Notes under the pieces: model-generated
What the model was told of the DNA's origin: nothing
The model's input: only the letters and a program-made list of their open reading frames with translations
Databases searched by the model: none
NCBI GenBank assembly: GCA_026636295.1
Contig: CP089454.1
Coordinates: 1,054,001 to 1,118,000, forward strand
Reading direction: 5' to 3'
Source: Medakamo hakoo
Lineage: Eukaryota; Chlorophyta; Trebouxiophyceae; Coccomyxaceae
DNA: 64,000 nucleotides
In this document: in pieces, positions 1-64,000 of the stretch
Position numbering within the stretch: the first letter of the stretch is position 1
How the letters are laid out: each line of letters starts with the position of its first letter
Program-made: the position numbers and the translations under genes

Positions 1-440
1 GAGAAGGCGCCGGCTCCCTGGCCCAGGCGAGAGCAGAGGGTGGCGGTGGCGCCTCCGGCCCGGAAGCGCGCTGCTGGCCGGCGTGCGGAAAGAGAGAGGC
101 GCGGCCTGGGTCAGGGATGCCCGTCCGCGCCAGGAGCGCGTGCGGGATGGAAGGTAAGATGTGTCAGGTAGTCGTCTGGCGTTGCAGAGATGCTGACAAG
201 AGGCCAGGCGGCGCGGTGGTGCGCGGCGCGCGCCAAGGAATTGTCTGTGTGAGAGTGACTCTCAGGCAGTCGTCGCGGAGGGAAGCGCGCTGCCCCATTT
301 CGCAGTCTCTCCCCCCAGGCGCGCTCGCGGACCGCGTGGAAAAAAAGAGGAGGCAGCAGCAGCACGACGCAGCGAGGGAGAGCCGGACGCACGCACACCC
401 GTCTTTCGCCGCACGCACGCCCCGCGCACCCATCGCAGCC
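1..440. other. Upstream region of the MSI1 gene
   Basis: No gene can be supported here. The stretch holds the presumed promoter and 5' UTR of the histone-chaperone gene that starts at 441. Reading frames on both strands are open only because of the high GC content and show no family signature. An upstream gene outside the window could contribute its end, but nothing shows this. Confidence 0.4.
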
Positions 441-2287
<1,847 letters not shown>

Positions 2288-2644
2288 GGCGCTCGTGGGG
2301 GGATGGGAGAGGGAGGGAGGGAGGGAGGGGGAGGCATGGGTGGTTGCGTGTGCGGCGGGAGGGCGGAGGGAGGAGAGGCTGGGTGTGCAAAACGCTGCAC
2401 GCGCCCCGTGCCCCCTCGACCCTCGCAGACGCACAGGTGCACTCTCTCGTCATCCCCGCCCCTTTTCCGCGACTGCACGCGCGCCCAGCCCCACCTCCGC
2501 CACCAGGGCCGAAGCCGGACGGGCGCAGGCCCCTCGGTCCGGCCGGGTGCACGGGGTCCTAGGGGCCGCCGCCGCGCGGGCGGGTGTCGGGATTTTTGTG
2601 AGGAGCGAGCGCTTTCTTTCCATCTACTCTCTCTCGCCGCCACC
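2288..2644. other. Intergenic region, MSI1 3' end to RING-FYVE-SYLF start
   Basis: This carries the MSI1 3' UTR and the promoter/5' UTR of the next gene. It starts G-rich and becomes C-rich. No gene is visible. Confidence 0.4.
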
Positions 2645-4711
2645 ATGGCGTGCGACGGCCCTCAGTGCCCAGTTTGCGTGGACACGCTGGGCATTCACGG
2701 CGGGCCCGTCACGCTGAGCTGCGGTGTGTGGGGTTGGAGGGGACAGGGGCGCGCCTTTTTGCGGGGCATTGTGTGCGCCCCGGTCCCGCGCCCGCGCAGC
2801 GAGCGCGAGCAGCACGCACACACAAACCCGCTGTCCCAGCCCTCCCATCCTCACCACTCCACGCGCCTTGCCGACCCATACACACCAGGCCACAACGCGT
2901 GCGCGGCCTGCCTGCGCTCCATGCTGGCCGCCGCCCCGCTCATGGCCCGGTGTGCCACCTGCCCGCTGTGCCGGGCGCCCTTCTCCGCCGTCCCGGCCGT
3001 CAACCACGAGCTGCGCGAGCTGATTGCTTTGGCGGCCCCCCACGGGCCGTCGTCGCCGTCCGCGCCGGCCACGGCCTGGGAGGACGCGGCCGACGGGTGG
3101 GAGGCCGTGGGCGGCGGGCGCGGGAGTGGTGGGCGCCAGCCGGGCGCGGCGGCGGCCGGCCCGCCCGCGTCCACCACCACGCCCACCCCGGCGGCGCCCC
3201 CGCACCGCACGACGGTCGCGCTCGTCCGGTCCGGCCGCGCCGACGCCATGGCCCTGGACCCGCCGCCCGCCTGGGCGCCCGACTCGGCGTCGGCCGGCTG
3301 CCAGGCGTGCGGCACGCGCTTTGGCGTGGGCGGGCCGGCGCGGCTCAGCTTTTCGCGCCGGCACCACTGCCGGGCGTGCGGCGGCCTGTTTTGCGGGCGG
3401 TGCGCGGCCGCGCGCGCCCTCCTCCCGCCGCGCTTTGCCGCGGGCGAGCCCGCGCGCGTGTGCGCCGCCTGCGCCGCCCTGCTCGCCCCGATCCAACCCC
3501 GCCTCGCGGCGGCGGTGTCCCCCGCCTCCCGCCCGCCCGTGCACGACGTCACCGACGGGTCGGCTCCCCGGGCGTGGCTGCGCCCGCCCGTGGGCGGTGG
3601 CATGGAGGGCGCGCTGTTTCGGGCGACGGCCGCGGCGCGCGCGCTGGCCGGCGCGCTCGCGGGCGCGGGCGCGGGCCCGAGCCTGCGCCCGGCGTCGCCG
3701 CCCTCGGCGTCATCGACCGGCCTGTCCGTGGCCCAGGCCGCGCGCCGCGCCCTGGGCCCGTCCCCCGGCGAAATCGACGCCGCGGCCGGGCTGGCCCTCC
3801 TGACCATCGCGAAGGTGGGCCTGGGCGTGTGGTCTGCGGCCGCGGGCGGCGGCGTGTTTGTCTGCCGCCGCCGCCGCGGCGCGGCCGGCGGCGCCAACAG
3901 CGGGTCGTGGGGCCCGCCGCTCGCCCTGCACGCGGCGGGCGCTGGGTGGGGCTTGCAAGCGGGAGCCGCGCTGGTCGACATCCTGATCCTGGCGCCGACG
4001 CCCGCGGCCGCGCGCGCGCTGGCGGGCGCGCACGTGTCGGCCGGCTTTGCCGCGGGCGGCATCGTGCCGGCCGGCGCCAGCAGCCGGTCGCCGCCCCCGT
4101 CCACCTCCGCCCCCCCGCCCCTGACCTCCGCGTCTGAAGCGGCGCTCCGCCTGGGCGGCGGGCCTGGCCGGGCGGCGGGCCTGGGGCTGTGCCGGGCGTA
4201 CGCGCTGCCGTCCTCGCGCGGCGCGTTTGCGGGTGTGTCTGTCGAGGGCTGGGTGGTCGGCCCGGCCGAGCGGGCGAACGCCGACTTTTACGGGGGCGGT
4301 GCCGCGGTGCCGTCCGTGGGCGAGACGCTGGGCGGTGGGCCGGCTGCGCCCGCTGCCGCGAGCGCGCTGTGCGCGGCGCTGGACGCGGTGGTCGCGGCCG
4401 ACGCAGCGGCCGCGGCCGCCGCGGCGGTGGCGGTGGGCGGAGGCGCGCCCACCGGCGCCGCCCTGTCGACCGACCCGCCCGCTCCACCGCCGTCCACGCC
4501 GCCCGCGGACGCGCCACCCCCACCGGCCCCACCTGCTCCGCCGCCGCCGCCTCGCCCGGCCAAGGAAAGCTCCAGCTCCGGTGGGGGTGGTGGCGGCGGG
4601 CGCCGCCGGCGGCGAGGTGGTGGGGGTGGCGACGGTGCGACGCGGCCGCCGCCGTCGGCGCCGCCTGCTGCTGATGAATCATTGGGCGCCCTGTTTGGGG
4701 AGGGGTGGTGA
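2645..4711 (+). CDS. RING-FYVE-SYLF domain protein
   Basis: Two exons, 2645..2723 and 2889..4711, give 633 residues. The 165-bp intron splits the RING finger (C-P-V-C ... [10 protein letters not shown] ... C-P-L-C, residues about 8-53). A FYVE zinc finger follows at about 155-225, with paired CxxC motifs and the basic [10 protein letters not shown] signature that binds phosphatidylinositol 3-phosphate. Residues about 300-500 match the SYLF (Ysc84/DUF500) domain of lipid- and actin-binding proteins, for example [17 protein letters not shown] and [14 protein letters not shown]. The tail is Pro/Gly/Ser-rich and low complexity. FYVE-SYLF proteins are known in plants and algae and act on endosomal or vacuolar membranes. 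The N-terminal RING suggests an added ubiquitin-ligase role, which is inference. The start ATG sits in a CCACCATGG-like context. Confidence 0.88.
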
Positions 4712-4877
4712 AGTGGGGTTTGTCACGGACGGAGAACTGAGAGGGCCTGGTGCGTTTTCTTTCAGTCGACAGAGGTTTGATGGAGCGCGCGGCCGGGCCG
4801 CTTTGTGAACTCTCCTCCCAAACACCCAATCGGCCCGTCCAAAGTTTTTCTTTTCCTAGCACACACACGCACACACC

Positions 4878-6651
4878 ATGCAGATCGCCCCGGAAGTCCT
4901 GGTGACCATCACCGTGGGCGTGACCTTCCTGTTCGCCCTGATGAAGGGTGAGTTGACGGCGGTGGGGCGGAGGCCGCGACCGTCCGGGGAAAAAAGAGGC
5001 GACAAACTGCGTTAGCCCGCCGTGTCATCCCAAGCCGGCCTCCAACAAGCACCGCCGCCGTGCGCACCTCAACCCACCCGCATTTGCCTCCCAACCCACA
5101 CCATCCAGTCCTGCGCCCGGCCACGCACGCTGCGCGCGAAAAGTCGTTCATGAAGTGCGTGGTGGAGAGGGAGGAAGAGTCGGAAAAAACTGCAGTGCGC
5201 GCGGCCCGGCCAGCCGAAATCTCTTTGTTCCGTGTGCGCTGCGTGACGGCCAGCGCGCCCACAGGTGCCGGCGTCTTTTCTGCCACCCGTGGATGTGATC
5301 TGGTGGCGGACGTGCGCTGGCTTGGTTACGGCAGGAAAGCAGCGCCTGGAACGCCCACCTTGCCTCCAAAGCGCGCGGGGGTGTCGGAAAGGCCGCGCCC
5401 CGCGCCGCTTCGCACGCGAGGCCGTTTTTCGCTCACACCCCCCTCCCGCCTCGCCACCTGCACACCTCCCTCCACCACCCACTACCCAGGGACTTCTGCG
5501 CCCCCGTCCCCAACTTCATCTTCCGCCCGGCCTCCTGGATCCCCGTCCTGGCCGACTCCCTGTCCAAAGCCATCCTGCCGCCGTCCCTGTGGGTCATGCG
5601 CTACCGCATCTGCGCGTACATGTCCACCCGCATCACGGCCGCGCTGGCCGAGATCGGCGTCGCCGACGCGCTGGTGGCCGGCCCCAAGACCGCGGCGGCC
5701 CTGGCCAAGGAGCTCAAGTGCGACGAGCGCCAGCTCTTCCGCCTGCTGCGCGGCGCCGTCCAGGCCGGCCTGTTCGAGGAAGCCCCCGGCTCGCCGCCCG
5801 GCCCCGCGGGCCCGGCCACCACCCTCTTCCGCAACAACCGCCAGTCGGCCGTCCTGCGGACCGACCACCCCAACTGCGTGCGCCACATGGCCATCCACCA
5901 GGGCGAGGAAATGGAGCGGGCGTGGGCCCAGCTGGCGTGGGGCGTGAAGACGGGCGGCCGCATGTTCGAGCGGGCGCACGGCGGGCAGGAACTGTTTGAG
6001 TACTTGAAGGACCGCCCGGCCACGGAGACGATCTTCTCGCGCGCCATGGCGGAGGTCAACGGCCTGTCCGCCAAGGCCGTCATCGCCGACTACTACGCCG
6101 CCCGCTCGTTCAAGCGCGTCGTGGACGTGGGCGGCGCGCACGGCGCGTTCCTGGCCGCCATCCTGGAGGGCCTGCCCCCCAGCACCAAGGGCCTCCTGTT
6201 TGACCAGCCGCAGGTCACCGACCGGGCGGCCGCCCTGTGGAAGAAAAAGGGGTCGGAGTATGGGTCCCTGCTGCCGCGCGTCGACTTTGCGGGCGGCTCC
6301 TTCTTCGACGCCAAGTCCCTGCCCAAGCTGCGCGACGGCGACGTCCTCAACATGCGCCTCATCCTGCACGACTGGTCCGACGCCGACTCCATTTCCATCC
6401 TGACCAACCTGCGTAAAGCCATCGGGTCGGCCAAGGTCACGGTCGCCCTGGTGGAGATGTGCGTCCCCTCCGGCACGTCCGACCCCGTCTTCCAGCGCGG
6501 CATCATGGACCTGCACATGATGTGCGCCCTGCAAGCCAAGGAGCGGACGGCGGAGGAGTGGGCGTCCATGGTCGGCCAGGCCGGCTTCAAGCTCAAGGGC
6601 GTCGTGCCCACGCGCGGCCTGTTCTCGGTCATGGAGTGCGTGGCGGCCTGA
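4878..6651 (+). CDS. SAM-dependent O-methyltransferase (COMT/ASMT class)
   Basis: The core from about 5491 to 6651 encodes a small-molecule O-methyltransferase. A dimerisation helical part (RICAYMSTRITAALAEIGVA, then a winged-helix segment) precedes SAM motif I (VVDVGGAHGAFLAAILE) and the catalytic block NMRLILHDWSDADS, where His is the expected base. The acceptor substrate is unknown. A likely first exon at 4878..4947 encodes a hydrophobic N terminus (MQIAPEVLVTITVGVTFLFA), possibly a membrane anchor or targeting signal. Its donor GTGAGT at 4948 and the acceptor before 5490 do not join in frame: the phase is off by one base. Either a small exon in the 542-bp gap was missed or the read has an error. 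An AATAAA lies about 120 bp after the stop, near 6774. Confidence 0.85.
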
Positions 6652-7469
6652 AGATTTTTTTTCTTTCGAACGGGACGCTCTGTGTGTGCGTGGGTTAGAG
6701 TGTTGGGAGAGTGTGCGCGCGTGTGCGTTGTCTGAGGGGCGCGGTCGTGACTGCGCCCCTCCGGCAACTCCCTGAATAAAAAAACGTGCGCGGCCGTGAC
6801 CTTGTGTTTTTTTGAGCTGGAAAGGGAAAAAAGGGGGGGGGGCTTCTTTTTCTTCAGAGCGCGCCTCGGGAACAATGGCCGAGGGACCTGTTTGCTCAGA
6901 CCTGTTGGTGTTTGGCTCGTGGGGTGGGTGGTGTCCGTGCAAAAACAATGGAGACAAAAAGCGGCGCTCTGCCTCACTTCACTTTTTTCTTTCCTGCCGT
7001 CGGCGCCGCGAGCACTCGTCGCTTTCGCCCGGACACGGCCCCCCTTCCCTCTCCGCCGCCTCCCACCTTCCTACACTAGGTGCGTTGTGGAGTGCGTTCA
7101 ACCCCCCTGAAAGTGAAGCGCGCGGCTGTTGCAGTGCGGGATCGCCCCGGAGTGCGGGTCGCAACACACTTTTTTTTTTTTTTGGCCTTCAAGGACCAAA
7201 AAAAGATGCGCCGCATCTGCCATCCCAGCCGCGCCAGGGGCGCAGGTTTTTCCGTTCACGCAGCCTACACTGTCGATGAGCTATACGCTCGTGCGTGCTT
7301 GGCACGCAACACGGGGCTGTGTCCGCCGTGCACCACCCGTGCAGCTCGAAAACTAAATTTCCTCGGCGAGTGCAACTGCGACGTCGCAGCAGCGAGCGAC
7401 GGCGCGCCCGTGCCCGGCCTTGCCTCACTCACCACACACGAACTCCGCCCTCACACACACCGCAGAACC
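6652..7469. other. Intergenic region between methyltransferase and peroxidase genes
   Basis: About 820 bp without a supported gene. It holds the methyltransferase 3' UTR with AATAAA near 6774, homopolymer runs of A, T and G, and the peroxidase promoter. A 14-bp perfect palindrome with a GACGTC core lies at 7376..7389. Confidence 0.5.
7376..7389. promoter_or_regulatory. Palindrome with GACGTC (CRE/C-box) core
   Basis: CTGCGACGTCGCAG is a perfect 14-bp palindrome 81 bp before the peroxidase start codon. The ACGT core is the classic bZIP factor target in plants and algae. Binding here is inference from the motif and position only. Confidence 0.3.
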
Positions 7470-8861
7470 ATGCGCGGCGGTCACGGTGGCGGTCCCGGCT
7501 TAGCCCGCCGGCTGACCTCCGCCCTGCTCATCCTGGCGGGCTTGACGGCGGCGCCCGCCAAGGCCTGCCCCTTTGCCCCGAAAACGGGCGGGCGGGCCGC
7601 GCCGTCCGCCGTCGGCCTGGAGCCGGCTGAGACAGCCGCCCGCGCCCGGGCCCTCTTGGCCACGGACGTGGGCGCTGGGTTAGGGTTTGGTGCCGGCTAC
7701 GAGCGCGTGCTGACCGCCGTCGAAGCCGGCGCGGCCATCCCGGCACCACCCCGCCGCGCGCTCAAGGCCGCGGCTGCTGCCGCCCCGGCTGCCGCCGCGG
7801 ACGTGCCGGGCTTTGCGCCGCCGCTCGACACGCGCGCGGTCTACGCCGCCCCACGCCCGCCCGCCCCCAAGATCGACCTGGAAGAGGCGGACGCCTTCAT
7901 GCCCGACGCAGCGCTGATTGCCAAGATCCTCAGCAAAAACAAAACCACGGCGGAAGGCGTGCTGCACCGGCTGTCCGACTTGGAGTGGCACAAGCTGGCC
8001 GCGGAGGCGGTCGTGGCCTCGCACCTGGACGTGCCTGCACACCTGGCAGCCAAGGAAGACGAGGTCGCCGCGTTCACATCCTCCAACAAGACCGTCGTCG
8101 CCGAAGCCGTGGCCCGCGCCGTCATCGAACACCTGTCCACCCCGAACCTGTACGGTCTGCTCCTGCGCGCGGCCTTCCACGACGCGGGCGCGGGGCCGGC
8201 CGGCCTGGCGGCCAACCCGCCGCACGGCTCCACGCCGTCCGGTGGGCTGGACGGCTCCCTCCGCTACGAACTGCACTGGGACTCCAATGCGGGCGTCGTG
8301 GGCGTGTGGCCGGTGCTGGCCCTTGCCAAAAAAGTGCTTGACGAGAAGTACCCGGGCATGTTTTCGTTCGCGGACGTCATTGCCATTGGCGGCGCGGCGG
8401 GCGTGAAAGCGGCCGGCGGGCCCGTCATGAGCGTGGGACTGGGTCGGATCGACGCCGGTCAGGCCGACCTGCGGTCTGGGCCCGCGACCGACCCCGGCCA
8501 CGCCAAAGACTTCACCGCGCCGCAACTCCTGGCCGCCTTCGCCGATTTTGGCGTGGATGAGAAGGACACGGTCGTTCTCATGGGCGCCCACACCATGGGG
8601 TTGGTCATGTTGACAGGCGGCTCGGAAGGTCCGCTCGGTCCCGTCCCGCCGAAGTTCACCAACTTTTTCTACAAGGCCGCCCTCGCGCAAAAGGCGTCCT
8701 TCATCGTGGACAATGCGCTGGGCTCGGACCCGGCGACTGTGCCGTTGATGCAGACGTTTGCCGACGACCAGGCCGCATTTTTTGCGGCGTTCAAGGACTC
8801 GTACGCGCGGATGACGTGGTGGGGCCAGCCGGTGGAGGTGGTGCCGCCGCCGTGGTCCTGA
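7470..8861 (+). CDS. Class I-like heme peroxidase (ascorbate-peroxidase family)
   Basis: A single exon of 463 residues. It is a plant-superfamily heme peroxidase that would reduce hydrogen peroxide using ascorbate or another donor. The distal site reads LLLRAAFHDAGAG, with Arg233 and His237. The proximal site reads VLMGAHTMG, with His374 as heme ligand. Between them, DVIAIGGAAGVKAAGGP matches the class I signature region. The N terminus has a basic stretch then the hydrophobic run TSALLILAGLTAAPAKA, consistent with a signal or plastid/lumen targeting peptide, and a long Ala/Pro-rich linker precedes the catalytic domain. The length exceeds cytosolic ascorbate peroxidase (~250) and fits organellar or extended forms. 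The donor specificity is not settled. Confidence 0.88.
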   Translation: MRGGHGGGPGLARRLTSALLILAGLTAAPAKACPFAPKTGGRAAPSAVGLEPAETAARARALLATDVGAGLGFGAGYERVLTAVEAGAAIPAPPRRALKAAAAAAPAAAADVPGFAPPLDTRAVYAAPRPPAPKIDLEEADAFMPDAALIAKILSKNKTTAEGVLHRLSDLEWHKLAAEAVVASHLDVPAHLAAKEDEVAAFTSSNKTVVAEAVARAVIEHLSTPNLYGLLLRAAFHDAGAGPAGLAANPPHGSTPSGGLDGSLRYELHWDSNAGVVGVWPVLALAKKVLDEKYPGMFSFADVIAIGGAAGVKAAGGPVMSVGLGRIDAGQADLRSGPATDPGHAKDFTAPQLLAAFADFGVDEKDTVVLMGAHTMGLVMLTGGSEGPLGPVPPKFTNFFYKAALAQKASFIVDNALGSDPATVPLMQTFADDQAAFFAAFKDSYARMTWWGQPVEVVPPPWS

Positions 8862-9033
8862 AACAGGATGGAACGGAGGGAAAGAGAGGGTGTGGCGGAG
8901 AGACTGGTGAGAGAGGGCGGAGGGCGTGCTTTTTTAGGAAACGGCGTTGTGTTGAACGACTTTTTAGATGTTTTTCGCTCCATCCCATCCCACTCTCTCC
9001 ATCCGTTCCAGGCCCGCCCTCCACGAAGAAGAA

Positions 9034-10592
9034 ATGTCCTCTCCCGCCCTCCTCTCCACTCCTTCACCCATGCTCCACGGCCGCGGGGGCAGCGCTCCAC
9101 TGCTCCTGCGCCGCGCCATCTCGGTCGAGGTCCGCGCCGTGGCGACGACGAAAGGCAAACCCGCCGCGCCGGGTGGTTGTGGTGGCAGCAGTGATGCGCC
9201 CGCCTCCACGCCCGCCGCTCCTGCGCCCGCGGGCATCCCTGCTCCGCGTGGCTTGCTACGGGCTCTGTCCGCGTCGGCCGACCTGGAGCCGGAGCTGTCC
9301 CTGCGGTGAGTGTTGGATTTTTTTTTATTTGGCGTTGGAGAGGGGTGTCTCGGCGGATGGTCAAACCTTCGCGCGGCCGAGCGCTCCCACCCATCCATCC
9401 ATCCAACGGCCGCCCCTCTCTCTGTACGCACCGCAACAGTTTCTACCGGTCCGGCCTGGGCCGCCTCATCCCCTGCTCCTCCGCTCCCGATGCGCTCGTC
9501 GCCGCCGCCCTGAGCGCGGCGGGCCCGGCGTCCGCGGCCGGGCTGCTGGTGGAGGACAAGGGTGGTGCGGCCGCGACGCCCCCGGTGCCAGCGGACGGCC
9601 CTCCCGCCACGACCACCATCCGCGCCGCGCTCATCGCCAATCCGGCTGTGCGTTACGGCGTCGCTCCCGCGGGCGCCGGGCCGGCCACGCGCATTTACCT
9701 CACGGCGCAGGGCGGCGGCAGGAGCGCCGCCGCGGGCGCGGTGCCCGTCTCGCCCTGGCACGATGTGCCGTTGCAGGCGGTGGCCAGCGCCTCCACCCCG
9801 ACCGCCGCCGCCGCCGCCGCCGCCGCCGCCCCGTTCTTCAACATGGTCGTGGAATGCCCGGCCGGCTCGACGGCCAAGCTGGAGGTCGATGCGGCCGCGT
9901 CCCCGCTCAACCCCCTGGTCCAGGACACGACCAAGGCGGGCGCGCCGCGCTTTTTCCCGGCCCCGCTCTTCTTCTCGTACGGCATGCTGCCGCAGACGTA
10001 TGAAGACCCGAACGTGAAGGACGCGGAGTCGGGCGCGCCCGGCGACGGCGACCCCGTGGACGTGGTGGAAGTCGGCGGCTGGGTGAGCGTGGGCGGGGGC
10101 GGGGACGGCCACCAGGCCACCACGACCGGCGGCGCGGCCTGCGGTCCCCGGCCGGGCGGCGCGCCTGCCGCCCACCCGGCGACCGCGCCCCTGCCCGCCG
10201 GGTCGGTCGTCCCCGTCAAGGTCCTGGGCGCGCTGGCGCTCATCGATTCCGGCGAGCTGGACTGGAAGGTGCTCGCCATCCGCGCGTCCCACCCGGCCGC
10301 GCCGGCGCTGCACACCGTCGCCGACTTGGAAGCCGCCGCCGGGCCGGGCTGCCTGGACCGGCTCGTGGACTGGTTCACCAACTACAAGGTGTGCGAGGGA
10401 AAGCCGCCCAACACCTGGGCGCGCGGTGGCGTGCCCGTGTCCCCGGCCGACGCGGTCGCGGTCATCAACCACACGGCCACCACGTACGCCGCGGCCGGGC
10501 TGGCCCCGCCCAGCACGCTGGCCCCGCCCAGCCTGACCCTGGTGCGCACCCGGTCGCGGGTGGCGCTGCCTCACGTGGCGGAGGCGGCGTGA
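9034..10592 (+). CDS. Soluble inorganic pyrophosphatase, eukaryotic family I, probably plastid
   Basis: Exons 9034..9305 and 9440..10592 give 474 residues. The enzyme hydrolyses pyrophosphate to drive biosynthetic reactions. Recognisable blocks are PWHDVPLQA, FNMVVECPAGSTAKLE, YGMLPQTYEDPN, the metal-binding GDGDPVDVVEVG, and VKVLGALALIDSGELDWKV. This is the animal/fungal-like type, which green algae use in the plastid. The first ~90 residues are rich in Ser, Arg and Ala and look like a transit peptide. A glycine/histidine/alanine-rich insertion of about 40 residues sits after the GDGDPVD motif, where yeast and animal enzymes have a short turn. It is convergent with FtsH across a TG repeat. 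Confidence 0.92.
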
Positions 10593-10745
10593 TGTGCGGG
10601 ACTTGTGTTAGGCGAGATGTGCGCCTGCGTTTGCTCTGTTTTTAGGCTGGAATGAAAGGAGGGCCGTTGGAGCTACCTTCGACGGCCGCTCCCCCCTCTC
10701 CCTCTTTGCATATTTCGGCGAGGCCATGATGAGGACGGTTCGGAC

Positions 10746-11182
<437 letters not shown>

Positions 11183-11242
11183 ATGAAACGAAAACACAAC
11201 AATTGAAACAATGAATGAAAAAAAAAAATCTCTCCTCTCCCA

Positions 11243-13441
11243 TCAACGTCTCAACCCGGCCGAAGTCGGCGGGCCGGGCGGGTCCTCCGCCACGCCGCCG
11301 GCCAACGCCCGCAGCTCCTCCAGCTCCACGCCATCCAGGCTTTCGCGTTCTTCCAAAGCAGCAATCACAGCATCCAAAAAGCCACGGTTGCCTTTGAGCA
11401 GGGCCTCGGCGCGGGCGTACGCGGCCGCGACCTCGGCCGCGACGGCCGCGTCGATCTGGTCGCCCGTCGCGGCGCTGTGCTCCAGGGCCGGCGCGGCGAC
11501 AGCAGCGCCCGCGGGCCCAGGCGGCGCCGACCAGGCCAGTGGGCCCAGGCGGTCGGCGGCAAAGCCGCACGCCTCAATCATGGCGCGCGCGATGCGGGCG
11601 ACGGCCGCGCAGTCGTCGGCCGCGCCCGTGGTGACCGCCGCGTCGCCCAAGACCAGGGCTTCGGCCGCACGCCCGCCCAGCGCGACCGACATGCCGGCCT
11701 CCAGCCGAGAGCGGGACGGCAGGCCCGCCACCGCTGCCGCTTCATCCGGCGCAAACCAGGTGGACCCAAAGCCGCCCGCGGCGGACGACCGCCCCGCGCG
11801 CGGGATGATGGACACTTTCGCGATCGGATCGTAATCGTGGACGAGGGCCGCGACGACTGCGTGGCCCGCCTCATGCACCGCGGACGCGCGGCGGCGGGCT
11901 GGGGTCAGCACAGCCGACGTGCGGGCGGGCCCCGCCACCACGCGCTCCAACGCCTCTTCCACGTCGTCCGGGTTGATGGACGGCCGCCCCGCCCGCGCTG
12001 CGCCGATCGCCGCCTCGTTCAGCACGTTGGCCAGGCCCGCCCCGGAAAAGCCAGACGTGCGGGCGGCGAGGGCGGCCAGGTCCACCCCCGGTCCCAGGCT
12101 CTTGCGCTTGGCGTGCACCCGTAAAATCGCTTGCCGGCCCGCCAGGTCCGGCAGGTCCAGCGTGACGCGGCGGTCGAACCGGCCCGGCCGCAGCAGCGCC
12201 GGGTCCAGCACGTCCGGCCGGTTGGTGGCGGCCAGGACGATGAGCGGCGCCGCGCCCTTGGCGTCAAACCCGTCCATCTCCGTCAGCAGCTGGTTGAGCG
12301 TCTGTTCGCGCTCGTCGTTGCCGCCGCCCATGCCGGAGCCGCGGACGCGGCCGACCGCGTCGACCTCATCAATCAGGAGGATGGCCGGCGCCGCGGCGCG
12401 CGCGGCGGCAAACAGGTCGCGCACGCGCGCGGCGCCCACGCCCACGAAGATTTCCACAAACTCAGGGCCGGACGCCGAAAAAAAGGGGACGCCGGCCTCG
12501 CCCGCGACGGCGCGGGCGAGCAGGGTTTTCCCCGTCCCGGGCGGGCCTTCCAGCAACACGCCGCGGGGCAGCCGCGCGCCGAGCGCCGCATACTTGCCCG
12601 GGTTTTTCAGGAAGTCGACCACTTCGCGCAGCTCCGTCTTGGCGCCGTCCACGCCCGCCACGTCCGCAAACGTGACGTCAGATTTAACGGGCTTGACGGC
12701 CGCCCGCAGCATGGACAGCGGGCCGGCGAGCGGGTCGTTGCGTGAGTTGAGGAGGCCCGCGCCTGAGCCGGGCGGGAGGGCGGGCGTGTCCCCGGAGTCG
12801 CCGCCTTCCCCTCCTCCTTTGCGGCGCAGGATGAAGTAGAGGAAGCCGGCCAGGGCGGCGGCCAGGAGGCCGGCGCCCAGGCGGGATGGGGTGGACGACG
12901 GCCCAGCTTGCGCGTCGGCTGCGGGGGTCGACGACGCCGACGGCGCCACCACCCCACCAGGCAGCCCTTTGACCGCCACGCCTGCGGCGGCCAGGCGGCC
13001 CAGCAGGGCCGGGTCGCCGCCCAGTGAAGGCGGGGGCGGCGGCGGCAGCGTGACGCGGGCGCGCTCGCCAGACGAGAGGGTGACGGACAGGGACGCGCCG
13101 TCGGGCGAGACGGTGACGGCCGCGACGGAGCCGGCGTCCAAGGCGTCTAAGAAGGCGGAGTAACGCATCGTTGGTGGTTGGGCGGCGTGGGTGGGTGGCA
13201 CGGACGACGCGAGGCCCAGCAGGAGGGCGAGGGTGGTGGTGCGGCGGGTCAGAGCGCCGCCCGTGCCGGCGTCAGACGTGGCGAGCGTGCAGGTTCGACG
13301 TCTCGCCGTGGGGCTGAACCGTGCCGGAACGAGCGTCCACCCAGCCGGGCAGGATGGAACGGACACCCTAAGTCCCGCCGGGCGGGTGCGGCCGAGTCCA
13401 ACCGACGGCTTCATTGGCAGGGGGCGTGGCGGAGGCATCAT
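11243..13441 (-). CDS. FTSH: FtsH-type ATP-dependent zinc metalloprotease, plastid
   Basis: A single exon of 732 residues. FtsH proteases are membrane hexamers that unfold and degrade photodamaged thylakoid proteins. The AAA+ domain has Walker A GPPGTGK at 299-305, Walker [12 protein letters not shown] and the second region of homology [20 protein letters not shown]. The protease has HEAGH at 523-527, the zinc and catalytic site. The N terminus has a basic, Ser/Pro-rich stretch followed by [20 protein letters not shown], a twin-arginine-like lumen signal. One transmembrane helix ([16 protein letters not shown]) precedes the ATPase. The start at 13441 is one of two adjacent ATG codons. A catalytically active enzyme is expected; whether it is the A or B subtype was not resolved. 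Confidence 0.95.
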
Positions 13442-13545
13442 GAGCTGCTCGCGGCAAAAAAACTAATGGCACCGACGCGCGACCGTCGGCCTTCCCGCAG
13501 ACGCAAAGCAAAAAAACGGAGCCCACGCCATCCCCACAGGAGACC

Positions 13546-14184
13546 ATGGCGTCCAACCTGTCCGAACGCCGCATCGACATCGGGTCCCTGCCCCCACACG
13601 AGCTGGCCTCGCTCCGCACCAAGCTGGAAGAAGACTTGGAGGGACTGCAAGCCCGCGGCGGTGCCCTGTCCGGCGTCGCGGCCGCGTTTGCGGAGACGGG
13701 CCGGGCGGTTGAGAGGCTGGGTGAAGCGGCAGCAGGTGAGGCGTGGGAGTGGAGTGGAGGCGTGCAAGGCTCGGCCTGGAGGTGCGGGACCGTGGCAGGG
13801 AGGCGTCTGGGGGTGGTGCGGCGCGGCCGATCCCCCTCGCTCGCACCCCAGCCCCTCGCCCTCCCCATGCCCAACCTCCCCCCTCCCCCCTGCTCCACTC
13901 CCCACCCAGGCACGCCCCTCATGATCCCGCTCACCGCGTCTCTCTACGTCCCCGGCACGCTGGCCGACCCAGGACGTGTCGTGCTGGACATCGGGACGGG
14001 CTACTTTGTTGAAACGAGCACCGAGAAGGGCAAGCAGTACTGCGAGCGAAAAGTGGAGTTTGTGCGGTCGCAGCTGGATGCGTTGGGGGAGGTGGCTTCG
14101 TCGCGGGCGGACGCGCTGAATCGCGTGGACGCGGTCATGGCCCGGCACAGAGGCGGGAGTGGGAGTGAGGCGGCGCGGAGGTGA
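13546..14184 (+). CDS. PFDN5: Prefoldin subunit 5
   Basis: Exons 13546..13735 and 13910..14184 give 154 residues, the family's usual length. Prefoldin is a hexameric cytosolic co-chaperone that hands nascent actin and tubulin to the CCT chaperonin; subunit 5 is an alpha-type subunit. The protein has two coiled-coil helices flanking the hairpin region MIPLTASLYVPG and DIGTGYFVETS, which are diagnostic for the alpha class. The 174-bp intron is a multiple of three and free of stops, so it could be mistaken for coding sequence. It is divergent from FtsH, with 104 bp between starts. Confidence 0.94.
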   Translation: MASNLSERRIDIGSLPPHELASLRTKLEEDLEGLQARGGALSGVAAAFAETGRAVERLGEAAAGEAWEWSGGVQGSAWRCGTVAGRRLGVVRRGRSPSLAPQPLALPMPNLPPPPCSTPHPGTPLMIPLTASLYVPGTLADPGRVVLDIGTGYFVETSTEKGKQYCERKVEFVRSQLDALGEVASSRADALNRVDAVMARHRGGSGSEAARR

Positions 14185-14370
14185 ATGCAACGAAACGAAA
14201 AGCAAACAAAGCAGGCAGGCAGGTGTTTTTTCTCTACAAGCAGGGCCACGGGTGTCTCTGCCCCCTCCCGTCCCGCCCCCACACGGCACGACGTGCCGTG
14301 CGCGCAGGAGGCAGGCGCGGGGACGCGCGCCCTTTCTCTCCCATGCTCTCTCTCTCTCTCTCTCAACCTT

Positions 14371-15271
14371 TCAAGCAACGCCGAGGCGTGGCTGGCCGTC
14401 GACAGCCCGACCGCCGCCGCCGCCGCCCTTCCAGCCGGCGGAAATGTTGCGGCCGCGAGTCCAGGCGGTCACCATGGCCAGCGACGCGGCGGGCTGGTCC
14501 ATGGGCACCATGTGGCCCGCGCCCTCGACGAGCGCAAAGGTCAGGGCCAGGCCGTCGCCCTTGACCGTGCCGGCCCGCTTCTTGCCCGGCCCCGGGCGCG
14601 GCGCGGCCGCTTGCCCCGCTGCGCCCGGTGCGTCGTCCGCCACGCCCCAGTCGACAAAGTCACTGTCTTCGAAATCGTAGCGCCCGGCCCACGGCAGCGC
14701 GTCGACCCAGCGCTCATTGCCGTACCAGTTGCAGATGAAGTCCCGCGTCCCGACATAGATGAGCGCGCGCTAAAAGGGGGGGGGGGGGGGGAGGGGGGGA
14801 ACAGGAGGGGCAGGCGTGGGTGAGAGCGGGCGATGACGGGAAGGGGGCGGGGGCAAGGGGGTGACACACGCACCGCCGTCGGCTCGGGATTTGGATCGCG
14901 TGCTCGCGCGCGCCTGCCCGGGTTCGCGACGCCCAACACCCCAACGCACCGTGCCCGCATCAACCAGGGGCGTGACGCGGTCGTCGTAATTGCGCAGGAA
15001 GTCGCCCAGGAAATCCATGTAGACCTGCCGCGAGCACGACTGCCACTGCAGGCCGGGCTTGACGTTCAGCGCCGCCCGGACGTCGGGCTGGGCCAGGTAC
15101 TTGTCCATGACGCCGAATTCAGGGTAGCACAGCGGCCCCACGCACTCTTTCGTGATGTCGTACACATTGAAGTTGCGGTCGGACGCCGCCATGATGGGTT
15201 CATACACCGTGGCGGTGCAGAAGGACAGGGCGAGCGAGCACACCCAGTCGAAGCCGAGCGGGCCCTGGGGG

Positions 15272-15357
<86 letters not shown>

Positions 15358-16601
15358 AGCGGGGGAGGAGGAGGGAGGGAGGTGCGGGACGTGAGTTTGA
15401 GGGAGGGGCGGGCGTGGGAGGAAGGGGCGCGGGCGGGTTGGTTGGACGGCCTTTGTGAAAGGAGGGAGGGCCCCCCGCCCCCCATCCATCCCCTCTCCAC
15501 TGACCTGGCACAGGTCGATGCCGAATTTGCACCAGGGGTAGATGCGGCGAATCCCGGCGCGCACTTCATTGGAGATCAGGCCGTTGTCCCGGGCGAAATC
15601 AGCGTACGCGCCGTACTGTGTTTTTTGTGAGTGGAGGTGTGTGCGGGTGTGAGAAAACATAAACACCGGCGGGAGGTCGTCCCTCGCCGCGCCCCCACAC
15701 CCCTCTCCCCCTCCACCCCCGCCCGCACCTGAATCGCCGGCTCCGTCAGCCCGTTGCCAATGGCCAGCCCACGCAACGCGATGGGCGCGGTACGGCGGTG
15801 TTCTGACGCGTTGTGTTCAGCAATGCGGGCCGCCACAGCCGGCACGTAATGCCCGGCGTACGATTCGCCCGTGACGAAAAAGGGCGATGCCGCCAGGTGT
15901 GGCTTGGCGTCAATGAACTCGATCAGGAAGTCCAGCACGTCGTCCGCGACCTGCTTCTCCGACGTCACCTCATCCTCCGGCGCGTCCGACCAGGAGAAGC
16001 CGGTGCCCACCGGCTGGTCGATGAAGATCATGTGGTGGGACGCGTCCCAGCCGTGCGGGTTGGAGCTCAGCGTGAGGTTGGGGGCGATGCGGAAGGGCCC
16101 GTTTTCGAAAAAGACGGCGAGTTCAGAGGAGCAGCCGGGGCCGCCCGTCATCCACAGGACGAGTGGATCGGATTCAGGGTGGGGCGACCGGGATTCAAAG
16201 TACATGTAAAACATGTGGGCGTCGTGCGTGCGGTTGAGCTGTGGATGGTGGGGTGTTGATGGGGGAGGGTGTGATGGGTGCGAGAGCGGGGTGCGAGAGC
16301 ACCGTCGGGGCATCTCAGTCGAAGAAAAAATGGTCGCCCGTCCCCCACATGCCTTGAAGTACCCGGACTCATGAACGGGAGGCGCCGCACCCCGGCCATC
16401 ACGCAGCAGCGGCGGCAGCAGGGTGATGGGCGCGGACGTCAGGCGCGGGCCGGACGGAGAGCGGGAGGCATCGCGGGTGGGCAATGGCTTTGCAGCGGTG
16501 CGCGGGTCGGCCGCGTCGCGGCCCGGGCGGGAAGCGGACGCAGTGCCCGCCAGCGCGAGCAAGGCGGCGAGAAGCAGGACGACCGGGCGAGGTGTCCGCA
16601 T
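14371..16601 (-). CDS. Serine carboxypeptidase (peptidase S10)
   Basis: Five exons, all phase 0: 16601..16353, 16238..15729, 15615..15505, 15264..14950 and 14769..14371, giving 527 residues. A signal peptide ([17 protein letters not shown]) routes it to the secretory pathway, vacuole or exterior. The S10 landmarks are [27 protein letters not shown] (oxyanion region), [10 protein letters not shown] with Ser209, GTRDFICNW with Asp405, and [11 protein letters not shown] with His481, so the triad is complete. The first intron has a GC donor (AAG|GCATGT), 114 bp long and stop-free; removing it joins GYFK to LNRT exactly as in relatives. The third intron contains a CA repeat and the fourth a long C run. 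Confidence 0.95.
15274..15356. repeat. (TG)n microsatellite inside a carboxypeptidase intron
   Basis: A pure 83-bp TG tract (CA on the coding strand) in the third intron of the S10 gene, shortly before its acceptor site. It forms part of an extended pyrimidine/CA-rich acceptor region. Confidence 0.97.
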
Positions 16602-16745
16602 GGCTGGAGGGCGAGGCGTCGTGCTTGGTGGCGCAAGGCGAATGAGGGTTTTTTTTTCGTCGGTGGGCGCCAGCGCGTGGCGGGGACGCGAGAGTGTGGG
16701 TCGGGGGGAGAGGGGGAGGCATCTAGAAAAAAAGTTTGCCCTTGT

Positions 16746-18304
16746 CTACACGTCGTCAATGTTGATTTCCTCAGGATTACTGCCGGCCATTGCGGCCGCC
16801 ACCGCTGGAGGAATAAACGGAGGAAAAGGCCCGGGCGGCGGCGGCGGCAGGCCGGACGCACCGCCCCCACCCCCGCCACCACCACCCCCACCGACCAGCA
16901 GGTTGAACTCCAGGCCAAGCGCGGCCAACAAGGCGACCGTCTGCGGGCTGCGGATGGCGCTGGTCGGCGGGCCTCTCGGCGCGTTCGGACTGCCCGCCAC
17001 GGGCGCGGTCACCTCGAAATTCAGCGGCACGGCGAGCCCGCCGTTGGCGGACGACACAGCCCTGGCCGCTGCTTCAACCTCTGCCTCACCCGGCGGCGCG
17101 ACCGCGCCCACGCCGCCGCTCGCGCCCGGCGGGAACCGCGGCGCCGGCGCGCCAGGCACCATGAGACCGTTGGTGGCCCGCATGATGGCCAGCCATTGCG
17201 GGTCGTACGACAGGGAGGGCGGGGCGGGAGCCGCCTCTTCCCCCGCCCGCAGCGGCACGTCCAGCACCTGCAAGAAATCCCGTCCCGGCAAGCATTTGTC
17301 GAGCGCCAGGAAGCGGGTGGGCGGGCGACCGTCGGCGTGCTGCACCACGGCAGCAAATTTTGTGTGCAAGTGCGCTGAAAACCAAAAGCGTGGGGCCAGG
17401 CGGGTCAGGAGAGCCGCGGCGGGCGGGGAGCCCAGGTCGCCCGAACTGATGTCGCTCGCCAAAAACCGTTTCTTGGCCAGCAGCCCCGCCTGGTCGCCGT
17501 GCGCCGTGATGCCCGCAGGCCAGTCGTGGGACAGGAAGATGTCGATGGGCCCACTCAACGCCCCCAACCTCGCCACATCGGCTTCGCGGACGTGGTAGGC
17601 GGAGCGCAAGGTCGAGGGACTGTACGGCGGCGGGCCGACGCGCGGCGCGCGAAAGTCTCGCCGGTCAAAAATGCCCGACAGCCCGGCAATACGCAGGCCT
17701 CCCACGCGCACGCAGCCCGCATGCCCCAAATAATAGATGTTGGGCGCGACCCAGCCGCCGTGGGCCAGCTCCCACAGGTGGTTGGAGGCTTCGTGGTTGC
17801 CGCCGACTGATCGAGATGAGGAGGGAGGGGGAGAGAGGGGGACAGGGAGGGGTGAGGGATGGTGGCGGACGGCGTTTTTGGAGGGGGGAGGGGGACGCAC
17901 CCACAGCCCACGCCAGACCTACCAAAGATGGTCAGGACGGGCGCGGCCGCCGCGCCGGAATAGTACCGGTGAAAGCCCTTGAGCGACCGGTACTTTGGCG
18001 GGCAGGCCAGGCACTCCAAGTCCGCTTCATTGCGCACGGCCTGAAAGTCGCCGCAGATGAGGAGCAAGGAGATTTTTTGGGCGGGCGACTGCGCGTTGAG
18101 GGACCGGATGGTGTCGTAGATTTGGTCCAGGTCCCCGTGGCAGCAGCCTTCGACGGCGATCTGTGTGGATGGAAGCGAAAGGTCGGGGCTGAGGCATGCG
18201 TTGCGCCCGCCCGCTCGTCTTTTCACGCGCGCGGTGGCCTGCCCGCACGCACGCTCCATACACAATTCACGCACTCTCACGGAGGCTTCTGGCGGACCAC
18301 CCAT
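16746..18304 (-). CDS. DBR1: RNA lariat debranching enzyme DBR1
   Basis: DBR1 cleaves the 2',5' bond of excised intron lariats in the nucleus. Exons 18160..17923 and 17806..16746 are firm. They carry the metallophosphoesterase motifs [28 protein letters not shown] (across the junction), FLSHDWP and FSAHLHTKF, in the DBR1 order. The Gly/Pro-rich C terminus before INIDDV is low complexity. The first exon is uncertain. The best in-frame option is 18304..18281 (MGGPPEAS) joined to IAVEGCC, giving 440 residues, but relatives begin Met-Lys/Arg directly before this motif. It is divergent from the stress-protein gene at 18482. Confidence 0.92.
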
Positions 18305-18481
18305 GGCGGCAGGGACGCGGACAGGCGATGCGTGCACCAGGCGGCGGCGGTCACCACCACTTTCCAGCCCCCCGAGAGCGCGCCGCCGCCGAAAAAAAAG
18401 GGCGAGTGCACCGTCGGCGCCTCTCCTCGCGCTGTCTCAGACTCCCTTCATCTGCAAACAAAGACGCCGTCTCCCATAGCG

Positions 18482-19368
18482 ATGCGCACTGCCCTGGCTC
18501 GCACGCCCGCGTCCCGCACAGCGCTCCGGCCTATCCACCGTGGGGCGCGCACGGCCCGCGGCCGGCTGGTGGTGGGCGCCGCGGCTGTCGAGGTGAGATG
18601 AGGCATGAGCGAGCGACGCCGCTAGGCCTTGTGCACATCACCGCTTCGTTCATAAGCCTCCAGCGGCGCCTTGCGGCGCTGCACGACCTACCGAGACAGC
18701 TCTGCAAGCGTGCACGCATCCAGACTTGCCCTCCTGAGCGAGGAGAGCTGAGGAAGGCTCGGCAAGAGGGGGCGGCCCGGCTGTTTTTTTTTCCGTCCGT
18801 CCGCCGACAGCGCGGCGCACCTTTCCGGATCTCAACCCGCGCTTATTGCCTCCCGCCTCCCGCCTCCTTCGGCCCGGCCCGGCCGCCCAAACGACTCCCG
18901 CCCGCCACTCACGCGCCGCTCCCATCCCACCGCCCCCCACACACACTCCCAAACACACAGTCCCCCCTCAATTTCGACCACCTGCTCGTCCCCATCATCG
19001 AATCCTCGCCCGGCTTGGGCGACGGCTCCAAGGGCGCGCTCGCCGCCGCGGGCGCCCTCAACCCGTCCGCCGTCACGGTGCTCATCATCGACGCCGCCGA
19101 AACCCCCGCGCCCGACGTCGCGGCCGCCCGCATGGAAGCCATCAACAACTTCTTGACGAATGGGACCGGCATCGACTCGTCGGCCGTGACGTTTGTGGAG
19201 AAAGCGCTGGCGGCGGAAGGTGGGAACGCGGCCGCAACGGTGGGTGACACCGCGGACGAGACGGGCGCCACGCTCTGTGTTCTGTCCAGCGACGCTGTCC
19301 ACTCGCACGCGGCGGACGCGAACTTGCTGGCCGAGTTTGTCGACTGCCCGCTCCTGCTGCTGCCGTGA
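18482..19368 (+). CDS. Universal stress protein-like, possible plastid form
   Basis: Exons 18482..18592 and 18961..19368 give 172 residues. The second exon has the UspA alpha/beta fold pattern. It opens with the beta strand NFDHLLVPIIE, has SAVTVLIIDAAETP, then DTADETGATLCVLSSDAVHS, and ends CPLLLLP, as USP domains do. The first exon (MRTALARTPASRTALRPIHR and on) is basic and Ser/Thr/Ala-rich like a transit peptide. The ATP-binding GxxGxGS loop is not evident, so it may be a non-ATP-binding form. A second USP-like gene lies at 39763, but its exon structure differs. Confidence 0.7.
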
Positions 19369-19440
19369 GAAGTGGGGTGGGAGAGGGGGTGGGGTGGGGG
19401 GTGGGGTGGGGTGGGGGGGTGGGGCGTGGGGTTGAGGCTG
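19369..19440. repeat. GGGGT-rich minisatellite with G-quadruplex potential
   Basis: Directly after the stress-protein stop codon the + strand has repeated GGGGTGG and GGGGT blocks (about 19376-19435). Runs of four or more G separated by one or two bases could form stacked quadruplexes. It may act in the 3' UTR, but no function is shown. Confidence 0.7.
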
Positions 19441-19601
19441 GCCGGGGCGAGAGAGGCCGCACGCGCGGGTCAGGGGATCCGCCCGATGGGATTGTAGAAC
19501 GCAACATGTTGGGGGATGCGCGTGCATGGAGAGCCAGGGACGGGGCCCCTGGGGACGGGCCGTGTGCTTTTTTTTTTGCATCAACACACCCAACCCGCCC
19601 A

Positions 19602-21203
19602 CTAAAACACCGCCGGCCGCCGCTTCACCCACGCCCGCCGCCCTCGCCAGGCCGCCAGGCCGATGAGGCCGGCCGCGCACACAGCGGCGACAGCGGCCAG
19701 AACTGTCCCCGCGGGTTCGGCGACTTCCCCCTCATCCCCTTCCCCTTCCTCCCCCCCGCCCTCCACCTCTCCAGCCGCGAGCAGCGCCGGCAGCAGGCGT
19801 GGTGGTTGGGGAGCCGGCGTCGGCGCCGCGGCCTCACCCGTGCTGCTGCCGGACGCGTCGGAACGCCGCCCGGGCTCACCGTCGACCTGGCGCGGCACGC
19901 ACCAGGCGGGCAGCGACGCCCGGCCGACGGGGACGGGCGGCGACCACTCCGCGGCCGCGGCGTCGCCCGCCCTCGCATCCACCCTGCCCGCCGCCGACGC
20001 CGGCCGCGGCGGCAGTTTGCCCGACGAAGACGCACTCGGCAACACAGGCGGCCCAATGGCCGCCTCCACCAGTGTCGGCCGCTCCGACCGCAGGGCTCTC
20101 TCCAGGGCGTCGGCCCGTTTCTCGGCGTCGGCCGCCCGGCGGGTGGCAGCAGCCGCCCGGCCGCGCTCGGCTTCCAGGTGCGACCAGAGGGCGGAGAGGC
20201 GGGCAGACGAAGAGGGCGGCTGGCCGCCTGATGCGGCCGTCGCGTCCAGCAGCGCCGCTTCCGCGGCGGACGCCCGGGCTTCCGCGGCCGCGACCCGCGC
20301 CTCGGCCGCCGCCGCGCGCGCGGCCAGGCCCGCCGCGTCGTTCTGGCCGCCGCCACGCGCCGCGTTGTCCGCGAGCTGGGCGGTGAGAGCGGCGACGAGG
20401 TCTTCTAAGGCTGCGGCGCGGCCTGCGGCTTCGGCCGCTGCGTCCGCGCCCGCCGCCGCTGCGTCGGCCGCGGCCGCGTCGGCGCGCGCTGCAGCTGCAG
20501 CAGCCGCACCTTCCGCGCCCGCCGCCGCTGCAGCCAGGCGGCCAGCCTCTGCGGCAAGGCGCGCCGACCGGACCTGTTCCCTCGCCAAAGCAGCCTCCAA
20601 CCTCCGGCGCGCTTCTTCCGACGCTTTCAGCCTGTCGACCGCTTCCGCGGCCGCGGCTTCGGACAGGGACGCAATGGACGCCGCCGTCGCGCCGCCGCCG
20701 CCGCCGTCCGGCGGGGACACGCCCGCCGCGCCGGCGGCAGACGCCCGCGCCGATGCTCGGTCGGCGGAGGCAGCCACAGCCGCCCTCGCCGCCGCCAACA
20801 CCACCGCCTCGGGCGGCGGCGACCCGGGGGGGGTGGCGCCCACGCCCGCGGCCACCAGGCGAGCCTCCAAAGCGTCCGCCCGGGATTCGGCCGCGCGCAA
20901 AGCCGCTCGCAGCTCTTTCACCTCATCCGAAGATCGCACGCCCTGGTGCACGGCTGCTGCCGCGGCGGCGGCGGCGGCGGCGGCGGCCCGCGCGCCCGCG
21001 CGCACGGCCGGCGGGGTGGTGTGGGTGGTGGCCGGGGGTGGTGGGCGGGCAGGGACGCCCTCCGGTACCCCCGCCATCGCATTGAGACTCACAACCGCGC
21101 CCGACCCGGCCTTGGTCAGGGGTGGGGAGGCGCAGCGTTGTGGAGAGGGTGGGCCAGGAGGCCGTGCGTCGGCGCCGGGCGCCCGTGCGTCCGATGCCGC
21201 CAT
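19602..21203 (-). CDS. Tail-anchored coiled-coil protein, unknown function
   Basis: A single exon of 533 residues. The start is the first ATG at 21203. Residues about 100-400 form a long heptad-rich coiled coil dominated by Ala, Arg and Glu, for example SEEARRRLEAALAREQVR and AAEARVAAAEARASAAEA. A Ser/Pro-rich linker follows, then an acidic patch. The C terminus has one hydrophobic helix (TVLAAVAAVCAAGLIGLAAW) and basic residues, the layout of a tail-anchored protein. Golgins and organelle tethers share this architecture, but no family signature is recognisable. It is divergent from the gene at 21501, so the two may share a promoter. Confidence 0.7.
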   Translation of the reverse strand: MAASDARAPGADARPPGPPSPQRCASPPLTKAGSGAVVSLNAMAGVPEGVPARPPPPATTHTTPPAVRAGARAAAAAAAAAAAAVHQGVRSSDEVKELRAALRAAESRADALEARLVAAGVGATPPGSPPPEAVVLAAARAAVAASADRASARASAAGAAGVSPPDGGGGGATAASIASLSEAAAAEAVDRLKASEEARRRLEAALAREQVRSARLAAEAGRLAAAAAGAEGAAAAAAARADAAAADAAAAGADAAAEAAGRAAALEDLVAALTAQLADNAARGGGQNDAAGLAARAAAAEARVAAAEARASAAEAALLDATAASGGQPPSSSARLSALWSHLEAERGRAAAATRRAADAEKRADALERALRSERPTLVEAAIGPPVLPSASSSGKLPPRPASAAGRVDARAGDAAAAEWSPPVPVGRASLPAWCVPRQVDGEPGRRSDASGSSTGEAAAPTPAPQPPRLLPALLAAGEVEGGGEEGEGDEGEVAEPAGTVLAAVAAVCAAGLIGLAAWRGRRAWVKRRPAVF

Positions 21204-21500
21204 TTGAAAAAGCAGGACGACAGGTGGAGGGAGCTCTCGGTTGGGGCTTGCCGGGCGCGAGTGGACGCGCGAGACGCGTGTGCACTCGGGCCGGGGAAAA
21301 AGCGGAGGTAAAGCGGCGTCTTTGGGCCGGGCGTGGCGTCTCCGCGCGAGGCGTTTTTTGTTGTTCCATCCAAGAAGTGACGGACGGGCCGGCGGTCGCA
21401 TACACCTCGTTTCAATTCTTCGGCCCCTCCGACCCGGCGTCAGCGCTGCGCGCACGCACGCGCGGCACGTCCCACCCAGTAGGCCAGGTCGTCCTCGACA

Positions 21501-23171
21501 ATGGCGCACGCACGCTCAACAGGTCCCGTGGCGCGGAGGCCGCCCGGCACGAAGAAGCGCGGGCGGCGCGGGCGCGCTCCGCGCGCCTTCCTGCTCGCTG
21601 CGGCCGCTGCCCTGCTGAGCGCCTGCCTCCTCCTCCGCCCCGCGACCGTCCTGCACGCGTCCCTGGCCTGCCGCCCCGTCCAAGCCCTCCTCGCGCGCCC
21701 GGCCGTCTTCAAGGCCTTGACAGCGGGCATGACGCGCGGCGCGTGGCACCCCCTGATCGCCGGCGCGGCCGCCTTCACCGCGGCCGCCCTGGTGCAAGGC
21801 AACGGGCCCGCCGCGCTCGCGGCCGCCCGGGCGGGCACGCCCGCCGCCGCGGGCATGAGCCTGGTGGCGAGGCACGGCCCCCCCAACCCGCCAGCCCGCC
21901 TGCTGGCGGCGGCGCTGTGCGCGCCCGCCCCCGCCTGGCGGGAGGCGCTGGCCCAGGGCGCGCTGGACGCGCTGCTCGTCGCGGCGTCGCGGTCGCCCGC
22001 GCCGACGGCGCCCGCGGCCGCGTCGGCCGCCGCGACCGCCCTGGCCTGCCTGCCCGCCGACGCGGTGGCCGAGCTGCCGGCAGGACCCACCGCGGCGGCC
22101 GTGTTGGCGGCTGCCATGCCGCGCGCCGCGGCGGACGACGGCGGCCGCGCGGCCGCGGCAGCGCTGGCAGCCTTCCTGTCCGGCGGCGGCGGCCCGGCCG
22201 CGGCGGCCGTGGTCGAAGGCTCCGGCCCGGCCTTCCTGTCGGCCCTGGCCGGGGCGACAGACCCCGTGGGTCGGCCTCGGACGCCGGCCGTCATGGCGGC
22301 CGTGGCGGCGGCGGCGGGAAATCTGGTGTCCGCCTCGGCGGCCGAGGGCGGCGCGCGCGGCACGGCCGCGGCCGCGCTCACGGACGCGCGCGTCGTGGCC
22401 GGCCTGGCGTCCGCGGCGACGGCGCTGGCGCCGCAGCTCCCGCCGCGCGCCTCCCTGAATGCGGACGCCCGGCGCGCGGTGAAGCGGCTGGGCGACGCCG
22501 ACCTGGAGGCGCTGGTCGGACGCGCGGCGGCCGTCCCGGCCGACGCCTCGTCGCCGACCGGGTGGGGCGTCGGCGTCAGCAGCGACCGCACACCGCCCGT
22601 GCCGCCTCCCCCCTCGCCGCGGCCGCCACCGCCCGCGTCGGTGGGTAAGCAGGCCGCCCTGGTTGAAACGGTGCACGCCCTGGCGGCTGTAGCGGCCGCA
22701 GACTCGGCCGCGGCGGCCGCGGCGGCCAAGGCCGGCGCGCCCGCCGCGCTCGCGGCCGTCCTGGCCAAGCCCGGCCCGGCCACGGCCGCCGCCGCGTCCG
22801 CCCTGACCTCCCTCATCGCCGCGGCTGACGACTCGACCCCACACCCGGCCCGGGCTGCCCTGGCCGCGGGGGCGGTCCAGGCGCTGGTGGCCCGCCTGCC
22901 TGCTGCTGGCGGCGGCGAGGCCGAAAAGGCTGTCCGGGCGGCCTTGGCCGCGCTCGCGCCGCACGTGCCCGCTGGCGGGACAAAGCCAAAGCCTGCCACA
23001 CCACCATCGCGCCTGCCCCTCATGCTGACGGCTGTGGCGGCGGTGGCGGCGGCGCACGCGGCTGTGTCGCCGTCGTCTCCACTGCGTGGTGCAGCCGGCG
23101 GCTTGCACGCAGCGGCCGCGCGCGTCGCGGGCGGCCAGTGCCCTGTCGTCCGGAGACGCAAGGACGACTGA
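21501..23171 (+). CDS. Ala-rich helical-repeat protein with N-terminal membrane segment
   Basis: A single exon of 556 residues. A basic N terminus (KKRGRRGRAPR) is followed by the hydrophobic helix AFLLAAAAALLSACLLL, a possible signal anchor. The rest is extremely Ala-rich, with regularly spaced pairs of amphipathic helices and short Gly/Pro turns, for example GALDALLVAASRSPAPTAPA and AGAVQALVARLPAAGG. This suggests an armadillo/HEAT-like solenoid. I recognise no enzyme motif. That it is coding is supported by third-position G/C bias, an absence of stops over 1.67 kb and the divergent pairing with the coiled-coil gene, but the antisense frames are also long, so confidence is moderate. Confidence 0.6.
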   Translation: MAHARSTGPVARRPPGTKKRGRRGRAPRAFLLAAAAALLSACLLLRPATVLHASLACRPVQALLARPAVFKALTAGMTRGAWHPLIAGAAAFTAAALVQGNGPAALAAARAGTPAAAGMSLVARHGPPNPPARLLAAALCAPAPAWREALAQGALDALLVAASRSPAPTAPAAASAAATALACLPADAVAELPAGPTAAAVLAAAMPRAAADDGGRAAAAALAAFLSGGGGPAAAAVVEGSGPAFLSALAGATDPVGRPRTPAVMAAVAAAAGNLVSASAAEGGARGTAAAALTDARVVAGLASAATALAPQLPPRASLNADARRAVKRLGDADLEALVGRAAAVPADASSPTGWGVGVSSDRTPPVPPPPSPRPPPPASVGKQAALVETVHALAAVAAADSAAAAAAAKAGAPAALAAVLAKPGPATAAAASALTSLIAAADDSTPHPARAALAAGAVQALVARLPAAGGGEAEKAVRAALAALAPHVPAGGTKPKPATPPSRLPLMLTAVAAVAAAHAAVSPSSPLRGAAGGLHAAAARVAGGQCPVVRRRKDD

Positions 23172-23223
23172 ATGGAGGGCGGGGGTGGAGAGGCGCGGGG
23201 AACGATTGCAATGGGACAGCATT

Positions 23224-25290
23224 TTACACTCGCGGCCGCACACTGGCGACACGGCCGTCGTCTCCACACACGACCACGGCCGGCCCGCCCGCCCGGCCCG
23301 CCGCCCACCGCTGCCCCGCCCGCCGGACCGCGCCGACCAGGCGCCAGGCCACACCGGCTGCGACGGGCAGGGGGGCTGGGGGCAGGGCTTCACCCGCCGC
23401 GACCTCACCCAACCCGCCCCGGCCGAATTCCGAAAACAGGCGCAGGCTGGCGGGCGGGGTGGCCGGCGCGCCGGGCGCCGCCGGGGGCGGCGGGCGCGCC
23501 GCCCTGAGGGGCAGCAGCGCCCACGCCAGCGGCCGCACAGCCGGGTTGGGCCCCCACCCGGCGACCGCGCCGTTGAGGGGGCGGGACGGCAGGCCGGACA
23601 CGGCGCGGGCCGCCGCCGCCGCGAGCAGGGAGGCCGACGCGTACGCGCCGGCCTCGACCGGGAACGAGGACGGCGGGGCGGCCGCCGACGCCGCGTCCCA
23701 CGCGGCGGTCAGCGCCCGCCGGCGCCGGCGCAGGGGAGAGGCCGCCAACAGGCCGGCCCAGGGCGCGCGCGGTGGGGTGGCACCGCCGGCCGCCGCCGCC
23801 GCCCAGGCGGGGGCACCCCCGCCGCCGACGGGCGCGACGGCCGCGGCCGCGCCGGCGGGCGGCGGGGGCGCGCCGCCGCGCGCCGGCCCGCGCGACGGCG
23901 CGGGCCAGGGCCGGCGCGGCGCGCAGAGCGGCGTGCGGCACAGCGGGCACGGGAAGTAGGCGTCGCCCGCGGGGCCGACGCCCCCGCCGCGGCCGCACGG
24001 CTCGCCCAACTCCAACCAGTCGGCCAGGCAGCACGCGTGGAAGCCGTGGCCGCACGGCGTCAGCTGGACGGACGGGTCGGGGGGGCGGGCGGCCTCTCCC
24101 GCCTCCCCGCCGTCGCGCCCGGCGACCTCGCCGCCGCTCGCCGCGTCCGCGCCTTCTTCGTCGTCGACGGACGAGTGCGGTTCCAAGCAGATGGCGCACA
24201 CGTCACCCGCCGCGCGGGCGGAAGCCAGCCAGGCCGCGGGCGCGGGCGTGAAGCCCGCGCGCAGGCGGGCGCGCGCGGCCCAATACCGGCGCAGCGCCGC
24301 CGCCCGCCCCGCGAGGGCGGAGCCGGCGGCGTGCGCGTCGGCGGCGAGGGCGAGGTCGACGACGGACAGGGACGCGCCGCGGGCGGCCCACACGGCGGCA
24401 GCGTGCGCCAGGGCCGCGCCCCGCGACGCGGCGTCCGCGGCCAGGTCGGCGTAAAAGAGGAGGGCGGCGCGCGGGCGGGGCGCGGGCGGCGGCGGCGCGG
24501 CCCAGGCGCCCAGGCCGCCCGCGGCCGCGGCGGCCGCGGCCGCCCTGGCGTCCCACCAGCCGACGCCGCACCGCAGCAGGCCGTTGGCCGCGTCGGCGGC
24601 GGCGGCGACGGCGTCGGGCACCCACAGCCCGGCCGCGACCGCGCCGGCCGCGCCGGTCGTCGCGGCGGCGGCGGACCCCAGGGCCGGCCCCCACGCCACA
24701 AGCGCTGCCAGGCACGCCGCCAGGAGGCTGGCGCCCGCGGCCCGGCGTTTGGCGACGGCGGGCCCGCCCGCGTGCAGTCCGCCGGACGGGGTGGCCGCCA
24801 GCGCGTCGGCGCGCGCGCGCGCGGCCGCGCACAGCGTCGACGCCGCGCAGCAGAGGCTGAACCAGGCCGTCCACTGCAGCAGGGCGGCGGCGTCTCCTGG
24901 GGAGACGACGGCGCAGACGAACACGACTTTCAGGGCGGCGAAGCGCGCGACCCGGTCGGCGGCGGCCTCCCGCTCCGCGGGCGCGAGCGGGCCCAGCGCG
25001 ACGCGCTTGGCGACGAGGGCCGTGGAGGCCAGCGCGGCGGCGCTGGCGGCGGCCAGGCCTGCGGCCGCAGCACCGGACGCAGGGGCGCGGGCGGCCAGCT
25101 CGGCGGTCAGGGCGGGCGGGCCGCCACTGTTTTGTTGTTGTTGGGGTTCGGGGTGGGGTGGGGGTCGAGAGCGTCGGGGGGGGCAGGCGGCGGGAAATGG
25201 AAGCGCGGCCCGGGTCGGGCAGCTGGAGGATTGTGCTTTGCGGGCGGCGATGGCGGGTAGAATGCACTCGGCCTGCCGCTCGTTCCGCAT
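23224..25290 (-). CDS. gp78/AMFR-like multi-pass membrane RING E3 ligase
   Basis: About 688 residues from the first ATG at 25290; the N terminus is uncertain and an upstream exon is possible. AMFR/gp78-type ligases act in ER-associated degradation. Several hydrophobic segments are followed by a RING-H2: CAICLEP, LTPCGHGFHACCLADWLE and FPCPLCRTPL. Upstream, VALGPLAPAEREAAADRVAR and LLQWTAWFSLCCAAST align with the gp78 membrane domain in memory-based comparison. Two features are odd: an acidic/Gly insertion of about 40 residues between the second zinc Cys and the CGHGFH block, and a Gly-rich insertion of about 15 residues before the last CPLC. The C terminus is Pro/Ala-rich, and no CUE domain was recognised. 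Confidence 0.8.
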   Translation of the reverse strand: MRNERQAECILPAIAARKAQSSSCPTRAALPFPAACPPRRSRPPPHPEPQQQQNSGGPPALTAELAARAPASGAAAAGLAAASAAALASTALVAKRVALGPLAPAEREAAADRVARFAALKVVFVCAVVSPGDAAALLQWTAWFSLCCAASTLCAAARARADALAATPSGGLHAGGPAVAKRRAAGASLLAACLAALVAWGPALGSAAAATTGAAGAVAAGLWVPDAVAAAADAANGLLRCGVGWWDARAAAAAAAAGGLGAWAAPPPPAPRPRAALLFYADLAADAASRGAALAHAAAVWAARGASLSVVDLALAADAHAAGSALAGRAAALRRYWAARARLRAGFTPAPAAWLASARAAGDVCAICLEPHSSVDDEEGADAASGGEVAGRDGGEAGEAARPPDPSVQLTPCGHGFHACCLADWLELGEPCGRGGGVGPAGDAYFPCPLCRTPLCAPRRPWPAPSRGPARGGAPPPPAGAAAAVAPVGGGGAPAWAAAAAGGATPPRAPWAGLLAASPLRRRRRALTAAWDAASAAAPPSSFPVEAGAYASASLLAAAAARAVSGLPSRPLNGAVAGWGPNPAVRPLAWALLPLRAARPPPPAAPGAPATPPASLRLFSEFGRGGLGEVAAGEALPPAPLPVAAGVAWRLVGAVRRAGQRWAAGRAGGPAVVVCGDDGRVASVRPRV

Positions 25291-26152
25291 AGTCTGGTCT
25301 GGTAGGGTGTCGCCTTGCTTTTGGGCAAGGCGTGGAGGGAGCGGACGGCTTTTCCCTACGCCGCCGCCCGCCCGCAAGCCGGAACAACCCTACGCACGCA
25401 TGCGGGGGCCGGAGGCCCCACTCTCGGAAAGGGGACGGATGTGGGGGTCGAGGCGTGTCGACGGCACGCACACTGCCCTTGGCAGTGTGATAACGCTCTT
25501 GTTCCGCCCAGCGGCGGTGGTTGGCGCGGACAGTGATGGACGGCCTGGCCGTGGCGGGCGCGCGCGCGTTTTTTTCTCTCCTGCGCCTTGACGGGCCGCC
25601 GCGTTTTCGCCCTCCCTCTCCTCCGACTCTGTCTCACCTGGCCAGGGCCCTCCCCAGTGCCGCCGCCGTCGAGCCGACTGGCTGGCCCAGCTCGGGATCT
25701 ACTACGAGCCCCAGGGAGAGGACGGCGCCGGCCGCACATATGGCGGCGGCCGCGACATCCTAACGTTTTGAGGGGGGAGGGCATGGGTGGAGAGCGGTGA
25801 GAGAGCGCTTTCCGCGGCCGGGGATGCGAGTGTTTTTCGGCAGTCAGGGCGGCGGGAAGCCAACGGCCGTGCGCAGCTAGGAGAGTAGCACGGACCATGG
25901 TGGGATGGCGGACAGCGGGGCGGGAGCTGTCGTGCCGGAGAGAACTGATGCGCTCTTCGTGAAGAGCGCAGTGAACAGTCAGCTTGCCTCGCCGAGTGTT
26001 CATATTTTTGTTCGGCGTGGCCACTGAGATCTGGGCGCCGCCAGCTGGGTAATTCACACGCACACACGCACTAGGCATCTACAGGCCCCGCACCAACCAG
26101 TCGACTCGGCGAAATCTAGCGCGCCGCGCCCCGCGCTTCAGCCAACAAAAGC
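25291..26152. other. Divergent promoter region with three short hairpins
   Basis: About 860 bp between the gp78-like gene (-) and the propeller gene (+), with no supported gene. It contains three exact inverted repeats: an 8-bp arm hairpin CGCCTTGC/GCAAGGCG near 25310-25331, a 9-bp arm hairpin at 25468..25488 (CACACTGCC/GGCAGTGTG, 3-nt loop), and a 10-bp arm hairpin near 25948-25969 (TGCGCTCTTC/GAAGAGCGCA, 2-nt loop). Confidence 0.5.
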
Positions 26153-27869
26153 ATGCTCGCGGTCGGCCACACCATCGGCGCGCCGCGCCTAGCCACGCCC
26201 GGTGCTGCTGTCTGCCGCCCTGCCCATGCCGCCCGTCCCAGCGTGACGCGCGGACATCTGGTCACGCGTCCACAAGGCCGGCATGCTCAAAACCTCATCC
26301 TCACCCGTTCGACGGCCCAACAAAATATGGCGTCCGACGCTCAGGCTGCGCCGCCCGCGCTGCGCGGGCTCATCTTCGGGCCCGGGACTGCGGGCGCCTG
26401 GGATGACGGCGGCCTGGGCGCGCCAGTGGTGAGTTGCATGAGGGCGGAGACACGGATGGAAGGCCGTGGCAACCTCTAGTGCCTTTGGTGTGCGCGCGTG
26501 TTAGTGTGTTTTCTTCGCGCGGGCCCCCGACGCACACCCCGCCCCCCGATCCCCGATCCATCATCCCCACCCTCCTCCCCACCCCTCCTCACCCCTCCAC
26601 CATGCACAGGTCCGGTGCTACGTGGGCGACAATGAGCAGCGCTGGTACCTGTGGTACTCCGCCCGGTCCCGTGGGGCGGATGGAGGGGTCGTCCCGCCGC
26701 CCGCCGCGGACGCGGTGGCGCCCGGCGCGGGCGCCATCGGCCTGGCCCGGTCAAAGGACGGCGTGACGTGGACGCGCGGCCCGGGGGCCGACGTGCCGTG
26801 GGCGGCGGACGGCGCGTCGGACCGCCCGCCCTCCTCCCACCCGCCCGTCCTGGGTCCCAACCCGGACGACTGGTGGTGGCACGACACCGCGCACGTGTCC
26901 GTGTCGGACGTCCAAATCCTGTCGTCCGGCGCCGTGTCGGCGGGCGCGGGCGTGTACTGGATGTTTTACTCGGGCGGCTGCTGGGAGGCCGCGCCGCCGC
27001 CGGACGGGCTGCCCCTGCCGGCCAGCGTGTCGAGTGCGGAGGGGCTGGGCGGCGAGCCCGACGCGTCGCCCCCCAACCCGTTGGAAGGCCTGCGCACGCG
27101 CGCGGGCTTGGCCCTCTCCCAGGATGGCGTGCACTGGGCGCGCGTGGAAGGCGCCGACCACCACACCGGCGCCCTGCTGGATGCGGCCGGGTCCGACGGC
27201 GCGGGCAACGGCGGTGATGAGGGCGCGTGGGATGCGTCGTTCGTGGGCGCGCCCCAGGTCGTGGCGGCCGGCCCGCGCGACTTGCGCCTGTTTTACCATT
27301 CGTGGGACGCGGCCACGCACAAGTGGACGGTCGGCGTCGCCCGCTCCCCCGACGGACTGAAGTGGGAGAGGTGGGCGCCCACCCCCGGCGCGCGTGGCGT
27401 CTTTGCTGGCGGCGGGTTCCCGCACGACGCGGGCGGCGCGACCGCCCGGCACGTGGTTCGCGACGGCGCGAGCGGCGCGTGGGTGATGGCGTACGAAGCG
27501 GTCGCGGAGGACGGCGCCACGCGCTCCATCGGCGTGGCCGTCTCTGCCGACGGGCTGACGGGCTGGAGGGCGTCGCCGCACCCCCTCCTGTCCCCGTCCA
27601 CGGCCTCGCCAGGCGCGTGGGACGCGGGCGGCGTCGGCGGGCCCTGCTTGGTGCCCATGGCCGGCGGGCGGTGGCGCCTGTACTATGCCGGGCGGGCGGC
27701 CGTCGGCGACGGCGAGGACGCGACGGCTTTGGACGGGCGCTGGTGCGGCCTGGGCCTGGCGCTGTCCGTGGACGGCAGCGAAGGGAGCCTGGACGGCGCG
27801 CCTAAATTCCCGGCCGCGTTTGCGCGGCGGGAGGGCGCGGTGCCGGCCGGGGTGGAGCCGGCGAGATGA
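26153..27869 (+). CDS. Five-bladed beta-propeller protein, glycosyl hydrolase 43/32-like
   Basis: Exons 26153..26428 and 26610..27869 give 511 residues. The N terminus is basic and Ala/Ser/Thr-rich, like an organelle transit peptide, with a second Met at the expected cleavage region (MASDAQAAPP). The body has blade-like repeats typical of the GH43/GH32 superfamily fold: RWYLWYSARS, GLARSKDGVTWTRGPG, GLALSQDGVHW, VGVARSPDGLKWERW and IGVAVSADGLTGW, with an acidic residue in several. Proteins like this occur in plant and algal plastids, but their substrate is unknown. A carbohydrate-active role is inference; catalytic acids were not assigned. Confidence 0.75.
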
Positions 27870-28206
27870 GGCGAGGCCGGGGGGTGGCCTTTTGTTGCTG
27901 CGGAGTGCCTCTGATTCTTTCCTTTCGATGTGGGTGGGGTCTGTGTAGAGGTGCGCGCAGTGGCGCGTGTGGCGCTATTTAGGGGGGCTGGCGTCCGCAC
28001 CTGTGTGCTCCAGCGGGAGGGACAGGGGTCGAGCGGCTGCAGAGAAAACCCACACGGCCTGCTGCGTTGGTCTTCCCCCTCTCTCACGTCCCTTCGCACA
28101 CGGTTTTCACACTGCCTCTCTCTCACACGCCCCGCTCTTCGCAGGGCAGGACGCACTGCCCACCCCCCTCCCTCCATCCCACGACAAGACTCGACCTCGC
28201 ACCCCC
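27870..28206. other. Convergent 3' region between propeller gene and CHLM
   Basis: This holds the 3' UTRs of two converging genes. Apart from a T/G-rich start and C/T-rich end, nothing is recognisable. Confidence 0.4.
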
Positions 28207-29641
28207 TCACATCGGCACGGCCTCAAACAAGCGCGAGAAATAAAATTTGGTCGCCGTCATTTCTTTGCGCACCACTTTCCAGCCCAGGCGGTTGAGCGCC
28301 GCTTCCACGTCCTCTTCCTTGTGCAAGTAGGCACGCGTGGCTTTGGCGCCTTTCGGGAACAGCTCGCCGACGCGTTTGAGGACCTGTGTTTGGTGGGCGG
28401 TGGGGGGGGGGTGGAGGGCATTGAGGAAACTCTCGCCAAACCTTTGGCCGCAAACGGTACGCGTCCGCACACGCGCGCGCGCGTCACGCACGAGGTGCTC
28501 AAGACTCCAGCACGCGCACGCATCAAAAACCAAACCCCTCCCGCAACCTTACCTCGTAGTACGGCGTGGACGGCGCAAAGGACAGCACAACTTTCTTGCT
28601 CGCCTTGCCCACCAGGCTGCCCAGCATGGCGTCCACTTTGGCCTGGGGGTAGTGGATGAGGACGTCGATGCACGTGACGACGTCCCAGGGCCCGCCCGTG
28701 AGCTCGTCCAGGGAGGAGGCCGCGAACGTGGGGGCGGTGGCCGGGCGGGCGGGCGCGCCGGGGGCGGAGGCCTCGGCTTCATACCGGCGCGCGGCTTCGT
28801 CCGCCATGGCGGCGGAAATGTCGGTGGCGGTGACGGCCGCGCCCTTGAAGGCGAGCGGGATGGCCAAGGAGCCGGTCCCGCAGCCCGCATCGCAAATGGA
28901 CACGTCCTTCAGCGGCGCCTCGCCCAGCCAGCCCAGCACCTTGTCGACCGTCTGCGCGTGGCCCGTCCGAATGTCCAGCTGGACCTTGTTGACATCGTCC
29001 GTGTCGGAGTAGATGCGGGACCAGCGTTCAAAGCCGACGTTGTTGAAGTAGTTTTTGACGGCTTCTTTCTCGTTGCCGCCCGTTTCCGCGGCTTGGGCGG
29101 CGCGGCTGTGGGGTGGTGAGCGGGTGGGATGGGGGGAGGTGGGAGGAGGATAAGGAGGTCGGGGGGAGCGCGTGCGCGCGCGCGCGTGTGGAGGGCTGCG
29201 GCGGACGGGCGGGTGTTTGCGGCGGTTCGCCGGCGTGTTTTCAAGCCAGCAGAGAGCCTGAGCAACCCGGCTTCTGTCACGACGGCGGCGCAAGCGCAGT
29301 TGTGCGACACAAGGCACTCCGGCCGCGCCGAATGCGGCGGCAGTCGGGCAAGGCCGACGCGTCGTCTCCCGTCTCGACGTCGATTTGCTTTTCGCGCACT
29401 CCCCAAACACGCACCGCCGTTCCGGGTCAGTCACCAGCAGGCCGACACCCACAGCCGCCAGGGCGCCTAAGCCCGCCACCGCCGTGGGCAGGCCCGTCGC
29501 GGCAGCCGCGTCGGCCAGGTCGCCAAAGAACGCGCGCGGCGGCGCGGGGCCACGAGCAGTGGTCTTGGGACGAGCCGTCCGGGCGATGGGCGTCGACAGA
29601 CGGCCGGCGGGCGCCCCGCCGCGCAGGGCAGAGTAAGACAT
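28207..29641 (-). CDS. CHLM: Mg-protoporphyrin IX O-methyltransferase
   Basis: This plastid enzyme methylates Mg-protoporphyrin IX using SAM, a committed step of chlorophyll synthesis. Exons 29641..29415, 29105..28553 and 28383..28207 give 318 residues. After an Arg/Ala/Pro-rich transit peptide and a hydrophobic segment comes VKNYFNNVGFERWSRIYSDT, diagnostic of CHLM. SAM motif I reads ICDAGCGTGSLAIPLA, followed by DVVTCIDVLIHYPQ and LSFAPSTPYYE, and the C terminus FPKGAKATRAYLHKEEDV. All junctions keep frame. It shares a 124-bp divergent promoter with the TruB gene. This gene is the clearest proof that the organism is photosynthetic. Confidence 0.97.
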
Positions 29642-29765
29642 GGTGAGTGGACGGGGTCGAGGACGCGGCACGCGGGTGTTCCGTCTCTTTTTCTTTCCTG
29701 ATCTTTGCTCTGGCTAGCCGACACGTCGCACAGTTTGGTTCGGCGCACAGCGAAAACAAAAAAAC
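29642..29765. promoter_or_regulatory. Bidirectional promoter between CHLM and TruB genes
   Basis: Only 124 bp separate the two start codons, so the promoter must serve both directions. It contains CTAGCCGACAC followed directly by GTCGCACAGT at 29714..29734, beginning 73 bp from the CHLM start codon. A close copy of this block occurs 73 bp upstream of the HAD phosphatase start at 57543. Confidence 0.6.
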
Positions 29766-31019
29766 ATGCAGTCCGCCCTGGCCCGAGCGGGCGTCGCGTC
29801 CACGTCGGCCCGATGCTGCGCAACAGCCGCCTGGACCCTGACGTCCGCGCGGCGCGTGGCGGGCGGCGCGCGGAGGCGACTGGCGTTCCGGGTGGCGGCG
29901 GTGGCGATGCCGTCGAGTTCCAGCACCACCTCCACCCCGGCCCGGCCCTTTCACGCGCCGCCCAAGCGGCCGCCGCCGCCGCCGCCGCCGCCGGTGCCTG
30001 TGCCGAGAGGCGCGACCCCGCCAGGAGGCTGGGCTGCTGTAGGCACGTCCCCAAGCGGCGCCGCCTTCATTGTTGACAAGCCGCCCGGGTGGACGTCCTT
30101 TGACGTGTGCGCGGCCGTGCGCGCGGCGCTCGGCGTGAAACGGGTGGGGCACGCGGGCACGCTGGACCCCCTGGCGACCGGCGTCCTCGTCGTGTGTGCT
30201 GGCAAGGCCACCAAAGCCGTTCCCGCCTTCACCGACGCGGACAAGGAGTACACGGGCGTGCTGAGGCTGGGCGAAGCGACGCCGACGCTCGACGCAGGGT
30301 CGCCGGTGTGTGAGACGGCAGGCTGGTGGCACGTGAGCGATGAGGATTTGAAGAGGGCGGCGGACGCGCTGACCGGTCCGGCTGTGATGCAACGCGTGCC
30401 CATGTTCTCGGCCATCAAAGTCGGCGGCGCGCGGCTGTACGCGTCCGCCCGGGCGGGCGTGGAGGTGGAGGACCGGCCGGAGCGGCCGGTGCGCGTCGAC
30501 GCGTTTGAGCTCACCAGGCTCGGCGGCGGCGGGTACACCCCGCCGGCGGCGGACGCGGCGGCCGCCGCCAAGGAAATCGCGCGCATGCACGCCCGGGATG
30601 CGCGCGCGGCGGCGGAGGCGGCTGTGGCGGCGGCTGGGATGGAGGTGCCGGACAAGAGGAAGAAGCGGAGGAGGCGGAAGCGCGCGGGTGGGAGCGTGGA
30701 CCCCGTCGAGGCGGCGATTGCCGAAGCGATGGCGGCGCTGCCGCCGCCGCCGCCGCTGCCAGCCGCTGTCGACCCGGCCACCCCAGGCCCGCACGGCGGA
30801 AGGGACATCGCGTTTCGGGTTGCGTGTGCGAAAGGGACGTATGTGCGGACGCTCGCTGCGGATTTGGGGAAAGCGGTAGGGAGTGTCGCGCATGTGGTGG
30901 CGTTGAGGCGGACGAGGGTTGGAGAGTGTCAGGTGGGGGGTGAGACTGCGTGGAATGTGGAGGAGCTGGTGGCGGCGGCGCGGGCAGGGAGAGGGAGCGT
31001 GGCAGGCGTGCAGAGGTGA
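29766..31019 (+). CDS. tRNA pseudouridine-55 synthase, TruB family
   Basis: A single exon of 417 residues. TruB/Pus4 enzymes isomerise U55 in the T loop of tRNAs. The catalytic block is GHAGTLDPLATGVLVVCAGK, with the nucleophile Asp134. Other family blocks are FIVDKPPGWTSFDVC, DKEYTGVLRLG, QRVPMFSAIKVGG, and [15 protein letters not shown] near the C terminus. A Ser/Arg/Ala-rich N terminus of ~50 residues followed by a poly-Pro stretch suggests plastid or mitochondrial import. A charged insertion (KRKKRRRRKRAGG-like, about residue 300) splits the catalytic domain. The last ~92 codons and 3' UTR are duplicated at 32289..32678. Confidence 0.93.
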   Translation: MQSALARAGVASTSARCCATAAWTLTSARRVAGGARRRLAFRVAAVAMPSSSSTTSTPARPFHAPPKRPPPPPPPPVPVPRGATPPGGWAAVGTSPSGAAFIVDKPPGWTSFDVCAAVRAALGVKRVGHAGTLDPLATGVLVVCAGKATKAVPAFTDADKEYTGVLRLGEATPTLDAGSPVCETAGWWHVSDEDLKRAADALTGPAVMQRVPMFSAIKVGGARLYASARAGVEVEDRPERPVRVDAFELTRLGGGGYTPPAADAAAAAKEIARMHARDARAAAEAAVAAAGMEVPDKRKKRRRRKRAGGSVDPVEAAIAEAMAALPPPPPLPAAVDPATPGPHGGRDIAFRVACAKGTYVRTLAADLGKAVGSVAHVVALRRTRVGECQVGGETAWNVEELVAAARAGRGSVAGVQR

Positions 31020-31134
31020 GATGGGAGAGGTTTTCTCAGGTCTCGTCCAAGTTTACATAGTTTTTCGGTCCGGCCCGCTTTTTTTTCAGTCGTGCGCCGC
31101 CCCCGTAAGAACGCGTTTGAACGGGGAGTCAATA
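30741..31134 (+). repeat. Direct repeat copy 1 (TruB 3' end)
   Basis: This 394-bp segment spans the last part of the TruB coding region and ~115 bp of 3' flank, ending in GGGAGTCAATA. It is repeated in the same orientation 1,548 bp downstream. Within the coding part I count two substitutions plus one repeat-unit change; the 3' flank differs by several substitutions and small indels. Confidence 0.95.
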
Positions 31135-31598
31135 TTGGTGCTGAAGACGCCGCTGGCCACGTCGCGCCCGACGTCCGCCCGCCGCACGCAGCGGTGAGTG
31201 TTTTTTTTCTTTTGGCAGAGGGAAACCTGCAGAAGGCCGACGAATGGGGGCCCTAGCCACCCTCGCTCCCCAAGCCGCCGCCCGCCGCGACTCCTCCCCT
31301 CCAGAGTCGTGAGTTTGCACCCCCAAACGTGGGTGTCTATCCACATCACGATACCAGCGTGGTTGGGAGGGCGGGGAGGCGGCGGAACGCTTTTTGTTTC
31401 GGGGCGGCCGCGGCCAAGTCAGCCGTGATGGGGTGCGGGGCGCGGGGGGGGGGAGAGCCCCGCTCTAGGGAGAGCCCCGCGCAGGGGGGAGAGCCCCAAC
31501 CCAAAACCACCCTCCGCCCACCACTCCATGACCTCGCCCCAACGCTGGCAAACTCGCTCTTCCTTCTCCATCGCACCGCGCGCGCCTCACCCAGGACC
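31020..31598. other. Region between TruB and the lower-GC secreted gene
   Basis: The first 115 bp belong to repeat copy 1. Beyond 31135 the sequence is unlike the repeat. GTGAGT at about 31194 and a T-rich tract ending in TTGGCAG near 31219 look like a 5' UTR intron of the following gene. Three near-identical GGGAGAGCCCCG units lie at about 31450-31499. Confidence 0.45.
31448..31500 (+). repeat. Three-unit tandem GGGAGAGCCCC repeat
   Basis: Three copies of GGGAGAGCCCC, spaced 16-20 bp apart, lie about 100 bp before the secreted-protein start. Each unit is partly self-complementary (GGG/CCC arms). Their position suggests a promoter or 5' UTR element, but no factor is known. Confidence 0.6.
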
Positions 31599-32264
31599 AT
31601 GATGTTCGTCTATGCCACGCTTGCGTTGTGCGTGCTTGGGACTGTTAGCTCTGACCCGGTGTATGGACGCGTTGTAGACGGCCCTGATGGCTACCGCTCG
31701 GTCCAAGGCTTCGTAATCTCTGGTTATGACATTCCGTCTGGAGGCAATTCCTCGACCATGGTCTGTGCTCCCTCGAGCTGCGACCCCAAGAGTCCGCTGC
31801 CCCCAGGTGCCTCCGATTGCACCTGCGTCGGGAACAAGTGTCATCCTTCCTTCGGCTATCCCATGGAACGGCTATCCCGCTACCTATATTTCTTCTCAGC
31901 AATGTGCAACGCCACCAAAGGCTGCCAGGCTGCGTCTGTAGATAGCGCAACAAAGGAGGGTTGCGCAATCCTCAAAAGCGAGGGCTCGGCAAGCGCGTTG
32001 AAGACCGCAGATGGCTCACAATTCAGTTCTCCCTCCATTGTGATCAGCAAGCAGCTGGCTCCAGTCGTCTGCACCACCGAGGTGCCTGTGGGCGCAAGCT
32101 GCACGCTCCTTGGGCCGGCAGATCCTTACTGGGGTGGCAATGGCGCGCCGACATTGATTTCCCCCGTCATAACGTGCTGCGAAAAGCCCTGGCTCAACTA
32201 TTGTTCCGACGCGGGGAAGTGTGTCGCAAAAGGGAACACCGGTGGTGCACTTGCAGGGCGTTGA
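31599..32264 (+). CDS. Secreted Cys-rich protein, unknown family, lower GC
   Basis: A 221-residue protein with a clear signal peptide (MMFVYATLALCVLGTVSS). The mature part has about 16 cysteines, including CAPSSCDP, CTCVGNKCHP, TCCEKPWLNYC and CSDAGKC, suggesting a disulphide-bonded extracellular protein. I recognise no family. Codon use is strikingly unlike the neighbours: codons ending in A or T (tat, gtt, tct, aca) are common and GC is clearly lower than in flanking genes. It sits inside a 1,154-bp segment flanked by direct repeats of the TruB 3' end. These points fit recent acquisition or a rapidly evolving gene. The start is the first of two adjacent Met codons. Confidence 0.75.
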   Translation: MMFVYATLALCVLGTVSSDPVYGRVVDGPDGYRSVQGFVISGYDIPSGGNSSTMVCAPSSCDPKSPLPPGASDCTCVGNKCHPSFGYPMERLSRYLYFFSAMCNATKGCQAASVDSATKEGCAILKSEGSASALKTADGSQFSSPSIVISKQLAPVVCTTEVPVGASCTLLGPADPYWGGNGAPTLISPVITCCEKPWLNYCSDAGKCVAKGNTGGALAGR

Positions 32265-32288
32265 TGCTGACCCAGGCCCAGATTACCG

Positions 32289-32678
32289 CCGCCGCCGCCG
32301 CCGCTGCCAGCCGCTGTCGACCCGGCCACCCCAGGCCCGCACGGCGGAAGGGACATCGCGTTTCGGGTTGCGTGTGCGAAAGGGACGTATGTGCGGACGC
32401 TCGCTGCGGATTTGGGGAAAGCGGTAGGGAGTGTCGCGCATGTGTTGGCGTTGAGGCGGACGAGGGTTGGAGAGTGTCAGGTGGGGGGTGAGACTGCGTG
32501 GAATGTGGAGGAGCTGGTGGCGGCGGCGCGGGCAGGGAGGGGGAGCGTGGCAGGCGTGCAGAGGTGAGATGGTTTTCCCAGTCTCGTCCAAAAGTTTACA
32601 CAGTTTTTCGGTCCGGCCCGCTCTTTTTTTCAGTCGCGCGCTGCCCCCGTAAGAACGCGTTTGAACGGGGAGTCAATA
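32289..32678 (+). pseudogene. Partial duplicate of the TruB 3' end (repeat copy 2)
   Basis: This 390-bp segment repeats the last ~92 codons of TruB, from the poly-Pro run through [15 protein letters not shown] to the stop, plus ~115 bp of 3' flank. It lacks the catalytic Asp region and a start, so it cannot make an active enzyme. Its coding part differs from the functional gene by two substitutions (one changes a Val to Leu in the AHVVALRRT region) and one extra CCG unit, while its short 3' flank is more diverged. It begins 24 bp after the stop of the secreted gene. Confidence 0.93.
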
Positions 32679-32701
32679 GAGAGGGGTAATACAGAGGGGT
32701 C

Positions 32702-32731
32702 TGTGTTGTTACCCATATGGGTAACAACACA
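32702..32731. repeat. Perfect 30-bp palindrome
   Basis: TGTGTTGTTACCC and its exact reverse complement GGGTAACAACACA flank ATAT. The palindrome is AT-rich in a GC-rich setting. It lies 23 bp after the end of TruB repeat copy 2 and 82 bp beyond the stop of the mucin-like gene on the other strand. It could be a cruciform-prone breakpoint, a mobile-element relic or a 3'-end signal. Confidence 0.95.
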
Positions 32732-32812
32732 AGCGTTATTGTATCGTAAGGCAGGAGGGAGGGAGGCAAGGGCGGGGCGTCAGCGTTCCCCACCCTCGTC
32801 CGCTCACTCGAA

Positions 32813-35800
32813 TCACTGGTAGTACCGGCGCAGAGCGCAGTTCGCGTCCGGCGGGATCGGAACATTGTTGTGGCAATTGCCGCGGCACGTGACAACACAC
32901 TGGTGCGTGGCGCCGTTGAAAACAGCTGCAGGCGGGGGACGGGAGGGGAAGAGAGGAGGTGAGGGGGTGGGCGGGGTGGGGATGGATGGCCACCGTCACA
33001 CACACACAAAAAACTTACCGTTGCACCCGTCCTCCGCGCAGCCAGCGCCGCAGTTCGGGTCGTCGGCCGTCGGCCGCTCGACGCACATGCACGTCTGCTC
33101 CTGCCTGAAGCGCCCACAGTTTTGAGTGGCGCCTGACATGTGTTTGGGTGGTTGGGCGCGCGGGGGTGGGTGGGTGAACATCGATGTTCAGGCAAGGGGG
33201 GGCTGCGGGGCTGGTCGGATGGAAACAGGAGGAGAAAAAAGGGGGCGCCGCCGCCCCTTGCCTCACCATTGCCCTGTGCATTGGACGGGCACCGGCACAG
33301 CGCCCGCCGGTCGTAGCAGCAGAAGCCTTGGCCGTTGCACGTGCCAAACTCATCTTTCCGCGTGACGATGGAGTCAGTGGGGCAGGCCGACGCGTCCGAC
33401 ACGCACGGGAAAGTTTGCCCCTGCTTGAACTTGACGGCCTTGCACTCGCCCAACTCGATGACCTGCCTCTCGTACTCGCGCGGGCCTCCCGGGCGGGCGG
33501 GGGTCGTCGTGGTGACCGGAGGGGTCTGCAGCATGGAGGTGGGGAGGAGGTGCGCGCACGTGAGCAGGGGGCGGGGTGGGTCGCGCGCGCGATGGTAGGG
33601 GCCGCCTCCCTCGTTTGGCAGCCGTTGGCGCCGATGGACCCCTGCAACGCCTCCACTCCCCTTCAAACTTCCCACGCACCGTCGTGGGAGGGGGCGCCGT
33701 CGTAGTGGTGGGAGGAGCGGCGGTCGTCGTCGGAGGCGCAGCGGTCGTCGTGGGAGGCGCGGCGGTCGTCGTGGGAGGCGCGGCGGTCGTCGTCGGAGGC
33801 GCGGCCGTCGTCGTCGGAGGCGCGCCCGTCGTCGTCGGAGGCGCAGTGGTCGTCGGCGCCGCCGTCGTCGTCGGAGGCGCGGTGGTCGTCGGCGCCGCCG
33901 TCGTCGTGGGAGGCGCGGTGGTCGTCGGCGCCGCCGTCTGATTATGGTGGGCAAAAGTTTGAGGTGGGTGAGAGGGCGGGTCTGACTGCGGCCGCGTGCG
34001 CCATCCAGGAGTCCCGACACATCCCTCACCGTCGTCGGAGGCGCCGTCGTAGTGGTCGGCGGGGCCGTGGTGGTGGCAGGCACGGTCGTGGTCGCGACGG
34101 GCGTCTTTTGGTGGACAAGGAAGGGCGGGAACGTGAGCGGCGGGCGGCAAAGGTTGGCGGCGTGCGCGCATGAGCTGTCATTCACGCACCACCACCACCC
34201 CTCCCTCCACCCCAGCTCAAGACCCACGAAGCATCCCAACTCACTGTCGTCGCAGGGGCCGTCGTCGTCGGCGGCGCCGTGGGCGTGTCCGTCGGATCGG
34301 CGGGCGGCTGCGGGCTGTTGTCGCAGGAGTACGTGGGGACGCAGTCGGTCGCGTTCTCGCCCGGGTTGATTATAATCACGCCAAACGTCTGCTCCGGCGA
34401 CTGGGGCGGCGGGCACTCGACGGTGTCCAGCGGGGTGTTGGTCTCGAGGTCGACGTACACGACGGTCGCGCCCTCGGGAGTCAGCTCGTCCGTGCAGCCA
34501 GAGTCCTCCACGGCGGAAACGACGGAGCCTGGGCGGTGGTGGGGGGACAATGGATGGGTGGGGTGGATGGTGAAAAGGTTGTTTTTTCTTCGCGGCTCCA
34601 GTCCCGGCCCGCTGCCACACGCCCAACCAACTTACCCTGCGCGCAGTACACCGTTTGTTTGCAGGTGCGGGGCTGTGGGTGTGGGTGCGTGTGGGAGGAG
34701 GAGAAGCACGGGCGTGCGTGCGTGAGAGGCAGGGAGGGTGGCGGGTGTGCGCGCGCCGCGCGGCACCCGCCCCAAGACAGCGCGCGGTCGTCCCAGACGC
34801 GCGCGACCCCGTCAGACGCCTCCCACGCGCTCACCGTAAACTCCCAGATCAGGGTCTCGGGCTTGATGACGTTGGGGACCACGCGCAGGAATGGGGACGG
34901 CCCGTCCTTGACCGCGTTGGAGGTCACGTTGCCGTCGCCGTCGGCGATGTTGATGCCAAACTTGGCCAGCGCGGACACAAACTTTTCGGCGGCCGCGCCA
35001 AACTTGACGTCGCCAAACTTGGCCTTGTACTCGCCGTACTCTTCGATCTGCGATTTCAGGACGGGCGCCTTGATGCTCCCGCACTTGGCGTACGCGCCCT
35101 CCACCCACTGCCGCCCGTTGGACAGCTTGGGCGCGATGACGGCGGAGTCCAGGGTGAGCGCCTTGGCCGAGCCGCACGACACGACCTCGGTCTCGCCGCC
35201 GGCGACGACGCGCCCCGCCGTCGCGGACGCGACGTGGAAGTCCAGGCGCGCGATGGCGCCCGTCTTCACGTCCACCTTGGTCTCCACCTTTGTCACGACG
35301 CGGTCGCCCGACAGGTCGACGGTGACCGCCAGCGTCTCCTCGTACAGCTCGGAGCCGCCGCACACGAACGGTTCGGCGTTGAACTGCAAGCCGACGACGT
35401 AGCCCGTCGCCTGGTCGTACGCGCAGTGGATGAAGTCGGGCGGGCCGCCGAACGAAAAGTCGGTGAACGCGCCCAGGCCGGCCTTGCCCTTGGCGAACGC
35501 GGCCTTGGCGGCGAGGGGGCCCTTGAGCGTGCCCAGCGCGGCTTCGGCCTTGGACAGGATGGACTGTGTGGACGGGGTGGGGGTGGGGGGTAGGAGGGGT
35601 TTTTTTATGAAAAGCCGGCGCAACAGACGGGCCCAGGCCGGTGTGTTTTGCACGCGGGGGCCGCTCTTCGCCCGCGGTGACAGACCCGCCGCCGGGCCAC
35701 CAAAAATGGCAAAGTCAGCCGACCAGCCCTGTGGGTACGCGGGTGGAGGCCGTCCCGCGGCGCGTGCACCCGTCGGGCGGCGAACACACGACCAACGTCG

Positions 35801-36091
35801 CGCCGTCGCATTGCGCGCCTCGCTCGCTTTGTGCCGCGTCGGCCCGCCCAGGACCCTCCCGCAACCCTCTTCCTCTCACATCATCCAGCGTGGCCTGTGT
35901 CAATGTTGAATTGGGGTGGTTGCACGTCAGAAAACGGGGGCTGGTGGGTGTTAAAGATGTGCGAGAGAGGCGCACGCTTAAAATTTGGTGCGAACAAGAA
36001 ACCGCTTCCAACGCACCCGCACGGCCGGGCCGCACAGCAGGACGGCGCTCAGGACCAGGGCAGTGGTCTTAGGGTTGGGTTGGGGCGCCAT
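32813..36091 (-). CDS. Secreted Thr/Pro mucin-like Cys-rich protein
   Basis: Nine exons join in frame: 36091..36017, 35563..34835, 34672..34636, 34528..34245, 34104..34030, 33937..33680, 33525..33267, 33132..33019 and 32925..32813, giving 647 residues. Exon 1 is a signal peptide (KTTALVLSAVLLCGPAV). Residues 26-268 form an unrecognised globular domain with few cysteines. After a Cys-rich segment, residues ~355-486 are a Thr/Pro tract of APPTTT and AAPTTT units, likely heavily O-glycosylated. The C terminus has compact Cys-rich modules such as CNGQGFCCYDRRALCRCPS and CGAGCAEDGCNG. The design suits an extracellular-matrix or cell-wall protein. The Thr/Pro blocks sit on separate exons, so splicing could vary the spacer length. 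I recognise no named family. Confidence 0.85.
33690..33937 (-). repeat. Tandem repeat encoding Thr/Pro units
   Basis: Repeats of about 24-27 bp encode AAPPTTT/APPTTT units within exon 6 of the mucin-like gene. Repeat units are near-identical at the DNA level, so the array is likely length-variable. This is coding sequence and not a CRISPR array. Confidence 0.85.
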
Positions 36092-36354
36092 GGCGGGCAG
36101 GAGGGGGGACTTGCGTGCCCGCCGGCCGGCTGCCTTAGGACAGAGGAGCGAGCGCGTTTTTTGAAGTGCGGGGGCGTGTGTGTGCCCAGGGTGACCTCAT
36201 TCCTCGATCACGTGCGCCGCCGAGGCACGGAGACCCGCCCCCCACGCCGCCGCCTTGTGCAGCGATCAATGCCGACGAATGTGTCCTAACAATAAGAATT
36301 GCCGAGAAGAAGAAGAAGAAGAATTGAGTGCGCGCGCCCCCTCCGTGTCCCTCT

Positions 36355-36392
36355 CCCCCCCCCCCCCCCCACACACACACACACACACACAC
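36355..36392. repeat. Poly-C run followed by (AC)11
   Basis: A run of 16 C followed by 11 AC units abuts the stop codon of the ICME-like gene, so on that gene's strand it forms the start of the 3' UTR as GT then G runs. The rest of 36092-36354 is intergenic with no visible gene. Confidence 0.9.
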
Positions 36393-37927
36393 TCAAAACG
36401 GGCACACCCGCTCCGCGACGGCGACCAGGCCTTCCGCACACAGCCGCCTCGGCGGGCCGGGCGCCGGGCCCGCAGCGACGCGCCCGTTCCCTGCATCCAC
36501 ACGAATGACCGACCTGACCGCAGCCGTCAGCAAGTCCGTGTCGCCGCCGCGGAGGGGCCCCTCCACCAGCGGCGACGTGTGCGTGTGGCCCTCCCAGACG
36601 GCCAGCGACGCCGGCAGGCCCCGCGCTTCGGCGGCCCGCTTGAACCTGGTCGCCTGGTCCAGCGGCGACGACGTGTCGGCGTCGCCGTGCAGCAGGACGA
36701 TGCGGGGTGGGAGCGTCGCGACGGCGGCGGGCGACGCGGCGGCCAACACCGCGGCGGGGGACAGTTCGGCCAGGGTTGGCGGCCGTCGCTTCTCCGCCGC
36801 CCGCCCACGGGGCCCGGCCGCCACCGCTTCCAGCCAGCGCCGGCCGCCGCCACCCTCCCCAATGCCACGCTGTTCCAGGTGGAGGGCCAGGGCGTCCAGG
36901 TCGTAGACGCCGGACACGCCCGTGAAGGAGGCGAGGGCCGAGGCGCGCCAGGGGTGGTGGGGGGGGTGGGCCTCCGCCTCCACCAGCAAGGCCGCGGCCG
37001 CGGCCGCGCCGCAGCCACCAGCGCCGCCCTCCCGCCCAGACGCGGCCAGCAGCGCCAGCCCGCCCAACTGCGCCCCACACGACTGGCCGACCAGGTGGAC
37101 GCGGGCCGCGTCGCCGCCCAGGAACGGCGCGGCGGCCACGCTCCACCCGACGGCCGCGGACACGTCGGCGGCGGCTTCAGCCGCGGACGCGGCCGGCCAG
37201 TTGCGGTAGTCGACGCACATCACGATGGCCGGGTCGGCCGTGGAAGCAGGGGCGGAGGCGGCGGCGGTGGAGGACGCGGAGGAGGCCGTCGACGCGTCAC
37301 CGTCCAGGTCGCCCGTCCCGCCCGCCCGCCCAGAACGGGTGGGCGCGTCGCCAGCCCTCGGCGCCCGCCCTCCAGACGACAGCCGGCGTGCTAGCAGGGC
37401 ACCCCATGCGGAATGGCCGACCGTCCAGGCGCCGCCCGTGATGTAGATGACGACGGGTAAAGTGAGGGGACGCGCGGTCGCCTTGTCGCCCCGGGCGACA
37501 GCTGCGGCCGCGGCGGCGACGACGGCCGCAGCACCGCCGGGGACGCCCGCGGCCAAGGCACGTGGGAGGTAGACGTCGACAGTATTGCGGGCAGTGGGTC
37601 CGTAGCGGACGCGGCGGACGACGCGCGGCGAGCGGAAGTAGAAAAAGGCGACCTGTTGGTGGTGTGGAGGGGAGGAGAGGAGGGTGGTTGAGGGCGCGCG
37701 GCGGCGCGGGGGGGGGGGGGGCCGACAAACCAATGCCTGACGACGTCACACACACACACCCTTGCGCACCCCTTCCTCACCTGCGCAAAGCCCGGCAGCA
37801 GGAGCAGGGCGTAGAGGGCTAATCGCACAGCCCCAAGGACCAGGCTGAGAGCATTGCTCAGCGCGGACAGGGCGGCGGCGAGGCGGCGGCGCGGCGGCAG
37901 ACTCGCCGTGCGCGCCGCGCCCGCCAT
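36393..37927 (-). CDS. ICME: Isoprenylcysteine methylesterase-like alpha/beta hydrolase
   Basis: Exons 37927..37781 and 37652..36393 give 468 residues. ICME removes the methyl ester from prenylated C-terminal cysteines of proteins at the endomembranes. Exon 1 encodes an N-terminal membrane segment (SLVLGAVRLALYALLLLPGF). The hydrolase has VVIYITGGAWTVGHSAWG (oxyanion region), VMCVDYRNWP, the nucleophile block VGQSCGAQLGGL, SGVYDLDAL, VLLHGDADTSSPLDQ (acid) and EGHTHTSPL (His), in the order of plant ICME. An acidic Ser/Ala-rich insertion follows the oxyanion region. Other carboxylesterases share this fold, so the precise substrate is inferred. Confidence 0.85.
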
Positions 37928-38182
37928 TTTGTTGCGGTCGCAGGACGTGGGCCGGAGTTCTTCGATGCCGAACGAGCCACAGGACCAACCTTGCGGGTGT
38001 GCGCTTGTCGACCGTCGAGGTCACGGTGGCTTTCGCCCCGACGCGACGCCGCAGGCCGAGCCGAGAAGAGCGGCCAACCGTCGAGAAAAAAAAGCGCGCT
38101 TTGGCTAGCGGGGCACGCGGCAAGTCCCTCCCTCCTCACACTCGCTTTCTGTTTGTCCTCGACGCCACGCGGCCTTACCGCA
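37928..38182. promoter_or_regulatory. Divergent promoter, ICME-like and alpha/beta hydrolase genes
   Basis: 255 bp separate the two start codons. A GGCTAG hexamer occurs at about 38103, as in several other promoters of the window. Confidence 0.4.
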
Positions 38183-39602
38183 ATGATCCACCTCGCCTCG
38201 CCGGCCGGGAGGCCGGTTCATCGGCGCACCAGGCCAGCCAGCCAACGCCTGGCCCGGCGACCGCACGCGACCGTGGCACGCGCCACACTGCCCAATTTCA
38301 TCCCCGCAGGCCCAGCCGCGGAAATCGCCGAGCCGGCCGCCCGGGAGATGATGGCGGCCCTGCAACGGGAACCGCTGTTGGTGCCGTCTGTCGGGCGGGC
38401 AGTGGAGACGGCGTACGTCGGGCCGTACGGCGGCGGCGATGGCAAGTTTTTTTGTGTGCCGGCGTGTGGGAGAGGGTCGGGGGCGGACGCACCCTGCCCC
38501 CACCCCCCACCCCCTCCGCGCCTCTCACGGCCCCGCTCCACCCCCCACCTCCTCCTCCCCACAGCCTCCCTCCCGCCGCTCGTCGCCCTGCACGGCTTTG
38601 ACTCCTCCTGCCTGGAATTCCGGCGCTTCCTCCCGCGCCTGGCCGACCGGGGCGTGCAAGCCTGGGGCGTGGACCTGGTGGGGTGGGGGTTCACGGACCA
38701 CACGCCCTTTGCGGGCGCGGGCGGCGCGGCGCTGGGGCCCGACCAGAAGCGGGAACACCTGTACGCGTTTTGGAAGGCCAAGGTATGTGAGGGTTGGGAG
38801 GGGGAGGGGAGGCCGCGCAGCCGACGCAACCACGCCCCTCCCCATCCCACCTGTCTCCCACTCTCATGTGTCACATCTCGCGCGCTCTCATGTGTTTCCA
38901 TTCCACCCTCCCCCCCCTTTAGATCGGCAAGCCCATGACCCTGCTCGGCGCGTCCCTGGGCGGCGCCATCGCCCTGGACTTTGCCCTGGCCCACCCGGAC
39001 GCCGTGGCCCGCCTCGTCCTCGTCGACCCGCAGGCGCTGATCGACGGGCTGGGGCCGATGGCGTCCGCCCCGCGCTGGCTGGCCTCCGCGGGCGTCGCGG
39101 TCCTCGGCTCCGCCCCGCTGCGCCGCGCCGCCAACAAGATGGCGTACCATGACGTTGACCGGTTTGCGACGGAGGACGCCATGCGCGTCGGGCGACTGTA
39201 AGTTTTCGGCGGAAGAAGGGGAGAGGGGGACCCGGCGGGTCCCCCCATGCCACGCGCCGCGACCGCCACCCTCTCTCACTCACCTGTGGACCCGCCGCCT
39301 CCCACACCAACACCACCCGCAGGCACACGCACACCCCTGGTTGGGCCGACGCTAACGTCGCCTACATGCGGTCGGGAGGCTACAGGCTGTCCCAGCGTGT
39401 GCGTGAAGCGTCCACGCCCGCCTTGGTCCTGTGGGGCCGCCAGGACAAAATCCTCGACCCGGCCCAGGCGCCCAAATTTGAGGCGGAGCTGAGGGATGGC
39501 ACGCTGGTGTGGGTGGAGGAGTGCGGGCACTGCGCGCACCTGGAGGCGCCTGAGTTCGCGGCGGACACGATCGTGCGGTGGTTGAGAGGGGAGGACGTGT
39601 GA
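38183..39602 (+). CDS. Alpha/beta hydrolase, probably plastid-targeted
   Basis: Exons 38183..38441, 38565..38782, 38923..39197 and 39323..39602 give 343 residues. The first ~45 residues are Arg/Ala/Thr-rich like a transit peptide. The fold is clear: LVALHGFDSSCLEFRR, WGVDLVGWGFTD, the nucleophile elbow LLGASLGGAIALDF, LVLWGRQDKILDP (acid) and VEECGHCAHLEAPE (His). Family members include esterases and chlorophyll-related hydrolases in plants, but the substrate cannot be read here. The first intron has a GC donor (GATG|GCAAGT) and a CAG acceptor; no GT donor nearby keeps frame. Confidence 0.88.
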
Positions 39603-39762
39603 TTGTGATGTGTCGGGGCTTTTTTTTCTTTTTGCTGGCTGGAGAGCATCGCTTGACTTTTCCGCGACCGGGCGCTCACTCGCGCGCATTCACGGCTCCC
39701 GCCCCCCGTTTCTCGTCCTTTCCCTCCACTTTTCCTCACCTTTCGTCGCGTCATCATCAGCC

Positions 39763-40862
39763 ATGCCTCGCACCTTCCTCGTTCCCGTGGATGACACGGA
39801 GGTGGGTGGGTGGGACCTGGGGCGCGCGCGCGCGGTTTTTTTTGGAGGCTGCATTTGCTGTGCGCGCGTCGCGCTCGCCTCCACGTACCGTCACACCGCG
39901 GGCGGCCCTGGGAACCGGTCACTCCGGCCGCGCTGCACGCGTCGCGTGCCGGCGAGCGTGCCAGGTCCTTGACGGCTGGCCGGGTGGGCCCAACTGGCAC
40001 CGAATGCATGCGGCACGGGAAGCGAAAACCCAAACAAGCACCGCGCGACCACGCCCGCGCCCCCCTCAACCACCCCGACGTCTGCACCTCTCCATCCATC
40101 TTTCATTCGTTTTTTTTTCACGCCGCACCACTCCCGCCCTCACTGTTTCGACAGGGATCCACTAAAGCAGTTCAGTGGACTATCGACAACCTGGCGTTCA
40201 AGGCCGGTGAGTTTTCGCAACGCCTCTCGAGAGACGTTGCGACGGACGTCGACAGAGACGGACGGGCGGCCGCCATCCACGCTTCCGCCTCACACCGCGC
40301 ACCGCCTCCACAACGCACACACCACAGACGACACCATCCACCTGCTGCACGTGATTCCGATCCCGGCGCCGGAGATCATTGGCGGCGGTGAGTGTTGGAT
40401 GTTTGTTTGCGAGCAAGACAACAGTGACGGCCCGGGCGGGTTCCCATCCCCTGCCCACGGTGCCAACAACCCGCCCCACACAACTCTGTCCCTCACCACA
40501 CCGCCACACCGCCACCCAACCCACACACAGTCGGCATGGGCGGCCCGGGCGACTTCCTCGTCACCGACCCCGACCCGGCCAAGGACCGCGCCGCGCTGAC
40601 CAAGGCGGAGGCCTTCATCGCGGCGCGCTTCGTCCCGGTGCTGGAAGCCGCGAAGAAGGAGTACGCGGCCGAAGTCGTGCACTTCGCGACGGACGCCGAC
40701 TCGGTCGCGGCCATCGTGGAAGCCCGCGCCATCAAGCTGGACGCGGCGGCCGTCGTCCTGGCCAAGCACGCCAAGGGCGCGATCAAGCAGCTGTTCCTGG
40801 GGTCGACGGCCAAGCACCTCGTCGAAAAGTGCCCGGTGCCGGTGGTGGTGCTGCACGCGTAG
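39763..40862 (+). CDS. Universal stress protein-like protein
   Basis: Exons 39763..39801, 40155..40206, 40328..40387 and 40531..40862 give 160 residues, the usual USP length. The spliced N terminus reads MPRTFLVPVDDTEGSTKAVQ, the classic first strand and helix, followed by DDTIHLLHVIPIP. The C terminus has AAAVVLAKHAKGAIKQLFLG, STAKHLVEKCPVPVVVLHA. The GS-T-K-H and C-P-V-P-V-V-V elements match the ATP-binding end of plant USP domains. It is likely soluble and may act in stress or redox responses. The small first exons are supported by exact phase matching. Confidence 0.9.
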
Positions 40863-40974
40863 AGGGGCGTGGGGGTGGGGGTGGGGGGACCCACACGGTG
40901 TGTGGTGGACCGGGGGGCCCAGGAGTGTGTGCAAGCAGTGGGACGCTGCAAAACCAGTCGTCCCACACCGCTGC

Positions 40975-41862
40975 CTAGCCTACAAACGCGCCCCAGCCAT
41001 CGTCGTCGTCGTCGCCCGCCGTGTCGGGCGGGCGGCCCGCCGGCGGCGGTGGCGGCGGCGGCAACACCCCACCGCCGCCTCCGCCCTTGGCCAGCGCCGC
41101 CGCGGCGGCCGCCGCCCGCGCCAGCTTGGCCTTGGCCGCCGGCCGCACACCGCCGCCCCGCCCCACCAGCGGCACGTGCACCGTCTCACCCGGTCGGAGA
41201 GCCAAGGAGGGCGGGGTGGGCAGGGGCGGCGGGCCGTCCCCCTCGCCGCCGTCCGCCCTCCCCCCGCCTGCCGCCCTCGCCGCCCGCCGCCGGTCCGTCT
41301 CCAGATCAGCCAGCGCGGCCGCCAAAGCAGACGCGGGCGGGCGGTCCGCCCAGCCCACCCCCACAACAGCCGCCTTGGCCGTGGAGGGGTCCACCACCCG
41401 CACCGCAAAGTACCGCGCCGAATCGATGGCGGGCTCGACGACGGCCGCCACGGGCACGCCCGCCGGGATGGGCGCCTCCGCAAACAGCGCGCCACTCTTC
41501 ACGTCTGTCAGGCGCAAGCGCGCCGGGTGAACGGCGGCGGCGTCGCTGCTGCTCGCCGCGACGTCCAGCGCGACCGTCACGGCCCCCACACACGAGCGCG
41601 CCAGGTCCCACAGTTCGGCGCGGTGGCCCATGAGGCCCGCGGGCGGGAGCGGGGCGTGTACGTATGCGGGTGTGGGCGTGGAAAAGGACGTGATCCACGC
41701 GTCTGGGAGGGCCCAGGACGGCACGCAAGCGGCGCCGGCCACGGCTGGAGGAGAGTCGGCCGCGCCGGTGCCCGCTGGAGGTTGGGACGCGCCGCTGCTT
41801 TCGCCGCCTCGCCCAGCCGGCGCGGGCGCCGCTGACGCCCGCTGCTCACTTGTGCTTGACAT
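40975..41862 (-). CDS. NECAP: NECAP-like adaptin-ear-binding coat protein
   Basis: A single exon of 295 residues. NECAPs bind AP-2 (and AP-1) adaptors and tune clathrin-mediated endocytosis. The PHear domain spans about residues 60-200: LARSCVGAVTVALD, LRLTDVKSGALFAEAPI, VEPAIDSARYFAVRVVD and VVGVGWADRPPASALAAALA. These match the family order for the VEP-DSSRYF-like block. The C-terminal half is Pro/Gly/Ala-rich and ends with DDDDDGWGAFVG, whose WGAF fits the WxxF motif that binds adaptin ears. The N-terminal 60 residues are low complexity, unlike animal NECAPs. Confidence 0.9.
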   Translation of the reverse strand: MSSTSEQRASAAPAPAGRGGESSGASQPPAGTGAADSPPAVAGAACVPSWALPDAWITSFSTPTPAYVHAPLPPAGLMGHRAELWDLARSCVGAVTVALDVAASSSDAAAVHPARLRLTDVKSGALFAEAPIPAGVPVAAVVEPAIDSARYFAVRVVDPSTAKAAVVGVGWADRPPASALAAALADLETDRRRAARAAGGGRADGGEGDGPPPLPTPPSLALRPGETVHVPLVGRGGGVRPAAKAKLARAAAAAAALAKGGGGGGVLPPPPPPPAGRPPDTAGDDDDDGWGAFVG

Positions 41863-42054
41863 GAAGCCTCTCCTAGTCTGGGTTCACACCCTAAACAAGA
41901 GGTGGCGTCCCCCCCCCTGGCCGGCGCGCGGCGGTCTTTTGTCCGCAGATGAATGCGCGTGCGTTTGCTTCTGTGGAAACCCCTCGCGCTGCGCCCACCT
42001 GATGAGATGACGGACGACTCTGCCGCGCCGATCTACTACGCACTAACAGAACTG

Positions 42055-43247
42055 TCACGCCCTCTCCCCCCCTTCTCCACCGCCAGGACTGACCCATTCC
42101 ACGTGCAGCACGGTCAGCGGCAGGCCCTTCCCCAGCGCCGCCAGCGCGGCCGCCGTCACGCCGGCATGAGAAATGCGCGCGCCCGACCGCTCGACCAACA
42201 CCGCCGACCGGACGGACGCGTAGCCGGGCAGGCCATCCACGAACGCGGCCACCAACGCGGCTTGCAGAGGCGGTAAAGTCGGGTTGTAGGCCGCCGACTC
42301 GATGACGCCACCCGCGCTCACGGCGGGGGGGCCGCCGTCGCCCTTGTCCCACACGAGCGCCACGGCCGCGGGACAGTGCGTGTGCGGGGCGTGGCAGCCG
42401 CGGGCGGCGACGAAGGCGGCTGTGGCAGCTGGTTCCAAAGCCGGGTCTGCAGCAATTTTCCCCGCCGCGTCCTCGGCCCACTTGATCTCGGCTGTCGACG
42501 GCTGCAACAAAAACGCGGGCCCGCGCACCCGGACGGGTGGCGGCGTGGGCGGCCGCCCCGACGGCAGGACCGCCGCTTCGGCGGCGGCGAAGCCGCCGTC
42601 CGCAGAGGGTCCGCGCGCCAAGTCTTCTGGCCCAAACGCGCGCGGTAGCAGCTCGCCCAAGCGCGACACCGCGGGCGACGGACACGAGCGCGGCGACCCC
42701 GCGCCGCCGTCGACGCAGTCCGCAAACACAAACTCCAACGCGTCAGCGCCCGCCAGCTCGTAACAGAATTGGCGGCAGTGGCCGCACGGCGGCGCGGAGA
42801 CCGCGATGCGGACCAGCCCGGCCTCACCGGCCTGCGCCGCCGCCGCCACCGCAAACTGTTCGGCGTGGACCGACGCGGCCAGCGGCGCGGCCAGCAGCTC
42901 CAGGTTGGACCCCAGGTACACCCGGCCGGACGCGCCCAGGGCGGCCGCGCCGACGGGGTAGGCGGACGTGGGGGTGACAGCGTGCCGGGCGGCGACGGCG
43001 ACCAGGCGGGGGAGGAGGGCGGCGGTGGAGGGCGCGGCGGACGCGGACGCGAGGGCGGACGCCTGTTTTGGGGGTGGGGGGAGGGGAGACGCGCGTGAGG
43101 GAGGGAGGGAGGAAGGGCGCCCCCCGCCGTCCCCTCGGTTTCAGGGATGGGCAGGCCCCAGCAGCCTACCTCGTCCGCGGCCAGGACGCGGCGGCCGGCC
43201 AGGGCCGCGGCGAGGGCGTCGGTCGTGCAGGTGGGCGCGGCCGCCAT
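42055..43247 (-). CDS. CDA: Cytidine deaminase, two-domain type
   Basis: Exons 43247..43170 and 43062..42055 give 361 residues. The enzyme deaminates cytidine and deoxycytidine for pyrimidine salvage. The catalytic zinc site is complete: SVHAEQFAVAAA (His and Glu) and APPCGHCRQFCYEL (two Cys). Upstream, TPTSAYPVGAAALGASGRVY and LGSNLEL match the substrate-binding part. A second, degenerate deaminase domain follows, with AVALVWDKGDGGPPAVSAGG and AYNPTLPPLQAALVA, as in plant and E. coli two-domain enzymes. It is somewhat longer than the usual ~300 because of a low-complexity linker. It is divergent from the membrane-protein gene at 43694. Confidence 0.94.
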
Positions 43248-43693
43248 AGGGGGCGGGGCGACGGCGGCGGCGTTGGAGCTGCTTTTCCGGGGCGGCCCGT
43301 GCGAGTGCCGGCACGACCTCACGTCCTCAGCACGGTGCGGGTTCAGGCCAGGGTCAGTGTGGTCTCGGCGGGACAGAAAGTGGGGGGGCGGAGCCAGGTG
43401 CCGCCGTGCAACAGCGGCGCGGCCGTTCCAATGCTTGCGAAGTAGAGAACGGGCAAGTGAGAAAGCCCGCGCGGCGAGTTGAGGACCCGGTCACTGCCGT
43501 TGTGCACACTCCTTCCTCCCTTTGTTCTGCACAGGCCCGGAGTTGAGGCCGCCAGCCCTTCGCCCCACCCCTTCCTTCGACACGGACGCAAGGCCGAGGA
43601 TTCGCTCATCCCTGTGAACGCGCTGCCGCGCGCCAACGCCCTCCATCCACGCTCGTTTTTGGTGTCGGAAAAGCTTCCTCCGCAACGCGTCCA
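43248..43693. other. Divergent promoter region, deaminase and unknown membrane protein
   Basis: About 446 bp without a supported gene. Apart from GC-rich promoter-like sequence nothing stands out. Confidence 0.4.
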
Positions 43694-45589
43694 ATGCCCA
43701 CCGCCTCACCCGCGCCCGTCCCCGCCGCCGGCCCGGCCCACACCCTCGCCGACACGCTGCGTGGCCTGGCTGAGTTGTCCACGTCGCCTTACATCGCCGG
43801 CCCGCTGTGTTTAGACGCCTGGACCTCGCGCACGGGCGAACGGCCACCCACGCATGCCGCGACGACGACGACGGCGGCGGCGACGCCCGCTGCCAGCCCG
43901 CCGCCCGGCCTGGCGGCGGCTGCATCCCACGCCGCCCGGGGCGCGGGTGTCGCGTGGTGTGCGGCCACGGCCACGCAGATTGGTGTTCAAGTCCTGTTGA
44001 GTCTGGGCGCCCTGCTCGCCCGCCCCGCCCTCACCCCGCCCGACGCCCGCCGCCCCGCTGGACGCGCGCACCCGGCCCGCCGGCTCCGGGCAGCGGCTGT
44101 GCCGGCCGCATCCTCCGCCGCCCTGACGGGTGCCGCCGCTGCTGCCGGCACGGCGGCCTGGCGCCTGATTGGTGCGGCAGGTGCGGCGGCCTCGCAGGAC
44201 GGCCGCGCCGCCCGTGCCGCTGCTGGCGCGGCGGGCGGCCTCGCGGCCGCGGCCATCCTGCCGCCTGGACCGTCCCGCCTTGCCGCCGCGTACGCTTTGG
44301 TGCGCGTCGCCCAAGCATGCGCCGGCCAAAAGGCCGTCACGGCCAGTCCACGCGCCTGGCAGCCGCCGGAGGTTGGGAGGCTGCGCCTCCCGAGCCTGCC
44401 CCACCCAGGCCTGGACGGCGCGGCCCTCACGGCCGCGCTCGCCGCCGCCGCCGCCTGGGCCGCCGTCGGCACGGCCGCCCTCCCGCCCGCGCACCCTGCT
44501 CGCCTGGTGGGTGTGTTGCTGGTGTCCCGGGCCCGGCCCATGTACGGCAGCCGGTCGGTCGCCGTCGCGGCGCGGGTTGTGGCCGCGGCTGGAGGGGGGG
44601 ATGGGGCGCCGCCCACCACCGGCCTCATCGCGCCGCACTCGCTGGCCTCCACCCGCCACCCGTGGGCCCGCGCCGGTGTGGGCCTGGCCGCGGCCTGGCT
44701 GCCCCTGTACGTGGCCGCGTCCGCGGCGCTGCCGGAAGCCGTGGCGTGGCTCGGGCGGCGGGGAGGCGCGACGACGACGGCCACGACCACCGACGCGCGT
44801 GCCGCCGCGGCCGTGCGGGCTGGGCGGTCAGCGCTCGCCGGCGTGGCCGCGGCCGCGGCTTTCTCCGCTGTTGGCGCGGGTGCTGCGACCATCTCCGCCC
44901 GCCGCCGCCGCCGCCGCGGCCTCCTGGCGGCCAGCCCGGCGACCCGGCGCATGGTCGCGGCGCTGGCCGGTGCCGCGGCCGGGTTGGCCGCCTCCGCCAT
45001 CGAACGCCGCCCGGCGTTGGCAGAAGCTGGTGTCATCGCCGCCGCAGCCGCGCTCGCGCGCGCGGCGCCAGGCGCGCCTGCGTGGGTGGACGCGGCGGCC
45101 TTGGCCGGGTGCGGCGCCATTCTGTCTGCGTGGGCGGTCCAGGCCGGCGGCCCGTACCCGAGCCTGTCCCCCGCCCCCACCCGCCGCCTGGCGCCACTGC
45201 CGGCGTCGGCCCTGGCCGCGATCGCTGGGGTCGTGCCCGGTGGGCTGCGCGGCGCGCCGCCGCCCGGCGCGTTCCCCCCGCCTCCAGCCGGCCGCGGCGG
45301 CCGCGGCTCGGTCTCCGACTGGTCCCTGGAACCCGGCGACGTGCTGGGCGGCGGCGGCGGCGAGTCCTCCTCATCATTCGAAGACTTGGGCCGGCCGTCC
45401 CCGCCGCCGCAGGCGGGGCCGAGCCGGCTCGCGCACGGGTCGCAGCCTCCGGCCACCATCCAGGCGACGACGACAGAGGCAGGTGCTGCTGCCCGCCCGA
45501 CGCCGGCGCCGCCGTCCACGGGCACGCGGCGTGCGTCGTTTGACATGGTTCCCCGGCCGGCGGAGGGGCCGGGCAGGACGGATATTTAA
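43694..45589 (+). CDS. Ala-rich multi-pass membrane protein, unknown function
   Basis: A single exon of 631 residues. Hydrophobic Ala/Val/Leu-rich stretches recur, for example ATQIGVQVLLSLGALLA, GAAGGLAAAAILPPG, AAWAAVGTAALPP and WLPLYVAASAALPEAVAWLG, suggesting about eight to ten membrane spans. The last ~120 residues are Pro/Ser-rich and hydrophilic. The sequence LVGVLLVSRARPMYGSRSVA could be a conserved loop. I recognise no family. A long antisense frame also exists, but this strand has a sensible start, a divergent promoter and a stop followed by AT-richer sequence. Confidence 0.6.
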   Translation: MPTASPAPVPAAGPAHTLADTLRGLAELSTSPYIAGPLCLDAWTSRTGERPPTHAATTTTAAATPAASPPPGLAAAASHAARGAGVAWCAATATQIGVQVLLSLGALLARPALTPPDARRPAGRAHPARRLRAAAVPAASSAALTGAAAAAGTAAWRLIGAAGAAASQDGRAARAAAGAAGGLAAAAILPPGPSRLAAAYALVRVAQACAGQKAVTASPRAWQPPEVGRLRLPSLPHPGLDGAALTAALAAAAAWAAVGTAALPPAHPARLVGVLLVSRARPMYGSRSVAVAARVVAAAGGGDGAPPTTGLIAPHSLASTRHPWARAGVGLAAAWLPLYVAASAALPEAVAWLGRRGGATTTATTTDARAAAAVRAGRSALAGVAAAAAFSAVGAGAATISARRRRRRGLLAASPATRRMVAALAGAAAGLAASAIERRPALAEAGVIAAAAALARAAPGAPAWVDAAALAGCGAILSAWAVQAGGPYPSLSPAPTRRLAPLPASALAAIAGVVPGGLRGAPPPGAFPPPPAGRGGRGSVSDWSLEPGDVLGGGGGESSSSFEDLGRPSPPPQAGPSRLAHGSQPPATIQATTTEAGAAARPTPAPPSTGTRRASFDMVPRPAEGPGRTDI

Positions 45590-46087
45590 GAGAGAGTGTA
45601 TTTAAGATGCGGGGGGGAGCCGGGAGGGATGGTTTTGTGTTGTGTTGCTGGAGCCCAGAGAGAGCGACGCCGCTAGAGGCGCGTTTCTTCTCTGCTGCGT
45701 TTTTCCCCCTCGCGTCGCATTCATCGTTTTTTACGCCGCAAAGTGCGTGAGGGAGAGAGCGCCGCTGTGAGAGACAGAGAGGCGGTGTGCGCGTGTGCGG
45801 TGGGCCGAGACGGCTGCGAGCTGCCCGTGTCGGAAGGTCGGCGCCGATGGGGCGCATGCGGTGCGCACACACCTAGCCGACACAGGCCGACAGCGGTGCG
45901 GGCACCGGCACGGTCGATCCGATCTTGCCCGCGTTCGCACGAGTACATGTCCAAGGCCCCGCCCATGATGCGTTTGCGCCGCAATGCCACTCCACACTCA
46001 CGCCCATCGCGCCCCCCTTTCTACACAGGCTCGTCGCCCTCCTCGGTCCAAATTTAGTAAACCGCCTCCAAGCTGCCCACCTTCCGC
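45590..46087. other. Region upstream of the small-peptide gene cluster
   Basis: No gene is supported in these 498 bp. It contains CTAGCCGACAC at 45873..45883, identical to the block in the CHLM-TruB promoter. GA-rich and TGTG-rich stretches are present. Confidence 0.4.
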
Positions 46088-46497
46088 ATGACGGCCCATC
46101 AGCTCACTGTGCTGGCCGCCGTGATGTTGGCCCTGCTTGCCATGGGTGAGTTGGAGGGAGCGGGAGACTGGAGGAGGGTGGAGTGGGGCGGGCCCGAAGT
46201 GCGGGAGCGCGCACCGGGGCGAGGGGCGCAGAGCGTTGCTGGCACACCCCACTCACCCCTACCCGCCGCCCCCTTTTTTTCCGTCCGCCTCACGCACGCA
46301 CACGTGCATGTCCCAACACACACACACACCATCCCCTCGCACACACTACAGCCACACCCAGCCACGCCGGTCGCTTTCAATGGGGCTGGCCGCTGCCGTG
46401 GAGTTACCCGTACACGCGCGGCCCCTGGTTGACGTATGGGTGGCGGGCGGGCCTGGGCCCGCGCGCCGGCTGGAACATCGCGCCGTACGGCGGGTGA
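46088..46497 (+). CDS. Small secreted Trp/Gly/Pro-rich peptide A
   Basis: Exons 46088..46145 and 46352..46497 give a 67-residue precursor. Exon 1 is almost only a signal peptide (MTAHQLTVLAAVMLALLAM), and the intron is phase 1 right after it. The mature part is very rich in aromatic residues, Gly and Pro: FQWGWPLPWSYPYTRGPWLT, then YGWRAGLGPRAGWNIAPYGG. The stop codon overlaps a good donor (GG|GTGAGG). A third exon from 46751, adding a few residues (CVRTR) before a stop, is possible and would mirror gene C. The next two genes on the same strand share this design. No known family is recognised. Confidence 0.65.
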
Positions 46498-47193
46498 GGG
46501 GAGTGAGGTGAGGCCGGGTGGGGGTGGCGCGTGTGCGTGCTTGGAGGGATTGTTAATTTTTTGTGTGTGTCGTGTCTCCGTGTCTCCGGTTGCATGAAAC
46601 GAACCAAAAGCGCGGGAGGGGGAGTGGTTGTTCCACTCTGCGCTTTTCACAAGACTGCCCGGCCGCCCCCGCCCACGCGCGCGCGCGCGCACGCTCACCT
46701 GCCACCCGAGCCACCGATCCCGGCCTCCCTCCGTCACCTTTTCTCAGCACAGGTGCGTCAGGACGCGCTGAGTGTCTCACGACCGCGGCTGAGCCGTGTC
46801 GGAAGGGTGCAGGGCCGCGCCGGGCGGGGCGGTTGAGACGCGGTCGCGCGCGACCGCGTCTCGCTCCCCGTCGCTCGCCCCCCGACCCGCCCATCATCCC
46901 CCTCGCCGCTTTCTCACGACCACCGGTGGGGGTGGCATGCCGGGGCTTGGTCCCGCCCGCAGCCTCGCTGACTGTAGCTGTGGTGCTGCACATGCCAGGA
47001 CAGCTAGCGGGTGTGATGCGCGCGGCACGCTGCCCGGGCTGGCGGGCGCCGCCGTCGCGTCCAATGTCGGGCCGTCGGACACAAACGGTGGCGCGGGCGG
47101 CCGCCTCCCCCACTCTCTCACGCCCTCTCTCTTTTCCCTCCCGCCCTCGCAACACGCACGCACACGGCAGGGACTGACTTAAATCAAAACACC
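46498..47193. other. Spacer between peptide genes A and B
   Basis: About 700 bp with no further firm gene. Its first part is G-rich and the part before 46750 is C-rich and ends TTTTCTCAGCACAG, so 46494-46750 could be a last intron of gene A. The rest is promoter and 5' UTR of gene B. Confidence 0.4.
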
Positions 47194-47562
47194 ATGCGTC
47201 GCCTGGCCCTGGCCTGGGCGGTGCTGCTGGCCTGGGCGGCCATGGGTGAGGGAGTGGGAGGGGGGGAGGGGGGCCATGCCCCGCCAAGTGGGACGACGCG
47301 GGGCGGGGGGGGGGGGGCTGCTCGCTCCTTTCAACCCGCACGCAGCTCTCTCACACACCCGCCATCCAAACCCACACACACACGCACACGCACAGCCCGG
47401 CCGGCGTCCGCCTTCTTCCTGCCCAAACCAGTCCCGTACCTGACTTGGGGGTTTGGCGTGAACTGGGCGATGCCGCTGAAGCCGCCTTGCCCGCCGTTTG
47501 GGCCGCCGGGCCCGCCGCCGCCTTTCTACGGGCGCAAACTGTTGGCCGCGTGGAAAAGCTAG
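47194..47562 (+). CDS. Small secreted Pro/aromatic-rich peptide B with GRKLL motif
   Basis: Exons 47194..47245 and 47396..47562 give a 72-residue precursor. Exon 1 encodes a signal peptide (MRRLALAWAVLLAWAAM), followed by a phase-1 intron. The mature part starts ARPASAFFLPKPVPYLTWGF, then has a Pro-rich stretch (PFGPPGPPPPFY) and ends GRKLLAAWKS. Gly-Arg-Lys is the classical dibasic/amidation signal of secretory peptide precursors, so FY-amide could be a mature C terminus; this is inference. The 3' UTR contains TGTAA near 47640, the polyadenylation signal used by green algae. Confidence 0.75.
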   Translation: MRRLALAWAVLLAWAAMGEGVGGGEGGHAPPSGTTRGGGGGAARSFQPARSSLTHPPSKPTHTRTRTARPASAFFLPKPVPYLTWGFGVNWAMPLKPPCPPFGPPGPPPPFYGRKLLAAWKS

Positions 47563-47795
47563 GGAGGGGGCATGAGCCTGATTCTTTTTTGATTTTTTGG
47601 TTTGGCTGGGTCCACGGGGAGGCGCGTGCGTGCTTGTGTGTGTAAATGTCCGGGTCGCGTGTTGTTGTTGAGAGAGGGGGAGAGAGAGAGTGTGTGGGTA
47701 GGGTGGATGGAGAGGCTGTGCCTCGAGGAAATTAAGGCCAACATCATCACACTTCTTTGCCGCCGGAAACACTCTTCGCCGCGCACCGCCCAAAA

Positions 47796-48501
47796 ATGCG
47801 TACCGCCTTCGTCATGCTGGCCGTCCTGGCCGTGCTGCTCTCCATTTGTACGTAGTTTGCGATGGGTGGCGAGGGCTGGCCCGCCCCGCGTCCCGCGGGC
47901 GCGGCGCCTGTGTGCGTGTTGTTTGGCGCTGCGTTTTGGCCGCAGCGTTGTTCCGCCCGCGCCTCCCGCCCGACCGCTCCTCTCTCACAAACAAGAACAC
48001 GCACGCACATCCCAATCCAAACCATAGCTGTCCAGCCGACGGAAGCGACGTGGTGGTGGTGGAACCGCCCGTGGGGCTGGGGCTGGAACGGTGAGTTTTT
48101 GGTCCAGGCATGAGCGCAGCGCATGAGCGGGCCGTCACGCTCGCATCAACGCCGGCGCAGCGGCCCATCACGGCGCGCCAGCGCTGGCTCGTACCTCAGT
48201 CTTCTTGGACGAATGGACGACCCTCTCGTTGGCAGCGGGAGCGGCGGGACCCGGCCCGGGTTGGGCCTCCGTCTGTGGATCGGCCCGACCCACGTCAGCT
48301 TCACCGCAGCGTCGGCCGTCGACCAAAAACGCCAGGGCCCCGCCTCTCGCCATCCCACTCCCCCCTCCCCGCCACACTCCGACAACTCATTGTTTCCGTC
48401 CACCATCCCCAAAAACTCTCGCAGGCGGCTGGGGCTGGGGTCCTGGTCCGTGCAACGGCTGGTGCGGCCGCAAGCTCCTCGGCCTGCCGGCGGCTGAATG
48501 A
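47796..48501 (+). CDS. Small secreted Trp-rich peptide C with GRKLL motif
   Basis: Exons 47796..47847, 48028..48090 and 48425..48501 give a 63-residue precursor. Exon 1 is a signal peptide (MRTAFVMLAVLAVLLSIS), followed by a phase-1 intron as in its two neighbours. Exon 2 has four consecutive Trp (EATWWWWNRPWGWGWNG), and exon 3 continues GWGWGPGPCNGWC, then GRKLLGLPAAE. The GRKLL block near the C terminus matches gene B. Two Cys in the mature part could form a disulphide. Both introns have GT donors and AG acceptors that keep frame exactly. No known family is recognised. Confidence 0.78.
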
Positions 48502-49030
48502 GCAGCCGCGTTGAAGCAAGAACAGACGGGCTGCCCCTGTCGTGTGCACAAACCAAACAAAAAACGCCTGCAGCAGACAAAAACGCGGCCGCAGGTGTGT
48601 TTACCCGTTTCATTTTACCTTACCGTGAATATGAAAGGCGTGTGCGAGGCGGAGCGTCCCACAGCGTCCGCGCCCGCGCCCTCTCGCCGCCCGCCGTCCT
48701 GCGGCGTGCCGCCGTAATGATGGAAAGGCGAGAGGGGCGGGCGCGTCCCCTCCAGGCGCGCCCCTTCACACCTTGTGCCTGAAAACATGAAGAGCGCGCG
48801 CGCTCGCTTCCTTCCTCCTGCCCAGGCCGCGCCCACGGCTGCTTGCAAACGCTGTTGGTCGCGGCCTGCGGACGGCAGAGGGAAAGAGCGAGGATGCCGG
48901 CCGTTGGTGTGTGTTGTGTGTGTAAACGAAACAAAAACGGCCGCACACCACCCCGGCAAGGTTGCGCCTTAAAAAAGACTTCAGCCGTCTGTCGTGTGTT
49001 GCAGTGCGCCCTCCCTCCACACCGACTCCC
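48502..49030. other. Region between peptide gene C and NAA38
   Basis: No gene is supported. The stretch includes the 3' UTR of peptide gene C, several A-rich runs near 48550 and a TGTAA near 48925. It ends at the NAA38 stop codon on the other strand. Confidence 0.4.
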
Positions 49031-49530
49031 CTATCTGTCGCCAACCGCTTCCGCCACCCGCGCCTCCATCCCCGCCCTCTCATGTTCTTCCACCTCCAAC
49101 TCACAGGCACGCCGCTGCGCGGCCGGCACAATCAGCGTGCCCAGCGCGTGGTCTCCGCCGTTGTTGGCCACCGCCCTCGCGTCCGTCAACACCACATTGC
49201 CCTGCGGGTCCAGGCAGGCGAACGTTCCCGCGATGACGCGGCCGTCCGGGACGGTGACCTGCGTGTTTTTTTTTGAGGTGTGTAAGGGAGGGAGGTTGAG
49301 AGAGCGCGGGCGCGGGCATGGCTTGGTTGTTTTGTTGAGACGACGCGCCCGCCACCCCATACCTTCAACCTCCGGCCCAGCAACTCCGCCGCTAAGCGCA
49401 GGGCGGGGTCGTCGCCCACGGGTTGCAGCGGCGCATCTTCCGCGCCGCGTTGGAGGGCGCAAAGTGGGTGTGCCGCTTGTGTTGTCGGCGCAGCGGGGGC
49501 GGGTGGAGGCGGCGCGGCGGCAGGAGGCAT
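49031..49530 (-). CDS. NAA38: LSM-domain protein NAA38 (NatC auxiliary subunit)
   Basis: Exons 49530..49363 and 49258..49031 give 131 residues. NAA38/LSMD1 is the small Sm-like auxiliary subunit of the NatC N-terminal acetyltransferase. The Sm1 motif spans the splice junction: LAAELLGRRLK joins VTVPDGRVIAGTF, followed by ACLDPQGNVVLTDARAV. The Sm2-like part is GTLIVPAAQRRACELEVE. The spacing of the two motifs and the R-A-LGTLIVP block favour NAA38 over spliceosomal LSM proteins. The N terminus is Pro/Ala-rich. It is divergent from the gene at 49705. Confidence 0.85.
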
Positions 49531-49704
49531 GTTTTGGGGGACGGGCGTTGCAGAGCTGAGTGGCCGAGGCGCTGGAGGGGCCGCGTGGTGCAGCGAAACG
49601 GCCGGAAGCGGCCGTCACGACGGGCGGCTCGCCGCAACAACACTAGTGTGGCTGTGTGCTCACTTGCACGTTTTTTTTTGGCGGCGACCGATTGCGTTGA
49701 CAGA

Positions 49705-51546
49705 ATGACGTCCGCCCGGCCAGTGGACGACGCGTCAACAGACCGGGCCGCCTTCGTGGCGGCCATGGTCGAAGCGTTGCGCGTTGCGTCAAGCAGCGAC
49801 GACGCGCCAGCCCCGGACCCGGCCAGCGCGCACGCCGCGCTGCAGTTTGACTATCCTTCGACGGTCGGCACCGTGCCCGACCTGGTCGCGCTCGCGTCGG
49901 CCGTCCGGGCAGACCTCGCCGCCCGTCGCCCGCTGGCTTACCCAGCCACCCCGCGCCTGGTGGCCAACCTGACGGCTGGTGAGCCGCCGGCGTGTGTTGC
50001 GTCCGCTGGACCGGACGCGGCGGCCGCCTGGGACGCGCTGGCCGCTGTTTTCACGACCGCCCTCGTGCGCGCGGGCCTGGAAGACCGTGAGTATGCGGGC
50101 GTCCTCACAGCGCGCCTAGTCAGTGTGCCGGCGGCGGACGCTGTTGTCCATGAGCCCGCGGGTCGGGCTGGCGAGCACCAGACCGAGCCCGACGACGGCG
50201 ACGACGACGACGACGGGTCGGACTACGAGACGCCGATCCACCCGCCACCGCCCGTGCCTGCGACGCGGGGCGACGCGCCTCCGCCACCGCCCGCCGCCTG
50301 GCCCGCCGCCGCACGCGCCCTAGCCGACCTGGCCTCCTCCGCCCGCCGGCCTGCGTCCCGCGGCAACCCAGGCTGGGCAGGCCTGGACGACGCGATTGCC
50401 GGGCTGTCTGCGGCAGGCGCCTGCACGGGCGGCGGCGACGACGCGGCGCTGGCAGCCCCCATCGCCTCCGCCCTCCTGTTGCTGCTGCGGGACCGCTTCC
50501 TGGCCCGCCCCGCGGACGCGAGCAGTCCTGGCGTGTGGTCCACAGTGTGGGCGGCGTGTGGCGCGCTGGAGCCCGTCCCACCACTCACGCCGGGGCGGGG
50601 CGAGGGCGGTGGTGGCGACCGCGCCCGCCTTCCGAGCGGCCTGCGCGCGGGCCTGGCGCTGACCGCCGCCGTCGCGGAGGGCTGGCGTGCACGCAGCGAG
50701 GGCGGCGGGCGCGGGCGAGGCGGTGCCCAAGCCGCTGTGACAGGCCCGGCCCGGGCCGCGCTGGCGACCGCGGCGGCGGGTGTGCTGATGGCGCCCGCCG
50801 CGGCCGGACTGGCGTGCTTGGCGGCCGCGGCCGCGCCCGCCTCCATCGCCGACGACGCCGACACCGCGTGCGCGGCGCTGGCGGAATGCGTGTGGGCTGA
50901 CAAGGCGGCGGGGTCGCCACGCGACAGAGTCGTCGCGCCTGCCCTCCTGTCTTCGGGCGCCTGGCGCGGCGCGGCCGTGCTGTCGGGGCGCTGCGCCGCC
51001 GCGGCCCACCCGCTCCCGCCCGGCCTCGTCGCCTTGGCCCTGGCTGGCGCGGGCGCGGACGCCAGGCTGGCGGCATACTTGGCTGCGTCGCCTGGTGCGG
51101 CGGCGTGGGCGGAGCCGGATGCTCCGTTGGGAGCGGGGGCGGCGGACGCCGCGTCCGCCGGCGCGGGCGCTGTGTTGGCTGCGCTGGGTGGCTCGCCCGA
51201 CCGCCTCGCGTCCGCCCTCGCCACCGCGGCCGGCCACGTCACGCCGGCCGTGCTGGGCGTCCTGACTCCCATGGCCGCGGCTGTGCGTGGGAACAACAAC
51301 GGTGGCGGGCCATTTACCTGGCCCACCACCGTCGCCGACGCTCTGGCCGAGCTCGAACCCGCGCTCGTGGCGGCTGTCGCGGACGGTGTGGCCAGCGCCG
51401 CAGCCAAAGCCGCCATCGAAGAGGGAGACGGCGCCATCCCGGCACCCACGGGCGGGTCCGCCGCTTTTGCACGCGAAGCACTGCGGCTGTTGCGCGCCGC
51501 GCGGGGAGGAGATGGAGACACAACGGGCGCGGGCAAAGACGATTGA
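49705..51546 (+). CDS. Unknown Ala-rich helical protein
   Basis: A single exon of 613 residues. The first ATG after the divergent promoter with NAA38 was taken as start. The N-terminal ~150 residues look globular (for example FDYPSTVGTVPDLVALASAV), then comes an acidic linker with a run of aspartates and a Pro-rich stretch, then ~350 residues of Ala-rich helices that could form a solenoid. No family is recognised. The coding call rests on consistent third-position G/C bias, protein-like alternation of polar and apolar residues and the neighbouring gene limits. Confidence 0.6.
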   Translation: MTSARPVDDASTDRAAFVAAMVEALRVASSSDDAPAPDPASAHAALQFDYPSTVGTVPDLVALASAVRADLAARRPLAYPATPRLVANLTAGEPPACVASAGPDAAAAWDALAAVFTTALVRAGLEDREYAGVLTARLVSVPAADAVVHEPAGRAGEHQTEPDDGDDDDDGSDYETPIHPPPPVPATRGDAPPPPPAAWPAAARALADLASSARRPASRGNPGWAGLDDAIAGLSAAGACTGGGDDAALAAPIASALLLLLRDRFLARPADASSPGVWSTVWAACGALEPVPPLTPGRGEGGGGDRARLPSGLRAGLALTAAVAEGWRARSEGGGRGRGGAQAAVTGPARAALATAAAGVLMAPAAAGLACLAAAAAPASIADDADTACAALAECVWADKAAGSPRDRVVAPALLSSGAWRGAAVLSGRCAAAAHPLPPGLVALALAGAGADARLAAYLAASPGAAAWAEPDAPLGAGAADAASAGAGAVLAALGGSPDRLASALATAAGHVTPAVLGVLTPMAAAVRGNNNGGGPFTWPTTVADALAELEPALVAAVADGVASAAAKAAIEEGDGAIPAPTGGSAAFAREALRLLRAARGGDGDTTGAGKDD

Positions 51547-51711
51547 AACACGAGTAACTTTAGAAGTCATGAAACAGCAAAGAAAAAAAAACAGGAGTGC
51601 GTGCACACACGGCATCTGCGCGCGGGCCGGGCGGGGGAGGGAACGCGCACGTGGAGAGAGAGAGAGAGAGGAAGCGTGGGAGTCAACAACAGCACCCCCT
51701 CACTCCGCTTT

Positions 51712-54700
51712 TCACCTCGCTGACGCCCACAGGTCCCGCAACAGCTCGAAGCGGCGGCCGCCGGGGCCGTCGACGTCCTCACCACCCCCACCGTCCGCCG
51801 CTGCCGCAGCCAGGGCGTCCAGTTCATCGCCCGAGCCCGCATCCATTTCCAGGGACAGAGGGTCGGCCAGGGCGGGGTCGGCGGCCAGGGCCACTTCGGC
51901 GGGCGGGTCGGCCGCGCCAGGCGGCCAGGCCGCCGCGTCCGCAGCGGCAGCGGCGGCGGGCGCTCCAGCCCCCGTCGCGGCGGGCCCGCCCGCCTGCTTT
52001 GCCAGGGAAGCCAACAGCCCCGCCGGCAGCGGGTCGGGCGCGTCGTCGTCGGGCGCCGCCCGCGCGAGCAGCGCCCACACGGCGGCGGGGGAGAGGGCGG
52101 GCGCGACGGCGGCACGGAGACCTGCGTCGGCCAGCGGCGGTTTGGGCATCATGAGCAGGTCCGCAGCCCCGCGCAGGCGGGGGAACAGGGCGGCCGCGCC
52201 GGCGTCGGCGGCCGCGGCCGCGGCCGTGACCGGGTCGGCCGACGGGTCGGCCGGCGCGACGCCCGGGCGGACGCCCGCGTCCGACGCCCACTCCGACAGG
52301 CGGGCGGCCGCCATTTTCAGTGCGACGCCCGTGCCGAACGTGAGAGGGGCGGCCGGGTCGAACGGCAGCAGGGAAGCCGGGAGGGGCGGCAGGGACGGCG
52401 GCGGCGCCTCGCCGCCTCCGGCCAGCAGCGCCGCAAACAGGAGCGCGTCCAGGCGGCGCAGCAGGGCGCACAGCGACCGCTGCTTCAGCAGGTGGGCGTG
52501 CCCGACCGACACCGCGCCCGCCGCCGTGCTCAGCTCGCGCCGGGCCCCGCGCAGGGCTTCCAGCCAGAGAGCGGTCGCGGCGTCGGCGCGGGACGGGGTC
52601 GGGCCGCCGCCGACCGCCCGGCCGCCGCCCGACCCGGCGGCCACCGCCGCCGCCGCGGCCGCCGCCCCGCCCAGCGTCACGTCCCACAGCCCGTCCAGCA
52701 GGCGGCCCAGCAGGCGCGCCTCCAGCGTGCGCAGGGGCGGGACGAGGGCGTCCATGACCCAGCCAAACTCGGCGCCGCCGCCGGCCCCGGACAGGGGCGT
52801 GCCAGGCCCGCCGTACCCACCGCCCTCCTCCTCCTCGCCGCCGTCGGCCGAGCCCATGGCCCACAGCATCCACCGCAGCTGGAGGGCGTTGGACCACCAG
52901 TGGGCCGTCAGGGCGACGGCGCCGCCCGGCCCGCCCGCCCCGCCCGCCGCCGCGTCGGCGGCCGCGCGCACGGCCGCCAGGGCGGCCGCGCCAAACGCGG
53001 GGCCGCGGGCAGGGCCCAGCGAGACGATGGTGCGCGCCAGGCGCCGCGCCGGCGCGTGCACCGCCCGCGACGGCGGGTGCGGGCGCCCACCGCCCGCAAA
53101 CCGCGGGCTGGAGACGGTCAAGGCCGCCGGTGGGGAGGGGGCGCCGCCGTCCGCCGTGGTGGAGGACGGCGCGGCCGCCGCCGCCCGCGCCAAGTACACG
53201 CCCGCCTCCAGCGCCGCAACGGTGAGGAGCTCGGCGTCCGCGGCGGCCAGGGCGGCGGCCGCGTCGGCGGCGGCGGCTTCGGCGGCAGCCAGCGCAGCGG
53301 CGGACGGACCGGCTGCCGAACCGGGGCGGGAGGCGGCAGACGCGCCGCCAGCGGACGGCGGGCGGGGGGCGGGCGGGCTGCCGCGTTCACCTGCCGCCGC
53401 CAAGACGGCGCGCGCGGCTGCCACCTCCGCCGGGCTGGGCGGGCCTGCCGCAGCCGCCGCAGCCGCAGCCGCTTTGCGGGCCAGGGACCGGTTGGCCGCG
53501 ACGGCGGCGCCCGCTTCGTCCAAGAGAGCGCGCGTGGGAGAGGGCAAAGGCGGTGGCGGGGATGGAGCGGGTGGGGGCGGGGGCGGGGGCGGGGGCGGGG
53601 GCGGCGAGGCCTTGCCTCCCCCCTCCTCCTCCCCCTCCCCATCTCCTGCCTCCACCAGCTCGGAGCCCGGGTCCCGGGCGGTCGCGGCCGATGCCGGGTG
53701 TGGGAACAGCGTCGGCGTCGTGTGGGCGGAGGTGGTCGCAGACGCCGCAGCGCCCGCGCCGGGCGGGGTGGCCGGCCTGGTAACAAACGCGGCCGCGTCC
53801 TCTGGAGCCAGCGCGACCGGGTCGACGACGTCCTCGCCAGGCGGCGGCGGTGGCGGTGCACCCACTTCAGCAGCACCAGCAGCAGCCCGCAGCGCCGGCG
53901 GCGGCGGCGACGCGGACGCACGCGGCGATTCGTCGTCCAAGAACGGGTTGAAGGCCGGCGGCGTGCGCGCGCCGCCGCCTTCCAGCCCCTTGGCGGGCGT
54001 GGGGAAGGGCGGCGGCGGCGGGGAGGGCGGCGCCTGCGCCGCGGGCGCCACGCCTTCATCGTCCACGGACAGAAACGGGTTGGTCCGGCCGGGCCCGGGC
54101 GGGCGGTGCGGCTCCCGCCCTTCGTCCAAAAACGGGTTGGGCGCGGCGGCGGCCGACGCGCGGTCGCCGCCTGGGGAAGCCGGGCGGCCACGCAGGGGCG
54201 GCTCGCCGCCGCCGTCGTCGTCGTCGTCGTCCCCCAAGTCGCTGACCACGTCTGCTGCCGCGGCCGCGTCTCGGGCGTCGGCTGCTGCCGCCGCGGCGGC
54301 GAGCAGGTCGTCGTCCGAGTCGCCGGCTTCAAGACCAAACGGCGGCGGCGGCGGCGGCGAGGGCGGGCGGGGAGGCGGCGGCGCAGCCACGGCCCGCTGC
54401 TGCTGGTAGGGTTCCATGGCCGCCGCAGCCAGTGCCGCCGTCGCTTCAGCTTCGGCGGTCGTCCTTGCGGCCACCGCCGCGCCCGAGCCGGCCGGGCGGC
54501 AGGTGATGGACAGCAGAAGCTGGGCGCCGGCGGGTGACGTCGACTCGGGCGACGCAGGCCCAACGGCCGCAGCCAGGCTCCCGGCCCCCGCCCGTGGCCC
54601 GCCGGGCGCGAACGTCGCCAGGTCTAAGATCACCCGCCCAACCGGGTGGGCCGGGTCGGACGCGGGCGTGATTTCCAGGGTGAGCAGCTTGGAGCCGAAG

Positions 54701-55078
54701 GGCGACGCGGGCGAGGACTGGAGGTTGGTGGTGGAGGGAGGGGTGAGGATGGCGCAGGGTCGGCGAGCGTCGATCGGCTCTCTGCCCCCCTTTCCGTCCC
54801 CCTGACAGCCATCGCCCTGTCCGCCTCAGACCACCCATTCTCTCAGTCACCTTGAACAGCGTCGCCGGCACGGTGAATGAGGCATCGAACGCGTACGCCG
54901 CGTACGCGCCGCCGGCGTGCGGCGACGCATGGGCTGGCCCCGAGCTGCCTCTTTTCGTCGCGCCGCGCTTCCACGTCACGGCCAACGGACCGGTGCCCGC
55001 ATTCCAGGGCGCGAGCGTGTGTACGTGAACATCGTAGAGAACCTTCGTGGAGGACCCCTTTTTGAGCAGGGACTTCAT
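51712..55078 (-). CDS. NT-C2 protein with NPF motifs and DIL-like C-terminal region
   Basis: Exons 55078..54851 and 54717..51712 give 1,077 residues. Residues 1-~160 form the NT-C2 (EEIG1/EHBP1 N-terminal) domain: KVLYDVHVHTLAPW, LAVTWKRG, AYAFDASFTVPATLFK, and SKLLTLEITPASDPAHPVGR followed by VILDLATF. Three Asn-Pro-Phe motifs lie at about residues 270, 289 and 333 (PNPFLDEG, TNPFLSVD, FNPFLDDE). NPF motifs bind EH domains of endocytic proteins. The C-terminal part has WWSNALQLRWMLWAMGS and later LLKQRSLCALLRRLDALLFA, resembling the dilute (DIL) cargo-binding fold. Such proteins link membranes, EH-domain proteins and the cytoskeleton. The middle is low-complexity Ala/Pro. The DIL call is tentative. 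Confidence 0.8.
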
Positions 55079-55309
55079 GGGAAAAAAAGGGAAAAAAACG
55101 CGGCCACGCAACACGGGCCTAGCCGCGCGCTGGTTTGGCAGACTGCAGTGGCAACAGGAAAACCTGTTCCGCCATCGAAAAACGAGGAAAACACGCTCTC
55201 ACGCACACACGCACACAAACCTTTACAAGCACACACAGGCAGACAGCGACGCCAGTCCCCCCTCCCCCCCGCCCGCCCCCCACACGCACCCCACCCACAC
55301 CACCCACAT

Positions 55310-56197
55310 TCAATACGACGAGTGCAGGCGCGCCGTGACCGACCGCAGCCGCGTGTACACCTTGCCCGGCGGCGACCCCAGGATCAGGGCGCACAGCGCG
55401 TCCCGCGCCGCCCGAATGTTTTGGAAGGAGCCCAGGATGTGCAGCCGGGTGTCGGCCAGGACGATGCGGGTGCGCGTCGCGTTCTCCACCGTGAACTTTG
55501 TCTTGCCGCCCCGCCCCGCCAGGCGGCCGACGCACCGCGCCAGGTGCTCGCCCCGCAGCGTTTTCACGTCCTTGACCTCGAAGGATTCGACGTACAGGTC
55601 GTCCAGCCGCAGCAGGGCGACCGCATCCCGCAGCGCAAACCCCAGGACGACGGCGTTGACAAAGTCGGCCGCCTTCTGCAGCGACCCCGCGTCGGGCGTC
55701 GCGGGCGTCGTCCGGATTTCAACGCGCTTGGCCTTCAGGTTCATGCGCATGTCCAGGCCCAGGTGCGAGGTGACGGGCGTGTACAGGTCCATCCACGCGG
55801 TTTTCAAGGGCGTGAGGCGGTGTTGCGGGACGGGAATCTGGGGTTGGGAGGGAGCGGGGGGGGGGGTTGAGGCGCGGGTTGCCGGCGAAAGAGAGGGAGA
55901 AAAAAAACGCGCCACCCTCCTCCCCACTCAACTCACCCGCCGAAACTCAATGCGCCGACCGTTCTGGTCGTAGGCCGAGAGAGAAGCGAACTTGGGCTTG
56001 GGCGGTAAGGGTTTGCCGTCGGCGCCGAGCTGCGTTTGCGCAGCCGCCACCGCCGCCGCATTTGCGCCGTCGGCGGCAGTCGTGCGGCCGCTGCCGCTGG
56101 GGCCGTCGATGAAGCCGGCCTCGATGTCCATGGACGCAGGGGTAAGAACGGCGTCCATGGCCCGGGTTGATGGGCCGGCGGCGTCGGAGGCGGTCAT
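55310..56197 (-). CDS. PNO1: RNA-binding ribosome assembly factor PNO1 (Dim2)
   Basis: Exons 56197..55937 and 55837..55310 give 262 residues. PNO1 is a KH-domain factor of late 40S pre-ribosomes that recruits the dimethyltransferase Dim1 and guards the 18S 3' end. Family blocks are clear: IPVPQHRLTPLKTAWMDLYT, MNLKAKRVEIRTT, FVNAVVLGFALRDAVALLRL, VKDVKTLRGEHLARCVGRLA, and GRGGKTKFTVENATRTRIVL. They continue with ADTRLHILGSFQNIRAARDA and the end GKVYTRLRSVTARLHSSY. The N-terminal ~85 residues are an acidic/Ala-rich tail, as in relatives. Confidence 0.97.
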
Positions 56198-56312
56198 GGT
56201 TGGGCGTTTTTGTTTTTCGCGCCGGCTAGGGAGCACGAGTGTGAAGGGGGGCAGACGCGAAAGCAAAACCTGGGCCGGCCCACACCTCGTCTGCGCTCTG
56301 CTCCTTCAAACT

Positions 56313-57543
56313 TCACACGCCCACCGCTTCCTCCACGCCCGCCACCCCGTTCGCCCTCAGTATCATGGCCACCGCGTCCGCCGCGCTCTCACACACGAAA
56401 TGCGCCGGGTCGTCCGCGTCGTTGTCCACTCGCGCCCCGGTCACAGGGTGCACGCCCGCCCACACGCCCGTCCGCACGAGCACCGACCGCCACGGCCCGC
56501 CCGCGCCGTTGGCGCCGCGCACGTCGGAGGCGGGGTTGTCGCCCAGGGCGTACACGTGTTTCAGGTCCCCGCCGACGCCGCCCAACTGGGCTTTCAGCTT
56601 GCGCAGGGCCGCCACGTACGCGGGCGGGTGCGGCTTGCCGTGGCGGACGACGGACAGCGGGGATGGCGTGCCGCCGTTGGCTGCCGCCGTCGCCCGCGCG
56701 TGCAGTGCCTCCAGCGCCGCGAAAAACGCGCCAGGCCCAAACCTGGGCACACCGTGCTCCGCCGCAAACACAAAGTCGAAGTTGCAGACGACCAAGCGGA
56801 CGGCCTGGGAGGGGGTGGAGGTGGAGGTGGACGGCGCGCCCGTGCCGCGCCCCTGGCAGTCGCCCGGCCGGCCGCCCCGCGACCGGACCAGGTCCACGAT
56901 GACCTGCAAGTCCTCGTGCCAGTCTTCGGGGGTTTCGATGACAAAGACGGCGGCGACGGGCGACGCCGCCCAGGCCGGCGGCGCGGCCGCCGCGCTCGCC
57001 GGCCGGGGCACGCCGTTCCCGCCCGCGTGCTTCAGCGGGTGCAGGTGCGGGTGGGCGGCCGCGTACTCCGCGATGGTGTGGACGTTGGGGAAGCCGTACC
57101 CGCGGACAATGGACGCGGCGTCGACGCGACACCGGCCCGTGACCAGCACCAGGCCGTCGCCGATGGACGCCACCTCCTCCTTCAGGGCGGAGTGGGCGAG
57201 GACGACCTCGTCGGGCGTGACGGGCGGGGACAGGCCGAGCTGGGCGGTGAGCAGGGCCGCCCGGTCGGCTTCATCCAGCCAGCCCTGGTTGGTGACGAAG
57301 ACGCACGGCGCGCCGGCGGACCGGACCTGAGCAAGGGAGAGGGAGGCGTGTGTGCGCGCGCGCGTGAGAGTGGGCCTGGCGGAGAGGGAAGCGGGGCGGG
57401 TGCGCCGACGCGCGCGCGCGCCTCTGCGCACTCTGTTTTACCTTTTGCACAGCCTCCCGCGCACCGGGAATCAACGTCTCTCCTTTCAGCAGAACGCCGT
57501 CGATGTCGAAGACGACGCCCCAGTCGGGCGGGGTGGGCGGCAT
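56313..57543 (-). CDS. HAD-superfamily hydrolase, HDHD5/CECR5 type
   Basis: Exons 57543..57442 and 57326..56313 give 371 residues. HAD motif I is WGVVFDIDGVLLKGETLIPG, with the nucleophile Asp. Motif II is in GAPCVFVTNQG, the Lys lies near VVRHGKPHPPAY, and motif IV reads VYALGDNPASDVRGAN. The cap insertion between them, with VFVIETPEDWHEDLQVIVDL, is typical of the HDHD5 (cat-eye syndrome 5, yeast YKR070W) family of class IIA phosphatases, often mitochondrial. The natural substrate is unknown. A promoter block shared with CHLM sits 73 bp upstream. Confidence 0.93.
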
Positions 57544-57998
57544 TGTGAGGGATGGGGTGGGCGTGGCGCCGTCCTAAAAAACGCTGCGAGCGAAATCGGC
57601 TCTGCGACGACCAACCTAGCCGCGTCGCACAGTCTGGCAGAGAAAGAAAGAATCACGGGGGTGGGGTCCTAGTTACACACACAACTCCCACGCGCCGCGT
57701 CCTCCACGCGCGCGGCACGGGCTCATCAACACACAACGCTGACTCTATGTGGGGGAAAAAAGGGGGATGGTTTGATTTGATCGCATTTTTTGGGGGGTGT
57801 GGCTCGCGCCGGAACCCTTGCCTGGAAGCAAGGCCGCCGCCGCGCGCACTTATCACGGGGGGAACAAAGGCGGGGGTCGTTTTGCTTTTCGTTCGTTGTT
57901 TGCCCTCCTCCCAGGCCTGACGCAGAGCTTCTCTGGCAGGCCTGGGCGGGGGAGGGGAAGGCCGGGGGCGGGAGGGGCATGCCAGGCGCGCGCGCGCT
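57544..57998. promoter_or_regulatory. HAD-phosphatase promoter and expansin-like 3' region
   Basis: No gene is supported in these 455 bp. CTAGCCG followed by CGTCGCACAGT at 57616..57633 begins 73 bp from the HAD phosphatase start codon and matches the block at the same distance from the CHLM start, with three bases fewer in the middle. The rest is the 3' side of the expansin-like gene. Confidence 0.45.
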
Positions 57999-58704
57999 TC
58001 AGGCGGCGGTCGTCGTCGTGTTTTTGACCATCAGGACCGTGCGCATGGAATCCCACAGCAGCTTGCGCCCCTTGGCGACGTCGCACGGCACGACCTGCCA
58101 CTCCACCTCCCACCGCCCGTCGCCATTCATGGCAAAGTCGATGTCGCCATGTTTGCACTGGGGGGTTGACGAGGAGAAGCGGTGCATGGAGGGCGGGAGA
58201 TGGAAGGGGAGGGGTGCGTGAGCGCAAGGTTTTGGGTTGACGGAGAGAGACGGGAGTGAGTGGTTGGAGCGCGCGCCCTTTTTTTTCATCCAAGACGGAC
58301 AACCGGTGGCCGGTGCTCCCTGAAAGGAGGGAAGACCCTCCTGGAAGCTCTCGCACGCTAAAAAAATCATCCGCCCCTCCTCCCTCCCTTACCTCCGGGC
58401 ACAGGTTGTTGATGGCGGCATAGAACCGGGACGGGATGGGGTTGCCGCCCGCGCCCCTGCCCGACGCCGTGCCCTCGATGCACTTGCCGCAGTTTTCGCC
58501 GGCGCCGTACTGGGGAGAGTTGAGCGCGACGGTCATCAGGCCGCCGGGGCCCGTGGGCAGGCCGTTGCCGCCGCACGCGCCGCGGCCGTCGTTGCCGGCG
58601 CCGTAATACGTCGCTTCGCCGACGTACTTGGTGTACTGCGGCATGTTGTACGCGGCGGCGAACGCGGCGAGCAGGGCGAGGAGGAGGGCGCGCAGGATGA
58701 ACAT
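57999..58704 (-). CDS. Secreted expansin-like double-psi beta-barrel protein
   Basis: Exons 58704..58393 and 58157..57999 give 156 residues. A signal peptide (MFILRALLLALLAAFAAA) precedes a single double-psi beta-barrel domain: VGEATYYGAGNDGRGACGGN, MTVALNSPQYGAGENCGKCI, FYAAINNLCPE and GDIDFAMNGDGRWEVEWQVV. The early TYYG and the ACG/CGKC cysteines match expansin, barwin and GH45-like domains. The expansin C-terminal carbohydrate-binding domain is absent, so this is a single-domain form. A role in loosening or remodelling the wall is likely. It sits near a GH5 glucanase gene. Confidence 0.85.
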
Positions 58705-59306
58705 GGGTGTGAGGCTGGTGGTTGAGGGGGAGAGGAGGGCGTGAGTTTTTTTTTTTTTTTTTCCGGGCGGCCACCAGCGGGCGGGCGGCAAGGGCGGGGC
58801 GCTGACCCCCCGGCGCCGACGGCGTGTTTTTTTCCGACGAATGCGTCAGGGCCGGCCGTCGCGCCGCACGGCATCCAGCCCGATTCGGCTAGAATGCAAG
58901 CCTTCAAGCCTGCTAACGCAATTCAAGCCAAAGCCGTGCAAAATGCGGCGGCTTGCCCGCCCGCGGCGGGCGGGCAGGCAGGCCGCGCGCGCGGCGCCGC
59001 CGACCGGCGCTCCACACTCCGTCTTGGTCCGCTCTCCCGGGCAGGCCATGGGCGTCACGCCACCGTTGTGCGCCAAGGAGGCTAGATCACAGAGTGCTGC
59101 ACGCAAAGGGGTGGTGTGTGGGTCAATGGGAAAGGGGCAACGCACCGATTGGGGGGTGGACGGGGCGGGGGCGAGTGGAGGGAAGACGGAGTCTCAGTAG
59201 TGGGGAAACAAGCGAGTGGCATCGCCGCTCCCAGGCTCTCAGAACGCCCCGACCCTCTCCCGTGTGTCTCCCAGCCCTCCCTGTGGGGCTCAGCAGCCTC
59301 CTTTTT
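58705..59306. other. Region between expansin-like gene and dioxygenase gene
   Basis: About 600 bp of promoter for the expansin-like gene and 3' flank of the dioxygenase gene. It includes a T run near 58746 and a GGCTAG near 58887. No gene is visible. Confidence 0.4.
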
Positions 59307-60820
59307 TTAACCCGCGCGCCCACCAGCGGCCTTGCCACCACCACCACCGCCGCCGCCGCCGCCGCGCCCGCGCCCGCCCCGCCCGTGCATGAAAAACACG
59401 CTAATGGCCAGCCGCGCCGGCGCGGCCGGGTCGGCGGCCACGGGCGCCACGGCGTGGTGCATGTGCGCGTCCCACGCCACCGCCCGCCCGCCAGCCGGGA
59501 CTATGGACAGGCAGGGGCCCAGGCGCGGCGCCGTGGATGTGGGCGATGGAGCGCGCGCGGGCGGCGGCGCGGTGCCCGTCGCGGGCGACGGCGGGCTCGG
59601 CGACCGGCGGCGCTTGACGCCAGACACCGTGCGGGGAGGAGGCGCGGCCGCGGCGGACAAGCCCGTCGCAGGCCACACTTTCAACGCGCCCCCAGCGCCG
59701 GGCGGGCGGACGCGTGGCCCCAAGTACAGGGCCGCGCTCTGTGTGAGCGGTGTGGGGGAGGGGGGGAGGGGGGGTTAGGCGCGCGTCGGGACAGGGCGGG
59801 AGGACGAGGGGAGGGGGAAAACCACCCACTCCCCCTTTTTGCCGCGGCCCGGGTGTCACGAGGCACTCACCGCGACCCGCGAGGAAACAGACGACCCGCG
59901 GCCGTGATCTGGAGGAGGATGGAGGAGAGGGTGTGGGAGGTGGGGGGTGGGGGGTGGGGGTGGGGGGGGGGGGGGGTCGAGCACGCCCGCGTGTGCTCGA
60001 CCCGTGCTCGACCCGCGGCGTGCCTCCTTTTTTTCGTTTTTTTTTCCTTTTTTTCCTTTTTTTTGAGGCGGATCGTCCGGCCGACCCCCGCCGCCACGGA
60101 CCGCCAGGCGCACGCGGGCTGGGGACGGCCAGGCGCCGCCCTCCCCCTCCTCGACGCACCAATGTGCCTCCCATACCCAGAAGAGGAGGGGCCGTAGAGC
60201 GTGACTTGCACGGAGACTTCCAGCCCAGCCGCGACGGCGGGCGTCAGCACGCCAACGGCCGTGAGGGCGTGCACGGCGGCGGGGAGGAAGGCGCCCAGCG
60301 CGGCGGCCGTGGCCGGGCCCGCCGCGGCCCGCGCCTGGTGCACCGCGTGCGCCATGGAGACGGGGCCGGCCGACGACGACAGCCACGCCGCGGTGTCGCC
60401 CCGCACGCTCTCATCCACGTCGCCCGCCCTCGACGACGCCGCGCCGGACAGCCGCCCGGGCCCGCCCCGGGCGGCCAGCAGGGCCGCGACCTCGGCCGCG
60501 GCGGCCAGGCTGGCCGGCTCGTCGATGAGGGGGTCGGGCGCGATGAGGGCCAGGGGCCACGTGCCGGGCGACGCGCTGTGGCAGGGGGTGGCCGTGGACG
60601 ATCGCGTCGCGGCCGGCGCGGCGGCGGCGGCGGCGGACGCGGCGGCGGCCTGGGCGGTGGTGGGCGTGGCGAGGAGGCCGTCATGCCCGACGTGCGGCGG
60701 CGGACCGGTCCCCGCCGCCTCCGCGGCCAGGGCGGCCATGTGGGCCACGGCCGCCCCGGACAGGCCGCGCTCGGCCGCCAGGTCGGCCAAGCTAATGTCG
60801 TCCGGGATGGGCGGCGGCAT
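59307..60820 (-). CDS. Prolyl 4-hydroxylase-like 2-oxoglutarate/Fe(II) dioxygenase
   Basis: Exons 60820..60160, 59908..59871 and 59738..59307 give 376 residues. The 38-bp middle exon is needed to rebuild the iron-binding HxD motif: GYGRHI joins DHGRGSSVSS across the first junction (His219, Asp221). The distal site is AWDAHMHHAVAP, with the 2-oxoglutarate Arg in ARLAISVFFMHG. RGDTAAWL upstream matches the same element in the next gene, so the two are tandem paralogues. A Ser/Pro/Arg-rich insertion (GVKRRRSPSPPSP) lies between the halves of the barrel. The intron before the middle exon has a very long G run. The protein substrate is unknown; proline residues are likely. Confidence 0.82.
59936..60065. 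repeat. G-run and T-run low-complexity intron sequence
   Basis: Within the first intron of the dioxygenase gene, GGGGTGGGG blocks end in a 14-G run (about 59943-59977), then T-rich tracts at 60021-60065. A duplicated GTGCTCGACCC unit lies between them. The G runs have quadruplex potential. Confidence 0.8.
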
Positions 60821-60960
60821 GGCGGGTGAGGGCGGCGGGTGGTTTTTTTTGGCGGCGGTCAATGACTGTGTAGAGGCGAGTGTGCGGCGCGCGGGCGCGC
60901 GGGGGCGCGCGCGCGCGCCCCCGCGCCTGTCCCTTTGCTCCAACCCATCGACATGCTGCT

Positions 60961-62736
60961 TCACGTTGCAAACGCGTCCGGCCCCAGGCCACCCCACTTC
61001 CCGGCCTCGCTGATGCTGCGCCCTACCCAGTCCACCCCCGCTTCAGCCCACACGTCAGCCACGCTTTTCAGGCTGCCCAGCCGTGCCTGGAAGGCTGCCA
61101 GGTCGCACCCCTGCTCGCCCCTCATGCACGCCGCTTCGCGCGCCGCCCACGCTGCCGCCGCGCCCGCCGTGCGGGGGGGCGCGCTCCCACGCCGGTGCCC
61201 CGCGGTCTCTGCCGCGGTCTCGTAGCAGGTGGAGACGACGGCTTCGGGCGGGGCCGCCGCCCGCCACCCCGCGCTCGCGGCGCGCACCCACACATCCGCT
61301 TCCTCGCCGAAAAAGGCGCCGTCCATCCAGGCGTCGTACGGCGCGACGGAGGTGAAGAATGCCGCGGGCGCAAACCCCAACCCCGCACCGTAAAAGCGGG
61401 AGGGGATGGCGCGGCCGTGCGTGGAGGCCAGGCGGCGGCCGACGCAGCGCAGCAGCCCGTCGGCCGGACCAAACCGGTCCGCGCACAGCAGCGTCGGGCG
61501 GAGGTCGTGCGCCGGAAAGGCTGCGGCCGGTCCCCAGCCCTCGTGCGGCGGCGGGTAGGACGTGAGGACGAGGCGGGCGTCGCCGCCGCCGCCACCGCGC
61601 ACGGCGTCCGTCCACCACCGGAGCAGTAGCTCATCCCACGCGGGGCGGAAGCGGGTGTGCGCGTCGACCGACAGGATGTAGTCCTCGCCCGCCCACAGGC
61701 CCATCGCCAGCCGGCGGGCGGACGCGGGGCCGCTGGCTTCGTCCGCCGGAATGCGGACTTCACGGACAGTCCCAGGCCAGGCCGCCCCGCCGACGGGCGT
61801 GAGGAGGTCGGCGTCGGCGGGGAGGTCGACCTGCCACGCCACGCCGACGGCCAGGCGGCCCGGGTGGGCCGCGGCCGTGAACGCGGCGTGGACGGACCAC
61901 CGGGCGTCCGCATCCCTAAAGGCCGGCATGGCGATGAAGATGCGGCCGCGGCCGGGTGCGGGTGCGGGCGCGGGCGCGGGCGGCGGGCGGGGGCGGGCGG
62001 CGGCGGGCGGCGGCGCGGCCGTGGTGGCCGGCCCGTAGAAAAAGGCCGAGACGGCGACCCGCGCCGGCCCAGCCTTGACCGCCCTGACCTCGTGCGGCGT
62101 GGACGACGACCACGCCAACGCCCGGCCGGCGGCGGGGCGGACGACCAGCTCGCAGCACGCGGACGGGTGCAGCACCAGCTCCCCGCCCTGGGCGCCGGCC
62201 TGCAGGTAGAGGACGGCGGTCGCGAGCCGGCCGGGCGCGCCGGGCCCGCCGTCCACGTGCTTCGCGTACCCGGGGCTGCCGGGTGCGTACGACGCGACCT
62301 GGATGGAGGACCGAGACGGTGGGGCCGCCATGAGGCCGGCGCTGGTCAGGGCGGCCGCCGCGGCGGGGACGAGCGCGTCGACGGCCGCGCGCAGCGCTGG
62401 GTAGGGCGCAAGAGACGACCGGTCGATGAAAGCCGCCGTGTCACCGCGGACGCCGGCGTCCGTGTGCCCGCCCGCCAAGCCGCCCTGGCGGCCGTGGACG
62501 GTGAGGTAGGCCTGGGCTTCGGCCGCGGCGGACGCGGACGCGGCCGCGGGCAGGAGCGGGTCGGGGTGGAGGAAGGTGGTGGGGAAGGGCCGCGGCGTCG
62601 AAGCCGATGCCTCGTCGTCGCTCTCGGCCGGCGCCGGGACGGGCGCCGACACGGCGGCGCTCGCATCGGAGCCTAGGGCCAAAGCCTGGATCTGCTGGCG
62701 CAAAGCCAGGGGCAGGGCGGCCAGGCGGGCCTCCAT
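60961..62736 (-). CDS. Fusion of prolyl 4-hydroxylase and Skp1-GnT1-like GlcNAc transferase
   Basis: A single exon of 591 residues. Residues ~60-235 form a P4H-type dioxygenase: RGDTAAFI, YAKHVDGGPGAPGRLA with His160 and Asp162, VLYLQAGAQGGELVLHP, STPHEVRAV with His215, and Arg226 in PARVAVSAFFYG. After a Pro/Ala linker, residues ~265-591 match the GlcNAc family (UDP-GlcNAc:hydroxyproline transferase, as Dictyostelium Gnt1): GRIFIAMPAFRDADARW, AGEDYILSVDAHTRFRPAWD (DxD-like), ARLVLTSYPP, and PYDAWMDGAFFGEEADVWVR. In Dictyostelium separate PhyA and Gnt1 enzymes act in turn on a Skp1 proline. Having both in one chain suggests a bifunctional enzyme that hydroxylates proline and then adds GlcNAc. 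No signal peptide is seen, which fits a cytosolic enzyme. Confidence 0.85.
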   Translation of the reverse strand: MEARLAALPLALRQQIQALALGSDASAAVSAPVPAPAESDDEASASTPRPFPTTFLHPDPLLPAAASASAAAEAQAYLTVHGRQGGLAGGHTDAGVRGDTAAFIDRSSLAPYPALRAAVDALVPAAAAALTSAGLMAAPPSRSSIQVASYAPGSPGYAKHVDGGPGAPGRLATAVLYLQAGAQGGELVLHPSACCELVVRPAAGRALAWSSSTPHEVRAVKAGPARVAVSAFFYGPATTAAPPPAAARPRPPPAPAPAPAPGRGRIFIAMPAFRDADARWSVHAAFTAAAHPGRLAVGVAWQVDLPADADLLTPVGGAAWPGTVREVRIPADEASGPASARRLAMGLWAGEDYILSVDAHTRFRPAWDELLLRWWTDAVRGGGGGDARLVLTSYPPPHEGWGPAAAFPAHDLRPTLLCADRFGPADGLLRCVGRRLASTHGRAIPSRFYGAGLGFAPAAFFTSVAPYDAWMDGAFFGEEADVWVRAASAGWRAAAPPEAVVSTCYETAAETAGHRRGSAPPRTAGAAAAWAAREAACMRGEQGCDLAAFQARLGSLKSVADVWAEAGVDWVGRSISEAGKWGGLGPDAFAT

Positions 62737-63167
62737 CGTGCGTGAAATGTGACAGTGCGTGAAAAAAACGGGCGCGCGGGCCGCCCCCTTGGCCTTCCAT
62801 CACACGCACACCCGTCGCGCATGCACACTCTCCCCACACTCTCTTAACACTCACATAAAAATCGCGCGCTCGTCCACACCCCACCAGTCAAGTCAGGCAT
62901 TGTAAAAAGGGGGAGGCGCGGATGACAAAATCCGATTTTAGAGATATGGGATTGATTGGGTTTTTTTTTCGGCCGAAAGAAGAGGGAGGGGGCCTGGCCA
63001 GCGCGGGGTGGTGGTGGGGGGCGGGGGAGAGGTGCAACCCCTCTCCCGCCCACACAACAGGCGCCGCGACAGCCATGTCCCGGCCCGCCCGCCCTCTTCC
63101 CCGGGCATGAATCGCACTTAAATAGAGGACAGCAGCAGCAGCAGCACACACACACACCACCAGCCCA
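62737..63167. other. Region between fusion gene and GH5 gene
   Basis: About 430 bp: promoter of the fusion gene and 3' flank of the GH5 gene. It includes a lower-GC stretch near 62915-62970 and short AC and GCA repeats. No gene is seen. Confidence 0.4.
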
Positions 63168-64000
63168 TCACAGGCCCAGCTGGCGCAGGGAGTCGATCTT
63201 GGACCAGTCGATGTCGCGCGGGTTGTTGGACGAGACGATGCCGCCCGTGTCGGCCGAGTTGGAGTTCCACCCCCAGTAGAACCAGCCGGAGAAGTCGCCC
63301 CGGCCGTAGTAGGAGGCCAGCGAGTTCCAGCAGTCGCGCTCGTTCTGGCCGCCCGTCCAGAAGTTGTTGGACGTCTCGCCGACGATGGCCGCAAACTGGT
63401 GGCACGTCCCGTCCTTGTTGCAGTAGCCGGGCGCGCGGATCTTGCCGCCAAACGAGTTGTCCAGGCGGTCGTACATTTCCTGGCCGCGGAAGCCGTCGAC
63501 GGCCTTGGAGGAGGACGGGCAGTAGATGTGCGGGGCCAGGATGGCCTGCTTGACCCAGGGCTTGGCCACGGCCGCCTCGAAGAAGGGCGTCGCGTCGGAC
63601 ACCTTGCCGCCGTACTGGGCAATCGTCTTGGGGTTGGTGATGAAGCCGTCGCCCCAGTTGGCCTTGGCCGCGGACTGGCCCGTGCCCTCGATGACGAACA
63701 GGCAGTCGGGGCACTGCGGGTACAGGCGGTCGATGGCGCGCAGGTACAGGTCGGTCAGGCCCGGGTTGCCGTTGGCGGCCTCCCACCGGATGTTGTACCT
63801 GAGTGGCAGGGGGGGAGGGGTGTATTTTTTTCCCGTGAGCGTTGGGGTTTTTTTTTGCGGGGCGGCCAGTCCCTTCCCTCGTCCCACGCGCGCTCCACCT
63901 CTCCCCTCCTCAATGCACAGCACGAAACAAAAAGGGGGCAAGCAAGCAAAAAAAAACGCACGCGTCGGGCTCGTTGATGAGGTCGATCAGCAGCTTGCCA
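63168..64000 (-). CDS. GH5 family glucanase (cellulase-like), 3' part
   Basis: The gene continues past the window end. The visible exons are 64000..63962 and 63798..63168, joining in frame (LIDLINEPDA to YNIRWEAAN). The Asn-Glu-Pro block carries the acid/base Glu of GH5 and FAAIVGETSN the nucleophile Glu; LFVIEGTGQ, LAPHIYCPSS and FSGWFYWGWN also fit. GH5 enzymes cleave beta-1,4-glucans, mannans or related wall polymers; the subfamily is unresolved. The end DIDWSKIDSLRQLGL lacks a carbohydrate-binding module. Confidence 0.92.

Follow-up and report, generated by a model that had tools for sequence, protein, structure and literature searches.

Three candidate genes for small secreted peptides in the green alga Medakamo hakoo, two of them with a C-terminal GRKLL motif

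Three short genes (A, B and C) on contig C7 of Medakamo hakoo may be real genes for small secreted peptides that would be processed at an RKLL site, possibly amidated, and active at the cell surface or wall; a probability of roughly 0.4 is assigned to this reading, which is drawn from sequence features. The window is the whole 64,000-nt stretch analysed, and positions refer to it unless another contig is named. The cluster noticed in the preliminary description was confirmed as a whole (Table 1): the spliced translations agree with same-strand precursors of 67 (A), 72 (B) and 63 (C) residues, and in all three a signal-peptide exon is followed by a phase-1 intron, with GT-AG borders throughout. 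The likely cleavage motif, which is A-x-A-like (SHA, ASA and TEA, respectively), lies in exon 2, about five residues past the intron, and the hydrophobic core reaches 2.57-3.33, as calculated with a hydropathy window rather than a signal-peptide program. The 3' end of A is uncertain because its stop overlaps a donor at 46494, the use of which would swap out the end of the peptide. TGTAA, the poly(A) signal of green algae, follows 11 of 80 predicted stops at a distance of up to 300 nt and precedes 0 of 78; in addition to the copy behind B, one lies 420 nt past the stop of C, and none is found within 700 nt after that of A.

Table 1. Positions of the gene models, motifs and repeats of the cluster, and of the related gene pair on C14.
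Feature	Position	Strand	Details
Gene A (67 aa)	46088-46145 + 46352-46497	+	spliced model
A exon 1	46088-46145	+	signal-peptide core MTAHQLTVLAAVMLALLAM; phase-1 end
A intron 1	46146-46351	+	206 nt; GTGAG...CTACAG; donor 7.0, acceptor 8.0 (held-out model)
A exon 2	46352-46497	+	TPSHA cleavage motif; GRFQWGWPLPWSYPYTRGPWLTYGWRAGLGPRAGWNIAPYGG; stop
50-nt direct repeat, A exon 1/intron 1	46118-46167	+	72% identical to 47218-47267
Gene B (72 aa)	47194-47245 + 47396-47562	+	spliced model
B exon 1	47194-47245	+	signal-peptide core MRRLALAWAVLLAWAAM
B copy of repeat, B exon 1/intron 1	47218-47267	+	
B intron 1	47246-47395	+	150 nt; phase 1
B exon 2	47396-47562	+	RPASA cleavage motif; Pro/aromatic-rich mature part; GRKLLAAWKS end
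GRKLL of B	47530-47544	+	
TGTAA, candidate poly(A) signal of B	47641-47645	+	79 nt past B stop
Gene C (63 aa)	47796-47847 + 48028-48090 + 48425-48501	+	spliced model
C exon 1	47796-47847	+	signal-peptide core MRTAFVMLAVLAVLLSI
C intron 1	47848-48027	+	180 nt; phase 1; GTACG...CATAG
C exon 2	48028-48090	+	VQPTEA, then TWWWWNRPWGWGWN
C intron 2	48091-48424	+	334 nt; phase 1
C exon 3	48425-48501	+	GWGWGPGPCNGWCGRKLLGLPAAE and stop
GRKLL of C	48466-48480	+	
C14 Gly/Cys-rich pair	C14:415870-416046 and 416369-416659		GGxxxGPGPC module; signal-peptide-like start

The spliced coding structure is strong for B and C and weak for A. Scored as given models by a gene finder trained without positions 45601-48900, B reached 21.7, C 15.0 and A 3.9. 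In 1.2 Mb of simulated noncoding DNA, with calls less than 100 nt from a chunk end discarded, two genes were called, with scores of 3.2 and 6.6, and the value for A falls between these; no gene was called in 52,951 bp of noncoding DNA that had been joined and reversed. Neither A nor B is called as a separate gene by the finder itself. The whole-window run recovers C exactly and joins A and B to the upstream gene in a fused model that terminates at the stop of B, and on 45001-49200 the held-out model drops exon 1 of C, chains the remaining exons and takes donors at 47550 and 48462 in place of the stops of B and C. The overall interpretation offered in the preliminary description is partly supported; spliced genes for small secreted peptides are well backed for B and C and weakly for A.

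A scan of both strands for this design (signal-peptide exon, phase-1 intron and cleavage motif) over 301,078 bases, a few of the loci overlapping, returned four candidates, three of which are A, B and C, with thresholds chosen after these had been seen. The reversed control returned none, and looser thresholds gave Poisson P values from 3e-6 to 0.002. The mature parts had been characterized as rich in Trp, Tyr, Phe, Gly and Pro, a description that fails for Trp in B, which is Pro-rich (14 Pro and 3 Trp of 49 residues). In the fetched loci, open windows of 35 codons containing 6 or more Trp made up 76 rows, some duplicated by overlapping loci, and their highest share in a predicted coding frame was 0.30; of the 14 rows in the 64-kb window, only A (1.00) and C (0.56) were above zero, and they are the sole Trp-rich rows that lie in a predicted coding frame for more than half of their length. 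Because the wrong frames of this genome often contain Trp-rich open stretches, composition by itself does not show that a gene is present, and Trp richness was rejected as evidence of one. The WGWGW codon pattern was also discarded as a family probe (354 sites vs 295 in the reversed control).

The GRKLL reported for B and C near the C terminus is present in both, 5 and 6 residues before the stop, respectively; by sequence inspection, A carries no RKLL. Genome-wide, the GRKLL codon pattern occurs at 47 sites, 21 of them exactly GRKLL and the others with Phe or Ser. Against 107 sites in the reversed control, it was rejected as a rare tag by raw count and is unusual only in its coding-frame position: predicted coding frames contain 10 of the 47 sites, 6 of these 10 are exactly GRKLL, and 3 of the 6 are within 6 residues of the stop. 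These three belong to B, to C and to an unrelated secreted protein of 417 aa on C12, weakly similar to bacterial expansins, where GRKLL stands 2 residues before the end. At three further loci (L035, L041 and L059) the pattern directly precedes a stop outside predicted coding frames, and the expansin-like paralogues on C2 and C10 have C-termini without GRKLL in the models obtained, that on C2 resembling two fused genes and overrunning the stretch. Within the last 15 residues, [RK][RK]LL is found in 3 of 87 predicted proteins vs 0.3 expected, a rate that is biased because the loci concerned are the A-C finding itself or had been retrieved for their GRKLL, and G[RK][RK] in 13 of the 87, which means that GRK is not specific. 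The presence of GRKLL on the expansin-like protein argues for a more general C-terminal tail, and the motif looks like a processing or sorting tail that is not private to the cluster.

Amidating enzymes are known from other green algae, and GRK had been taken as an amidation signal. A peptide-amidating enzyme (PAM, L043; best PDB match 5wm0, E 4e-71) is present in this genome, its PHM and PAL modules sharing a single ORF, and so is an M14 carboxypeptidase (L069) like CPN, CPM and CPD; both support that view, but the search for a kexin/furin-type P domain (PF01483) gave 0 matches at E <= 1. That search was run on the genome exon by exon, and a split domain could escape it. Other subtilases were found, and an S1P/SBT6.1 gene (L048) has the MBTPS1 domains and matches 8uwc (E 3e-192). 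According to PMC7162652, the plant enzyme prefers R-(R/K)-X-L; the RKLL of B and C fits R-(R/K)-X-L or R-(R/K)-L-X, and A does not. Plant precursors processed by this protease (CLEL/GOLVEN, RALF and type-1 pectin methylesterases) resemble B and C in carrying R-(R/K)-X-L in a secreted precursor. In flax pectin methylesterases, RKLL and RRLL are given as cleavage motifs, and the pectin methylesterase site stands before the mature domain (PMC4008260), whereas that of B and C lies 5-6 residues from the C terminus; moreover, the RALF and pectin methylesterase domains were not found in A-C.

In the preferred reading, the signal peptide would be removed first, and an S1P/SBT6.1-type subtilase would then cut B and C at the C-terminal RKLL and so take off the last 5-6 residues. 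Trimming of both back to glycine by carboxypeptidases may follow, and PAM may amidate them to ...PPPFY-amide (B) and ...NGWC-amide (C); A, its end being uncertain, would already have a Gly-Gly end, and the C-terminal Gly class of PAM substrates is described as needing no endoprotease (PMC6919629). The products of A-C may thus be amidated in this reading. The predicted products have 28-41 residues, many aromatics and a net charge of +1 to +4, low for a typical antimicrobial peptide, and the mature parts of all three are free of Asp and Glu. The least supported part of this reading is the function: the peptides would work at the surface of the cell or at its thick wall, most likely in defence or competition as membrane- or wall-active agents. 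Indolicidin, a Trp-rich antimicrobial peptide, is short, Trp/Pro-rich and basic; A-C are similar in these respects and in being possibly amidated, and differ in being longer, Gly-rich, weakly cationic and without a cathelicidin domain. Rather unlikely is the broader proposal that C-terminal GRKLL would be a general secretory processing tag in M. hakoo, with S1P-type cleavage, trimming and PAM amidation of A-C and the same clipping of the unrelated wall-type protein, along a route without kexin and without cilia.

Searches outside the genome placed A, B and C in no known family: nothing was matched in Pfam or NCBIfam at E <= 1, including the family domains of RALF, pherophorin and extensin and the cathelin pro-domain (Pfam). 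B and C gave nothing against bacterial and archaeal genomes or viral contigs, and three short WLTYGWRA matches of A within 839-940-residue frames of viral contigs were judged to be chance. Against PDB, C had a single weak match (E 0.09), and Rfam returned no noncoding RNA in the window. In the literature, GRKLL was not found as a whole word, nor, judged by titles, was a relevant report of Trp-rich secreted algal peptides.

Within the genome, A and B are probably diverged tandem copies, and C is probably of the same origin. The proposed tandem origin is supported for A and B by the 50-nt repeat at the exon 1-intron 1 junction, identical at 36 of 50 positions; only 8 of 38,503 pairs from 278 other predicted donor windows reach this value, and some of those pairs probably compare a donor with a second record of itself, because the maximum is 50/50. 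The donor windows of B-C (22/50) and A-C (27/50) are ordinary. Shuffling gave 0/2000 for A-C at full length and for the A-B signal peptide; the likeness of the mature parts is marginal for A-C (55/2000) and B-C (80/2000) and not significant for A-B (769/2000), and there is no likeness between the signal peptides of B-C (898/2000) or A-C (126/2000). No two of the genes resemble each other in the DNA of exon 2 or of the 5' flank, and where introns or 3' DNA match, they do so over short pieces rich in CA or GT. C also has GWNGG-xxx-GPGPC in common with two Gly/Cys-rich genes for secreted proteins, which lie in tandem on C14 (at most 1/5000 shuffles for the closer copy and 0-35/5000 for the other). 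This pair, the nearest relatives of C, resembles it in the signal-peptide-like start and GGxxxGPGPC module; unlike A-C, it is longer, with a Cys-rich C-terminal part, no Trp runs and no GRKLL in the part read, and it has no Pfam match. Paralogue protein searches gave one weak match for C, on C14 (E 0.06, kept as a module-level relative), two weak matches for A (E 0.36 and 1.6) and nothing for B.

Hydroxyproline/Gly-rich wall proteins and pherophorins are a further group for comparison, and B is like them in PPFGPPGPPPPF, in secretion and in the thick-walled cell. It is conceivable, though somewhat unlikely, that A-C are small structural or extracellular proteins built into or cross-linked in the thick wall, with GRKLL as a wall/Golgi processing or sorting tail. 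The thick walls of M. hakoo described in PMC9871001, the module shared by C and the C14 pair, PPFGPPGPPPPF of B and the weakly expansin-like nature of the sole other protein with C-terminal GRKLL in a predicted coding frame are consistent with this, whereas A-C are very short for matrix proteins and have no Pfam family match, and the C14 pair shows no likeness to A or B. Because of these C14 relatives of C, wall proteins are favoured more, and both the preferred reading and a signalling function less.

A signalling function is improbable: as classical amidated peptides, A-C would be cut by a convertase after the RK of GRK, trimmed by a carboxypeptidase B-like enzyme, amidated by PAM at Tyr (B), Cys (C) or Gly (A), and would pass signals from cell to cell in the manner of GATI-amide, which acts on Chlamydomonas gametes. 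PAM and the M14 carboxypeptidase are in place, several other subtilases could cut basic sites, and the Chlamydomonas PAM-substrate prepropeptides (e.g., Cre03.g204500, the source of GATI-amide), which can lie in clusters of related precursor-like genes, are likewise secreted, with a C-terminal Gly or Gly-basic site, in a PAM-encoding green alga (PMC6919629). In contrast, the precursor of GATI-amide has a size of 94 kDa and is located on ciliary ectosomes, and A-C are aromatic-rich precursors of 63-72 aa; M. hakoo is an alga of about 1 um, and the terms sexual, mating, meiosis, flagell and cili are absent from the main text of PMC9871001. The mating or signalling role suggested earlier thus finds no evidence; a hormone precursor is, in addition, an unlikely identity for an expansin-like protein ending in GRKLL, and the kexin P domain was not found.

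In plants, the C-terminal signals for vacuolar sorting are short hydrophobic stretches, and in three secreted proteins GRKLL lies at the extreme C terminus, followed by 2, 5 and 6 residues; a sorting determinant (e.g., a vacuolar C-terminal propeptide) in place of a protease site, with the peptides possibly stored in the vacuole, is nevertheless quite improbable, as such signals are loose and an exact five-residue match is not expected. It is very doubtful that the cluster consists of exons belonging to one longer gene, of proto-genes that arose de novo in recent times or of splice-like signals that GC-rich DNA contains by chance: the common off-frame Trp-rich frames, the joined and chained Viterbi paths and the weak score of A fit this, but neither false gene in the 1.2 Mb null comes near the score of B or C, three starts have the same signal-peptide design, and TGTAA follows the stop of B by 79 nt.

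PHM or PAM genes are kept in green algae for which cilia have not been observed, among them Coccomyxa and Chlorella variabilis, as reported in PMC6529398, and M. hakoo likewise keeps PAM. A-C are small, synthesizable candidate PAM substrates in a minimal, sequenced alga and, with the RNA-seq data (SRR19165385, named in PMC9871001) and proteome data (jPOST JPST001585) deposited for M. hakoo, make the question of PAM substrates directly testable. C-terminal GRKLL is carried by secreted proteins that are otherwise unrelated, which suggests that their processing or sorting follows a code not described before.

Splicing of the three tandem gene models reproduced precursors of 67 (A), 72 (B) and 63 (C) residues, as the preliminary description had claimed. 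The proposed design of a signal-peptide exon directly followed by a phase-1 intron holds for all three genes as regards the short hydrophobic exon 1 and the GT-AG intron, but the likely cleavage motifs come some five residues past the intron, within exon 2. The second intron of C is also phase 1. Since a general excess of phase-1 introns close to signal-peptide cleavage sites is known from the sections consulted of PMC1626468, the intron position alone is unremarkable.

The design was scanned in 301,078 bases (both strands, a few loci overlapping) as an ATG, a hydrophobic exon, a phase-1 donor, an acceptor and an open exon 2 carrying an A-x-A-like motif, with thresholds picked after A-C had been seen. 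Three of the four candidates obtained are A, B and C, and the reversed DNA yields none. When the cleavage motif is omitted, four threshold sets return 9, 24, 35 and 62 phase-1 candidates, three of them from the cluster in each case, and the reversed control gives 0, 1, 6 and 19. Phase-0 candidates are more numerous overall (13, 33, 50 and 101), with none or one in the cluster. At the rate of the remaining phase-1 candidates, the Poisson probability that three fall within 2.6 kb ranges from 3e-6 to 0.002.

Gene status was evaluated with a two-strand hidden Markov model. Its seed consisted of Pfam-supported ORFs plus splice matrices and transition values of our making, and the training set was M. 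hakoo DNA minus 45601-48900 (210 introns, 82 starts, 58,689 codons). This held-out finder scores the given models at 21.7 (B), 15.0 (C) and 3.9 (A). Simulated noncoding DNA totalling 1.2 Mb yields two called genes, scoring 3.2 and 6.6, and joined, reversed noncoding DNA (52,951 bp) yields none. As genes, B and C have good support and A has weak support. After training on all data, the Viterbi path gives C exactly, recovers exon 2 and the stop of B, and fuses A and B to an upstream gene; the held-out model over the whole window has the same outcome. On 45001-49200 alone, the latter omits exon 1 of C, chains the remaining exons and skips the stops of B and C. The stop of A overlaps a donor at 46494, for which acceptors end at 46747 and 46752; a variant of A ending in PYGGCVRTR scores 1.3, below the given model.

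The mature parts, tails included, contain 6/42 (A), 3/49 (B) and 10/39 (C) Trp residues, compared with 1.41% in predicted coding sequence, and their Asp and Glu residues number 0, 0 and 1, respectively. The predicted trimmed forms would comprise 41 (A, net charge +4), 39 (B, +2) and 28 residues (C, +1). Wrong reading frames of the genome often contain Trp-rich windows; only those of A and C have over half of their length in a predicted coding frame.

A and B share a 50-nt direct repeat, 72% identical, in register over the exon 1-intron 1 junction. The 278 other predicted donor windows form 38,503 pairs, of which 8 reach this identity (36/50), some probably being one donor represented twice; the values for B-C (22/50) and A-C (27/50) are ordinary. 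In protein shuffles, A-C over the full length and A-B over the signal peptides each exceed all 2000. For the mature parts (2000 shuffles), A-C (55) and B-C (80) are marginal and A-B (769) is not significant; at the DNA level, no pair is similar in exon 2. From these comparisons, A and B are read as tandem copies, and C is probably, though not provenly, of the same origin.

The M. hakoo assembly comprises 16 contigs and 15,638,232 bases (contig C1, 1,473,234; contig C6, 1,246,908), and the window corresponds to C7:1054001-1118000. A DNA search of this genome finds no further copy of the cluster; a perfect palindrome of 28 bp (46835-46862), situated between A and B, appears in it as a reverse-strand self-match. 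The window also holds long (GT)n arrays at 10748-11181 (217.5 copies) and 15274-15356 (41.5 copies). The protein search of the genome gives weak matches for A and C and none for B. The match of C on contig C14 (E 0.06; coding sequence in the gene-finder model) corresponds to two neighbouring genes with signal-peptide-like starts, whose GWNGGGCGGPGPC or NGGCGGPGPC is common with the GWNGGWGWGPGPC of peptide C. Tested after selection as the best genome match, the resemblance is attained by at most 1/5000 shuffles for the closer copy; with the other copy the counts are 0 and 35 per 5000. This pair is not similar to A or B, and the closer copy matches nothing in Pfam; A, B and C match no family in Pfam or NCBIfam. 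Bacterial and archaeal genomes (B, C) and viral contigs (A, B, C) return nothing credible; algal genomes lay outside the search set, so the absence of relatives says little.

Features of the cluster and of related or processing loci
Feature	Location	Strand	Remarks
Gene A	46088-46497	plus	likely cleavage motif TPSHA, exon 2
Gene B	47194-47562	plus	likely cleavage motif RPASA, exon 2
Gene C	47796-48501	plus	likely cleavage motif VQPTEA, exon 2
Gly/Cys-rich secreted gene pair sharing GGxxxGPGPC with peptide C	L005 717-1773 = C14:415870-416659	plus	probably fused in prediction
417-aa secreted, weakly expansin-like single-exon gene	L096:164-1417, contig C12	minus	end GGRKLLWA (tail WA); hydrophobic N terminus
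Exons like the secreted expansin-like family	57999-58714 (window)	minus	fourth exact GRKLL, 18 residues before predicted stop; model looks fused
Peptide-amidating enzyme (PAM), both hydroxylase domains and lyase module (PHM, PAL) in one ORF	L043, C6:1043245-1043649	minus	5wm0, E 4e-71
M14 carboxypeptidase ORF, like carboxypeptidases N, M, D	contig C3		best PDB match 3mn8
S1P (SBT6.1-type subtilase) ORF	contig C3		MBTPS1-specific domains

The GRKLL described near the C terminus of B and C is indeed found there, within six residues of the stop in both (tails AAWKS and GLPAAE). A codon pattern that additionally allows Phe in place of Leu and Ser in place of Arg has 47 sites in the genome, all of which were read: 21 are exactly GRKLL, and 10 lie in a predicted coding frame, six of these being exact. 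Besides B and C, only the 417-aa protein on contig C12 has a GRKLL in a predicted coding frame that lies six residues or fewer from the stop, and it is exact. Pfam gives no match for this protein, but it shows weak similarity to the bacterial expansin YoaJ (E 0.006); stretches paralogous to it occur on contigs C2 and C10 and in the window near 58070. The last two of the six exact sites in a predicted coding frame, at loci L024 and L026, are internal. That an unrelated secreted protein carries GRKLL at its C terminus argues for a more general tail signal.

The earlier reading of Gly-Arg-Lys as a processing and amidation signal gains from the PAM and M14 carboxypeptidase ORFs, but a search of the genome for a kexin/furin P domain finds none. 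Several other subtilases are present. A copper monooxygenase ORF with a Temptin_C domain is also observed (L044:259-2541, plus strand; contig C5:913862); temptin is a mollusc pheromone protein. According to the consulted parts of the respective sources, plant SBT6.1 prefers R-(R/K)-X-L or R-(R/K)-L-X (PMC7162652), and RKLL is among the cleavage motifs listed for flax pectin methylesterases (PMC4008260). Consequently, RKLL fits S1P better than an apparently missing kexin. Of the three amidated products found in Chlamydomonas mating ectosomes, two derive from C-terminal -Gly or -Gly-basic ends, which require no endoprotease, as stated in the portion consulted of PMC6919629; the Gly-Gly end of A would belong to this class. 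The main text of the M. hakoo genome paper (PMC9871001) contains no match to "flagell" or "cili".

Most likely, the signal peptide would be taken off all three precursors, and S1P, or a subtilase like it, would cleave B and C after RKLL. Trimming to Gly might then be followed by amidation, and the products would be released into the medium or the wall. Peptides that are small, secreted and processed are already known as a kind; searches of the literature, Pfam and NCBIfam suggest that the sequences of A-C, and the C-terminal GRKLL tail that an expansin-like protein also has, are undescribed. The weakest step is function: on the surface of a thick-walled cell, aromatic peptides free of acidic residues could serve in defence, as wall components or as signals. 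Our preference is for defence or competition peptides active at the surface, closely followed by wall components.
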